Part shown: positions 1-34,853 of the stretch, piece after piece
Layout: every line of letters starts with the position of its first letter
Position numbering within the stretch: the first letter of the stretch is position 1
DNA from: a virus
Virus record (IMG/VR): IMGVR_UViG_3300037502_000794
Span: 1-34,853 of that record
DNA length: 34,853 bases
Direction: 5' to 3' (one strand)
Program-made: the position numbers and the translations under genes
The notes under the pieces: generated by a model
Told to the model about the DNA's origin: nothing
Databases searched by the model: none
The model's input: the letters and a program-made list of their open reading frames with translations, nothing else

Positions 1-183
1 TATTCATAATCATTGGCCCAATGCACCTGTTTCACAGGCTCGGGCTTGATGCGGAAGATGTAACGGAACTCTTCAAATGGCGATACCCATTCTCCCTTTT
101 TGCGGGTGGGTCTCCATGTTTCGCCATCCCACACTTCGATAATCTTCCCATAATGGAAAGCCACCAGCAGCCTGCCCTTTTCA
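1..183. repeat. Terminal direct repeat, left copy
   Basis: These 183 bases recur at 34671-34853. The only difference is A at 56 against G at 34726. The repeat ends inside a gene that reads continuously through the join, so it looks like the overlap of a circular assembly (unit 34,670 bp) rather than a natural end. The single mismatch may be population variation or an assembly error. Confidence 0.95.
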
Positions 184-233
184 TCGTCAGTCAGGTCGTT
201 CCAGATGCGCTTGTCTTCGTTCAGAAACTCCAT
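1..233 (-). CDS. Hypothetical protein, 5' part of junction-spanning gene
   Basis: I do not recognise this protein. The start is ATG at 233, preceded by GAGGAGAAGTGAC, a strong ribosome binding site, and one base after the stop of the 27-residue ORF upstream. The reading frame runs off the left edge and continues in the right-hand repeat copy to a stop at 34544, giving about 119 residues. A shorter start (GTG at 164, equal to 34834) would lose 23 residues and has no comparable binding site. The protein is rich in Trp, Tyr and charged residues and has no membrane segment. It belongs to the leftward early operon. Confidence 0.75.
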   Translation of the reverse strand, partial: MEFLNEDKRIWNDLTDDEKGRLLVAFHYGKIIEVWDGETWRPTRKKGEWVSPFEEFRYIFRIKPEPVKQVHWANDYE

Positions 234-234
234 G

Positions 235-318
235 TCACTTCTCCTCTCTTTTCCACTTGCGAAAAACCGCCCTGAAAGCCTCGGTCACGGCGCGCTCGAC
301 TTCTTCTTCGGTGATCAT
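235..318 (-). CDS. 27-residue hypothetical protein
   Basis: This very short ORF encodes a charged peptide starting MITEEEVERA and ending RKWKREEK. It is easily missed but well supported by context. Its ATG at 318 overlaps the upstream stop as ATGA, a GGAAGGTG binding site lies in front, and its TGA at 235 is one base from the next start at 233. It is probably a single amphipathic helix. Its function is unknown, and it may act mainly as a translational coupling link. Confidence 0.5.
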   Translation of the reverse strand: MITEEEVERAVTEAFRAVFRKWKREEK

Positions 319-536
319 GGCTGCACCTTCCGCGTCAAGTTGTCCGGCCTCGGCGGCGGCACAGGCACGGGTTCACGCAGAGCGACAGGTTCGCATCTGA
401 CCACCGCTCCGGGGTCTTCGTCGGCTATGATGTCCATCGCTGCCCGGCAGTGAGACATCTCGGCGTACATTCCAACATACCCATCCCACGATGGCGACAT
501 CGCCACGCTGAGAATGGTCACGGTCAATATTGACAT
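315..536 (-). CDS. Small hypothetical protein with hydrophobic N-terminus
   Basis: This is a 73-residue protein. ATG at 536 was chosen because GAGAGGA lies directly upstream, rather than the longer low-complexity extension to 638. The N-terminus (MSILTVTILSVAM) is hydrophobic and could be a short membrane anchor or signal sequence without a charged n-region. The C-terminus is proline-rich (PVPVPPPRP). It starts just inside the end of the 47-residue ORF and ends with an ATGA overlap to the 27-residue ORF. No family was recognised. Confidence 0.6.
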   Translation of the reverse strand: MSILTVTILSVAMSPSWDGYVGMYAEMSHCRAAMDIIADEDPGAVVRCEPVALREPVPVPPPRPDNLTRKVQP

Positions 537-667
537 TCCTCTCCCCTCCCATATGCAGGCTTCGACATCTCTCGCTTCGGAGGCTTCGGCTTTGGCGGTT
601 GCGTCAGCCCCTGCTCCTTCAGCTCCTGCTCCAGCCACGGGGGCAGCGGCTCTTCATACGTCGCCAT
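524..667 (-). CDS. 47-residue proline/lysine-rich hypothetical protein
   Basis: This small ORF starts at ATG 667, overlapping the end of the preceding gene by 14 bases, and stops at 524, overlapping the next start at 536. The peptide begins MATYEEPLPPWLEQELKEQG and continues with a PPKPKPPKR stretch. It fills what would otherwise be a 117-base hole in a tightly packed operon, which is the main reason to believe it. The binding site is weak (GGACA). Its function is unknown. Confidence 0.5.
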   Translation of the reverse strand: MATYEEPLPPWLEQELKEQGLTQPPKPKPPKREMSKPAYGRGEECQY

Positions 668-845
668 TGTCCAAAGGCTCCTGCGCCTTGCTCTGAGCTA
701 TACGCACGAGATTGATGATCTCACCGGCACGCTCCATGTTCCACCGATGGCCGCTCGTCGCGTCGTTCCGTATGATCTCAGCCACCCGCTCGATCCGCAT
801 CAGAACCGGCAGCACGTCCTCGCTCCACTTAGCCACTGAATCCAT
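654..845 (-). CDS. 63-residue hypothetical protein
   Basis: ATG at 845 was chosen because AGAGGG lies immediately before it. The in-frame extension to 908 lies inside the preceding coiled-coil gene. The protein (MDSVAKWSEDVLPVLMRIER...) looks like two or three helices with no cysteines or membrane segment. It overlaps the upstream gene by 17 bases and the next ORF by 14. No family was recognised. Confidence 0.55.
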   Translation of the reverse strand: MDSVAKWSEDVLPVLMRIERVAEIIRNDATSGHRWNMERAGEIINLVRIAQSKAQEPLDNGDV

Positions 846-996
846 CCCTCTGTTGCAACAGCATCCGCAGTCTCTCCAGATCCAACGTGAGTTGACGCTT
901 GTCTTCACTCAGTTCCTTGACGAGGCTTGTGAGCCTCGCCAGTTCGTTACGCTGCTTCGCCAGCTTCGACCGCATGGCGGCATCTTCGTCGGTCAT
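829..996 (-). CDS. 55-residue coiled-coil protein
   Basis: This short ORF starts at ATG 996, joined to the upstream gene by an ATGA overlap, and stops at 829. Nearly the whole protein shows heptad-like spacing of Leu and Val (KLAKQRNELARLTSLVKELS, then LTLDLERLRMLLQQR), which predicts a coiled coil. It is probably a small oligomeric accessory or regulatory protein. Context and composition both support it, but the function is not known. Confidence 0.6.
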   Translation of the reverse strand: MTDEDAAMRSKLAKQRNELARLTSLVKELSEDKRQLTLDLERLRMLLQQRDGFSG

Positions 997-1265
997 TCGA
1001 TTCTCCAAACTCGGAGTTCAGCTTTGCTTTTGTTGGTTCGCGTTGCGAACTTGCGCTTGAGCCTCTTGGCCAATACCATCGCACTTGCACGAATATTGAT
1101 GACCAGCCTGTTAAAGGTATCCGGGCTAGACTTGAATATGGCGCACTCACCGACCTTCATGGTCTCGGCCCACACATGCACGCGCGGACGCCCAACTGAC
1201 CTGCCACTGCTACGCTTCTTCTTCTCGAACGGGATGCCCTTCTTGATCTCGACCGTGTATTCCAT
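993..1265 (-). CDS. 90-residue basic hypothetical protein
   Basis: ATG at 1265 follows the upstream TAA by one base and is preceded by GGGGAAGAG. The protein is strongly basic, with an Arg/Lys/Ser-rich stretch around residues 15-28 (KKKRSSGRSVGRPR) and a basic helical C-terminal third (NIRASAMVLAKRLKRKF). This composition suggests nucleic acid binding. The middle (VGECAIFKSSPDTFNRL) resembles small phage proteins with an HTH-like C-terminus, but I cannot name a family. Confidence 0.6.
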   Translation of the reverse strand: MEYTVEIKKGIPFEKKKRSSGRSVGRPRVHVWAETMKVGECAIFKSSPDTFNRLVINIRASAMVLAKRLKRKFATRTNKSKAELRVWRIE

Positions 1266-1266
1266 G

Positions 1267-1548
1267 TTACTCTTCCCCTTTCTTTTCCATTTCAAGCAGA
1301 TACACTGCAATGATGATGTAGTTCGCCGCGTCCATGAGATGGTCCTTGTGGTATCCGCCACTCTCCATGCGCGCCAGCTTCGCCTCTGCCATCAGCAGAG
1401 ATGCTTCCCAAGGCTGGACATCGAACATGGTTACATGACGGAACCTCTCAGCCATTACGCTGAACGTATTTCGCAAGTCCCCGTGCGTCGTCGCCCGGTC
1501 CGCTATGATCGCCTTGAGTTCGTCGTGTAAGTCTGTAAGTTTCAACAA
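1267..1548 (-). CDS. DUF6378-like phage protein
   Basis: The pattern THGD near residue 20, then KLAR and a later DAANYIIIAVYLLE helix, matches the phage family DUF6378 (HGD, K-L-x-R, D-x-x-D-A-x-x-Y). The usual start codon is absent. The best start is TTG at 1548 or the adjacent TTG at 1545, because GGAGG lies at 1553-1557; an upstream GTG at 1578 has no binding site. The function of the family is unknown. Its all-helical fold with conserved acidic residues has suggested nucleotide-metabolism roles, which I cannot confirm here. The first 100 bases overlap the preceding zinc-ribbon ORF. Confidence 0.7.
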   Translation of the reverse strand: MLKLTDLHDELKAIIADRATTHGDLRNTFSVMAERFRHVTMFDVQPWEASLLMAEAKLARMESGGYHKDHLMDAANYIIIAVYLLEMEKKGEE

Positions 1549-1681
1549 GTTTCCTCCAGCATTCGTCGTTCCCAACACACACCACTTGCCTCGCGGCTGT
1601 GATGCCCCACCCCACCCCGAACTGGTCGTAGACCTCTCCGCAGTGAGCGCAGTAGACGTGGCTTGCCTTACGCTTGCCCAT
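1448..1681 (-). CDS. Zinc-ribbon-like small protein
   Basis: This is a 77-residue ORF from ATG 1681. Residues near 12 (YCAHCG) and near 37 (VCVGNDEC) supply the two cysteine pairs of a possible zinc ribbon. It overlaps the end of the upstream zinc protein by 14 bases. The C-terminal third overlaps the DUF6378 gene out of frame and is compositionally odd, so this part may be passenger sequence. Its role is unknown; DNA or RNA binding is plausible. Confidence 0.5.
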   Translation of the reverse strand: MGKRKASHVYCAHCGEVYDQFGVGWGITAARQVVCVGNDECWRKLVETYRLTRRTQGDHSGPGDDARGLAKYVQRNG

Positions 1682-1916
1682 CGTTCTCAAGATCCGGCGC
1701 GTAGAAGCCCCAGCCCTCGCACTGGCCGCAGTCCTCCCAGCCTTCCTCTGTGTTCGTGATCGGATCGCCGCCGAGAAAGATCATCCCTTCCCCGTTGCAA
1801 TGCGTGCAGACCTTGGCAGGGTAGCCGATCCCGTTCGCCAGCATCACCTTGCCGCCGTGCGGGTCCACGCTCATGCCGTCATACCTATACGCCACGGACC
1901 CACCCCATCTGCTCAA
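1668..1916 (-). CDS. DnaJ-type zinc-knuckle protein
   Basis: The protein contains two CxxCxGxG motifs, CTHCNGEG and CGQCEGWG, separated by about 25 residues, the arrangement of DnaJ-like cysteine-rich zinc knuckles. TTG at 1916 is supported by GAGGTGA just upstream and gives 82 residues. ATG at 1874 is the alternative (68 residues) with a weaker binding site, and keeps both motifs. The start overlaps the end of the resolvase-like gene. Such small proteins are common in phage early regions; a specific role is not known. Confidence 0.6.
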   Translation of the reverse strand: MSRWGGSVAYRYDGMSVDPHGGKVMLANGIGYPAKVCTHCNGEGMIFLGGDPITNTEEGWEDCGQCEGWGFYAPDLENDGQA

Positions 1917-2217
1917 TCATCACCTCGAAGCGATCCATCGGGATCACCACCAGCGTCTTCTGGTTGTCGTCACGGACAAACAAGCAATCGGCGTTATCTT
2001 GCGCGAGCGCGTCATAGAGCGTGGTGAAGGATTGCTTGCGGCGCTTGCACTCTGCGATCCACCCGAGCGACGGCCCGATCCGCAGATCGCCAGAGTAGTT
2101 GCCTTTGAGCGCACCGCTCAGTGGTATCCTCTCAGCCTCGCAGCCGATCTGACGCAGCCCGTTGACGATCTCGCGCTCATAGACAGCGCCCTTCACTTTG
2201 GACGACCTACCGCTCAT
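1885..2217 (-). CDS. Holliday-junction-resolvase-like PD-(D/E)XK nuclease
   Basis: This 110-residue protein has the layout of Hjc-type and other small PD-(D/E)XK nucleases: a basic N-terminal helix with glutamate (KGAVYEREIVNGL, Glu14/Glu16), then the catalytic Asp44 in SGDLRIG and the E-x-K core Glu56-Cys-Lys58 in IAECKRRKQSF. Such enzymes cut branched DNA and would resolve recombination or replication intermediates before packaging. It is joined to the HTH gene by an ATGA overlap. Another structure-specific or VRR-like nuclease role is possible. Confidence 0.7.
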   Translation of the reverse strand: MSGRSSKVKGAVYEREIVNGLRQIGCEAERIPLSGALKGNYSGDLRIGPSLGWIAECKRRKQSFTTLYDALAQDNADCLFVRDDNQKTLVVIPMDRFEVMIEQMGWVRGV

Positions 2218-2426
2218 TGCATCCCCATGTAGAAAGAGTCAGCCCGCACCGCGCCCATCGTCAGCGTCTTGATGCGAGACATGTAGCGAGGCGAAGGGAT
2301 CATCCTTTGGGGGTGTCCGACAGGCAAGCACCAACGCCGCACTATCGTAGCATGAGCCGCACCGAGCAGCTTCGCCAGCTTCCCGTAAGTCAGCTTCTTC
2401 TCGATCCTGTAGTCGTTCAGTGTCAT
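2214..2426 (-). CDS. Small helix-turn-helix regulator (Cro/CI-like)
   Basis: ATG at 2426 is preceded by AAGGAGGAC, a strong binding site. The longer ORF to 2504 would run across the divergent promoter. The 70-residue protein has a Cro/XRE-type HTH at about residues 10-33 (LTYGKLAKLLGAAHATIVRR). It is the first gene of the leftward early operon and faces the recombination operon across an 87-bp region that holds a dyad. It probably regulates one or both transcripts, like Cro in lambdoid phages; that role is inferred. Confidence 0.7.
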   Translation of the reverse strand: MTLNDYRIEKKLTYGKLAKLLGAAHATIVRRWCLPVGHPQRMIPSPRYMSRIKTLTMGAVRADSFYMGMQ

Positions 2427-2456
2427 GTCGTCCTCCTTGTGCAATGCTCTCCCATG

Positions 2457-2486
2457 CTTGACGCGATGTGTCAAGAGGGTTATGAA
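2457..2486 (+). promoter_or_regulatory. Sigma70-type promoter with dyad over -35
   Basis: TTGACG at 2458-2463 and TATGAA at 2481-2486 are separated by 17 bases and point into the exonuclease operon. The -35 lies in a perfect 6-bp inverted repeat, CTTGAC-N7-GTCAAG (2457-2475), a candidate operator for the neighbouring HTH protein. Read leftward, the same dyad offers TTGACA at 2474-2469 but no good -10 follows it. Confidence 0.6.
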
Positions 2487-2513
2487 CGAGCATCGAAAGC
2501 GCATGGAGATGGC

Positions 2514-3506
2514 ATGGGACTAGCTGCTAAACCACCGGCATGGGCGGAGCGACACGGCTACTTCTGGCACTCGAACCCATCAGGCCCGGATGGCACCGTC
2601 TTCTTCGAGAAGGCGTTCATGCGTCCAAGGCGGCAATGGGCATGGGCTGTGATTATGGGTGAAGCCGAGGGCGACAAGCAGCTTGCGCAGCAGATCATCG
2701 AGCAGTCTGGCTACTACAAGGACGCGCAGGGGAACAGCATCTACGGCGACAATCCGGCGATGGCGTCTGGCCGCGCTGTGCAGTTCTACACCGACGAGGT
2801 GTTCGTCAAGCAACGCAAGCCCTACGAAGCCTATGCGGACGCCTGCGCCCTGCTCAAGAGTTACCAGCCTGCGCCGTGGCGGGATGTCGATGCGGAGAAT
2901 AGGGTCATCAATCACCGCTTCGAGATGCGCTATGACGAGGAGGGACGTGTTGCCAAGGAAGGCGAAGGCGTCGAGTGCGAGTTTGGTCTGGTCTGCGCGA
3001 ACGCATGGGCTGGCCTCATGGCTGCGAATGGCGACAACGAAGATCTGGAAGGGGAGTGCGAACTCTTCGGCCCATTGCCCGGCTGCGAGATCCCATACTA
3101 CGGCAAGCCCGACTACGGTCGTGGCCGCATCGAACTCAAGACCCAATGGGATACCAGCGTGGCCTCTGGGTCTCCGCGAGCGAACAGCTTGCCCAAGGAG
3201 ATCAAGTCGGGCCACATCACACAGCTTGCGGGATACTGGCATCTGAGCGGCATCGTGCCCAAGATCGTTTACTCGAACCGCCTGAGCTACGTCGTGCTCG
3301 AACCGACCGAGGAGCAACTGCACTACGCCCTCACCGCAATCACCCTTGCTTGCAAGCGCAGGGAGAGGCTACTGATGGTGGCCGAGACGACAGAGGACTT
3401 GCTCCGGCTTACCGATCCGTCATTCGGGGATGCACTCGACTGGCGCGACAGACACCCGTCCATCATGGAGGCAGCGAGGACACTATGGGGAGTGACCAAT
3501 GAGTAA
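2514..3506 (+). CDS. PD-(D/E)XK phage exonuclease (RecB/YqaJ/Cas4-like)
   Basis: This 330-residue protein carries the catalytic set of RecB-family nucleases: Asp200 in GKPDYG, Glu207-Leu-Lys209 in RIELKT and the QxxxY motif (Gln237, Tyr241) of this superfamily. It should resect double-stranded ends to give single strands for the annealing protein next door. ATG at 2514 was chosen because GGAG lies at 2505-2508 and it sits just downstream of the promoter; an in-frame extension upstream crosses that promoter. It is the first gene of the rightward operon, with an 8-base overlap to the next. Confidence 0.8.
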   Translation: MGLAAKPPAWAERHGYFWHSNPSGPDGTVFFEKAFMRPRRQWAWAVIMGEAEGDKQLAQQIIEQSGYYKDAQGNSIYGDNPAMASGRAVQFYTDEVFVKQRKPYEAYADACALLKSYQPAPWRDVDAENRVINHRFEMRYDEEGRVAKEGEGVECEFGLVCANAWAGLMAANGDNEDLEGECELFGPLPGCEIPYYGKPDYGRGRIELKTQWDTSVASGSPRANSLPKEIKSGHITQLAGYWHLSGIVPKIVYSNRLSYVVLEPTEEQLHYALTAITLACKRRERLLMVAETTEDLLRLTDPSFGDALDWRDRHPSIMEAARTLWGVTNE

Positions 3507-4149
3507 TGAACTACACAAGGCGATGTCTGAGGTGAACGACCTCAACAGGTCTCACGGCATCGTCCAGCGCGGCGGCAAGAAATACACAGAGGTATCGGTC
3601 CGCCTCGAAGCCTTTCGCAAACACCTCGGCCTGCAAGCCGGGATCGAGACGCACATCCTCGTTGACACACCCGAGCGCGTCGTCATCAAGGCGCAGATCA
3701 CAGATGCGGTGACCGGCAGGATCATCGGCTCAGGACACGCAGAAGAGTTCCGTGGCAGCAGCAACGTGAACAAGACCAGCGCCATCGAGAACGCGGAAAC
3801 GTCCGCCATTGGACGAGCACTCGCCAGCATCGGTCTGCACGGCGGTAGCTATGCATCTGCGAACGAGATCGCGGCCATACCGAGAAAGGAAAGCGCGCTA
3901 GAAGAACCGCAGAGAACACCCGCGCCAGCCCCTGTCGTTACCGAGGAAGGTAACAAGGTGCGCGCCCGAGCTTGGGTAGCCAAGGCGATGGCCGAGATCA
4001 GCGATTGCACGTCGATCCCCGCTATGCGCGCTTGGGATGGCAAGAACGATGCAGCCGTGGAGCGTCTCCGCGCTGGATACCCCGACCTCTTCAATGACCT
4101 GTTGAACCACTACTCACTCAAGGAAGGAAGCCTAAATGCCGCAGCCTGA
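3499..4149 (+). CDS. Probable Erf/Rad52-like single-strand annealing protein
   Basis: This 216-residue protein sits between an exonuclease and an SSB-like protein, the usual place for a recombinase that anneals single strands. Its conserved core is SAIENAETSAIGRALASIGL (about residues 95-114), followed by an ASANEI motif, a pattern I associate with phage ssDNA-annealing proteins of the Erf/Rad52-like kind. A proline-rich linker (about 138-148) precedes a charged C-terminal helical domain. The start overlaps the upstream stop, with GGAG in front. The family assignment is from pattern and context, not a profile match. Confidence 0.6.
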   Translation: MSNELHKAMSEVNDLNRSHGIVQRGGKKYTEVSVRLEAFRKHLGLQAGIETHILVDTPERVVIKAQITDAVTGRIIGSGHAEEFRGSSNVNKTSAIENAETSAIGRALASIGLHGGSYASANEIAAIPRKESALEEPQRTPAPAPVVTEEGNKVRARAWVAKAMAEISDCTSIPAMRAWDGKNDAAVERLRAGYPDLFNDLLNHYSLKEGSLNAAA

Positions 4150-4483
4150 TCTCGGTGGCAAGTTCACCCTCGACGGAAACCAGTCTCAACTCCGGGCATC
4201 GTGCTGGCTCTCGGCACCGCGCGAGAAGCAGGACGACCCCAAGACGAACGAGATCATCGAGAAGATCCGCAAGGCGATCCTCGAATACAACATCTCGATC
4301 AGCGTGCAGGTATCGGAGATGAGCGGGGAGAGCGCCCGCGACTGGCCCAAGGTAGGCAAGTTCTATCTCTATCCGAACCGGCCCAAGGAAGGATACGCAG
4401 CCATGCCGCAGAAGGCACACGCTCCGTATGTTCCGCCGCCGCCGTCCCTGCGACAAGCCTTCGAGGACGAGATCCCGTTTTAG
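4136..4483 (+). CDS. Single-stranded DNA-binding protein-like
   Basis: The 115-residue protein ends in FEDEIPF, which closely matches the acidic tip of bacterial SSB proteins (DDDIPF) used to recruit partner enzymes. A compact N-terminal domain of about 85 residues could be an OB fold and is joined by a proline-rich linker (VPPPPS). It probably coats single strands made by the exonuclease and cooperates with the annealing protein. The start overlaps the upstream gene by 14 bases, with AAGGAAG in front. Confidence 0.7.
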   Translation: MPQPDLGGKFTLDGNQSQLRASCWLSAPREKQDDPKTNEIIEKIRKAILEYNISISVQVSEMSGESARDWPKVGKFYLYPNRPKEGYAAMPQKAHAPYVPPPPSLRQAFEDEIPF

Positions 4484-4492
4484 GAGTAGCCA

Positions 4493-4681
4493 ATGAATGA
4501 CGACACAGCCCTTGTGAACGTGCAGGAAGCGGCTGAGATCCTATTCGGCAAGGCTAACGTATCTACGCGCCGCAAGGTGTGGTGGATGTGCCGAGAGAAG
4601 ATCCTGCCAAGAGCGTTCCGCATCGGAGAGACCGGCCACTGGATGATACCACGCGCCGATGTCGAAGCCCTGCGTCAGTGA
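4493..4681 (+). CDS. Excisionase/MerR-like HTH protein
   Basis: This 62-residue protein has the layout of small winged-helix excisionase-like DNA-binding proteins: NVQEAAEILFG at the N-terminus, a helix with two tryptophans, then a wing-like GHWMIPRADVEAL. TAGGAGTAGCC lies in front of ATG. With no integrase present it is more likely a transcription regulator or DNA-architecture protein than a true Xis. It is the last gene of the recombination operon, directly before the terminator. Confidence 0.65.
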   Translation: MNDDTALVNVQEAAEILFGKANVSTRRKVWWMCREKILPRAFRIGETGHWMIPRADVEALRQ

Positions 4682-4685
4682 AAAG

Positions 4686-4715
4686 AACCCCCGCCATTGG
4701 CGGGGGTTTTAGTTT
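4686..4715. terminator. Bidirectional Rho-independent terminator
   Basis: A perfect 10-bp stem (4686-4695 with 4699-4708; loop ATT) is followed on the + strand by TTTTAGTTT. On the - strand the same stem is followed by CTTTTC. It can end both the recombination operon and the converging leftward group that stops at 4741. Confidence 0.9.
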
Positions 4716-4735
4716 GCACAGGGAGGAGAACACAC

Positions 4736-4813
4736 ATGCATCAACGCCGGGGAGAGACGGACGCTGACGACTTATCTTTGCGCATCTGCTCGACCTTGGC
4801 AAGTGTCCCGTAG
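4736..4813 (+). CDS. Doubtful 25-residue ORF behind an orphan ribosome binding site
   Basis: GGGAGGAGAACACAC at 4721-4735 is an excellent binding site in front of ATG 4736, but the ORF is only 25 codons, follows a terminator and runs antisense to the end of a leftward gene. The leader resembles those of ardC and the 27-residue membrane protein on the same strand. It may be the relic of a lost gene rather than an active one. Confidence 0.2.
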   Translation: MHQRRGETDADDLSLRICSTLASVP

Positions 4814-4893
4814 ACATATGCATCACGGCGCTCGCCCTTGAGGCCCATCTCTCTAGCCCGAGACATCAGGCTCTTCTTGAGTTTCTCTGGCAT
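4741..4893 (-). CDS. 50-residue basic hypothetical protein
   Basis: ATG at 4893 was chosen because CGAGGATTGAA lies in front and it follows the DUF6321 stop by one base; the longer frame to 4959 is antisense-like low complexity (MRRRRRM). The peptide (MPEKLKKSLMSRAREMGLKG...) is basic and helical, and reads like the small proteins that accompany DUF6321 in phages. It ends against the bidirectional terminator. Its function is unknown. Confidence 0.6.
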   Translation of the reverse strand: MPEKLKKSLMSRAREMGLKGERRDAYVYGTLAKVEQMRKDKSSASVSPRR

Positions 4894-4894
4894 T

Positions 4895-5197
4895 TCAATC
4901 CTCGTTCCGTTTGCTGATAGCTGCTGCCTTGCGCTTCGCATCCGCCTTCGACGACGCACCCCACGCCATCAGCGATTTCAGCAGCCGCGTCGGTCGGCCC
5001 TTCTCATCGCGCTCTGGACCGGGCATCCCACCCATGCGGGCGAGAAAGGATGCGCGGCGCGGGTTGTCGCCGGACTTGACAGGGGCTTTGAGATCGGAGC
5101 CGGGGTTCTCGCGCTCGTAACTGCGACGGCCAGCTTCATTCAGCCCACCGCTCTCGGCCTTGCCTTCCTTGCGCTGCCACGCCGGTGTCTTAGCCAT
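4895..5197 (-). CDS. DUF6321 family phage protein
   Basis: The 100-residue sequence opens MAKTPAWQRKEGKAESGGLN and contains SFLARMGGMPGP and DEKGRPTR, the hallmark pattern of the widespread phage family DUF6321. The C-terminus is Lys/Ala-rich. The function is not established; the family is often near structural or DNA-handling genes and is very basic, which suggests nucleic acid binding. A GGAGAAGAAGAAAG leader supports the start. The gene overlaps the preceding one by 8 bases. Confidence 0.8.
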   Translation of the reverse strand: MAKTPAWQRKEGKAESGGLNEAGRRSYERENPGSDLKAPVKSGDNPRRASFLARMGGMPGPERDEKGRPTRLLKSLMAWGASSKADAKRKAAAISKRNED

Positions 5198-5348
5198 CTT
5201 TCTTCTTCTCCGAGAATCCGCCGACCTTGCGCCTCATCATGCTGTAGGTCTTCGGGTCGATGGTGCTTTCCTTCTTCGAGCGAGAGGTGCCCTCTGCCCG
5301 ACGCTTGTTGATGTTAGCATATAGGCCAGGTTTCACATCAAGCTCCAT
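5190..5348 (-). CDS. 52-residue basic protein of the GLYANI type
   Basis: This short ORF starts at ATG 5348 and overlaps the DUF6321 start. The peptide contains VKPGLYANINKRRAEG and then Lys/Ser-rich sequence. The GLYANIxxKR motif is typical of small phage proteins found next to DUF6321 genes, which supports it strongly. The binding site in front is weak. It is divergent from the PD-(D/E)XK nuclease gene at 5388. Its function is unknown. Confidence 0.7.
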   Translation of the reverse strand: MELDVKPGLYANINKRRAEGTSRSKKESTIDPKTYSMMRRKVGGFSEKKKDG

Positions 5349-5357
5349 GTCTTTGTG

Positions 5358-5385
5358 TTGACACCATTTATCTGCTACCTATAGC
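5358..5385 (+). promoter_or_regulatory. Sigma70-type promoter abutting the nuclease start codon
   Basis: TTGACA at 5358-5363 and TATAGC at 5380-5385 are 16 bases apart. The -10 ends only two bases before ATG 5388, where no ribosome binding site exists, so the message would be leaderless or nearly so. Confidence 0.5.
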
Positions 5386-5387
5386 AC

Positions 5388-5750
5388 ATGACGACGACCG
5401 AGGATACCGGCAGAGCGGGGGAGTATCTCGTGGCTTACCGCCTCGAGGTTGCTGGCGTCCGCACGGTCCACGTCAATTTGGCGGGCCATGATCTTTGGTG
5501 CCACACACCATCCGGCAGGCTCATATCCGTCCAAGTAAAAGCCAGTGCAACGCCATCGGTGCAGGATGACCGCACCTACTACATCTTCTACAATCGGAAC
5601 TCGTTCTGGCAGGCAAACGTCTTCGCTTTCGCCGACATCGACACCGGCCTCGTCATCTTCGAGCCAACTATGTCTAAGCGGAGAAAGATCCAAGTTGATG
5701 CCTTTACCCCAGAGCTGATGCGATCTTCGATAGCACGCTTTTTTTACTGA
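5388..5750 (+). CDS. PD-(D/E)XK endonuclease-like protein (PDDEXK_5 type)
   Basis: The 120-residue protein shows the core of a small PD-(D/E)XK nuclease: Glu12 in GRAGEYLVAYRL, Asp35 in HDLW and Gln49-Val-Lys51 in SVQVKAS, followed by aromatic strands (YYIFYNR, FAFADID). It resembles the PF11645-type endonuclease group. Its target is unknown: homing, host DNA attack, superinfection exclusion and branch resolution are all possible. It is a one-gene unit between convergent lysis genes and a divergent small operon, and its last 47 bases overlap the endolysin gene tail to tail. A downstream GTG with a GGGGGAG site would lose the GxxGE motif, so ATG 5388 is preferred. Confidence 0.65.
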   Translation: MTTTEDTGRAGEYLVAYRLEVAGVRTVHVNLAGHDLWCHTPSGRLISVQVKASATPSVQDDRTYYIFYNRNSFWQANVFAFADIDTGLVIFEPTMSKRRKIQVDAFTPELMRSSIARFFY

Positions 5751-6255
5751 CCATCGACATGGCCACCTCAAGCGTCTCGTCGTTGCGACGCAGCCAGCCC
5801 CGACCAAATGTCCCGAATGTAGGCAGGTTGCGGTAGAAATTCTCACGCATCAGGGCCAGCTTCTTGATGACCGTCGCCGGATCTGCCTTCTTCACAGCCG
5901 CGACCGTGGCCGCACCGATGCCGCCATCAGGCTCGACACCGACGATCTTCTGCAACGCTTTCGCGGCCCGCCCGGTGCCGCTGTTCACAGCCCAGTCGAA
6001 CACAGCCCAGTCCACACCGCTCGGCAGCTCGTCGCCCTTGACCTTGTCCCAGTACAACTTCTTGTACAACGGCGATACATCCGCGACGGTCAGCTTCTTC
6101 ATGGCGTCCTTGGCGGCGGGCTTGCCGATCCACTGCTCCCACACCTTGCGGGTGACACCGAGGTTCGTCTCGCCGCCGGGGTCTTTCGGGTGGTGCACAT
6201 AGCCGCCCTCATGTTTGAGCAGCATCTCAAGGCAGTCCGCAAAGTTGTCCTTCAT
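5704..6255 (-). CDS. Endolysin, glycosyl hydrolase family 108
   Basis: This 183-residue muralytic enzyme has the GH108 N-terminal signature with catalytic glutamate in KHEGGYVHHPKDPGGETN and NLGVT, and a C-terminal peptidoglycan-binding domain (about residues 95-165, with AVNSGTGRAAKALQKIVG and DGGIGAAT). It cuts peptidoglycan glycan strands at lysis. No signal peptide is seen, so it needs a holin. ATG 6255 follows AGGAGAAAGAG; an in-frame extension to 6345 lies inside the spanin gene. It is joined to the spanin by an ATGA overlap and overlaps the converging nuclease gene by 47 bases. Confidence 0.9.
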   Translation of the reverse strand: MKDNFADCLEMLLKHEGGYVHHPKDPGGETNLGVTRKVWEQWIGKPAAKDAMKKLTVADVSPLYKKLYWDKVKGDELPSGVDWAVFDWAVNSGTGRAAKALQKIVGVEPDGGIGAATVAAVKKADPATVIKKLALMRENFYRNLPTFGTFGRGWLRRNDETLEVAMSMVSKKSVLSKIASALG

Positions 6256-6590
6256 CTCTTTCTCCTGAACAAGTTCACAAAGCCGCGCGCTATCTCCTGC
6301 GGAGATGGTAGCACCCAGCCAACGACAAGCGCGATCCATACCCATATGGGTATGTCCTGCACGTTGTTGATCGTCACCGACTCGACCTGCGCGGCCTCGA
6401 CCTGCTTCGTCTCGGTGATGATGTCACGGCCAGCCTCGGTGCGCTCCTGATTGGCGACCAGTTGCTGCGTGTTCTCTTTGCCCGCCTGCACATTCGCTGC
6501 CACATTGGGGCCACCGCCGCCCAACATGCCAAGTGGCAGAGCGCCGCAGCCAGCGGTCAGCAGGAATATAGCCAGCAGGCTATACCTCAT
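6252..6590 (-). CDS. Unimolecular-spanin-like lipoprotein
   Basis: The 112-residue protein starts with a lipoprotein signal (MRYSLLAIFLLTAGCGAL; lipobox LTAGC). It ends with one hydrophobic segment (IPIWVWIALVVGWVL) followed by a positive tail (RRKR). An outer-membrane lipid anchor plus a C-terminal inner-membrane segment is the topology of u-spanins such as T1 gp11, which fuse the two membranes at lysis. It sits between a holin candidate and the endolysin. ATG 6590 was preferred over 6614 because the lipobox spacing is then normal. The linker (about 65 residues, ENTQQL...VESVTINNV) is short for a u-spanin. Confidence 0.65.
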   Translation of the reverse strand: MRYSLLAIFLLTAGCGALPLGMLGGGGPNVAANVQAGKENTQQLVANQERTEAGRDIITETKQVEAAQVESVTINNVQDIPIWVWIALVVGWVLPSPQEIARGFVNLFRRKR

Positions 6591-6918
6591 CACCCCGTTC
6601 CCGTGTCCTGACATATGCGCTGGCCCCCATGAACGCCGCCACGACCGCCGCCTGCCCGGTGTAGAACATCGTCATCAGCCCCGTCAGCGCCTCGACGCGC
6701 TCGGTTGCTATCACCGGCGACAGCATCAGGACCGTGAGCACGACCATCGAACCCATAGCCACCCATGCCATATGCCGCTGCTGGTCTTGCTGTTTGTCCC
6801 AGTTCTCGATCCGCAGAAGGCGCTCGTGCTTCCCGATCTCGCCGTTGGTCACCACCCCGTCGCCATCCAGATCGGCCACGTCGAGGATGCTGTCAGACTC
6901 CAGCCGCTTCGGTGTCAT
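6580..6918 (-). CDS. Holin candidate with EF-hand motif
   Basis: This 112-residue protein has a canonical EF-hand loop at residues 16-27 (Asp16, Asp18, Asp20, Gly21, Glu27). Two membrane segments follow, about 50-71 (MAWVAMGSMVVLTVLMLSPV) and about 78-104 (LTGLMTMFYTGQAAVVAAFM), and then a charged tail. Two segments, small size and a place directly upstream of spanin and endolysin suggest a class II holin. The EF-hand suggests a calcium-binding soluble face, which is unusual. It could instead be an unrelated membrane protein, as XhlA-like 8415-8624 is a second holin candidate. Confidence 0.6.
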   Translation of the reverse strand: MTPKRLESDSILDVADLDGDGVVTNGEIGKHERLLRIENWDKQQDQQRHMAWVAMGSMVVLTVLMLSPVIATERVEALTGLMTMFYTGQAAVVAAFMGASAYVRTRERGDEV

Positions 6919-7673
6919 AGCTGCCCCTCGACGACAAGCACACCTTGGAACGAGGTACTAACGGCATTGACTTGCTGCTTCGAGCAGATGGCGCGCGTTT
7001 CGAGATCCGTCTTCTCTGGCAATGCAATCGCATTGTCGAACACGAAATCGATGAACTTGTTGTTGAGCGTCACCTTCGCCGCCGTCGAGAACAGCAGACC
7101 GTGCAGCCGATACATCAGGCGGGCCGTGATGTAGGCAGAGCTGTCAGACCCATGCGAGACGTTGCCGCGCGTGACGTACAGAGTGTGGCCCAGCGGCACC
7201 GTGTAGAGTCCCTGCTCCGTCCGGTTGTTCCCGTTGATGATCCGCGCATAGACGTTGGCAGGAACGCCAGCCGTTACAACGCCCGTTCCAACATAGATGC
7301 TATCGGCCACCGTGCCAGTCAGAGCATACGCGGCATTGATCCGCAGATAGCTCTTCGTCGTGCTAACCGCCGTCTGCCCGTTGGTCGTCACCAGCTCGGT
7401 CTGCTCGCGGTAGTTGGCATCCAGTCCCACGATGGACACCACCGCGTTGGTCGATGCCGAGCTGCTGGAAAGCGTCATCACAGACGCAGACGATGGGTAA
7501 GCGTAGACGCCGCCGTGATCCCACACAGTCTCCTCGACGTTCTGCACATCCGGGTTGAACCCGAACACAAACACGGGCCTCGCGTTGGCGATCTTGCCTG
7601 CGCCCATGCGGATGCCGAACGGGATTTGGCTGGCCCGCTGCCATGTATAGAGCGCCTCGATGTCCGTCGTCAT
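6915..7673 (-). CDS. Virion structural protein, beta-rich
   Basis: This 252-residue Thr/Ser/Val-rich protein contains FVFGFNPDVQNVEETVWDHG near residue 35, later GLDANYREQTELVTTNGQTA and YVGTGVVTAGVPANVYARI. I recognise this pattern from putative structural proteins of marine podoviruses and cyanophages, where the role (tail or fibre accessory) is not defined. ATG 7673 has GGAG eight bases upstream and an ATGA link to the preceding gene. A longer frame to 7697 has no binding site. Confidence 0.65.
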   Translation of the reverse strand: MTTDIEALYTWQRASQIPFGIRMGAGKIANARPVFVFGFNPDVQNVEETVWDHGGVYAYPSSASVMTLSSSSASTNAVVSIVGLDANYREQTELVTTNGQTAVSTTKSYLRINAAYALTGTVADSIYVGTGVVTAGVPANVYARIINGNNRTEQGLYTVPLGHTLYVTRGNVSHGSDSSAYITARLMYRLHGLLFSTAAKVTLNNKFIDFVFDNAIALPEKTDLETRAICSKQQVNAVSTSFQGVLVVEGQL

Positions 7674-8137
7674 GCGTTGTTCTCCAGATAGAGCCACGCC
7701 AGCACCGTCACGAATGCCGTCACGCTGGTGATCATCAGCGCGATCAGCAGGGCCGACACGATGGCATCCTTGATCTCAGCCTTGCGGTGAACGTGATCCG
7801 CGCGCTGCTTCCTGACCGTCGCCTCGATGCGCAGAAGCTCGTCCCACGCAGACTGCCCATAGCTGAATTGGATATACTGCCGGAGCTGCTCGCGCTGGCC
7901 CTCGGCCTGCTTCTTCGCGGCGAAGATGGCGACGGCCTCTTGCTGCACGCTGCCGCTGAATGTCTTGTACCAAGGCGGATCTTGAACGCGGCGTTCGAGG
8001 AACTCCAGATCACTGATGGCCCCCGCCCACTCGGCGAGCTGGCCGCCCATGTCCTGCAACTCACGCCCGAACTCGATGCCGCGCTTGATCGCGTTGAAGG
8101 CGGTGGTGGCCGCTGCGATGATTGTAACCGGGTCCAT
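7670..8137 (-). CDS. Conserved phage protein with C-terminal membrane segment
   Basis: This 155-residue protein has a helical N-terminal part (MDPVTIIAAATTAFNAIKRG), a charged helical middle (SDLEFLERRVQDPPWYK, then AAKKQAEGQREQLRQ) and one C-terminal hydrophobic segment (about 127-150, ALLIALMITSVTAFVTVLAW). The same layout occurs in proteins of marine phages encoded near tail genes, where the function is unknown. It may be a virion or lysis-associated membrane protein. A GGAGGGCTGAGGC leader supports the start. Confidence 0.6.
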   Translation of the reverse strand: MDPVTIIAAATTAFNAIKRGIEFGRELQDMGGQLAEWAGAISDLEFLERRVQDPPWYKTFSGSVQQEAVAIFAAKKQAEGQREQLRQYIQFSYGQSAWDELLRIEATVRKQRADHVHRKAEIKDAIVSALLIALMITSVTAFVTVLAWLYLENNA

Positions 8138-8171
8138 GCCTCAGCCCTCCCTGCTGAAGCAGGATACCACA

Positions 8172-8411
8172 TTACCAGCGCGAGGGGTAAATGCCGTTCA
8201 CGCAGATGACGTGCCGCATCCCTTCCGCATCACGCGCCTTCGTGTCGGGCAGCTTGAAGGTATGCACGCCGTCGCCGCCGTAGGTCGTTCCGAGGATGCT
8301 GAAGAGTGCAGGATTCTGCGCGATGTCTAGGATCTGCCCGTCGCAGAACGCCCAATCTTTCGGGGCAAAGCAGCCCGCGAAAAGCATCACCTGTCCAAAG
8401 TAGCCTTCCAT
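8172..8411 (-). CDS. Phage tail collar domain protein
   Basis: The 79-residue protein is a single tail-collar domain (PF07484 type): GQVMLFAGCFAPKDWAFCDG at the N-terminus, then AQNPALFSILGTTYGGDGVHTFKLPDT. This fold caps or decorates short tail fibres. It lies downstream of the fibre genes and upstream of other tail accessories, so it is probably a small fibre-tip or collar protein. The final part (RHVICVNGIYP) matches the family end, so the domain is complete. Confidence 0.85.
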   Translation of the reverse strand: MEGYFGQVMLFAGCFAPKDWAFCDGQILDIAQNPALFSILGTTYGGDGVHTFKLPDTKARDAEGMRHVICVNGIYPSRW

Positions 8412-8414
8412 GTT

Positions 8415-8624
8415 TCACCCCATCTTCATCAGCACAGAAACTAGCAACATAATGATCGTGCCCGCCGTCCCGATCAGGATCGCTTCGATGCGTTTGATGC
8501 GGATGAACACCTCGCGGAACTGGACATCCACCTCCGTCTGCAAAGAGGCGACATCTTTCTCAAGGCCGTCGATCTTCGGCTCAAGCCGGTCGAGGCGCTG
8601 GTGAGCTGCGGCGACAGTATTCAT
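8415..8624 (-). CDS. XhlA-like coiled-coil membrane protein, holin candidate
   Basis: The 69-residue protein has an N-terminal coiled coil (AAAHQRLDRLEPKIDGLEKD, ASLQTEVDVQF), then a basic-amphipathic helix and one C-terminal membrane segment (AILIGTAGTIIMLLVSVLM). This is the layout of the haemolysin XhlA family, associated with phage holins. ATG 8624 was chosen; GGAG lies eight bases upstream inside the preceding gene. It may work with the EF-hand membrane protein or replace it. Confidence 0.65.
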   Translation of the reverse strand: MNTVAAAHQRLDRLEPKIDGLEKDVASLQTEVDVQFREVFIRIKRIEAILIGTAGTIIMLLVSVLMKMG

Positions 8625-8629
8625 CCTCT

Positions 8630-9085
8630 TCACTCCGGCTTAGTGGGCCAAGTCACGTTATGCGGGAAGCCCGGCTGGCTCGTGATGTCGCGCAGGCTCT
8701 GACGATAGATTTCCCACACAGCCGGGATGTTCGTGCCCTTCTCGGTGTGCATGATGACAATCCAGTCGGTCTGCTGGAGCATGTAGTCACGCTCAGAGCG
8801 AACAGACCGAGCCATCTCCTGTGTGCGGGTTTCGATCTCCGCAGCGGAGGCGTCTGTGATGTCCCAGACCTGCGTCCACGTCCCGTTGATCTGCTGCGGT
8901 TTGCCTTCGTTGACGTTCTTCGTGTGATCCGCAACAGGGCGATCAACGGGCGTCAGCGGATAGACATCGTAGGATGCCAGCAGCGCATCAGGGATGCTCT
9001 TCGGGAAGCTGACTTGCGGATTGTCACGGCGCAGTTGCCCGATTGAGTATTTCTCAGGCTGGCCGTTTGTGAGTTTAACGTGCAT
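8630..9085 (-). CDS. Tail assembly chaperone-like protein
   Basis: The 151-residue protein ends with the pattern of the phage tail-assembly-chaperone family (PF16778 type): RSERDYMLQQTDWIVIM, then VWEIYRQSLRDI and a final FPHNVTWPTKP. The N-terminal half (KLTNGQPEKYSIGQLRRDNP) is like other proteins placed after fibre genes in phage tail operons. It probably helps fold or attach the fibre or propeller protein. The link to fibre assembly is inferred from position. Confidence 0.75.
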   Translation of the reverse strand: MHVKLTNGQPEKYSIGQLRRDNPQVSFPKSIPDALLASYDVYPLTPVDRPVADHTKNVNEGKPQQINGTWTQVWDITDASAAEIETRTQEMARSVRSERDYMLQQTDWIVIMHTEKGTNIPAVWEIYRQSLRDITSQPGFPHNVTWPTKPE

Positions 9086-9088
9086 TTT

Positions 9089-9322
9089 TTACTCCAGTTG
9101 GCTGCGGATGACTTCAAGCATGATCTGCGCTTTGCGTTGCTCTAGCAAAGATGAAGCAAGCAGGTTTTGCAGATTCTCCTTGAAGGATTGTAGTTCGTCG
9201 TCGCCTCCGATCTTGGTGATGGCAAGACGAAAATTGTCGATGTTGACTTGATACTCAGTCACCTCTTTGATGCGGGCATCAAGAGCGGCGGTCAGGATTT
9301 CTTTTTTGTAGTCGGGATTCAT
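9089..9322 (-). CDS. 77-residue helical hypothetical protein
   Basis: The protein is all-helical and charged (ALDARIKEVTEYQVNIDNFR, then LLASSLLEQRKAQIMLEVIR), resembling small proteins that accompany tail-chaperone genes. It starts directly after the propeller gene stop with a GGAGATATAA leader, and ends three bases before the next start. It has no membrane segment or cysteines. It is probably a fibre accessory or chaperone; not recognised. Confidence 0.6.
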   Translation of the reverse strand: MNPDYKKEILTAALDARIKEVTEYQVNIDNFRLAITKIGGDDELQSFKENLQNLLASSLLEQRKAQIMLEVIRSQLE

Positions 9323-10310
9323 TTATATCTCCGTGAAAGCAACACCAGTGCCTTGAGTAGAAGGCAAAGTGCCGGGATCGCTAAACTTAGTGCCAAAACC
9401 GCTATTGGACCACGGATAAGCAGTGATGAAAGGGGTGACGCTGTGGGCAATGGCTATGGCATCATCCCCAGAAGAAAACGCAACGCCACCGCTCGCGCCA
9501 GTAGGCAATGTGCCGGGATTGCTAAACTTACTACCAAACCCACTGCCGCTCCAAGGATAAACAGAAATAAAAGGACTGTCCCAATGGGAAACGGCTATGG
9601 CATCACTATTGGATGTAAAAGCAACGCCAGTTCCACGATTAGGAGGCAGTGTGCCGGGATTGCTAAACTTAGACCCAAACCCACTACCGCTCCACGCATA
9701 GGCGGTGATGTATGGCGAGCTTGCATGAGCCACGGCTATAGCATTTCCATTCGGAGAAAAGGCAACCCCATAGCCTTCTCCAGTAGGCAAAGTACCGGGA
9801 TTGCTAAACTTACTGCCAAAGCCGCTACCACTCCACGGATATGCGGTTACAAAAGGAGTGCCGCTATGGACAACGGCTATAGCGTTTCCAGCAGACGCAA
9901 AAGCAACACCATTTGCATTGCCCCCAGGCAAAGTGCCGGGATTGCTAAACTTACTACCAAACCCACTCCCAGACCACGGGTAGGCAGTAACATATGGAGA
10001 AGTATGATGGGCAACGGCTATAGCATCACCAGCAGAAGAAAAAGCAACGCCATAACCATCGCCGGTGGGCAACGTTCCGGGATTGCTAAACTTAGTACCA
10101 AAGCCGCTATCACTCCACGGATAAGCAGTTATTCGTGGAGATGTAAGATGGGCAACAGCTACCGCGTCACCGGCGGGTGAAAAAGCAACTGCGCGTCCAT
10201 TGCTAGTGGGCAAAGTGCCAGGATCGCTAAACTTAGTGCCAAAGCCGCTGCTACTCCACGGGTAAACATTGATGTAAGGGCTGCCGCCGTGAGCAACAGC
10301 TATAAATTGT
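9323..10310. repeat. Seven tandem 141-bp repeats encoding propeller blades
   Basis: The motif GGATYGCTAAACTTA recurs seven times from 9375 to 10221 at exact 141-bp spacing. Nucleotide identity between units is high in the conserved core and falls in the loop-coding parts, so blades could be exchanged, gained or lost by recombination. Confidence 0.9.
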
Positions 10311-10357
10311 TTTTTGCCAGCAGCCGTGGCTGACAATGTTTTCCAGTTAAGCGGCAT
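9323..10357 (-). CDS. Seven-bladed beta-propeller protein, likely receptor-binding or fibre accessory
   Basis: The 344-residue protein is built of seven 47-residue repeats. Each has H-x-x-(S/T)-P-(F/Y), then AYPWSGSGFGSKFSNPGTLP and GVAFS...DAIAVA. The count of seven and the N-terminal partial strand (about residues 1-23, ending KKQFIAVA) fit a closed WD40-like propeller with velcro closure. Framework residues are almost invariant, while changes cluster in two short segments per blade, as in ligand-binding loops. It follows the tail fibre gene with a TGATG overlap, so it probably sits on the fibre. ATG 10357 has GGAG in front. Confidence 0.75.
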   Translation of the reverse strand: MPLNWKTLSATAAGKKQFIAVAHGGSPYINVYPWSSSGFGTKFSDPGTLPTSNGRAVAFSPAGDAVAVAHLTSPRITAYPWSDSGFGTKFSNPGTLPTGDGYGVAFSSAGDAIAVAHHTSPYVTAYPWSGSGFGSKFSNPGTLPGGNANGVAFASAGNAIAVVHSGTPFVTAYPWSGSGFGSKFSNPGTLPTGEGYGVAFSPNGNAIAVAHASSPYITAYAWSGSGFGSKFSNPGTLPPNRGTGVAFTSNSDAIAVSHWDSPFISVYPWSGSGFGSKFSNPGTLPTGASGGVAFSSGDDAIAIAHSVTPFITAYPWSNSGFGTKFSDPGTLPSTQGTGVAFTEI

Positions 10358-12525
10358 CACGCATCTCCAACACGAGCGCCGTAGACCTGTGTTGATACTT
10401 TCCACAACGTGATGACTGTATATCCGCTCGTGTTCAATGTAGGTGCAACACCGCCATCAGTCTTCCAAACCACACCAGAGCCGCCAAAAGTGGCGTCGGT
10501 CCATGTCAGCGTATAGGCAGAACCATCGTCCACCATCAGCGTGACAGCCTCCCCAGCAGCAAAGTTCGTGGTTTTCGGTGTGCGAGACGCTCCCAGCGTG
10601 ATGAGTTGGATGGAGCCATTGCCGGGGTCGATTTCGAAGGCAGCGCCGTCAGAGATAGTGTAGACATCTTCGAGGATCGTGCCCGTGATGGCCGGATCAA
10701 CCAGAGTATTGGTGAACGCGAGATTGCCAGAGCCATCCGTTTTCAAGAACTGGTTGGCCGTGCCATCCGCCGCAGGCAGCGTCAGCGTGAAGCTTGACGA
10801 CACCGTGCCGGGGGCCTGAAGCGCAACATATTGACCGCCTGTCGTATCTTGCAGCCGCAGATCGCCGGTCGCCGTGATGTCAATTTGCGTTGCGACAATG
10901 CCGCCAGAGGCGTCGTAGATGACTGCTTTGCTGTTGGCGACTGTGCCAGCGGACGAGCCATCAAGCAGGTTGATCTCAGCCGCCGTCGCAGTCAGCCCGA
11001 GGTTGATGAGAGCCGTCGCCGCGTTGGCAACATCCGACAGATTGTTCGACGCCGACAGGAAGCCCGATCCCGGCGTGACGCCCGTTTCCCATGCCGACCC
11101 GTTGTAGACCTTCAGCAGGTTCGACGAGGTGTTGTAGAACAGGTCGCCCGTGTCGAGGCTGGTGACAGGATCGTTGGCCCCGACGCGATATTTTTCCGCG
11201 AAGGATGTCACGCCCGCCACATTCGCGGCCACCGTCGTCACGTCCGAGCTGATCCCGGCGACGGTCGTCACATTTGCAGAGATGCCTGCCACGGTCGTCA
11301 CGTTGGCGCTATTGCCTGCGACCGTCGTCACGTTGGCCGCGATGCCAGCAACGGTCGTCACATCCGAGTCGATGCCAGCCACCGTCGTGACGTTCGAAGA
11401 GATGCCCGCGACGGTCGTCACATTGGCAGCGATCCCTGCAACCGTGGAGACATCCGCAATATCCGCAGCCACCGTCCCGATGTCGGTCGCATCCGCAGCC
11501 ACGGCGGTCACATCCGAGTCAATCGCGGCAACCGCGCTCACGTCGGCGGCAATGCCAGCAACCGTCGTCACATCAGCCGTGACACCAGCAACCGCCGTTA
11601 CATCGCTATCAATCGCCGCCACCGCGCTGACATCGGCCGCAATCGGGCCGAGCGCATCGATGTTGGCCTGCTCTGCCGGAGACGGTGCCGTGAACTCCCA
11701 CGTCGTGTTGCCGAGGTCGTAGACCTTCAGCCGGTTGTCGGTCGTGTTCCAGTAGAGCGCGCCGTCGATCAGCGTGTTGCCGTCATTGTCCACCGACGGA
11801 TCGCTGTTCTTCGCGCCGAGGTAGCGGTCGTCGAACTGGTCGTAGAGCGTCGTGAACGCGCTGACATCCAGCAGAAGATCCCACTTGGCGACATCCGCGT
11901 TTGTCGAGATCGGCAGCGTGCCGGTCGAGGTGTGCGCCGTATTGCAGAAGTAGAGGTTGTCGTTGCCGCCGTCCTTCACAATATCGCGTTGCTTGTAGGC
12001 GGTGCTGGCAGCCCAGTTGCCGCGATAGGTGCCAAGCTCCTGCGCGATGTTCAGATCGCCGTTGCTGTCGAAGGAGAGCAGCTTGTTGGCCCGCGAGGCG
12101 GCAGACTGCGTGAACTCGGTCGTCGAGATCGTCGTGGTCTTCGATGCCTTCAGCGCCCGGTTCAACGTCTCCTGCTGCTGCTGCACCATGAATGTCAGCT
12201 TGTCGAGCGCGGCCTCCACGCTGTCAGCCGGGAACGGGTCGTTGGGAACAATGTCCAGCTCTTGGATCAGATCCTGCTCGCGGATGATGACCAGCGTCTC
12301 GCCGCTCGCAGGAGCCGTGAGCATGGTGACGTTGCCGCCGCCGGAGTTGCCCACCCCGCTGACCGTGTAGTGCGTCGTGATCGTCTTCGTCGTCTCGGTG
12401 CCGTTCGCGGCCCGGATGATGACTGTGAGATCGTCCTCGTCAAAGATCTTGAACGTGTAGGCGAACACGGTCGTGCTGCCGTTCCCGTTGTAGCTGACGC
12501 GGTTGGTTGCGGACGATACGGTCAT
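10357..12525 (-). CDS. Tail fibre protein with T7-type N-terminal domain
   Basis: This 722-residue protein starts with the T7 gp17-like attachment domain (about 1-130; TVFAYTFKIFDEDDLTVI, then DPFPADSVEAALDKLTFMVQ), which binds the tail. A shaft follows. Residues about 300-440 are degenerate ten-residue repeats (VTTVAGISAN type), probably a trimeric coil. The C-terminal part (about 500-722) has beta-rich fibre segments (GQYVALQAPGTVSSSFTLTLP). It binds the host receptor together with the propeller protein. No peptidase or chaperone tip domain is visible. GAGGTGAGCT precedes the start. Confidence 0.85.
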   Translation of the reverse strand: MTVSSATNRVSYNGNGSTTVFAYTFKIFDEDDLTVIIRAANGTETTKTITTHYTVSGVGNSGGGNVTMLTAPASGETLVIIREQDLIQELDIVPNDPFPADSVEAALDKLTFMVQQQQETLNRALKASKTTTISTTEFTQSAASRANKLLSFDSNGDLNIAQELGTYRGNWAASTAYKQRDIVKDGGNDNLYFCNTAHTSTGTLPISTNADVAKWDLLLDVSAFTTLYDQFDDRYLGAKNSDPSVDNDGNTLIDGALYWNTTDNRLKVYDLGNTTWEFTAPSPAEQANIDALGPIAADVSAVAAIDSDVTAVAGVTADVTTVAGIAADVSAVAAIDSDVTAVAADATDIGTVAADIADVSTVAGIAANVTTVAGISSNVTTVAGIDSDVTTVAGIAANVTTVAGNSANVTTVAGISANVTTVAGISSDVTTVAANVAGVTSFAEKYRVGANDPVTSLDTGDLFYNTSSNLLKVYNGSAWETGVTPGSGFLSASNNLSDVANAATALINLGLTATAAEINLLDGSSAGTVANSKAVIYDASGGIVATQIDITATGDLRLQDTTGGQYVALQAPGTVSSSFTLTLPAADGTANQFLKTDGSGNLAFTNTLVDPAITGTILEDVYTISDGAAFEIDPGNGSIQLITLGASRTPKTTNFAAGEAVTLMVDDGSAYTLTWTDATFGGSGVVWKTDGGVAPTLNTSGYTVITLWKVSTQVYGARVGDA
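11215..11645. repeat. 30-bp repeats in the tail fibre shaft
   Basis: About fourteen degenerate 30-bp units (core ACGGTCGTCACGT on the + strand) encode a ten-residue repeat of VTTVAGIxAN type. They lie within the fibre gene and could allow shaft length change by slippage or recombination. Confidence 0.8.
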
Positions 12526-12553
12526 AGCTCACCTCGCTTTGCGCGGCACATTA

Positions 12554-12569
12554 GCATAGTCTGCATAGT
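12554..12569. repeat. 7-bp direct repeat ahead of the tail fibre gene
   Basis: GCATAGT occurs at 12554-12560 and 12563-12569 in the 55-bp gap before the fibre gene. Read leftward it gives TATGCT, a possible -10, but no convincing -35 is present. A weak promoter or regulatory site is possible. Confidence 0.3.
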
Positions 12570-12580
12570 GTGTTGAGACA

Positions 12581-15046
12581 TTATCTGAACCCGCCGCCGA
12601 TGGACACGATGTCTGACGGGGGCAGCCAATACGTCTGGTCGTTCTCGCGTTGGATGCGCCGCTCCATTCTGCGGAGATAGCCGGGGTTGGCCGTCTCTTG
12701 CAGTTGATACCAGAGCAGATAGTTGAACGCTTCTTGCGTGTAGAACAAGTTGGCAAACGGGGTGTTGGACTTGAGCAGCCGGATCACATCACCCGATACA
12801 TCCTCGTCCTCGCCAGTCGCAACATCTCGCGCGCGTTGAAGCAGCGTAACCAGATCGGATACGGTGCCAGCCATAGGGCCAGCGAGCGTTTCCAGAGGGC
12901 CACCGCCGAACCTATTCGCCTCACCGAACAGGTAATCGCCATAGATGCCAAGCCCGCCGCCTTGCAGCATCGAGGCCATGAACAACTCTGCCGACGGCTC
13001 GCGCATGTCACGGCCTTTGGATAGTTCCTTGAGTTGCAGCACAAAGTAGCCAAGCACTGTAGTGCCGACGATGGACGTGATGAGTCCAGCATTTGCCCCA
13101 GCACCGCGCATGATCTGCTCTCTGAACGACTTGGCTCCGTAACCATACACTTGCCGCCCGAGCGCCTTGCTCAGAGCCGTGACGCCAAACGATTTGAACT
13201 GGAAGACAGAGCGTAGAGCCTGACCCGCGAGAGTGTCCGCACGATAGCCACGCTTCATAATCGCCCGTTCACGCGCACCGGCAGTTGGGACCGCAAAATC
13301 AGCCTCGGATGTCAGCAGAGCGAACACGCTCTCCCGCACATTCACGTCCTCGATGCCGCCCGGAACCAGATAATCACGACCATCAGGCCCCTTCTGAGCA
13401 TTCTTGCGAGCGATGTCCCATGCCGCCGAGTCGATTCCGTAGATGCGCAAAACCCGCTGCAAGTCAGGGGCCAGAGCATCGAAAGCCTTGCCTGATTCTC
13501 TACCAAGATCATTGGCGATGATGAGCGTGGCACCGCGCTTGTTCGCATCAGACCACGGCCCAAGTAGGTTCAGCTTGAAGAACAGTTGTTGCAGCTTTGC
13601 CAGCTTGCCCGGTGCGTCATCAGCAGGGTTGAAACGGGAATGGAAATCGCCAAGCACGCCCTCCAAGCCGACACCCATCCGATCCGCGAGTTCACGCATC
13701 TGCCCACGGTTGAGGCCACGGAACGGGGTCATCACGGCATCGCCCCACGCATCCAGCATGGAACGCCCCTGATACTGCCTGTTTGCTGCGTTGAAAGCTA
13801 TGTCAGTGAGCGACGAAATCCACGCGCCACCCAATTTGGACATGGTTTGCACCACACGGAAGCCAGCCATCCAGCGAGCAAAAGGCGTATCAATGCCGAA
13901 ATCAACTTCTCCACTTGCTTCGGCGAAGGCGGCATCAAGAGTCACAGCGGACACAGACCGTTCCAGACGGGCCAGCTTCTTCGGATCTGTGCGGTGCTTT
14001 TCCTTGAGCTTGTTGACAACCCTGTCGAGCATCGCGCGCGGGTTGGTGCCGAAGTTCTGCATCATCGCTGTAGCCTGCGCAGAGCCACGCAAATCCTCAA
14101 GGAACGCCTCTCGTAGGGAAGCGCGCCCAAACTTCTGATCGTAGTCAAACCAGTCATCCGCACTCTTGAAGATGAACAGCGACGATCTGCTCCGTAGTTT
14201 GGCTAGGTTCTGTGGCCCGGTGAACTCGAACATGCCCTCGGAACGGTCGCCGTCTTTCCGCACACCGCTGATAATCGCATCATAGGCGCTCTCAAGGAAA
14301 CCATCCACACGCTCCGGCGGGATGTCCATCTTGTCGTAGTCGAGTCTGCCCTTGATGTCTTGTTTCCACGCATCGAAGCCGACCTTCGTCATGCGCGCGG
14401 GGCTATGCACAGATTTCACAACACGCCCAGTCTTGAGCATGATGTTAGACCCGGCTGCGTTCTCACGCTGGAGTGCGGCGCGCTGATACTTGAACATGAC
14501 TTCGGCGATCTTCTTGGCGTCAGTGCTTGCGTCCACATTCGGATTACGAACAGGAGAGTTCAGATCCGACAGAGCGCGGGCAACCTCTCTCTCAAAGTCG
14601 CCAGACATGGTGTTGAACCGCGACAGCATGTTAGCCGCTTTGAGATCGGCCACCATTCCGCCAAGATACTCACCGAGCAACCCGCCAGAGATGGCATCCA
14701 CGGACCGCCGCGCGTTCTCGAACGGAGCATTGACGCCAACAAGCGCAGCCTCGATGCCGAGAGACGGATCGCCAACAGCCTGATCGGCGCGCTCTGCCTG
14801 CGTCAGAAGGTAGTTCTCTTTGATGATGTTGATGAGTTCATTGCGCTTTTTGATCTTTGCTGCTTGGTTGAGATCGCGCACGAACTTAGTGCCCTTCTCA
14901 AACAGAGCTTCCTCAAGCCCCTCAAGAGCACCAGCCGCAATCCGCGCGCGCTTCTCGCGCTGCAAGACCTCAAGTATCTCTTCAAGCTCGCCGTCATCCA
15001 GCCTGCCTGCGTTGATTTGGTCTAGTATCTTGAGGCAATCAGCCAT
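12581..15046 (-). CDS. Internal virion protein (T7 gp16 position)
   Basis: This 821-residue, mainly helical protein is the last of four genes between the tail tube and the fibre, where T7-like phages encode their ejected core proteins. It has glycine-rich hydrophobic stretches near the C-terminus (ANAGLITSIVGTTVLGYFVL) and no visible transglycosylase motif, unlike T7 gp16. It probably forms the channel that carries DNA across the cell envelope. ATG 15046 overlaps the upstream stop (TGATG). The family was inferred from size, order and composition. Confidence 0.65.
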   Translation of the reverse strand: MADCLKILDQINAGRLDDGELEEILEVLQREKRARIAAGALEGLEEALFEKGTKFVRDLNQAAKIKKRNELINIIKENYLLTQAERADQAVGDPSLGIEAALVGVNAPFENARRSVDAISGGLLGEYLGGMVADLKAANMLSRFNTMSGDFEREVARALSDLNSPVRNPNVDASTDAKKIAEVMFKYQRAALQRENAAGSNIMLKTGRVVKSVHSPARMTKVGFDAWKQDIKGRLDYDKMDIPPERVDGFLESAYDAIISGVRKDGDRSEGMFEFTGPQNLAKLRSRSSLFIFKSADDWFDYDQKFGRASLREAFLEDLRGSAQATAMMQNFGTNPRAMLDRVVNKLKEKHRTDPKKLARLERSVSAVTLDAAFAEASGEVDFGIDTPFARWMAGFRVVQTMSKLGGAWISSLTDIAFNAANRQYQGRSMLDAWGDAVMTPFRGLNRGQMRELADRMGVGLEGVLGDFHSRFNPADDAPGKLAKLQQLFFKLNLLGPWSDANKRGATLIIANDLGRESGKAFDALAPDLQRVLRIYGIDSAAWDIARKNAQKGPDGRDYLVPGGIEDVNVRESVFALLTSEADFAVPTAGARERAIMKRGYRADTLAGQALRSVFQFKSFGVTALSKALGRQVYGYGAKSFREQIMRGAGANAGLITSIVGTTVLGYFVLQLKELSKGRDMREPSAELFMASMLQGGGLGIYGDYLFGEANRFGGGPLETLAGPMAGTVSDLVTLLQRARDVATGEDEDVSGDVIRLLKSNTPFANLFYTQEAFNYLLWYQLQETANPGYLRRMERRIQRENDQTYWLPPSDIVSIGGGFR

Positions 15047-16911
15047 CACGACCTCGCAGTGCAAATGGTGGCGGCAGTCATAACTTCTCCGTAAGCCTCG
15101 ACACGCGCATCAAGCCTAGCGAGATCTGCGAGCACGGCCTCGTATTCTGGTGTCATCTCACCGGCGAGCCGCATCTGGTCAATCGTAGCCATGCTGCGCT
15201 CGATGTAGCTGTCGTAGTCGAGTTCGTCTTTGACCCTGTTCGCAGTCTCAGATGCCCGGATGTTTGCAAGAGGATCGGTATTCGCCTTGCGCGCCACATC
15301 CTGCACAGCCCTCGTCGTGAGCCGACCTGTCTGCGTGTAAAGCCCCTCGATGGCCGTTTCCAGATCGGAGCCGTTCCGCGCCATGATGCTTGAGACGACA
15401 GCAACCTCGCCATCGGTGATTTCCTCAAAGCCTAGTTCTCGCGCACCACGCTTGATGTCATCCCGCCGACGAACCTCGGCCTCAGCCGCATCTTTCGCGG
15501 CACTGTACTTGACCCATGCTTTGGAACGTCTAGCATTGCGCGCCGAAAACACGGGTTCGCCGCCGAACTCCAGTGTCAACTTGTCAACAAGTTCGCTGAC
15601 CTTCGTCGTCTTGATGAACCCGGCCTTCTGTGCCTGAGCAGCCATCGTCTCAAGCGTGTCTCGCGCGCCGGGGTTGTTGACGTTGGCTATCGCAGTGCGC
15701 TTGCCGGGGGCTGGGACAAACGGTTCCGGGGCAAAACCGATCTCCGCGAGCTTTCCTTCTGATCCGGGCAGAGTGTCGGCAATGCCGCCGCGAGAACGCA
15801 CGAACTCGACCAGTGTCTGTGGCCGCTTCACCACTTTCGGCATCACGACAGACACATCTACGCCCTGATCGAGCACCATCTGGCGCACAGCCAACTCTGC
15901 CGTCTTCCGCCCATTCATCTGTTCGTAGAACGCTGCCGCCCTAGATGCCTGAGAAGAGATGTCTTGCGGGGTCTTGGTCGCAGCGACAGGAGCGGCAACT
16001 TGCGGAAGTTGAGGATCAAGATCAGTGCGGAGAGCCGTCTCAGGCTCAGTCAGCTTGCGAACCTCACCAGCATCCACGCCACGCCGAGTGATAACCCCAG
16101 CCGCTGCTCCAAGGCCACCGCCGAGAAGCGTGCCAGCGCCGACATTGAGCAGAGCATCACCCATCGTGTAGTCGAGTTGCAACTGCCGCGAGAGTCCGTA
16201 GTACGCAGTCTCCGTAATCGCAGCGCCGACCGTGCCCTCTACAGCCCCGACAGCCGCGCGCCCCGTAATACGACCGAATCTCGCTGTCGCAGCCACACGG
16301 CCTGCCTGCCCGACAACAGGGATGAACGATGAGGCCAAGTCGATAGGATCAGTCGCAGCAACGACAACGCCGCCAAGAACAGCGACGCCAATACCACTCA
16401 ACCCACCCGGACCAGACTCGATAATTGATTCCCTGACGATCTGTTCCTTCTTGTTCTCGTACAACAGGCGAGCAGCGAGTTCCGTAGTCGGGCGCTCAAA
16501 CTCAAGGAACCCTGCATACTTCTTGTTGAGTTCCTCGACAGAAACCAGACGACCATCGTCGATGGCTTCCTGCGTCATGGCTTGGAAGGCTACATTGTCC
16601 TGTCCAGCCATGCTGGCGAGTTCGTCACGGTATTCCTGCTTGCGGCGCTCATCTGTCGAGTTCATCAACAGGTCTTCAAGATAACGCTGTCTGAGTTTGC
16701 GCTCGCGCTGCGCCTCCTTGAACGACTGCATCTGTTCATTTGTGATCGCACCGACCTGCGCCTGACCGACCTCGACCGCCTCAAGGATCAGCCCACCAGT
16801 ACCCGGCGTTTTGATCGTCTCAGCGAACGCGCGAGTTGCACTGACCGCCTGCCTAGCAAACGCATCAGCGCGGAGAGGTTCGTTGTCTGTTGCGAGCGGC
16901 CTTGGCCTCAT
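15046..16911 (-). CDS. Internal virion protein, glycine-rich hydrophobic core
   Basis: The 621-residue protein has a helical charged N-terminus, a long hydrophobic Gly/Ala/Val region at about residues 165-285 (GLSGIGVAVLGGVVVAATDP, then LLNVGAGTLLGGGLGAAAGV) and a helical C-terminus. This fits a protein stored in the capsid and inserted into the envelope on DNA ejection. It is joined by ATGA to the upstream gene and by TGATG to the next. No enzymatic motif was recognised. Confidence 0.6.
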   Translation of the reverse strand: MRPRPLATDNEPLRADAFARQAVSATRAFAETIKTPGTGGLILEAVEVGQAQVGAITNEQMQSFKEAQRERKLRQRYLEDLLMNSTDERRKQEYRDELASMAGQDNVAFQAMTQEAIDDGRLVSVEELNKKYAGFLEFERPTTELAARLLYENKKEQIVRESIIESGPGGLSGIGVAVLGGVVVAATDPIDLASSFIPVVGQAGRVAATARFGRITGRAAVGAVEGTVGAAITETAYYGLSRQLQLDYTMGDALLNVGAGTLLGGGLGAAAGVITRRGVDAGEVRKLTEPETALRTDLDPQLPQVAAPVAATKTPQDISSQASRAAAFYEQMNGRKTAELAVRQMVLDQGVDVSVVMPKVVKRPQTLVEFVRSRGGIADTLPGSEGKLAEIGFAPEPFVPAPGKRTAIANVNNPGARDTLETMAAQAQKAGFIKTTKVSELVDKLTLEFGGEPVFSARNARRSKAWVKYSAAKDAAEAEVRRRDDIKRGARELGFEEITDGEVAVVSSIMARNGSDLETAIEGLYTQTGRLTTRAVQDVARKANTDPLANIRASETANRVKDELDYDSYIERSMATIDQMRLAGEMTPEYEAVLADLARLDARVEAYGEVMTAATICTARS

Positions 16912-19163
16912 GGCGCGATAACCTCGACCTGTTCCTCGACCGGGGCCAGCCTACTTGCCAGCGCGCCAATCTCGGAGAACTTGACATCGTAGAAGCCGCC
17001 AGTTTTGAGGCGCACGGGCAGATATTGACCATTGAGATTGTAGTGCAAGACTACACCATCACCTTGCCCGTTGTTGAGCCATACACCGTTGTCAGACAGT
17101 GCCGCGAGAGATACGCCCATCTCGATTGACGAAGTGATATCTTCTGCGATCTCTTCTGATATTTCAGTCGCAGCTTCCCCCGGTAGGAAGAAACTTGCCC
17201 CCGATAGCGGTTCGATACCAGCGGCGCGCAAAGAGTCAGGGTCGAGCAGTTGCTCGGTCAGGTTATCAACATCGTCAACATCAAACTGCTGCGGAACGAT
17301 AAAGTTACCGTGGCTGTTTTGCACCACCCGGTCGTATTCTGGGAAGAAGTTCTCTACCGCGTATTCAGCAGCCTTGAGCGGGTCCATGCCGCGCCGAGCG
17401 ACTTGTGACACAGCTATTTTCCTGGCGATTTCAACCTCTTCGTTGAGCATCTTAACGGCCTGTCCGTCGCCACCCTCAAGATAGGCTGACATGTAAGGGG
17501 CAAGCATTTCACGCACCTTAGCGTCCATGTCCCGAACCGACGTTTGCTCGACCTGATCCGATAGTTCCTTGAAGCTGGTGCTCGCCAGCGTTGCAACATT
17601 CTGCCTCAGTGCGGGATCTTGGATGTCCATCGCAATGACGTACTCAAGAGGTAGCCCAGCCCTGCGGAGTTGCTCGACGGCGTGGCTTCCACCCGGACCC
17701 ATGATCGCGCGGAAGTCCGTGAGCGACGTAACGGCCCGCATAGGATCTTCGCTGAGAAGTCGCCCGCTGACATCTGCAACCTCTGCATTGGTCAAGACCG
17801 GCACATAGTCCAAGTTGAACTGTGCGCGCAGGTTTTGCCCAGTAGCGATGCGCTGCTCGACATTGGTTGTGCCGTTGTTGATCGCATCCGGGGAAAGGTC
17901 GATGGTTGATTGTTTCGTATAGCCAGACTCGAACGCCCAACCCATCGGGTCTTCTTTCAGCCCACGGTTCCTGTTGTCACGGTATCTGGTGAGGAACTCT
18001 AGGGCCGTCTTCTGGCTTTCATTCTCCGGCTGGCCGATGCTCTGGATAACGCTATCTAGCTGGCTTTGGTTTAGGGGGCGAACCTCTTTCGTCAAAGCCC
18101 TCAGTTCGACCAGTGAAGAGTAGGACTGCGAAAGAGATTGAGCCGCCTCTGGCGTGATAGTGCCACTCACAGACTCAATTGTTGCGCCAATTTGAGCGAT
18201 CTGCTCGTCCGGCACATCACCGCCATCAGCGAGCAAATCAATGTTAGAAGAGATAGTCTTGCCCACATCGGTTGCGGCTTGACGCGACTGTACCGCGATT
18301 CTCTCCTGCTCTAGAGTCGGCCCGTCAAGAAACTCAGAGATGCCATTGATCTTGCTGAGAATGGCTACCCTGTCCTCTACGCTCAGTTTCTCCATCAAAT
18401 TGTAGACGTAGAGACTGCGAGTATCAGTGACCTTGGACGGGTCTTTCTCGGCAACCGCTTCTTGCAGCTTGCTCGCCGCACTCAACGGCATGTCTTGCGT
18501 GTCGATCCAACTCATTGCAGCACGAGCAGTGCCGCGCTTTAGAAGCTCATACTCCTGCCGCGTCAGAGCATCAGGATTGCCAAGGCCAAGCTGCCCAAGC
18601 CGAGCCGAATCGACCCCGACCTGACCCAGCGCCAAGTTCAGCGTCGCAATGTCGGTCCCGTTAGCGATGTCGTTCTCGGCCTGCGTCAGTCTCTGCTCAC
18701 GGGCTGCGGCAATCTGACGCTCCATCTTCGCATCAATGGCCCCGCGCAACGCAAACCGCTGCGTCAGTTCCATCTGGCCGAACCGCTCATTGAAGATGGC
18801 ATTAGCCTTGCGGTCACGCCCAAGCTCGGACTGGAGACGATTGCGCATGTCGCTGATAGATTGGTTCCAGAGCGGCTTGTCGCCGTCCAGAACGTTGCCA
18901 ACCATGTTGCGGCTTTCCATCTCGCGGGCGGTCGTGCGCAGTTCTTCCTCTGCGCGGAGCAGTGCGTTGTCGAGTTTCTCCTGCGTCGCCATCTCGTAGC
19001 GCATCCGAGCGAACTCGCCCATCTGCTTGAGAGCCTCGCCAGCAACCGCGCCCTTGCTCAGGGCTTCATTGACGAATGGCTCCATGCTCATGCGAGCGCG
19101 GATCGGCTGTCCCGGTGCCTCGTTCGTCGGCGCAACCTGCGTGCGATAAAGCGGGATTCTCAT
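16908..19163 (-). CDS. Large helical internal virion protein (T7 gp15 position)
   Basis: The 751-residue protein is rich in Glu, Gln, Arg and Ala and is almost entirely helical (for example EKLDNALLRAEEELRTTARE). It matches the size and place of T7 gp15-like ejection proteins, directly after the gp14-like gene. The C-terminal 120 residues are more beta-like (NGVWLNNGQGDGVVLHYNLN), suggesting a separate domain. The start overlaps the preceding stop as TAATG. It has no membrane segment. Confidence 0.65.
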   Translation of the reverse strand: MRIPLYRTQVAPTNEAPGQPIRARMSMEPFVNEALSKGAVAGEALKQMGEFARMRYEMATQEKLDNALLRAEEELRTTAREMESRNMVGNVLDGDKPLWNQSISDMRNRLQSELGRDRKANAIFNERFGQMELTQRFALRGAIDAKMERQIAAAREQRLTQAENDIANGTDIATLNLALGQVGVDSARLGQLGLGNPDALTRQEYELLKRGTARAAMSWIDTQDMPLSAASKLQEAVAEKDPSKVTDTRSLYVYNLMEKLSVEDRVAILSKINGISEFLDGPTLEQERIAVQSRQAATDVGKTISSNIDLLADGGDVPDEQIAQIGATIESVSGTITPEAAQSLSQSYSSLVELRALTKEVRPLNQSQLDSVIQSIGQPENESQKTALEFLTRYRDNRNRGLKEDPMGWAFESGYTKQSTIDLSPDAINNGTTNVEQRIATGQNLRAQFNLDYVPVLTNAEVADVSGRLLSEDPMRAVTSLTDFRAIMGPGGSHAVEQLRRAGLPLEYVIAMDIQDPALRQNVATLASTSFKELSDQVEQTSVRDMDAKVREMLAPYMSAYLEGGDGQAVKMLNEEVEIARKIAVSQVARRGMDPLKAAEYAVENFFPEYDRVVQNSHGNFIVPQQFDVDDVDNLTEQLLDPDSLRAAGIEPLSGASFFLPGEAATEISEEIAEDITSSIEMGVSLAALSDNGVWLNNGQGDGVVLHYNLNGQYLPVRLKTGGFYDVKFSEIGALASRLAPVEEQVEVIAP

Positions 19164-19711
19164 TATCTGATCCTCAGTCCGTCAAACGCGCCACTCTGAT
19201 AGCCAAATTGCGCTGCCTGCCCGATGCTGGATATCAAGCTGGCCCTACCTTGTGACCGCAGAGAAGCAGCCGTAGCGCCCGCCTCCATCCTAGACATCTC
19301 GGCATCCAACCTAGCCCCTTCTTGGGCATCCGTGATCTGTTGGTTCGTTATAGCGTTGTTGAACTTGTCAACCGACAACTCGTACTCGAACTGTCGCGCG
19401 TTCTCTCGCAGAACCTGCACGGGCGTGCCCTGCGCAATGTCGATGCCAGCGTAGCCAAAACCCGCAACAACCTCGCCCTGAACGGCCTTGAACTCTTTGC
19501 GCTTGAGCTTGTTGCTGATAGCGAGGTTCGAGTTAATGATCTGGCGCTGTTTCTCCAGCAGGCCGATATCACGCTCGATGAGTTTAGCGTTGAACTCGCC
19601 AACCTTCTGAGCCGCCTCTGCGGCTTTGTCAGCAGCATTCTTTTGCGCGACCCCACCAGCTACGCTAGTGCCGATCCCTATCATCGTCATTACTGTCAAC
19701 GGATCGCACAT
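19163..19711 (-). CDS. Internal virion protein B-like (T7 gp14 type)
   Basis: The 182-residue protein starts MCDPLTVMTMIGIGTSVAGG, the typical opening of podovirus internal virion proteins, followed by a long charged helix (KNAADKAAEAAQKVGEFNA) and an Ala/Gly-rich C-terminus. Such proteins are ejected first and form the outer part of the DNA channel. AGGTGACGCG precedes ATG. It follows the tail nozzle gene. Confidence 0.75.
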   Translation of the reverse strand: MCDPLTVMTMIGIGTSVAGGVAQKNAADKAAEAAQKVGEFNAKLIERDIGLLEKQRQIINSNLAISNKLKRKEFKAVQGEVVAGFGYAGIDIAQGTPVQVLRENARQFEYELSVDKFNNAITNQQITDAQEGARLDAEMSRMEAGATAASLRSQGRASLISSIGQAAQFGYQSGAFDGLRIR

Positions 19712-19719
19712 CGCGTCAC

Positions 19720-21723
19720 CTACAAGTCAAACGTGTTGAGGCGCGGATACAGCGCAAGCACGGTCAGCGGAAGCGGCTGAGTTTGGCGAACATAGATCCG
19801 ATCATCATCTTCAAAGCCGCCGGGGAACTCCACCGTCTTATCGCCCGTATACAACGGCACAGCCGTATCCATAGACATCGAGCTGTCACGGAAGTACACG
19901 CGATCCACGTCCGCACTCGCAGGCCCGACCTCCAAGCCAACCGTCTGATAAAGCCTGAGGGTGATCGCATGGATGCGCTTTGGTTTGCCTTGGCTCGTTC
20001 CATCACTCGATCCCGCCTCTAGACGCAGTGTTTCCATCTCGCTTGTGAAGCCATAACCGATAGCCGCTGTCGTCACGTTGAACGCCATAGAGACAGAGCC
20101 ATTCGAGACAGTGCGATCAGGATGCGACGCGCCGTTCCCAAGGATGCTGACCTCCTCGCCCGGAATATGCCACAACCCGCTCAGAGTGCTCACCGACGAG
20201 CCGGAGTACAGCAAGCCGCTGTCCACGAAGTAAGCATCGGTCGTCTGGTCGCCGAACTCAAAGTCGCCGAGTATCTCGATGTATCGTTTCGTCTGGCCGT
20301 CAATCGTGCGCTTCACGATCATGTACAACTCGTCTTCGCCGCTGTCAGTCGGCAACGTGGCGATGCTCTCGACAACGGATTGCCCACTACTGAACTCGCC
20401 GCCGATGACGTGCTTGTGCCATGCTACCACCTGCTCGTCGCGGCGATACGTCATGCCTAGAAGCGTGCCATCTTCCCGGATGCACCAGACAATGCTGTCA
20501 GGCTCTTGCTGATAGACCAGCGTGGTAATCCCGCCCTCAGTGATGTGCTCGGCCAAGATCGTCATGTCCGGGGCCTGATAGCCCGCCACATCGACCTCGC
20601 CGACATAGCGGAACTCACGCACCTTCCTGTTCCCGCGCTGGAGAAATAGCGTCACATCGGCCACTTGGACGGGCTGCACAGTCGCAGTGCCATAGTTCGA
20701 GTATTTGCGGATCTGCGTCGTCGTCGGCGTCACAGGCCCATCGTTCGTAGTGGTCAGCACATACTCGCCGCCAGATGTCCCGATCATCAGAACGCGCGTC
20801 GCAGAGAGAAAGCGGATGGCGTTCACTTGGCTCGACGCAATCGTGTAGATCAGCGCATCATCAGCCAGCGTGCCGACCGTGAAGTTCAGATAGTCCGCGC
20901 TCTTCGAGAACCAGATCGTCTGCGGGTTATTGTTGGTGCCTGCGAACACCAGCCGTTGCTCGAAGAACGTCACCACGCTCGGACGGTTGTTGCTGCCGCT
21001 CAGACTCGGTGTCGGGCTTCCCGTGATAGTAGCCGTCGCCAGCGTCCATGCGTTGTGGTCAGTGCGCGAGAGCGTGCGGATGTCGTAGGTCGGATGCACC
21101 AGATACATCACGTCCGCACTCTGGGCGAAGTTCAGCGCGGGCAGGTTGGCCGTGGTGTAAGGCGTCGTGATCTCGTAGATCTTGTCAGCCGTGCCGCCGC
21201 TCGTGAACGTCGTGAAGTTGGTCGTGTCGATGGCATTGCCGAATAGATCGGTCAGTGTGAACGTGTTCGTCGTGACGTTGGCAACGCGGAAGTTGCGCCC
21301 GTTCAACTGGGTCATGCCGCCGACGCCGATGATGTAGATCTCGTCCCCATTGGCGAAGCCGTGACTGTTGGACGTGATGACGCCGGGGTTGGCCTTCGTG
21401 ATCGCCGTGATCGTCTTCGGAGCGCCGGTCAGAACTTGCAATCCGTTGCGATACACCCGCATGTATTCGTTGCCGAACTCTAGGATGTAGGTGTCGCTCG
21501 TCTTGAACTGGAACGGGATCAGCCGCGTGTAGTTCGCACTCGACTTGACCTCGCCAAGAAACTCAGTGCCCGGACGCCGTGCCACACCGCCATGAGGATG
21601 CACGACCATATTCGTCAGGTCAGCAAGCCCCTCACGGTATTTCTCAAGATTGACCCGCCCTTCAAGCCGGGGGCTGATCTCGCCTGCGGTGAAGGACGAT
21701 AGTGCGGGTGCAGAGCGCGCCAT
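19720..21723 (-). CDS. Tail tubular protein B / tail nozzle-like (stabilisation) protein
   Basis: The 667-residue protein opens SFTAGEISPRLEGRVNLEKY and has HPHGGVARRPGTEFLGEV soon after, the conserved start of podovirus tail nozzle or stabilisation proteins. Mostly beta sequence follows, with RPSVVTFFEQRLVFAGTNNN and TIWFSKSADYLNF near the middle, also typical of the family. It closes the end of the tail tube below the tail tubular A ring. The TGATG overlap with tube A fits the pair being made together. Confidence 0.8.
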   Translation of the reverse strand: MARSAPALSSFTAGEISPRLEGRVNLEKYREGLADLTNMVVHPHGGVARRPGTEFLGEVKSSANYTRLIPFQFKTSDTYILEFGNEYMRVYRNGLQVLTGAPKTITAITKANPGVITSNSHGFANGDEIYIIGVGGMTQLNGRNFRVANVTTNTFTLTDLFGNAIDTTNFTTFTSGGTADKIYEITTPYTTANLPALNFAQSADVMYLVHPTYDIRTLSRTDHNAWTLATATITGSPTPSLSGSNNRPSVVTFFEQRLVFAGTNNNPQTIWFSKSADYLNFTVGTLADDALIYTIASSQVNAIRFLSATRVLMIGTSGGEYVLTTTNDGPVTPTTTQIRKYSNYGTATVQPVQVADVTLFLQRGNRKVREFRYVGEVDVAGYQAPDMTILAEHITEGGITTLVYQQEPDSIVWCIREDGTLLGMTYRRDEQVVAWHKHVIGGEFSSGQSVVESIATLPTDSGEDELYMIVKRTIDGQTKRYIEILGDFEFGDQTTDAYFVDSGLLYSGSSVSTLSGLWHIPGEEVSILGNGASHPDRTVSNGSVSMAFNVTTAAIGYGFTSEMETLRLEAGSSDGTSQGKPKRIHAITLRLYQTVGLEVGPASADVDRVYFRDSSMSMDTAVPLYTGDKTVEFPGGFEDDDRIYVRQTQPLPLTVLALYPRLNTFDL

Positions 21724-22331
21724 CAGAACCTCGATTCGATGAAGTCGCTGGCCTCCAGCCTGACCGTCGCACCCTCCGTCGCGTCGATGAAGCGGGCCTC
21801 TTTCAGCTTCTCAGCGTAGAGCGATGCCGCGATCTGCACCACGCTCGTGGAGCCAGTGATAGCGTAGGCAGCTTCCGTCGCCAGACGCGCAGCCAACACG
21901 CTAATCAGGCCGGGGCTGTATTCATTCGGATCGGTGATGAGCGCCACATACTTGAGCCTCACCCGCGCGCTGTTCGTCAGGATCTTGCGCCCCTCGACAA
22001 CGAACACGGGCAGACCACCGTCGCCGATCATGTTGTCCCAAGGATAGGCCATCGAGCCGTTGTCGAACTCCAGCACGCGCAGGCAGTACGGGTCAGTCGG
22101 CAGGGGATACTGGTAGCTGTAGCCGAACAGCGGCGTGGACGTTTCCTGCGCCAACTCAGCGCGGCGGATCAGGCAGTTCCACGGGTGGTTCGAGAACACA
22201 TCCTCGCGCACGCTCTCAAAGAGTTGGTTCATCACCCGCGCGGCTTTGCTGTTCTCGTCCAGACTGACGATGTTAGACGCCCCGATGATGTTGAGCGCGT
22301 TGTTGACGATGCTCACAGTGCTGCGCGCCAT
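21723..22331 (-). CDS. Tail tubular protein A-like adaptor
   Basis: This 202-residue protein matches tail tubular protein A: SIVNNALNIIGASNIVSLDE at the N-terminus, then HPWNCLIRRAELA, SYQYPLPTDPYCLRVLEF and a C-terminal helix (LAARLATEAAYAITGSTSVV). It forms the ring that joins the portal to the tail nozzle. ATG 22331 was chosen, with GGAGGTGA four bases upstream; a GTG one codon earlier is possible. Confidence 0.85.
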   Translation of the reverse strand: MARSTVSIVNNALNIIGASNIVSLDENSKAARVMNQLFESVREDVFSNHPWNCLIRRAELAQETSTPLFGYSYQYPLPTDPYCLRVLEFDNGSMAYPWDNMIGDGGLPVFVVEGRKILTNSARVRLKYVALITDPNEYSPGLISVLAARLATEAAYAITGSTSVVQIAASLYAEKLKEARFIDATEGATVRLEASDFIESRF

Positions 22332-22352
22332 CACTCACCTCCGGGTGGTGTG

Positions 22353-22372
22353 GGGGCGGGTTTCCCCGCCCC
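22353..22372 (-). terminator. GC hairpin with GAAA tetraloop, no U-tract
   Basis: On the leftward RNA, GGGGCGGG and CCCGCCCC (8 bp) enclose a GAAA loop. It lies just after the decoration-protein gene and before tail tube A. No U-run follows, so it may be a weak attenuator or an mRNA-stabilising or processing hairpin that keeps head mRNA more abundant than tail mRNA. Confidence 0.5.
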
Positions 22373-22379
22373 TCACAGA

Positions 22380-22877
22380 TCAGTTCACAACGTACTCGAT
22401 GATGAACGAAATGTCGCCCGCCACCGCCGTGCCAGCCGTCGCAACGGTGCACGAAACGTAGTAGAGACCCTTCGGATCAGCCGAGACGCCGCCATCCTGC
22501 CAGACGCGCTGGCCGGTCTTGTCGATGTTGCGCTGCTCGAACGCATAGTCGGTGAAGACGGTCGCCGCCTGACCGAGCGTGATCGAGGTCGCGTAGCAGT
22601 CCGCATCAACCGCAACACCAGCCGTGGTGTGCAGGCCGACGTGCCAAGTCAGCGAGGTCGTGCTGTCGAGGTCGTCAGATGCGAGACGGATCGCAGTGAT
22701 GGACGCATTGGTCGGGATCGGGGCGAGCATGACAATGTCAGCAGCATCCAGATCGCCGGTTGCCAGCGCCACGGTGCCCTGCGCGATACGCAGAACGCCG
22801 TGAAGCTGATGCGCCGGATTCATCTCCTGCGGGGAAGCCTCGAAGTTCGAGACAAGGGTGCTATTCTTGGTTCCCAT
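22380..22877 (-). CDS. Capsid-associated (decoration-like) protein
   Basis: This 165-residue beta-rich protein is encoded between the major capsid and tail tube genes, the usual place for decoration proteins. Features: MNPAHQLHGVLRIAQGTVAL near residue 19, TSLTWHVGLHTTAGVAVDAD in the middle and a hydrophobic end (GDISFIIEYVVN). AAGGAGTAGAGATC precedes the start. I recognise similar proteins in marine podoviruses only as putative structural proteins. It is not a maturation protease. Confidence 0.6.
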   Translation of the reverse strand: MGTKNSTLVSNFEASPQEMNPAHQLHGVLRIAQGTVALATGDLDAADIVMLAPIPTNASITAIRLASDDLDSTTSLTWHVGLHTTAGVAVDADCYATSITLGQAATVFTDYAFEQRNIDKTGQRVWQDGGVSADPKGLYYVSCTVATAGTAVAGDISFIIEYVVN

Positions 22878-22889
22878 GATCTCTACTCC

Positions 22890-23756
22890 TTACTCGTTGC
22901 AAGCGATTTCGACGACTTTGGCTTCTTCCATGCGGGTCGCGCCGATGCTCATGCAGTAGTAGACCTGCGTGGCATAGGACTTGTCCGCACGCTCGTCGAT
23001 GCGCGCAACCGGCTCTTTGCCGACCGCCAGCTTGAGACCGTCCATCGCCCAAGCAATCACACGACGATCATTGCCACCGTCCGTGGTGAGCGGCAGGCGG
23101 TTGGTCGTGATGAACTTGAAGCCGACATAGGTATCAATCTCGCCCTTCACGAGGGCGCGCACCGTGTTGTAGTCCGCCGACGTAACCTCGGTGTCGTTCA
23201 GCAGATCGGAAACCTGCTTGGGCGAAACCGCGATGTAGCGGGGGATCGACGGGTCAACGTCACCGGCATCGAGCTTCTCCTTGGCTTGGATCAGCTTCGC
23301 CAGCGTGAGGCCAGTACCGCCGACGGCGATCTGGTTGGCAGCGAGGAACGAGGTCGTGGTCGAACCGTCCTTGCCGGTCTTCGCCGAGCCGAGAGCCGCC
23401 GAGATGATGACATCATCCATAGCGCGCCCCATAGCAGCGGCAGCCGCACGCGAGTAGGTCGAGGTCGGGTCGATGAGCATCCGCACCTTGTCCTGATCGT
23501 CGATCAGATCGGCGTACTCATAGTCCGACAGCGTGACCATGCGGCGCGAGTGCGGCGTATCGACGATCGGAGTATCCGCATGACGCGATGTCCGCAGCAC
23601 GGCAGCCGCCGACCCAACTTGATCGAAGAACGCTTTCTCGCCATTCACAGTCTCGGTATCAACGGCATTGCGCAGCAGAGAACCCATCTGCTGAGAAAGC
23701 ATCTGCACGTTGGCCGAGAACTGATTGACAAACGCGGTAGTGATTTGCGTCGACAT
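22890..23756 (-). CDS. Major capsid protein
   Basis: The 288-residue protein has the signature of a podovirus capsid family: ITTAFVNQFSANVQMLSQQM at the N-terminus, SRHADTPIVDTPHSRRMVTL at about 57-76, then DYEYADLIDDQDKVRMLIDP and AMGRAMDDVIISAALG. It should adopt the HK97 fold and form the icosahedral shell. TAGGAGACTGAA precedes ATG, a strong site for an abundant protein. Two hairpins sit upstream. The scaffold gene precedes it. Confidence 0.9.
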   Translation of the reverse strand: MSTQITTAFVNQFSANVQMLSQQMGSLLRNAVDTETVNGEKAFFDQVGSAAAVLRTSRHADTPIVDTPHSRRMVTLSDYEYADLIDDQDKVRMLIDPTSTYSRAAAAAMGRAMDDVIISAALGSAKTGKDGSTTTSFLAANQIAVGGTGLTLAKLIQAKEKLDAGDVDPSIPRYIAVSPKQVSDLLNDTEVTSADYNTVRALVKGEIDTYVGFKFITTNRLPLTTDGGNDRRVIAWAMDGLKLAVGKEPVARIDERADKSYATQVYYCMSIGATRMEEAKVVEIACNE

Positions 23757-23819
23757 TTCAGTCTCCTACAGAGGTTTTCAGGGTTACTCGCCGTGGTTGT
23801 CCGAGACCGGGCCGTGGCT

Positions 23820-23855
23820 GCGGCTTAGGGCCGCTACTCCACCTGTCACACAGGT
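23820..23855 (-). promoter_or_regulatory. Tandem hairpins upstream of the capsid gene
   Basis: In the 124-bp gap before the capsid gene, the leftward RNA forms ACCTGT-GTG-ACAGGT (23841-23855) and GCGGC-CCTAA-GCCGC (23820-23834). No U-tract follows either. They may process or stabilise the capsid mRNA. CCACGGC also occurs twice in the rest of the gap, and I found no clear promoter there. Confidence 0.45.
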
Positions 23856-23880
23856 TTGCCAAGAACGAGGGCGCATCCGC

Positions 23881-24690
23881 TTATCCCGCACTCGGTGTCT
23901 TATACTCCCAAAGCCGCGCGACTTCAGCAACAATTTTGTCGTGGGCCGGGTGATACTTGTCCATGTAGGCCGGTTCCCGCATCAGGATGTTGATCTGCGC
24001 AGAAGCCTCGGCTGGCGTCATAACGGTTTCCGTCGTCGCGCCCTCTAGCTGATCCTCAGCAATGTTGTCCGCCAGCTTCGCGAACATCTTCACGACTTCA
24101 GGGTGATCGCCCAACATGCGCCCGTCAGCCAACTGGATCTCGTCGAAGATCTCGGTACCGCCGAGCAACGTAATCGCGGCACGCTGCGCACGCTCCAGCT
24201 TCTGCTCGAACGCAAGCCCGAACTCCTGCCGCAGCGACTGCTCCGCGTCAAACCGCGCCTGCTCAGACTGTTCACGGAACCGTTGTTGCCCAGCCGCCAC
24301 CGTCTCGTCGTAGAGCGATGCCACCGCCTGCAACTGTTTGTTGTTCAGCCCGGCCTCGACACCACGTTTGCGCAGTGCTTCGATGTGCTCTTTTTGCAAC
24401 GCCGGAGCATTGATCTGGTATGCGTTCGGATCTGTCGGAGCACCAAGCCGCTGGAACACCGCACGCCATTCGTCATCCGTCGCCGACTTGCCGGGAAGCG
24501 GGATCTTCTCCGCGCCGATCATCCGTTGAGCGTGCACATAGCTTTTCGCCAGTGACGCATGGTCCGTAAAGTTCCGCAGCGATGGTTCCGCACGCAGATC
24601 TTCCGGCAGGCTGTCGAGAAAGCTGACCGGGGCTGAGGTCGCTACTGCGCCCTGAGACCCCGCGTCAACCGGGGTTGCCTCTTCACTCAT
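23881..24690 (-). CDS. Capsid scaffold protein
   Basis: The 269-residue protein is acidic, Gln/Glu/Ala-rich and helical, placed between the portal and the capsid genes. It includes SFLDSLPEDLRAEPSLRNFT, then AKSYVHAQRMIG and a helical middle (FREQSEQARFDAEQSLRQEF). This is the common N-terminal pattern of podovirus scaffolding proteins (LPEDLR...L..F.d...LAKSY...). It guides shell assembly and then leaves. The ATGA overlap links it to the small upstream gene. Confidence 0.85.
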   Translation of the reverse strand: MSEEATPVDAGSQGAVATSAPVSFLDSLPEDLRAEPSLRNFTDHASLAKSYVHAQRMIGAEKIPLPGKSATDDEWRAVFQRLGAPTDPNAYQINAPALQKEHIEALRKRGVEAGLNNKQLQAVASLYDETVAAGQQRFREQSEQARFDAEQSLRQEFGLAFEQKLERAQRAAITLLGGTEIFDEIQLADGRMLGDHPEVVKMFAKLADNIAEDQLEGATTETVMTPAEASAQINILMREPAYMDKYHPAHDKIVAEVARLWEYKTPSAG

Positions 24691-24911
24691 CTGGTTGTCC
24701 TAACCTTTTCGCGCTCCTCGACGAGCATCCCGGCAATGAGAAGGTACGCATAACGCTGCCCTTCGAGAAACGCTGATTCATTTGGATCGCCGGGGACGTG
24801 GGTTGTCTGCTCAAAGCGAAGCCGCTTCCGCAGATCCGCGATCACACGCTGTCCGTCATCAGTGCCGAACGTGCGGCGATACGCCAGTTTCAGTGCCTCT
24901 AATTCTGTCAT
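24687..24911 (-). CDS. Bbp19-like phage protein
   Basis: The 74-residue protein (LKLAYRRTFGTDDGQRVIAD, then PNESAFLEGQRYAYLLIAGM) matches the small Bbp19-like family encoded between portal and scaffold in many podoviruses. The characteristic pattern is F-x-T-x-x-G-x-x-V at the start and F-x-E-G-x-R later. Its role is unknown; a head assembly accessory is plausible. ATGA overlaps on both sides. Confidence 0.8.
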   Translation of the reverse strand: MTELEALKLAYRRTFGTDDGQRVIADLRKRLRFEQTTHVPGDPNESAFLEGQRYAYLLIAGMLVEEREKVRTTR

Positions 24912-26497
24912 CGAACCGCCTTGATAAGGGGCGCAACACTGCCCGCAGCTTCCGCCGTCTGCATAGCTTGTTGCATCTGAGCTTGCTGGGCCTGCGCCTC
25001 AGCTTGTTGCCGACGAAGGTCCGCTACCTGATCGTCGCTGCGGAGAACCGTGGCCGGGATGCCTGTCGTCTCAGCGATGTAGCGCACTAGACCATCCGGG
25101 TCGATGAAGTCCGTCACCGGGGCGACCTGACCAACTTGCAGCATCACCTCCATGCCACGCATCACGGACTGCAAATCGGTCAGCTTCTGCGCCTTGGCAA
25201 GGGGCGACACATACTCGATGTCGATGTCCTGACCCTGCAACTCCTCCGGCGCGGGCGGCAACAGGTTCTGGCGCAGCATCAGCGCGAAAACTCGCGCGAT
25301 CACCGGCTGCAACAGTTCCGCCTGCAAGCGGCCCAGCACAGGCCCGAGCAGACGCATCTTCTCTTCGTTGCGCTGGAGAACCTCCGTCGCCGTCATTGCA
25401 GGCCCGGTCGAAAGAAGAAGCTGATCGACATAGAACGCCTGCCGGATCGCGGCCCGACGCTGCTCTTCCATGTTCAGGCCCAGCGCGTTGTTTGCGCCGA
25501 TGTTCAGCGGCTCCATCCGATCCCGCGTGCCAGCCCGATAGAAGTTCAGCGAACCCGGCGTCGTCCTGATCGGCAAAATGAACCCGTCATCCGGCACCAT
25601 CAGCGGCGGGTCGATCTGCTTCTGCGCAGCACGGATCGTCACCTCCGACATCTTGTTGACCATCTTCACGTCAGGCAGCGCCGTCATCGCCGGTGAACGC
25701 CCGTAGGTCGATACGCTATCCTTCACGAAACGCGGCACCTGAAACGGGAACTCGTCATACCCGCCCTCGCTCAGGAGCGCCTTCGTGGCCGCATGGTAGT
25801 AGATCGAGGCAAACGGCTTGTTGCGCGCCGAACGACCAGTCCGCCCCTCACGAGGGACCACAACATGGATGATCTCATGCTCGTTGTACGGGTCGTTCTT
25901 CAGATCCTTCGCCATCGCCTGCGGCAAGTTGTCCTCGCCGAAACGCATGGCCGCGGCCCGCGCCGACATCTTGAACCGCCGATAGACCGTATCAACCCGC
26001 CCCTCGGCATCCTCGGAGATGCAGATCTCGGCGATGTGCCTGCATGAGAAACGCACGCCAACCTGTTGATCTTCCTCGCAATACAGCGCGCCCGTGCCGA
26101 AGACGACCAGATCGTAGTAAAGCTCGTGGATCTCTTGCTGGAAGTTGGAGCGGTTGAACGCCTTGTAGAGCTGGTCCTGACAGGCCAGCAGCCACTCGTT
26201 CGCCAGATCGTCGGATTGCAGCGCGCGGTTGCGATACTGCAACGAAAACCAAGGCGTACTCGGGCTGGTCAGCATCCCGTGCAGCGAAGACGCAAGCAGT
26301 TCGACCGCGTGGATCGCCGTGCCGTCGAAGATCAATTCCGTCCGCTTGTCGCCCTCGGTGCGCTTCTTCGTGATGTCCGCCTTCCGAGGCAGCATGTAGT
26401 CAGCCAGTTCCTGCCAGTGGCTTTCCCAGTTCGACCGCTGCGTGCGCAGTGTCTGATACCGCCGATCCAGCTTCGCAACGATCTCGGGAACCGCCAT
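24908..26497 (-). CDS. Portal / head-tail connector protein
   Basis: The 529-residue protein matches the podovirus head-to-tail connecting protein family (PF12236 type): QRSNWESHWQELADYMLPRK near the start, DGTAIHAVELLASSLHGMLT, then TALPDVKMVNKMSEVTIRAA and LLSTGPAMTATEVLQRNEEK. It forms the dodecameric ring through which terminase packs DNA. The C-terminus is Gln/Ala-rich. AAGGAAGGTGTGAG precedes the start. It ends with an ATGA overlap to the Bbp19-like gene. Confidence 0.9.
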   Translation of the reverse strand: MAVPEIVAKLDRRYQTLRTQRSNWESHWQELADYMLPRKADITKKRTEGDKRTELIFDGTAIHAVELLASSLHGMLTSPSTPWFSLQYRNRALQSDDLANEWLLACQDQLYKAFNRSNFQQEIHELYYDLVVFGTGALYCEEDQQVGVRFSCRHIAEICISEDAEGRVDTVYRRFKMSARAAAMRFGEDNLPQAMAKDLKNDPYNEHEIIHVVVPREGRTGRSARNKPFASIYYHAATKALLSEGGYDEFPFQVPRFVKDSVSTYGRSPAMTALPDVKMVNKMSEVTIRAAQKQIDPPLMVPDDGFILPIRTTPGSLNFYRAGTRDRMEPLNIGANNALGLNMEEQRRAAIRQAFYVDQLLLSTGPAMTATEVLQRNEEKMRLLGPVLGRLQAELLQPVIARVFALMLRQNLLPPAPEELQGQDIDIEYVSPLAKAQKLTDLQSVMRGMEVMLQVGQVAPVTDFIDPDGLVRYIAETTGIPATVLRSDDQVADLRRQQAEAQAQQAQMQQAMQTAEAAGSVAPLIKAVR

Positions 26498-26498
26498 C

Positions 26499-27110
26499 TC
26501 ACACCTTCCTTGTCAACAGACTGCCCGGCTTCAAACCAGCCAGCACACCACCCTGAGAACGGCCAGACATCATCTGCTGAAACCGCTCAAGCGGGTTCAC
26601 AGTCATAACATCCTTCGCAGGCTGCATAGACATTTGGCCCATCTTGCCAGCTATGTTCGACGGCTCCCGCTTCGGCCTTTGGGGCGACGCAGATACAGGC
26701 TTCGGGGCGCGGAATCTTTCTGCCTCGACCATGCCACGGACAGGCTGCACATTCCCCATCGGGTTGTACACGACCTCATTCCCACCGCCCGCACCCGCGC
26801 GGATGAACGTTAGATCCTCAGCCGAAAGTATGTTGCGACCGGCCCTGCCAGTGAACGCCTCTGCCGCCGCCAGTTTCTGACGCTCAGACATGCCAGCCAC
26901 CTCGTCAGCCGACATATACTTGCCAAGTATGCGCGCGCCACGCTTTGCCTTCTCGGCGACAAACGCTCCCGGCGTTTGCTCGATCAGACGCTGCGTCGCC
27001 TTGCCTTGAACCTCGGTCGGAGCAGCAGCGATCCTACGCGCGCGGCTGGAAAGAAAGCTCGCAATCTGAGCGGGGTTGACGCCTGATGCAGCCTTGTCAT
27101 CCTTCGCCAT
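26499..27110 (-). CDS. Hypothetical protein between GNAT block and portal
   Basis: This 203-residue basic protein starts AKDDKAASGVNPAQIASFLS and has an Ala-rich helical first half, a short beta part (NEVVYNPMGNVQPV) and a disordered Pro/Ser/Met-rich C-terminus. I do not recognise it. Position beside the portal suggests a head or internal virion protein. ATG 27110 was chosen, one base after the upstream stop; a GTG three codons earlier is also possible. Confidence 0.55.
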   Translation of the reverse strand: MAKDDKAASGVNPAQIASFLSSRARRIAAAPTEVQGKATQRLIEQTPGAFVAEKAKRGARILGKYMSADEVAGMSERQKLAAAEAFTGRAGRNILSAEDLTFIRAGAGGGNEVVYNPMGNVQPVRGMVEAERFRAPKPVSASPQRPKREPSNIAGKMGQMSMQPAKDVMTVNPLERFQQMMSGRSQGGVLAGLKPGSLLTRKV

Positions 27111-27111
27111 G

Positions 27112-27849
27112 TCAGCCACCCAGCAAAGACCGGCGGCGGGTCGTCTTGCCCTCTTCCTCAGCAGGTGTCAGAAGACCGCCGGGGGATGTCAGGATCGTCG
27201 CGCGCCGCCCTTTCAGCAATGCGTCAGCAGCCTCTTGCTCGGCCTGCGTCTTGGCGATGACCGCCGCTCGCTCCGCCCGCGCACCAGCCGCCGTGCCGAC
27301 ATCCATCGCAGGAGTGCCACGATCACGCTCGGCAGCAGCACGTTCAGCCGGGTCCATGACCAGATCCTCGACACGCTCTTCAAGTTCCTCCTGCGCCTCT
27401 TCGACAGTGGTCTGAGGTGTCGGCTTGTTCTCGACAACAGGCTCGGGACGAGGGCCGGTCTCGACGGGCTTCTCAGGCTGGGTGGCGGGCTGCTCACGGT
27501 CTCCACGCCCAGTCCGGTCGGCCAAGTTGGCCGCGTTCGCCGCAAGAGCCTGTTGCTGGCGGGATTCCAGCGTGGCGTAATATTCCGTGGTCTTCGGCTT
27601 CACACCGATGTCCATCAGGAACGTGTCCGTCGCGCGCTCGACAAACGGCTTGTCGCTGGGCTGGTTCTGCAATCCCGTGGCGGCACGATCCAACTCGCGC
27701 TGAGTCCGGCCACCCTTGGTAACAGTGTCGGGGGATGCTACGCCTTTCTGACGGGCGCGCTCTACTTCCTGAGGCGAAGCAACCACAGCCCCACCACCGC
27801 CGCCACCACCGGTGAAGCTCTCAACCACACGGTCGCAGAACATACCCAT
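27112..27849 (-). CDS. Podovirus head-associated protein with ATILTSPxG tail motif
   Basis: The 245-residue protein has a glycine run near residue 14, a long disordered Glu/Pro/Thr/Ala-rich middle and a C-terminal GRRATILTSPGGLL followed by TRRRSLLGG. The (A/S)TILTSPxGL...RxxLLG ending recurs in small podovirus proteins encoded between terminase and portal, so it probably belongs to that poorly known structural group. TGATG overlaps the GNAT gene, with GGAGG upstream. Confidence 0.65.
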   Translation of the reverse strand: MGMFCDRVVESFTGGGGGGGAVVASPQEVERARQKGVASPDTVTKGGRTQRELDRAATGLQNQPSDKPFVERATDTFLMDIGVKPKTTEYYATLESRQQQALAANAANLADRTGRGDREQPATQPEKPVETGPRPEPVVENKPTPQTTVEEAQEELEERVEDLVMDPAERAAAERDRGTPAMDVGTAAGARAERAAVIAKTQAEQEAADALLKGRRATILTSPGGLLTPAEEEGKTTRRRSLLGG

Positions 27850-28298
27850 CAGACATTCCTCCTGTAGATCCCGCCATCATGGGCAAAGCCTAGGCGCCGC
27901 AACATCCTTCCCGTCCTCTCTACCATAATCCCGGACGAAACCCCAACAGATACTTGACAGCAGCCCATTTCCCTGCCCCACGCCTCATACGCGCGCAGCA
28001 ACCCACGCCCGAGCAACATCCCGCGCCGATCCGGCTTGACATAGAACACCACGTCGAAACCGAACAACTCCCGCGAAAACCAGTTCTCGGCGCACGCAAC
28101 CAGCAACACACCAGCCACCTCGCCGCCGACCTCCCCGACAAAACCTGTCAGGTTCCACAACCCGGCGCAGTGACTGTCTACCTGCCGCTCAACCTTGTCC
28201 CAGCACAACTCAACACGCGAATACACACCCTCACGGTGCAGATCCCGCAACATGCCCAAGACAACCGGGCGATCTGTAGCTTCAAAGCGACGTATCAT
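27849..28298 (-). CDS. GNAT-family acetyltransferase-like protein
   Basis: The 149-residue protein has the GNAT fold pattern: N-terminal helix (DRPVVLGMLRDLHREG), strands VGEVGGEVAGVLLVA and DVVFYVKPDRRG, the acetyl-CoA binding loop (RRGMLLGRGLLRAYEAWG) and a final strand (YRRNV). Such genes often sit between terminase and portal in podoviruses. The substrate is unknown; acetylation of a host or virion protein is possible. It overlaps the terminase by ATGA. Confidence 0.85.
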   Translation of the reverse strand: MIRRFEATDRPVVLGMLRDLHREGVYSRVELCWDKVERQVDSHCAGLWNLTGFVGEVGGEVAGVLLVACAENWFSRELFGFDVVFYVKPDRRGMLLGRGLLRAYEAWGREMGCCQVSVGVSSGIMVERTGRMLRRLGFAHDGGIYRRNV

Positions 28299-29569
28299 GC
28301 CGCGAACGGATCATAGTCCATGATCGCCTTCTGCTGAGGAACCTTGCCCGCACCGCCACCCTCTCTCAAACCCACCGCCAGATACCGGAACGCATCCGCC
28401 GCATGGCTCGACCAGTCATGCACCGGGCTGGCACGGAAGCTGCGCGTCCGCTCATTGTACGCCCGGTGATACTGCCGCAACGCCTCCAGCCCCGCCTTGC
28501 ACGCCTCACGGTCAATCCAGATCCGAGGCAACAGCATCTGCGCCGCGTGTATCCCGTCCTCCAACGGCAGGTTCGGCACCACGCGGAAGTTCAGGCCCAA
28601 ATCCCACGCAACCTCGCGCCGACTCTTCCCCGACCCCAGCTCGCGGACCTCGATGTCATGCGGCGCGTTGTGCGTCCCGTAGAGATACCGCCGCTCCGTC
28701 AGCACCTTGCAGTAATGCGGCAACCCCTCGCCACGAGCCTCGTAGAAGTCGATCACATGCAGCGAACGGCCCACGCTCTGCGTAAACCAGATCGCCGTGC
28801 TATCACCTACACCCAGATCCCACCATGTATCTACCCGGAAGCTCGGGTCATACGGAACCTTCGTCACGCGCCCCGCCGCCGTCAGCTCCTCCAACTCCTT
28901 GCCGTAGATCGCACCCGGAATATTGGCCGCCCACGAACACTCGAACTCCTGCGCATACTGGTCCGGCGTCATCATCCGACGCGCAGCCTCCAGTTCCTCC
29001 TCCGGCAAGATCCCCGTCTCGCTCGCCCGGTAAACCGCCGCCAGCCAGTCCTCGTCCCCCGTGGCCTGCTCATACAGGTCGTAGAACATGTTCTGACCCT
29101 TGGGCGTCCCGACGAAAATGCACCAACCGCCGCGATCCGACAGCGCAGGCCGGATGACCTCGGGGAACACACTCTCCGGCATGTCCGCAACCTCGTCCAT
29201 CACGCAGCCGTCGAGATAGATACCCCGCAAGCTATCCGGGTTCTCCGCACCCAGCAGGCTGATCCGCGCCCCGTTCGGCAAATCACAGCGCAACTCCGTC
29301 TCGTGGAACTTCACACCCGGCACCGCACCCGCGAACTGCTTGAGATAGTCCCACGCCACGTTCTTCGCCTGCCGATACGTCGGGGCCATATACGCAAACC
29401 GGGGATTGCTCTTGGCGCACATGAACGCATCGCGCAGAATGTGGTTGATCGCCCACACCGTCTTGCCAAACCGCCGATGACAGACAACCACGCCCCAGCG
29501 CCGCTTCGCCATCTCGTTGTGCAGCCGCAACTGCAACGGACGCGGAGCATACGGGATCACAACCTGCAT
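28295..29569 (-). CDS. terL: Terminase large subunit
   Basis: The 424-residue packaging motor shows the ATPase Walker A (CHRRFGKT, 30-37), Walker B (IYLDGCVMDE, Asp125-Glu126) and the coupling motif GTPKG (154-158). The nuclease domain has Asp251 and Asp256 in WWDLGVGDSTAI and a final acidic motif in HDWSSHAADAFRYLA. It cuts concatemers and pumps DNA into the shell through the portal. It starts with TGATG overlap to the 55-residue gene and ends with ATGA to the GNAT gene. Confidence 0.95.
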   Translation of the reverse strand: MQVVIPYAPRPLQLRLHNEMAKRRWGVVVCHRRFGKTVWAINHILRDAFMCAKSNPRFAYMAPTYRQAKNVAWDYLKQFAGAVPGVKFHETELRCDLPNGARISLLGAENPDSLRGIYLDGCVMDEVADMPESVFPEVIRPALSDRGGWCIFVGTPKGQNMFYDLYEQATGDEDWLAAVYRASETGILPEEELEAARRMMTPDQYAQEFECSWAANIPGAIYGKELEELTAAGRVTKVPYDPSFRVDTWWDLGVGDSTAIWFTQSVGRSLHVIDFYEARGEGLPHYCKVLTERRYLYGTHNAPHDIEVRELGSGKSRREVAWDLGLNFRVVPNLPLEDGIHAAQMLLPRIWIDREACKAGLEALRQYHRAYNERTRSFRASPVHDWSSHAADAFRYLAVGLREGGGAGKVPQQKAIMDYDPFAA

Positions 29570-29736
29570 CAGTGAATCACCCGGTTGACCACCTTCATCA
29601 CGCCCATCTGCTCCAGAAGCGTCTCGTAGATGTCCAAGATAAGCAACGCAATCTCCAGCGCCTCGTCCAAATCATCGCGCTCAATGGCGTCCTCAAGGTC
29701 GCCCTGCATCGCCTGCAACTGCTCGCTCAAGCTCAC
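29569..29736 (-). CDS. 55-residue acidic hypothetical protein between terS and terL
   Basis: This ORF bridges terS and terL precisely: GTG 29736 overlaps the terS stop (GTGA) and its TGA overlaps the terL ATG (TGATG). The peptide is acidic and helical (LQAMQGDLEDAIERDDLDEA, then ALLILDIYETLLEQMG). It has no known family. Its position suggests a small terminase cofactor or a translational coupling link between the two subunits. Confidence 0.65.
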   Translation of the reverse strand: MSLSEQLQAMQGDLEDAIERDDLDEALEIALLILDIYETLLEQMGVMKVVNRVIH

Positions 29737-30239
29737 TCCGCAGCCCTTACTTCAACCTCGCCACCAGCCCAGCTAATCGTCATAGCCTGATGCTGCGGCT
29801 TGTCACTCTGACGATCCCGTATCCCATTGGGCGACAAAACGCCCTTCGTCCAGCGGATCGTGTCAATCTCCAGCTTGCGACGCTGCATCTCAGCATTGAG
29901 CCATCGCGCATCCATCGGCTTGCCATCCGCATCATGCGTCGGCAACGGAGCACTCGCCAGCATCGTAGCGCGGTCAGCAAGATACTCAGCCTGCCGAACA
30001 CGCCCGTGCCGGTAGATCTCGTACATCTCCTCGCTCGAACCAACCGCACGCATCACCGTGCTGTAGTCCGGCATCTCAGGCTCGCCGAGGATCTCAAGCA
30101 AGTTGCGGCCAATCGCCATCTCATCCGAGATGTAGCGCATCAACTGCACCGTCATCCGAACGCCCTTGCGAGGACGCATCGCAGGCAGCGAATAATCGGG
30201 ACCAGCAGCCTTGCCTTGCGAAACACGCTTTGTGGGCAT
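29733..30239 (-). CDS. terS: Terminase small subunit
   Basis: The 168-residue protein, first in the late operon and just before terL, has the pattern of small terminases: an HTH-like region (TVQLMRYISDEMAIGRNLLE, then EPEMPDYSTVMRAVGSSEEM), the Y..R..RVRQAEYLADRA helix and a C-terminal tail. It binds the packaging site and recruits the large subunit. GCAGGAGGTGCCCC precedes ATG 30239, a near-perfect site; the ORF extension to 30335 lacks one. Confidence 0.75.
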   Translation of the reverse strand: MPTKRVSQGKAAGPDYSLPAMRPRKGVRMTVQLMRYISDEMAIGRNLLEILGEPEMPDYSTVMRAVGSSEEMYEIYRHGRVRQAEYLADRATMLASAPLPTHDADGKPMDARWLNAEMQRRKLEIDTIRWTKGVLSPNGIRDRQSDKPQHQAMTISWAGGEVEVRAAE

Positions 30240-30288
30240 GGGGCACCTCCTGCGAGCAAGATAGGGGAAGTCGGGTCGCAATGGAAGC

Positions 30289-30312
30289 GGGACGGGACAG
30301 GACAGGGACAGG
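30289..30312. repeat. Tandem GGGACA-type repeats near the terS start
   Basis: A 24-base stretch consists of GGGAC, GGGACA, GGACA, GGGACA and GG in a row, about 50 bp upstream of the terS start. A short iterated motif next to terS could be a terminase recognition (pac or cos) element. That role is inferred. Confidence 0.5.
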
Positions 30313-30375
30313 CTGTGAGGCAGACACTCTCCCACGAGGGTATATTACGCAGCTACAGCCGCACGGGTGTTTCGC

Positions 30376-30409
30376 GGGGGGTGGGGGTGGCGGGGTGCCG
30401 AAATCGGGG
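30376..30409 (+). other. G-rich tract with four G-runs
   Basis: Runs of 6, 5, 4 and 4 guanines (30376-30381, 30383-30387, 30392-30395, 30406-30409) have spacers of 1, 4 and 10 bases. A G-quadruplex on the + strand is possible, though the last loop is long. It may pause replication or transcription or mark a packaging site. Confidence 0.4.
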
Positions 30410-30438
30410 CCGATCCGCGCTGGAATCCGATAACGTGC

Positions 30439-30469
30439 ATTATTTTACGTCCGGCCCTAGCAATAACAA
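30439..30469 (-). promoter_or_regulatory. Possible late promoter for the structural operon
   Basis: Read leftward, TTGTTA (30469-30464) and AATAAT (30444-30439) are 19 bases apart in a locally AT-rich patch, giving a terS leader of about 200 bases. Spacing is too long for a good sigma70 promoter, so this is a weak candidate that may need an activator. Confidence 0.25.
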
Positions 30470-30482
30470 TGGGTTACGCGAT

Positions 30483-30497
30483 ATGCGGGCAGCGCAT
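30483..30497. promoter_or_regulatory. 15-bp dyad, copy 1 (ATGCG-GGCAG-CGCAT)
   Basis: Perfect 5-bp arms flank the spacer GGCAG. The same spacer and near-identical arms recur at 30539-30553, 56 bp away in the same orientation. Matching arms and spacer suggest a dimeric regulator's operator. Confidence 0.5.
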
Positions 30498-30538
30498 GGC
30501 CGGAGAGGTAGCCGGATACCGCAGACGACGGGCCAGCA

Positions 30539-30553
30539 ATGCAGGCAGTGCAT
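30539..30553. promoter_or_regulatory. 15-bp dyad, copy 2 (ATGCA-GGCAG-TGCAT)
   Basis: This is the second copy of the dyad, with a compensating change in both arms (G:C to A:T at the inner pair) that keeps the symmetry while the GGCAG spacer is unchanged. Confidence 0.5.
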
Positions 30554-30625
30554 CGGTCCGGGCCTCGCGCGCGGAAGGGTAGCGGCTGTGTGTTGCGCCG
30601 GACGCCATTCCCCCACCCCTGCGAC

Positions 30626-30669
30626 TTCATCTCCCCTGCATCTCCCGTTCACCTCCCCTTCATCTCCCT
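30626..30669. repeat. Four tandem 11-bp iteron-like repeats
   Basis: TTCATCTCCCC, TGCATCTCCCG, TTCACCTCCCC and TTCATCTCCCT follow each other without gaps (consensus TTCAYCTCCCC). The 11-bp period is about one helical turn, so a protein bound to each would line up on one face. The flanks are pyrimidine-rich, so low complexity may contribute. Confidence 0.6.
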
Positions 30670-30757
30670 GCCCACCCACCCATCCCGCAACAACCTGGCC
30701 TCACGCAATGTTTCAGCCGCTGCAACAATTCGTGATCGGCCCTGCCTCTCGGCATGC

Positions 30758-30787
30758 CTTGACACCTACTGTCACGCATTGCATATC
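30758..30787 (+). promoter_or_regulatory. Promoter with dyad for the ardC-like operon
   Basis: TTGACA at 30759-30764 is followed after 17 bases by CATATC (30782-30787), a weak -10. The -35 lies in a dyad, TGACA-CCTAC-TGTCA, which shares CTTGAC-N7-GTCA with the promoter at 2457-2486. A GGCATGCC palindrome lies just upstream (30751). Confidence 0.45.
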
Positions 30788-30835
30788 TAGGACCGAGGCC
30801 ACAACGGCCCACACACTGCACACAGGAGACACACA

Positions 30836-31747
30836 ATGACCACCGACACCGCAGACATCCACAGCACCATCACCGATGCCATCGTATCCGCCATAGAAGC
30901 TGGAGTCGGCGAGTGGCAAATGCCTTGGCACAAGTCTGGCAACGGGCTGCACCGCCCGGTCAACATCGACACCGGCAAGCGTTATCGTGGCGTCAACATC
31001 CTCAGCCTTTGGGCGTCATCGCAGCGCAACGGCTTTACGTCCGGCACTTGGGGCACTTACAAGCAATGGCAAGCGCGCGGCGCTCAGGTTCGCAAGGGCA
31101 TGAAGGGCACGCCCGTCGTGTTCTATAAGACATTTGAAGTTGAGACGCAGACAGACGCAGGAGACGCAGAAACAAGCACGCGCATGGTTGCCCGTGGTAG
31201 CTATGTGTTTAACGCGGATCAAGTTGACGGATACACCGCTCCGCCTGTTGAGGCCACGTCTGATCCCGTGTCATTCATCGACACCGCAGAGGCTTTCATC
31301 CGCGACACTGGTGCGACAATCCGCTTCGGCGGGAACGCTTACTACAGCCCCACGGGCGATTTCGTGAATATGCCCCACCCGCACGAGTTCATCGGCACCG
31401 CCACAAGCACCGCCGGTGAGTGCTACTATTCGACAATCCTGCACGAACTTGCACACTGGACCAGCCCCGCGAAGCGGTGCGATAGGCAACTGGGCAAGCG
31501 TTTCGGCGATGCCGCGTATGCGATGGAAGAGCTTGTGGCAGAGCTTGCAGCCGCGTTCCTCTGCGCTGATCTTGGCATCACTTCATCGCCGCGACCAGAC
31601 CATGCGTCCTACATCCAGTCATGGTTGCGCGTGCTGAAAGCTGACAAGAAAGCAATATTCACCGCCGCGAGCGCAGCATCCAAGGCGTGCGATTATCTCG
31701 ACTCGCTGCAATCCGACACCACAGAAGACGCCGCAGAAGCGGCATAA
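30836..31747 (+). CDS. ardC: ArdC-like antirestriction protein (ssDNA-binding + metallopeptidase)
   Basis: The 303-residue protein has an N-terminal ArdC/DUF1738 ssDNA-binding domain (about 8-130; WQMPWHKSGNGLHRPVNIDT and RGVNILSLWASSQRNGFTSG) and a C-terminal zincin-like domain with HELAH at 203-207. A downstream acidic helix follows (MEELVAELAAAFLCADLGI, about 230-248). ArdC-type proteins protect incoming DNA from restriction and are found on plasmids and phages. It is expressed away from the structural genes under its own promoter, with AGGAG at 30824-30828. Whether proteolysis is part of its role is not known. Confidence 0.9.
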   Translation: MTTDTADIHSTITDAIVSAIEAGVGEWQMPWHKSGNGLHRPVNIDTGKRYRGVNILSLWASSQRNGFTSGTWGTYKQWQARGAQVRKGMKGTPVVFYKTFEVETQTDAGDAETSTRMVARGSYVFNADQVDGYTAPPVEATSDPVSFIDTAEAFIRDTGATIRFGGNAYYSPTGDFVNMPHPHEFIGTATSTAGECYYSTILHELAHWTSPAKRCDRQLGKRFGDAAYAMEELVAELAAAFLCADLGITSSPRPDHASYIQSWLRVLKADKKAIFTAASAASKACDYLDSLQSDTTEDAAEAA

Positions 31748-31772
31748 CCACCACACACACAGGAGACACACC

Positions 31773-31856
31773 ATGCACCACGTCCACGACGCCATCGAGG
31801 CCGCTCTGTTTCTGCTCTTCTGCGTGATCGTCTTCGGCGTGATCTACCCGCTCTGA
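31773..31856 (+). CDS. 27-residue single-span membrane protein
   Basis: This ORF follows the ardC-like gene by 25 bases, with a leader (AGGAGACACACC) almost identical to that gene's own. The peptide is MHHVHDAIEA followed by a hydrophobic span (ALFLLFCVIVFGVIYPL), so it should insert as one helix. The tight fit between the ardC-like stop and the terminator at 31881, and the strong binding site, make it likely to be expressed. Its function is unknown; superinfection exclusion or host membrane interference are guesses. Confidence 0.6.
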   Translation: MHHVHDAIEAALFLLFCVIVFGVIYPL

Positions 31857-31880
31857 CGCACCACCGCACCACACTCGCTG

Positions 31881-31910
31881 AGAGGGGCCGCTGAGGCCCC
31901 TCTTTCATTT
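31881..31910 (+). terminator. Rho-independent terminator of the ardC-like operon
   Basis: A perfect 9-bp stem, AGAGGGGCC with GGCCCCTCT (31881-31889 and 31895-31903), has loop GCTGA and is followed by TTCATTT. It ends the rightward accessory unit. On the other strand there is no U-tract, so the early leftward operon ending at 31960 lacks an obvious strong terminator; a GGCGCT-AGG-AGCGCC hairpin overlaps its last stop codon (31953-31967). Confidence 0.85.
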
Positions 31911-31959
31911 CCGCACCCACCCTAGCGGACCACCCCGACCCCGGCCTGCTCCGGCGCTC

Positions 31960-32556
31960 CTAGCGCCTCTGAGAGGCATCGTATCCCAGCGCCCTCGCTT
32001 CATCCGCCCAGATGTCGCCCGGCTCCACCCTCTTGAGCCTCGCCAGCACCTCGACGTGGTGCTCGAACTCTGCCGCGAACATCGGCTCCACCAGCGCCTT
32101 TCTGGTATCCTCCGCTCCAGTAGCGAAACCGCGCCACCGCGCTTCCCGCAGCGATCCGATCACGCCCCGCTCGATCAATGCCCTTGTGGTCTCCGGCGTA
32201 TTGCTGCTTGGGAATGGCGTCCGATGCTCGGCGTACCACTGCGCCGCCAATTCGGTGACGTTCTCCACCGCATTGCCAATCGCCGCACGATTGCCCGCTA
32301 TGCTTTTCGCCGCCGCTTCGATCTCGCTCTGTATCGGCCAGCTATGCGTCTTCATCCGCGAGAGCAGCGCATCCTCGAATTGTTGCCACCACTCCTCCAG
32401 CCGATCCCTCGGCGCGTATTTCGCCACCGCCCTGACGAGTGCAGCAACCTCCGCTTTCTGCGCCTCCTCGCTGCTTGCAATTGCCCGTGACGGACTCCGC
32501 CTCGACAGTATGCCCATCATCCGCCTCAGCAGATCAGCTTGATGCAGTCCACTCAT
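31960..32556 (-). CDS. 198-residue helical protein downstream of the replication gene
   Basis: I do not recognise this protein. It is helical and charged, with LEEWWQQFEDALLSRMKTHS, IQSEIEAAAKSIAGNRAAIG and a C-terminal VEVLARLKRVEPGDIWADEA. It lies directly after the DUF1376 gene with a 23-base overlap, where lambdoid phages encode helicase loaders, but no P-loop is present. A replication accessory role is therefore only suggested by position. It is the last gene of the leftward early operon. Confidence 0.6.
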   Translation of the reverse strand: MSGLHQADLLRRMMGILSRRSPSRAIASSEEAQKAEVAALVRAVAKYAPRDRLEEWWQQFEDALLSRMKTHSWPIQSEIEAAAKSIAGNRAAIGNAVENVTELAAQWYAEHRTPFPSSNTPETTRALIERGVIGSLREARWRGFATGAEDTRKALVEPMFAAEFEHHVEVLARLKRVEPGDIWADEARALGYDASQRR

Positions 32557-33298
32557 TCCCCAGCTCCCTTGCTATCTTGTCCAGATCCACCACCGGCTTC
32601 TCCAGCCGCACCCGCATCCACGGGATCGGATCCACCACGCCCTCGCGCTGCGCGTCCTCGAATGCCCGGCAGATCGTCATGTCGTCCGTGACCTTGCGCC
32701 ACTTCCCGATCATGCTCCGAGCCGCCCGCTCCGCTACGCCGCACTCGATCATCCACTTGACCCACCGCCCCCACAGGATGCGCGACAAGTCCTCGACCGG
32801 CTCCTCCACCACCTCCTCGACAGCCACCGAAACCGGCTCGACCGCAGCCTCGCTGCCGATCACGTTAGTGATCGGAATATCTAGCTCTATATCTGGTTCT
32901 AGATGGTAGAGCTTTGCTACCGTTTTGCTACTAGGTTTGCTAGGGTCGATTTCGCGTGCTTTCAATGCCTTAGCCTTACCCCCCCTCGAACCGCTCTCTT
33001 TCCGAGCGTGACAGGTCCGCGTTGCCTTGTCGTGTTCGCGCAGCAGTCTCGGCTGTGTGTAGCGCCCTCCTTTGGCGATGAAGAACTCCCCCAGCACGGG
33101 CTTTGCGTGACGCTCGAACTGGTCCTCGGTGATGCGTAGCATTCGCGCGATCCATGCCGGATCAGCCGGGATGGAGCACCCCGGAGTCCGCCAGCAGAGT
33201 CGCAGAAGCCGCATGTAGATCCCGTCCTCCTCGATGGTGAGGTGGGCTGTGTCGGCTTCGTAGTCTGTGACGTAGAGCGGCAGGAACGGCATACTCAT
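32534..33298 (-). CDS. DUF1376/YdaU-type replication protein
   Basis: The 254-residue protein starts with the DUF1376 domain (about 1-90): MSMPFLPLYVTDYEADTAHL, IEEDGIYMRLLRLCW, then DPAWIARMLRITEDQF. Prophage YdaU and related proteins with this N-terminal domain are thought to act like phage O or DnaT proteins in replication start. A lysine- and serine-rich linker and an acidic stretch (VAVEEVVEEPVEDL) lead to a C-terminal helical domain (RWVKWMIECGVAERAARSMI). The DNA of the linker holds clustered dyads and repeats (see 32856-32942). It is joined to the DnaA-like gene by ATGA. Confidence 0.75.
   Translation of the reverse strand: MSMPFLPLYVTDYEADTAHLTIEEDGIYMRLLRLCWRTPGCSIPADPAWIARMLRITEDQFERHAKPVLGEFFIAKGGRYTQPRLLREHDKATRTCHARKESGSRGGKAKALKAREIDPSKPSSKTVAKLYHLEPDIELDIPITNVIGSEAAVEPVSVAVEEVVEEPVEDLSRILWGRWVKWMIECGVAERAARSMIGKWRKVTDDMTICRAFEDAQREGVVDPIPWMRVRLEKPVVDLDKIARELGNEWTASS
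32856..32942. other. Candidate intragenic replication origin
   Basis: Within the DUF1376 gene lie a perfect 8-bp hairpin (CCGATCAC-GTTA-GTGATCGG, 32856-32875) and two interlocking dyads: ATCTAG/CTAGAT at 32879 and 32899, and GCTCTA/TAGAGC at 32884 and 32907. Three TTTGCTA repeats follow at 32913, 32924 and 32936 (11- and 12-bp spacing). The patch is AT-rich in a GC-rich genome. This resembles iterons of an origin inside a replication-initiator gene, as in lambda O. Confidence 0.55.
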
Positions 33299-33516
33299 GG
33301 CTGCTCTGGCAGGTCTGGCCGCACCGACAGGCGATAGGTGTTGCTGTGGTCCCACTGCATGATGCGCGTGATGTCGCCTCTGCCGTGCCCTTCCTTCATG
33401 GCCCGCTTGATGAAGCGTTGCCGCCATAGCGTGACCGCGTACTCCCGCCTGCCTGTCCCTCTGATCCGCAGCCCTGCGTCTGCTTCGATCTGTGCCAGCA
33501 TCTCCTCCAGTGTCAT
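33295..33516 (-). CDS. DnaA domain IV-like small protein
   Basis: The 73-residue protein ends in a helix-turn-helix whose core (RQRFIKRAMKEGHGRGDITR, then IMQWDHSNTYRL) resembles the DnaA C-terminal domain, where the GRDHSTV signature recognises DnaA boxes. DHSNT stands in place of DHSTV. It lies immediately upstream of the DUF1376 gene, so it may bind the phage origin or a host DnaA site. The match is by eye to a short motif. Confidence 0.55.
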   Translation of the reverse strand: MTLEEMLAQIEADAGLRIRGTGRREYAVTLWRQRFIKRAMKEGHGRGDITRIMQWDHSNTYRLSVRPDLPEQP

Positions 33517-33671
33517 CCTCTCAGCTCCTTGTCACGTGCCAGCGCCTTCTCCGCGATGTCCTTCACCGCCTTCTCGTTCGTCCGTTGCGCTATGATCGTC
33601 ATCCACCAGTAAAAAGCCTTGAGCCGTGCTTCCAGCTCCGCGATGTCCCGCTCTTTCAGATCGCTTTCCAT
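33513..33671 (-). CDS. 52-residue coiled-coil-like protein
   Basis: This ORF starts at ATG 33671, overlapping the upstream stop by 16 bases, and stops at 33513 with an ATGA overlap to the DnaA-like gene. The peptide (SDLKERDIAELEARLKAFYW, then DIAEKALARDKELRG) is a charged helix with a Tyr-Trp-Trp patch. It fills a gap of 139 bases between neighbours. Its function is unknown. Confidence 0.6.
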   Translation of the reverse strand: MESDLKERDIAELEARLKAFYWWMTIIAQRTNEKAVKDIAEKALARDKELRG

Positions 33672-33994
33672 AGCCTTATCACCGCTTTCTTTGCGCCGAG
33701 GCGCGTGCTGACCAACCCTAATCCTGCGAGCCTGTGAAGCGCGTGTCGCGCTGTCTCCCTGCCCATGCCTGTAGCGATTGCCACTTGCTCGTATCTCACC
33801 TCTTCCGGGGCGATGGATCGCAGATATTCAAGGCATGTATCGTCTGGCCTCTGCCCCGGCTTGGTGAATATCTTGACCGCGCGCTCCTGTAACTCGACCA
33901 TCTTGCTCATGTCAGGTATCCGGGCGATATGCCCTTCCTTGACTGCCCGAGCCAGCATCAGCCGACCGAGCATCTCCTCCTGCTCTGGTGTCAT
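33656..33994 (-). CDS. Winged-helix DNA-binding protein
   Basis: The 112-residue protein has an N-terminal helical part (TPEQEEMLGRLMLARAVKEG) and a C-terminal winged helix: YEQVAIATGMGRETARHALH for the recognition region and LVSTRLGAKKAVIRLWKAI for the wing. It is similar in layout to MarR/GntR-type domains and probably a regulator or replication accessory. ATG 33994 was chosen, with GGAGG five bases upstream and an ATGA overlap to the preceding gene; ATG 34015 is the longer alternative. Confidence 0.7.
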   Translation of the reverse strand: MTPEQEEMLGRLMLARAVKEGHIARIPDMSKMVELQERAVKIFTKPGQRPDDTCLEYLRSIAPEEVRYEQVAIATGMGRETARHALHRLAGLGLVSTRLGAKKAVIRLWKAI

Positions 33995-34215
33995 ATGTCC
34001 TCCCACGGGTTCCATGCGGTATCGCCGAGGACTTCACCCAGCTTGCGAACCCGGTCTGCCGTTGTGATGAAGGCCGTCTGGTTGAACTCAGGGTCCACAG
34101 CCATCAGTCTGTTCGCCGCTCGCTCCCACAATCGCTGCCATTTGCGAGCCTCATCCTTCCAGAATTGCGCCTGTCGCGCCTGCTCTTGAAGCTGGATGCG
34201 GAGGTCGTCGGTCAT
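33991..34215 (-). CDS. 74-residue coiled-coil hypothetical protein
   Basis: The protein begins with a long charged helix (RIQLQEQARQAQFWKDEARK, WQRLWERAANRLMAVD) and ends with WNPWEDI. ATGA overlaps occur at both ends. No known family was recognised. It may pair with the upstream coiled-coil protein. Confidence 0.65.
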   Translation of the reverse strand: MTDDLRIQLQEQARQAQFWKDEARKWQRLWERAANRLMAVDPEFNQTAFITTADRVRKLGEVLGDTAWNPWEDI

Positions 34216-34541
34216 GGCTGCTCTCCTGTCGGTTCTGCGAAGATGGTGCGCAAACGATCAAGGCTTGCGTTATAATCCGCCAACATCTGGTTAAACATTT
34301 TGTCGCTGGGCGCGGCCTTTTTCCCGCCTCGTTGCAACAAGGAAATTGCTGCGCTGAGTGAAGCCGCAACATCCACTCCTGCCTCCACCGCCCTCTTTAA
34401 ATCACCCCGCAGCCTCTCGATCTCGGCGGCTTGGGCTTCATTTGCCGCAACAAGTTGCTTGATGCGGTCGGCTGTTTCTTCAGCACTCATCATCTTCTCT
34501 GCTTCCATGTCAGCCAGCAGGTAAGCCTCAGTCCAGTTCAT
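34212..34541 (-). CDS. 109-residue coiled-coil hypothetical protein
   Basis: The protein contains a strong coiled coil at about 20-60 (EETADRIKQLVAANEAQAAE, IERLRGDLKRAVEAGVD), then a second helical region (DKMFNQMLADYNASLDRLRT). It starts two bases after the stop of the junction-spanning gene, with GAGGATG in the leader. No family was recognised. Confidence 0.65.
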   Translation of the reverse strand: MNWTEAYLLADMEAEKMMSAEETADRIKQLVAANEAQAAEIERLRGDLKRAVEAGVDVAASLSAAISLLQRGGKKAAPSDKMFNQMLADYNASLDRLRTIFAEPTGEQP

Positions 34542-34543
34542 CT

Positions 34544-34853
34544 TTACACATCCTCTTTGTAGTAGCTAACTACACCATCCACGATCTCGCGGCGGATTAC
34601 GGCGATGCGAGATTCGTTAGCCCCTTTGTCTGCCTCAGCCCTTGATGGATGCCACCAACCATTGAATCCATATTCATAATCATTGGCCCAATGCACCTGT
34701 TTCACAGGCTCGGGCTTGATGCGGAGGATGTAACGGAACTCTTCAAATGGCGATACCCATTCTCCCTTTTTGCGGGTGGGTCTCCATGTTTCGCCATCCC
34801 ACACTTCGATAATCTTCCCATAATGGAAAGCCACCAGCAGCCTGCCCTTTTCA
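34544..34853 (-). CDS. Hypothetical protein, 3' part of junction-spanning gene
   Basis: This is the downstream portion of the gene that starts at 233 in the left copy. Residues include WDGETWRPTRKKGEW and KQVHWANDYEYGFNGWWHPS. The C-terminal half continues to a stop at 34544, giving about 119 residues in all. The repeat mismatch replaces Phe (left copy) by Leu (right copy). It starts the part of the early operon that continues to 31960. Confidence 0.75.
   Translation of the reverse strand, partial: EKGRLLVAFHYGKIIEVWDGETWRPTRKKGEWVSPFEEFRYILRIKPEPVKQVHWANDYEYGFNGWWHPSRAEADKGANESRIAVIRREIVDGVVSYYKEDV
34671..34853. repeat. Terminal direct repeat, right copy
   Basis: This is the second copy of the 183-base terminal overlap, offset by 34,670 from the left copy. 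The G at 34726 gives Leu in the junction gene where the left copy gives Phe. Confidence 0.95.

Follow-up and report, generated by a model that had tools for sequence, protein, structure and literature searches.

Paired dyads upstream of terS belong to a conserved, terminase-linked composite site of uncultured phages

The two 15-bp dyads described here are real and conserved, and they form part of a composite non-coding site of approximately 240 bp that is conserved next to the terminase genes terS and terL in about 40 lineages of uncultured phages. They were found in the window, by which we mean the whole stretch of viral DNA analysed (34,853 bp; virus record IMGVR_UViG_3300037502_000794). The dyads probably serve a protein that docks on them and acts at the composite site, rather than being switches of the neighbouring ardC-like gene. 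The explanation that we favour, at slightly less than even confidence, is that they are paired sites for a dimeric or multimeric protein within a site that most likely serves the initiation of packaging, of either the pac or the cos type. As a single function, packaging initiation is placed ahead of late-operon control, a replication origin and Xer accessory DNA, in this order.

A 596-bp gap that separates terS (minus strand, start at 30239) from the ardC-like gene (plus strand, start at 30836) holds both dyads, with a third dyad between them:

30483..30497, unstranded: dyad 1, ATGCG-GGCAG-CGCAT, with its arms conserved at the equal place in relatives
30507..30520, unstranded: third dyad, GGTA-N6-TACC (GGTAGCCGGATACC), invariant in relatives
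30539..30553, unstranded: dyad 2, ATGCA-GGCAG-TGCAT, with its arms conserved in relatives

A preliminary description of this DNA had reported the same 15-bp dyad twice, 56 bp apart, and both 15-mers were indeed found exactly there, with a start-to-start distance of 56 bp. They are the sole exact matches to ATGCRN5YGCAT in the whole 34,853-bp record, so the motif is not scattered over the genome. The gap holds three perfect 5-5-5 dyads altogether, the remaining one (at 30760) being unrelated to dyads 1 and 2. When the gap was shuffled 3000 times with a first-order Markov model, two dyads with equal outer 4-bp arms appeared in 17 shuffles, and two with both equal outer arms and an equal spacer in a single one. 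Chance alone is therefore an unlikely source of the pair, as had been supposed.

The first set of relatives was collected by a TerS-based search, and farther relatives were found by TerL and by the pattern of a C-tract described below. The conservation expected of a functional site was seen in the close relatives: the window, L007 and L010 groups have ATGC-N7-GCAT at each of the two places with the 56-bp spacing, a few arms being weakened. In dyad 2 of the relatives (ATGCACTGCCTGCAT, ATGCACCGCCCGCAT, ATGCCGTCGGCGCAT and ATGCGTCTGCTGCAT) the arms are constant and the middle varies, and GGTA..TACC between the dyads is invariant in 8/8 aligned relatives. The further claim, that the inner arm pair changes in a compensating manner around a constant spacer, held only in part. 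Symmetry of the fifth pair is seen in the window, in L007 and L090 and in one copy of L010, but is lost in L006 and L085 and in another copy of L010, and only the closest relatives of the window share its GGCAG spacer. The motif itself recurs in a lineage with a TerS identity of only 47%, where L090 has two copies of ATGCA-N5-TGCAT and L085 is alike. The viral loci that were selected by their C-tract add up to 942 kb, and ATGCRN5YGCAT was found in them 12 times, nine of these at most 170 bp from the C-tract. Each dyad is likely a binding site for a dimeric protein. A pair of TGC-N7-GCA motifs with the same 56-bp spacing in the L019 group was rejected, as these are chance matches inside a coding gene.

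The surrounding elements and the terminase genes in the window are the following:

30564..30574, unstranded: GCGCGC element, left border of the site (CCGCGCGCGAG on the minus strand), present in 83 of 90 terminase-linked sites, mostly as CTACGCGCG
30464..30476, plus strand: IHF-like site TAACAATGGGTTA, one mismatch to WATCAANNNNTTR, a consensus in excess family-wide
30423..30450, plus strand: degenerate dif-like XerC/XerD site GAATCCGATAA-CGTGCA-TTATTTTACGT, XerD arm 8/11
30375..30387, minus strand: C-tract core CCCCCACCCCCCG, then ..AAAC, then CCCG or CGCCCGCC; conserved in relatives, one per near-complete contig having the C-tract
30338..30356, minus strand: TATA element GTAGCTGCGTAATATACCC (dyad or -10-like), approximately 30 bp past the C-tract, conserved in relatives
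29733..30239, minus strand: terS, Sf6-type small terminase (PF20901, E = 4e-13; phrog_1482; PDB 3hef, E = 0.0019)
28295..29569, minus strand: terL, large terminase related to that of pelagiphage HTVC010P (56-57% amino acid identity), the nearest cultured TerL

In farther relatives the order of the parts is CTACGCGCGYGAGGC, variable dyads or direct repeats, the IHF-like site, the dif-like dyad, ACCCCC(C)ACCCCCCGnnAAACcGCCCGCC and the TATA dyad. A scan for the C-tract that was independent of any protein found 117 viral stretches. Of all C-tract loci collected, 90 are beside terS/terL. The C-tract is between the two genes at 75 of these and just upstream of terS at seven (the window group), while at the other eight only one of the genes was detected nearby. 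Where both are present, the orientation of the site is constant and its distance from terL is constant per lineage. Among the bacterial-genome matches listed, none of those analysed was near such a terminase. This constant linkage assigns the site to the terminase genes rather than to ardC. The region gave no Rfam match, and blastn against cultured phages returned none either.

The preliminary description had taken the dyads for operators of a dimeric regulator acting on the terS or ardC-like promoters. Paired sites for a dimeric DNA-binding protein are still a fair reading, but the proposed targets are wrong or unproven. In the near-identical genome L005/L196, ArdC is down to 19 residues and both dyads are exact, and we therefore rejected the ardC operator; ArdC was also absent from the site in the other relatives tested. 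Since the site is most often between terS and terL, it is not in general an operator of divergent terS/ardC promoters. A sigma-70 scan of the gap gave one weak promoter-like site (30442-30469), near but not over the dyads. The proteins encoded at 2214 and 33656, named as HTH and winged-helix candidates for the regulator, matched no PHROG or Pfam family at E<=0.001, which leaves these assignments unsupported. The ardC-like gene itself (30836-31747), nearly absent from L005/L196, looks like a recently gained or lost cassette.

The IHF consensus is strongly enriched in the family. Perfect WATCAANNNNTTR was found in 14 of 43 nonredundant sites against 0.42 expected from shuffles, and WATCAANNNNTTR with at most one mismatch in 34 of 43 against 7.7, counts that are inflated by the relatedness of the sites; in many lineages the element moreover holds a fixed position next to the repeats. 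Judged by consensus, the family as a whole carries a putative IHF site, and the window copy is one mismatch off.

Directly left of the IHF-like site, the paired repeats are lineage-specific: ATGCR-N5-YGCAT in the window group and L085/L090, and direct repeats of 11-12 bp in other lineages (GTTTGGCACAC, TAGGCGCCC, TAGGCACC, TTGGCACCC and TTGGCACCA). Between L129, L150 and L171 both repeat copies are altered together while TerS is nearly unchanged, and between L073 and L090 the repeats differ with only few differences in TerS. It is thus doubtful that TerS is the sole reader of the repeats; it is one candidate ligand of the dyads, not clearly the one. The repeats may be read by another protein or be homogenised by mutation. 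In L101, L107, L113, L129, L150, L156 and L171, the 11-12 bp repeats and a nearby hairpin change in both copies or arms between near-identical genomes.

Slippage and quasi-palindrome repair would produce such changes and could keep the repeats alike with no binding protein needed. Among the explanations weighed we give this the lowest probability, as both places, 56 bp apart, retain ATGC-N7-GCAT although the sequence inside the dyads and between them has diverged, and as the motif is found again in the distant L085/L090 lineage. The joint change of both copies is likewise what iterons do upon a change of initiator. The paired dyads or direct repeats could accordingly be iterons for a phage initiator assisted by IHF, since they adjoin the IHF-like site and a primosomal/DUF1376 gene is located 1.7 kb away in the window. 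A replication origin seems unlikely to us, however, because there are two copies only and the site tracks terS/terL, even when it is between them.

Two observations weigh against the packaging reading: the repeats vary at near-constant TerS, which tells against TerS as their reader, and the -10-like TATA element, downstream of the C-tract, would fit a late promoter just as well. The C-tract and TATA element could form a special promoter of the late operon, with the dyads and the IHF-like site as an upstream enhancer or operator pair for a phage regulator. The interval between the C-tract and the TATAAT-like element is nearly constant, and the element directly precedes terS, or a small ORF and terL; IHF beside paired upstream sites is a familiar regulatory layout, and the repeats vary independently of TerS. 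On the other hand, the element is without a sigma-70 -35 partner and the sole predicted promoter lies elsewhere. Conservation of the C-tract and GCGCGC element over approximately 240 bp is beyond the usual needs of a promoter, and a dif-like site would be unexpected there. We consider late-operon control possible but doubtful.

For packaging initiation, two kinds of known site can be compared. Lambda-type cos (cosN plus cosB, with R sites and the IHF site I1) shares with the present site an approximately 200-bp non-coding location beside the terminase genes, repeated protein sites, an IHF site and a GC-rich conserved element. In contrast to lambda, TerS is here Sf6-like and not Nu1-like, the site is between terS and terL in most lineages, and near-complete contigs run through it. 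Headful pac sites (P1, P22, Sf6) have in common with it the Sf6-type TerS and circularly permuted assemblies. The best-known member of the Sf6-like TerS family starts headful packaging, and P1 pac has repeated hexamers and IHF. Many pac sites are, however, inside the terS coding sequence, whereas the present one is in non-coding DNA and contains a C-tract that hardly varies.

In 12 near-complete contigs (32-37 kb) the site is internal, at scattered positions, although the template DNA may have been intracellular; none of the 12 ended at the site, as fixed cohesive ends would have it. In the near-identical contig L005, window bases 235-2000 are upstream of a region matching the other end of the window, which joins the two ends on one map, possibly with approximately 1.6 kb missing. 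The scattered positions and the joined ends fit a circular or circularly permuted map. Four of the 66 contigs found with the upstream anchor (L094, L200, L327 and L342) end inside the TATA element, a cluster that is only suggestive, because the ends are few and assemblers also break at stretches shared between strains. The evidence leans to pac over cos, and contig ends do not settle it. One contig of 32,374 bp (L332/L368) seemed to end exactly in its C-tract; we discarded this genome end as a data-chunk boundary, since the same contig has an internal C-tract at 13440.

More surprising than the dyads is the dif-like element that the site carries next to the terminase genes. By its layout, the CATAAT-N4-ATTATG dyad of the relatives is a Xer site of an 11-bp XerC arm, 6 bp and an 11-bp XerD arm. 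In many lineages the XerD arm TTATGTTAAAT matches E. coli dif at 11/11 positions, and the best scores in relatives reach 19/22, while shuffles gave at most 16/22; the window copy scores 14/22 overall. A query with E. coli dif found approximately one copy per chromosome in 5174 of 5426 genomes. Alphaproteobacterial chromosomes carry TTATCCGATAA-TGTATA-TTATGTAAAA and AAATCCGATAA-TGTATA-TTATGTAAAA, and the XerC arms of phages L091 and L085/L090 are identical to the XerC arms of these sites, so the dif arms could help to assign hosts. A dif-like site beside the terminase genes is also present in L010, L062, L085, L091 and other tailed-phage contigs; in L101, L107, L113, L129 and others a hairpin takes its place and the rest of the site is retained.

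The 28-bp XerC-N6-XerD layout and the arms matching host dif are shared with dif itself, with the attP of IMEX (CTXphi, VGJphi, GGI) and with cer and psi. The present element differs in that it occurs in tailed phages beside terminase genes, together with an IHF-like site and a C-tract, in that the window copy is degenerate, and in that no integrated copy was found. No copy integrated at host dif was detected in the 385 alpha- and 369 gammaproteobacterial genomes sampled, which may not include the hosts; a prophage search of these 754 genomes gave TerL matches of at most 56% identity, none with the site. A limited literature search found no report of the site or of a dif-like element in these phages, which does not prove novelty.

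By analogy with cer, psi or IMEX attP, the dyads could be loading places for a protein that governs XerCD recombination at the neighbouring dif-like site. The perfect XerD arms of many lineages and the XerC arms of alphaproteobacterial type would suit such accessory DNA, and cer also carries approximately 180 bp of it (PMC5357621). Lineages without dif nevertheless retain the rest of the site including the paired repeats, and the XerD arm of the window is degraded. Furthermore, dif is turned one way with respect to the repeats in some lineages and the other way in others, whereas the accessory DNA of cer-type sites keeps to one side. We regard this role as rather improbable, slightly more so than that of an origin.

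In the packaging reading, we infer the following course of events. A dimeric or multimeric DNA-binding protein would occupy the paired dyads, and IHF would bend the DNA between them and the C-tract/TATA element, bringing the dyad-side proteins to the end where terminase is positioned for loading or cutting. In the many lineages with a host-like dif built into the region, host XerCD might recombine there, leading to integration or dimer resolution. Extending this, a widespread group of podoviruses in which no integrase was found here might carry, next to the terminase genes, a single site that combines a packaging signal, a host-mimicking dif and IHF, with XerCD integrating the genome or resolving dimers where terminase starts packaging, and with the fast-changing repeats giving lineage-specific control of the choice; we put this forward tentatively, as a proposal that is more likely wrong than right. 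If packaging initiation is right, the site would offer a signal for the start of packaging that can be tested in an abundant group of mostly uncultured phages with unsettled genome ends. It would also mean that tailed phages place a Xer site within a site linked to terminase, a matter of interest for the possible ways in which marine phages that have no integrase turn temperate.

Searching cultured phages with TerS gave three remote matches only. HTVC010P-like pelagiphages (Skadi, Greip) resemble the window in the non-coding DNA that lies upstream of terL, where Greip and HTVC010P show a fainter C-rich and TATA echo, but they are without a recognisable dif site, ATGC dyads or a close TerS homologue. 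A C-rich stretch and a TATATATA element were seen upstream of terL at 2001-2200 of L205 (Greip) and 560-620 of L201 (HTVC010P). The Skadi relatives, obtained as isolates, were assembled into circular contigs (PMC10504331).

Two rearranged forms of the site were also observed. In L095, compared with L121, L146 and L147, the inner segment (dif, IHF-like site and flanks) is inverted, with the GCGCGC and C-tract borders unturned. In L328 and L343 the upstream anchor ATGCRTTTTGCGCAAMCC is matched and then gives way to other sequence that contains an IHF-like and a dif-like element and may represent one more variant of the site.

Follow-up and report, generated by a model that had tools for sequence, protein, structure and literature searches.

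A divergent operon beside the terminase genes of an HTVC010P-type phage: a probable exchangeable counter-restriction cassette ending in a constant gene for a tiny membrane protein

The ardC operon and its setting

The stretch of DNA analysed, hereafter the window, is the 34,853-base virus record IMGVR_UViG_3300037502_000794. Its plus strand carries an ardC gene coding for 303 residues (30836-31747) and, behind it, an ORF for 27 residues (31773-31856), both at the coordinates and of the lengths given in a preliminary description of this DNA; no other gene was seen in the operon. They are flanked by genes on the minus strand, that of the terminase small subunit on the left (29733-30335; Pfam, PHROGs) and, on the right, a convergent gene for a 198-aa protein (31960-32556), which the sister contig L142 has too. 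The gene of the terminase large subunit, TerL (28295-29569, minus strand), recognised by Pfam, PHROGs and a terminase search, served as the anchor of the slot. The phage is of the HTVC010P type and has the set of portal, TerL and virion protein genes known from that group. Its portal is nearest to those of HTVC010P-type Pelagibacter phages (at most 60% identity over the full length), its virion proteins are matched in PHROGs and the gene order around TerL is that of HTVC010P. The group is described among the most abundant marine viruses in the available text of PMC10504331. The G+C content is 61% in the two sister contigs nearest to the window.

The preliminary description had given the two genes a shared promoter and terminator. 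At the end of the operon, the terminator holds up in the form of a terminator-like hairpin (31880-31904, plus strand; 10-bp GC-rich stem, -21.1 kcal/mol, z -3.55), unchanged in all four aligned sequences, the window counted, and absent from the output of a simple terminator scan. Upstream lies a tentative promoter-like element, TTGACA-17-CATATC (30759-30787, plus strand), whose TTGACA is kept in L142, where the -10 differs by one base; this -10 is poor and a consensus promoter scan did not call the element, and the single promoter has to be regarded as plausible. Rfam searches of the window and of the sister contigs L136, L142 and L144 were empty, as was a tRNA search of the window, and PADLOC returned only marginal matches, for one neighbour protein.

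The duplicated leader that had first drawn attention to the pair proved to be an exact 16-mer, CACACAGGAGACACAC, a Shine-Dalgarno block found on the plus strand one base before each ATG (copy 1 at 30819-30834 ahead of ardC, copy 2 at 31756-31771 ahead of the 27-aa ORF). No third copy was found in the window with up to three mismatches allowed, and shuffled controls gave a mean of 0.33 such matches, with two or more in 6 of 100. In IMG/VR, the 16-mer followed by one base and an ATG occurs in 59 stretches, mostly before unrelated genes, and in the sister operons the leader, exact or with two mismatches, precedes the 105-, 74-, 55- or 27-aa gene, the first gene of the L142 slot having a different one. 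On these grounds the leader was rejected as a signal pairing ardC with the 27-aa ORF. It looks like the ribosome-binding block of the operon, and perhaps it is also a recombination joint.

The ArdC-like identity of the larger protein was confirmed. It combines an N-terminal ArdC-N domain of the ssDNA-binding kind (PF08401, 4.1e-39, residues 7-125) with a C-terminal zincin domain, MPTase-PolyVal (PF18818, 1.6e-47), both nearly full length; it also matches phrog_7245 and, at 1e-59, the structures of R388 ArdC (PDB 6I89, 6SNA). The motifs HELAH (residues 203-207) and EE (231-232) align to R388 H201/E202/H205/E228/E229, the zincin ligands being kept. Phage and R388/pSa proteins are therefore alike in both domains, the HExxH motif and the glutamate helix, with similarity over residues 6-290, but the phage ArdC is not plasmid-borne, sits in a divergent operon and is known here from its sequence. 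According to the accessible part of PMC7213743, R388 ArdC overcomes HsdRMS restriction in conjugation, its protease activity is not required in P. putida, and conjugation to that host still proceeds with the metal-site mutant E229A; descriptions of ArdC and its domains are already contained in that text and in the portion of PMC5512222 at hand. Because the E229A mutant of R388 retains this function, DNA shielding is the likelier mode of action of the phage ArdC, rather than proteolysis. The protein belongs to the counter-restriction type and probably shields viral DNA from the host.

The closest relative found for this ArdC, at 65% identity, lies in a Rhodospirillaceae MAG (best 80 loci of 111 relatives), and a Rhizobiaceae plasmid carries one with 60% identity, while viral copies reach 51% (best 80 loci of 84), or 53% with another scoring. 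Among the relatives found, the nearest by sequence are alphaproteobacterial and closer than the phage copies (51-53%), and the window gene was probably acquired from alphaproteobacterial DNA. A distant ArdC (34%) was noticed in another HTVC010P-like contig, L204 (85-957, minus strand), upstream of TerL and on the opposite strand, in a locus that ends just behind this gene; its presence suggests that ardC has been acquired repeatedly.

Occupants of the slot in sister contigs

The large-terminase search returned at least 599 stretches, the best 80 of which were used. Two of the contigs, L142 and L116, are colinear with the window, with 94-97% DNA identity on both sides of the slot, the homology breaking at 30816 and about 31740. 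No ardC match was obtained in either, though the identical 27-aa protein is present. From the promoter side to the 27-aa gene, the L142 slot holds ORFs of 45, 105, 74 and 55 aa, L116 has the same genes, and in L144 ORFs of 69, 101, 106, 61 and 59 aa are followed by a homologue of the 27-aa gene; since all three contigs are incomplete, at 6.9-8.8 kb, the absence of ardC applies to the slot only. A different arrangement was met in L136, which is 31,955 bases long and came up in the search for the leader string; to either side of the slot this contig is colinear with the window. Its slot comprises a C5 methylase gene, the last 35 codons of ardC, ORFs of 55 and 74 aa and the gene of the identical 27-aa protein. 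The ardC remnant begins directly after the methylase stop and, together with leader 2, corresponds to 31640-31775 of the window (plus strand; 99.3% over 136 nt); no further ardC was found in L136. In two other contigs inspected by eye, L143 and L146, the small terminase gene had no operon of this kind next to it.

The C5 methylase of L136, an ORF of 456 aa, is recognised by PF00145 (1.8e-12) and phrog_363 (6.5e-80), while its NCBIfam score, 35.9 bits, does not reach the cut-off of 100.65. It has a large insert, in which an HNH-like ORF is situated, and may be inactive. The HNH-endonuclease-like ORF (1269-1616, minus strand; phrog_1271, 1.8e-13) uses a different frame from the methylase ORF that encloses it (1141-2511, minus strand) and is possibly a homing insertion. 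All sister sequences are metagenome contigs, and the arrangement in L136 could be an assembly join.

The 105-aa protein of L142 and L116 and its 106-aa form in L144 also occur in the terminase loci L172, L200 and L218, and the gene is absent from the slot of the window phage. The protein is strongly acidic (net charge -15 over 105 residues in the L142 form and -16 over 106 in the L144 form) and nine homologues align. It was modelled with AF2, the best of five models (pLDDT 82.5; the others 61-72) being used. With VIA-align, the top six rows for this model were T7 Ocr (Z 7.1-8.3, 98-100 of the 105 residues), the next unrelated structure reaching 4.4, and another model, built with the diverged L233 sequence in the lead, gave Ocr in the top five rows (Z 6.6-8.3; next 5.3); both models share the same nine sequences, and helical bundles can reach such Z values without kinship. 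Foldseek with the 105-aa model returned nothing at E<=0.001, its best E being above 1, a profile search of PDB sequences did not list Ocr up to E 10, phage isolates gave no match at E<=1, and no Pfam, PHROG or NCBIfam model matched. The T7 protein, the product of gene 0.3, is the best structural match, acidic and of similar length, but no sequence similarity to it was detected. An Ocr-like fold is considered likely and an Ocr-like function plausible.

The gene content, the differing occupants and the constancy of the 27-aa gene can be read directly from the contigs. Because the DNA lying between promoter side and 27-aa gene varies among sisters that are otherwise 94-97% identical to the window, the slot is regarded as exchangeable, and the divergent operon next to the terminase genes probably represents a counter-restriction cassette of interchangeable content, with a separate, constant gene for a 27-aa membrane protein in last position. 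As for the manner of exchange, homology to the window ends a few bases before leader 1, at 30816 in L142 and at 30813 in L136, other breaks are situated around leader 2, and the 3' end of ardC with leader 2 is 88% identical, over 58 columns, to the 3' end of the 105-aa gene with its leader. The other break in L136 lies inside ardC (31640), away from any leader, and confidence in the cassette reading is lowered for this reason.

The slot might instead be a plain variable region of small genes, in which three counter-restriction-like occupants came together by coincidence. Phage early operons are variable in general, most of the slot genes match no family in Pfam or PHROGs, and the ORFs of 45, 55 and 74 aa, as well as those of 69, 101, 61 and 59 aa in L144, have no known link to restriction. 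Nevertheless, three different occupants within one close clade each point to restriction evasion, and an unrelated ArdC stands at the corresponding place in L204, so that mere coincidence is considered unlikely.

The 27-aa protein and tiny membrane ORFs of related phages

The 27-aa protein, MHHVHDAIEAALFLLFCVIVFGVIYPL, encoded on the plus strand (31773-31856), has one hydrophobic stretch (17-residue hydropathy mean 2.83) and looks like a small membrane protein with a single predicted hydrophobic helix. It is identical in L142 (the same as L085), L116 and L136 and 63% identical in L144, its ORF being the last of the operon in all four of these contigs, whose slots all lack an intact ardC. In addition, its gene precedes the same hairpin in the four sequences compared. 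Could conservation of the surrounding leader and terminator account for an ORF that is not translated? Besides the window, four contigs only carry it, and the DNA around it is conserved as well. Against this stand the codon changes, all of them synonymous (three of three relative to L142 and three of three relative to L136), the retention of length and hydrophobic core in L144 (dN 0.24, dS 0.44), a Shine-Dalgarno sequence ahead of the ORF in the window, L142 and L136, and analogous tiny membrane ORFs in relatives. An untranslated ORF is the least probable of the explanations weighed here; the sequence looks like a real, conserved and overlooked hydrophobic coding sequence, worth annotating.

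The preliminary description had suggested that ArdC and the small protein may form one host-defence evasion unit and that the same ORF be sought behind other ardC genes. By tblastn against 220 loci, including 80 viral ardC loci, the 27-aa protein was found at E<1 only in the window itself and in the sister contigs; six of the viral loci (L019, L057, L066, L074, L078, L080) end within 200 nt of ardC. Among 85 bacterial or plasmid ardC loci, three of them with fewer than 200 bases, the best E was 0.29, for short pieces, and neither a plasmid collection nor, apart from the Amigovirus resemblance described below, the phage isolates contained a homologue. Scanning for the pattern FGVIYPL-stop produced seven stretches, namely the four contigs with the 27-aa ORF and three (L222-L224) lacking it, and a looser pattern matched 36 stretches with no further homologue. 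Nor did small membrane ORFs prove to accompany ardC in general: none lay within 400 nt of ardC in the 82 readable loci of the 85 bacterial or plasmid ones, and a narrow filter passed none in the 22 readable of the 80 viral loci. By eye, some viral ardC loci do carry a small membrane ORF, for instance L009/L011, L047/L058 and L038/L040/L041.

A joint unit, in which ArdC would be brought to the DNA entry site by the 27-aa protein as its anchor or partner in the membrane, would agree with the adjoining genes, the common leader and hairpin and the presence of only two genes in the window operon. The small ORF nonetheless persists in the slot of four sister contigs lacking an intact ardC, no homologue of it stands beside the 80 viral or 85 bacterial and plasmid ardC genes, some of these loci being short, and the available text of PMC7213743 names no small membrane partner for R388 ArdC. 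Such a unit is very improbable; what survives of the earlier proposal is the counter-restriction character of ArdC and the conservation of the small ORF among sisters, its pairing with ardC being unsupported and their association not conserved.

Being tiny and having one hydrophobic helix, the 27-aa protein could also be thought of as a lysis protein (a small holin, pinholin or antiholin). Its gene is placed outside any lysis cassette, the endolysin gene (5704-6345, minus strand) lying on the other strand and 25 kb off on the linear contig, or some 9 kb in the case of a circular genome. Moreover, the known holins with one span, T4 T for example, have a large extra domain. A role in lysis is accordingly held to be improbable.

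Some resemblance was noted between 31773-31853 and the first 25 residues of gp87 of Arthrobacter phage Thunderclap (L267, 1501-1704), due to kinship or convergence. The family of this Amigovirus protein, phrog_23104 ('membrane protein'), matches the 27-aa protein with an HMM E of 5.6e-4 (0 of 1000 shuffles; tblastn E 8) and does not match the homologue in L144. Gp87 differs from the 27-aa protein in having 67 aa, in coming from an actinophage and in its gene context.

Comparable operons, beside TerL and on the opposite strand, exist in cultured HTVC010P-type phages, namely gp59-64 of HTVC010P and the equivalents in HTVC034P, HTVC203P, Lederberg, Greip, HTVC100P, HTVC204P and Skadi-1. They too are trains of small genes, with similar leaders in five of six tested, and contain no ArdC match at E 1e-5 and no homologue of the 27-aa ORF. 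In six cultured relatives, the operon leaders were more alike than the other leaders of the same genome, four of the six at 0 of 2000 draws, with Lederberg at 0.0225 and HTVC010P at 0.36 (HTVC100P, Skadi-1 and a few genes excluded); when only leaders bearing a Shine-Dalgarno sequence were taken, in a run that also excluded Lederberg, three of five stood at 0 of 2000, HTVC034P at 0.002 and HTVC010P at 0.20.

Tiny membrane ORFs, defined by a length of 22-60 aa, a hydropathy of 2.0 or more over 17 residues and a tetramer resembling a Shine-Dalgarno sequence, number eight on the operon strand of these eight cultured phages, six of which have one or more (none in HTVC034P and Greip), as compared with zero antisense in 19,253 bases and 17 outside the operon in 258,633 bases of both strands. 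When the window and three sisters are added, all four preselected for the ORF, the count becomes 12, spread over 10 of the 12 operons, where 0.1 would be expected. Five of the eight fill annotation gaps (two in HTVC010P, two in HTVC204P, one in HTVC203P), that of HTVC100P faces an annotated gene on the other strand, that of Lederberg is annotated with a longer start and that of Skadi-1 is annotated. The two in HTVC010P (L270, 34095-34226 and 33805-33915, minus strand) are so placed that one shares four bases with the end of gp64 and the other begins right after gp63.

Furthermore, 34 of the best 80 terminase loci, those with at least about 3 kb upstream and L142 excluded, were scanned, and a tiny membrane ORF was found on the divergent strand in 19, two of them doubtful (L158, L162) and many being near copies of each other, and on the terminase strand in none. 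In the five readable loci of type F1, the ORF is the last before a hairpin and T run, 5-7 of 13 control windows being as good, and it is the last before a hairpin in L192, L202, L218, L147, L233 and L234, where 0-2 of 13 controls were as good. The tiny ORF does not hold such a last position before a hairpin in L172, L179, L186, L219, L196, L148, L228, L229 and L232, nor does either tiny ORF of L203 within 50 nt, nor do four of the five isolate ORFs checked. Shuffle tests linked the window type with F2b (1 of 1000) and F1 with F3 (0 of 1000) but gave no link between the window type and F1 (737 of 1000). Within types F1-F4, dN was lower than dS in every differing pair for which both could be computed.

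A putative protective operon and its precedents

If the operon is an exchangeable counter-restriction cassette, we infer its activities and their timing, recombination at the leaders and membrane insertion as follows. In the window phage, the cassette would consist of ArdC, most likely coating the phage DNA and blocking host restriction early in infection, and in the sisters a C5 DNA methyltransferase, by self-methylation, or an Ocr-like acidic protein, as a DNA mimic, would take its place together with other small genes. The repeated leaders would function as ribosome-binding blocks and, in part of the exchanges, offer a short homologous sequence. The one-helix 27-aa protein would probably act on a target in the host membrane and not on ArdC. 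A wider proposal, possible though doubtful, is that HTVC010P-type phages possess a dedicated operon in which a protector (ArdC, Ocr-like mimic or methylase) is swapped at the leaders and combined with a constant tiny membrane protein serving a second, membrane-side function, such as keeping the DNA of rivals from entering or neutralising a defence bound to the membrane. As part of this tentative proposal, the tiny membrane proteins, about 25-56 aa long, would belong to a single overlooked family or to a small number of them.

An antirestriction protein of family PF08401 has already been reported in BMMRE, a draft genome of an HTVC010P-related freshwater phage, and is like the window ArdC in protein family and phage group; the available portion of that report mentions its presence only, with no slot, swaps or small ORF (PMC6811365). 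As regards variability, the accessible text of PMC10504331 places a hypervariable region of HTVC010P-like phages at 13,646-15,713 of Skadi-1, with an uncharacterised protein and a lectin-domain protein, elsewhere than the ardC operon. Among the matches listed in the literature on this phage group, there was no swap slot, Ocr-like protein or tiny membrane protein. ArdC in the group is therefore known, and no description was found of the exchanges, of the Ocr-like model or of the membrane ORFs missed in annotation.

The operon amounts to a natural swap experiment, in which close sister phages differ in their presumed means of restriction evasion, and tests of it would show which restriction barriers matter to these phages. 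Moreover, it provides a candidate Ocr-like family outside the Pfam, PHROG and NCBIfam models, as well as tiny membrane ORFs that are missing from the annotation of cultured members of a virus group which, as far as the text at hand goes, is very abundant in the sea.

Two observations concern existing annotations. Relatives of ArdC are labelled as MarR regulator or DNA primase in the records of CRP-804 (gp1, L277) and of Brevundimonas phages. In HTVC100P (L282), a 55-aa membrane ORF resembling gp7 of Skadi-1 (182-349, plus strand) lies opposite the annotated gp02 (148-342, minus strand), which may have been annotated on the wrong strand.
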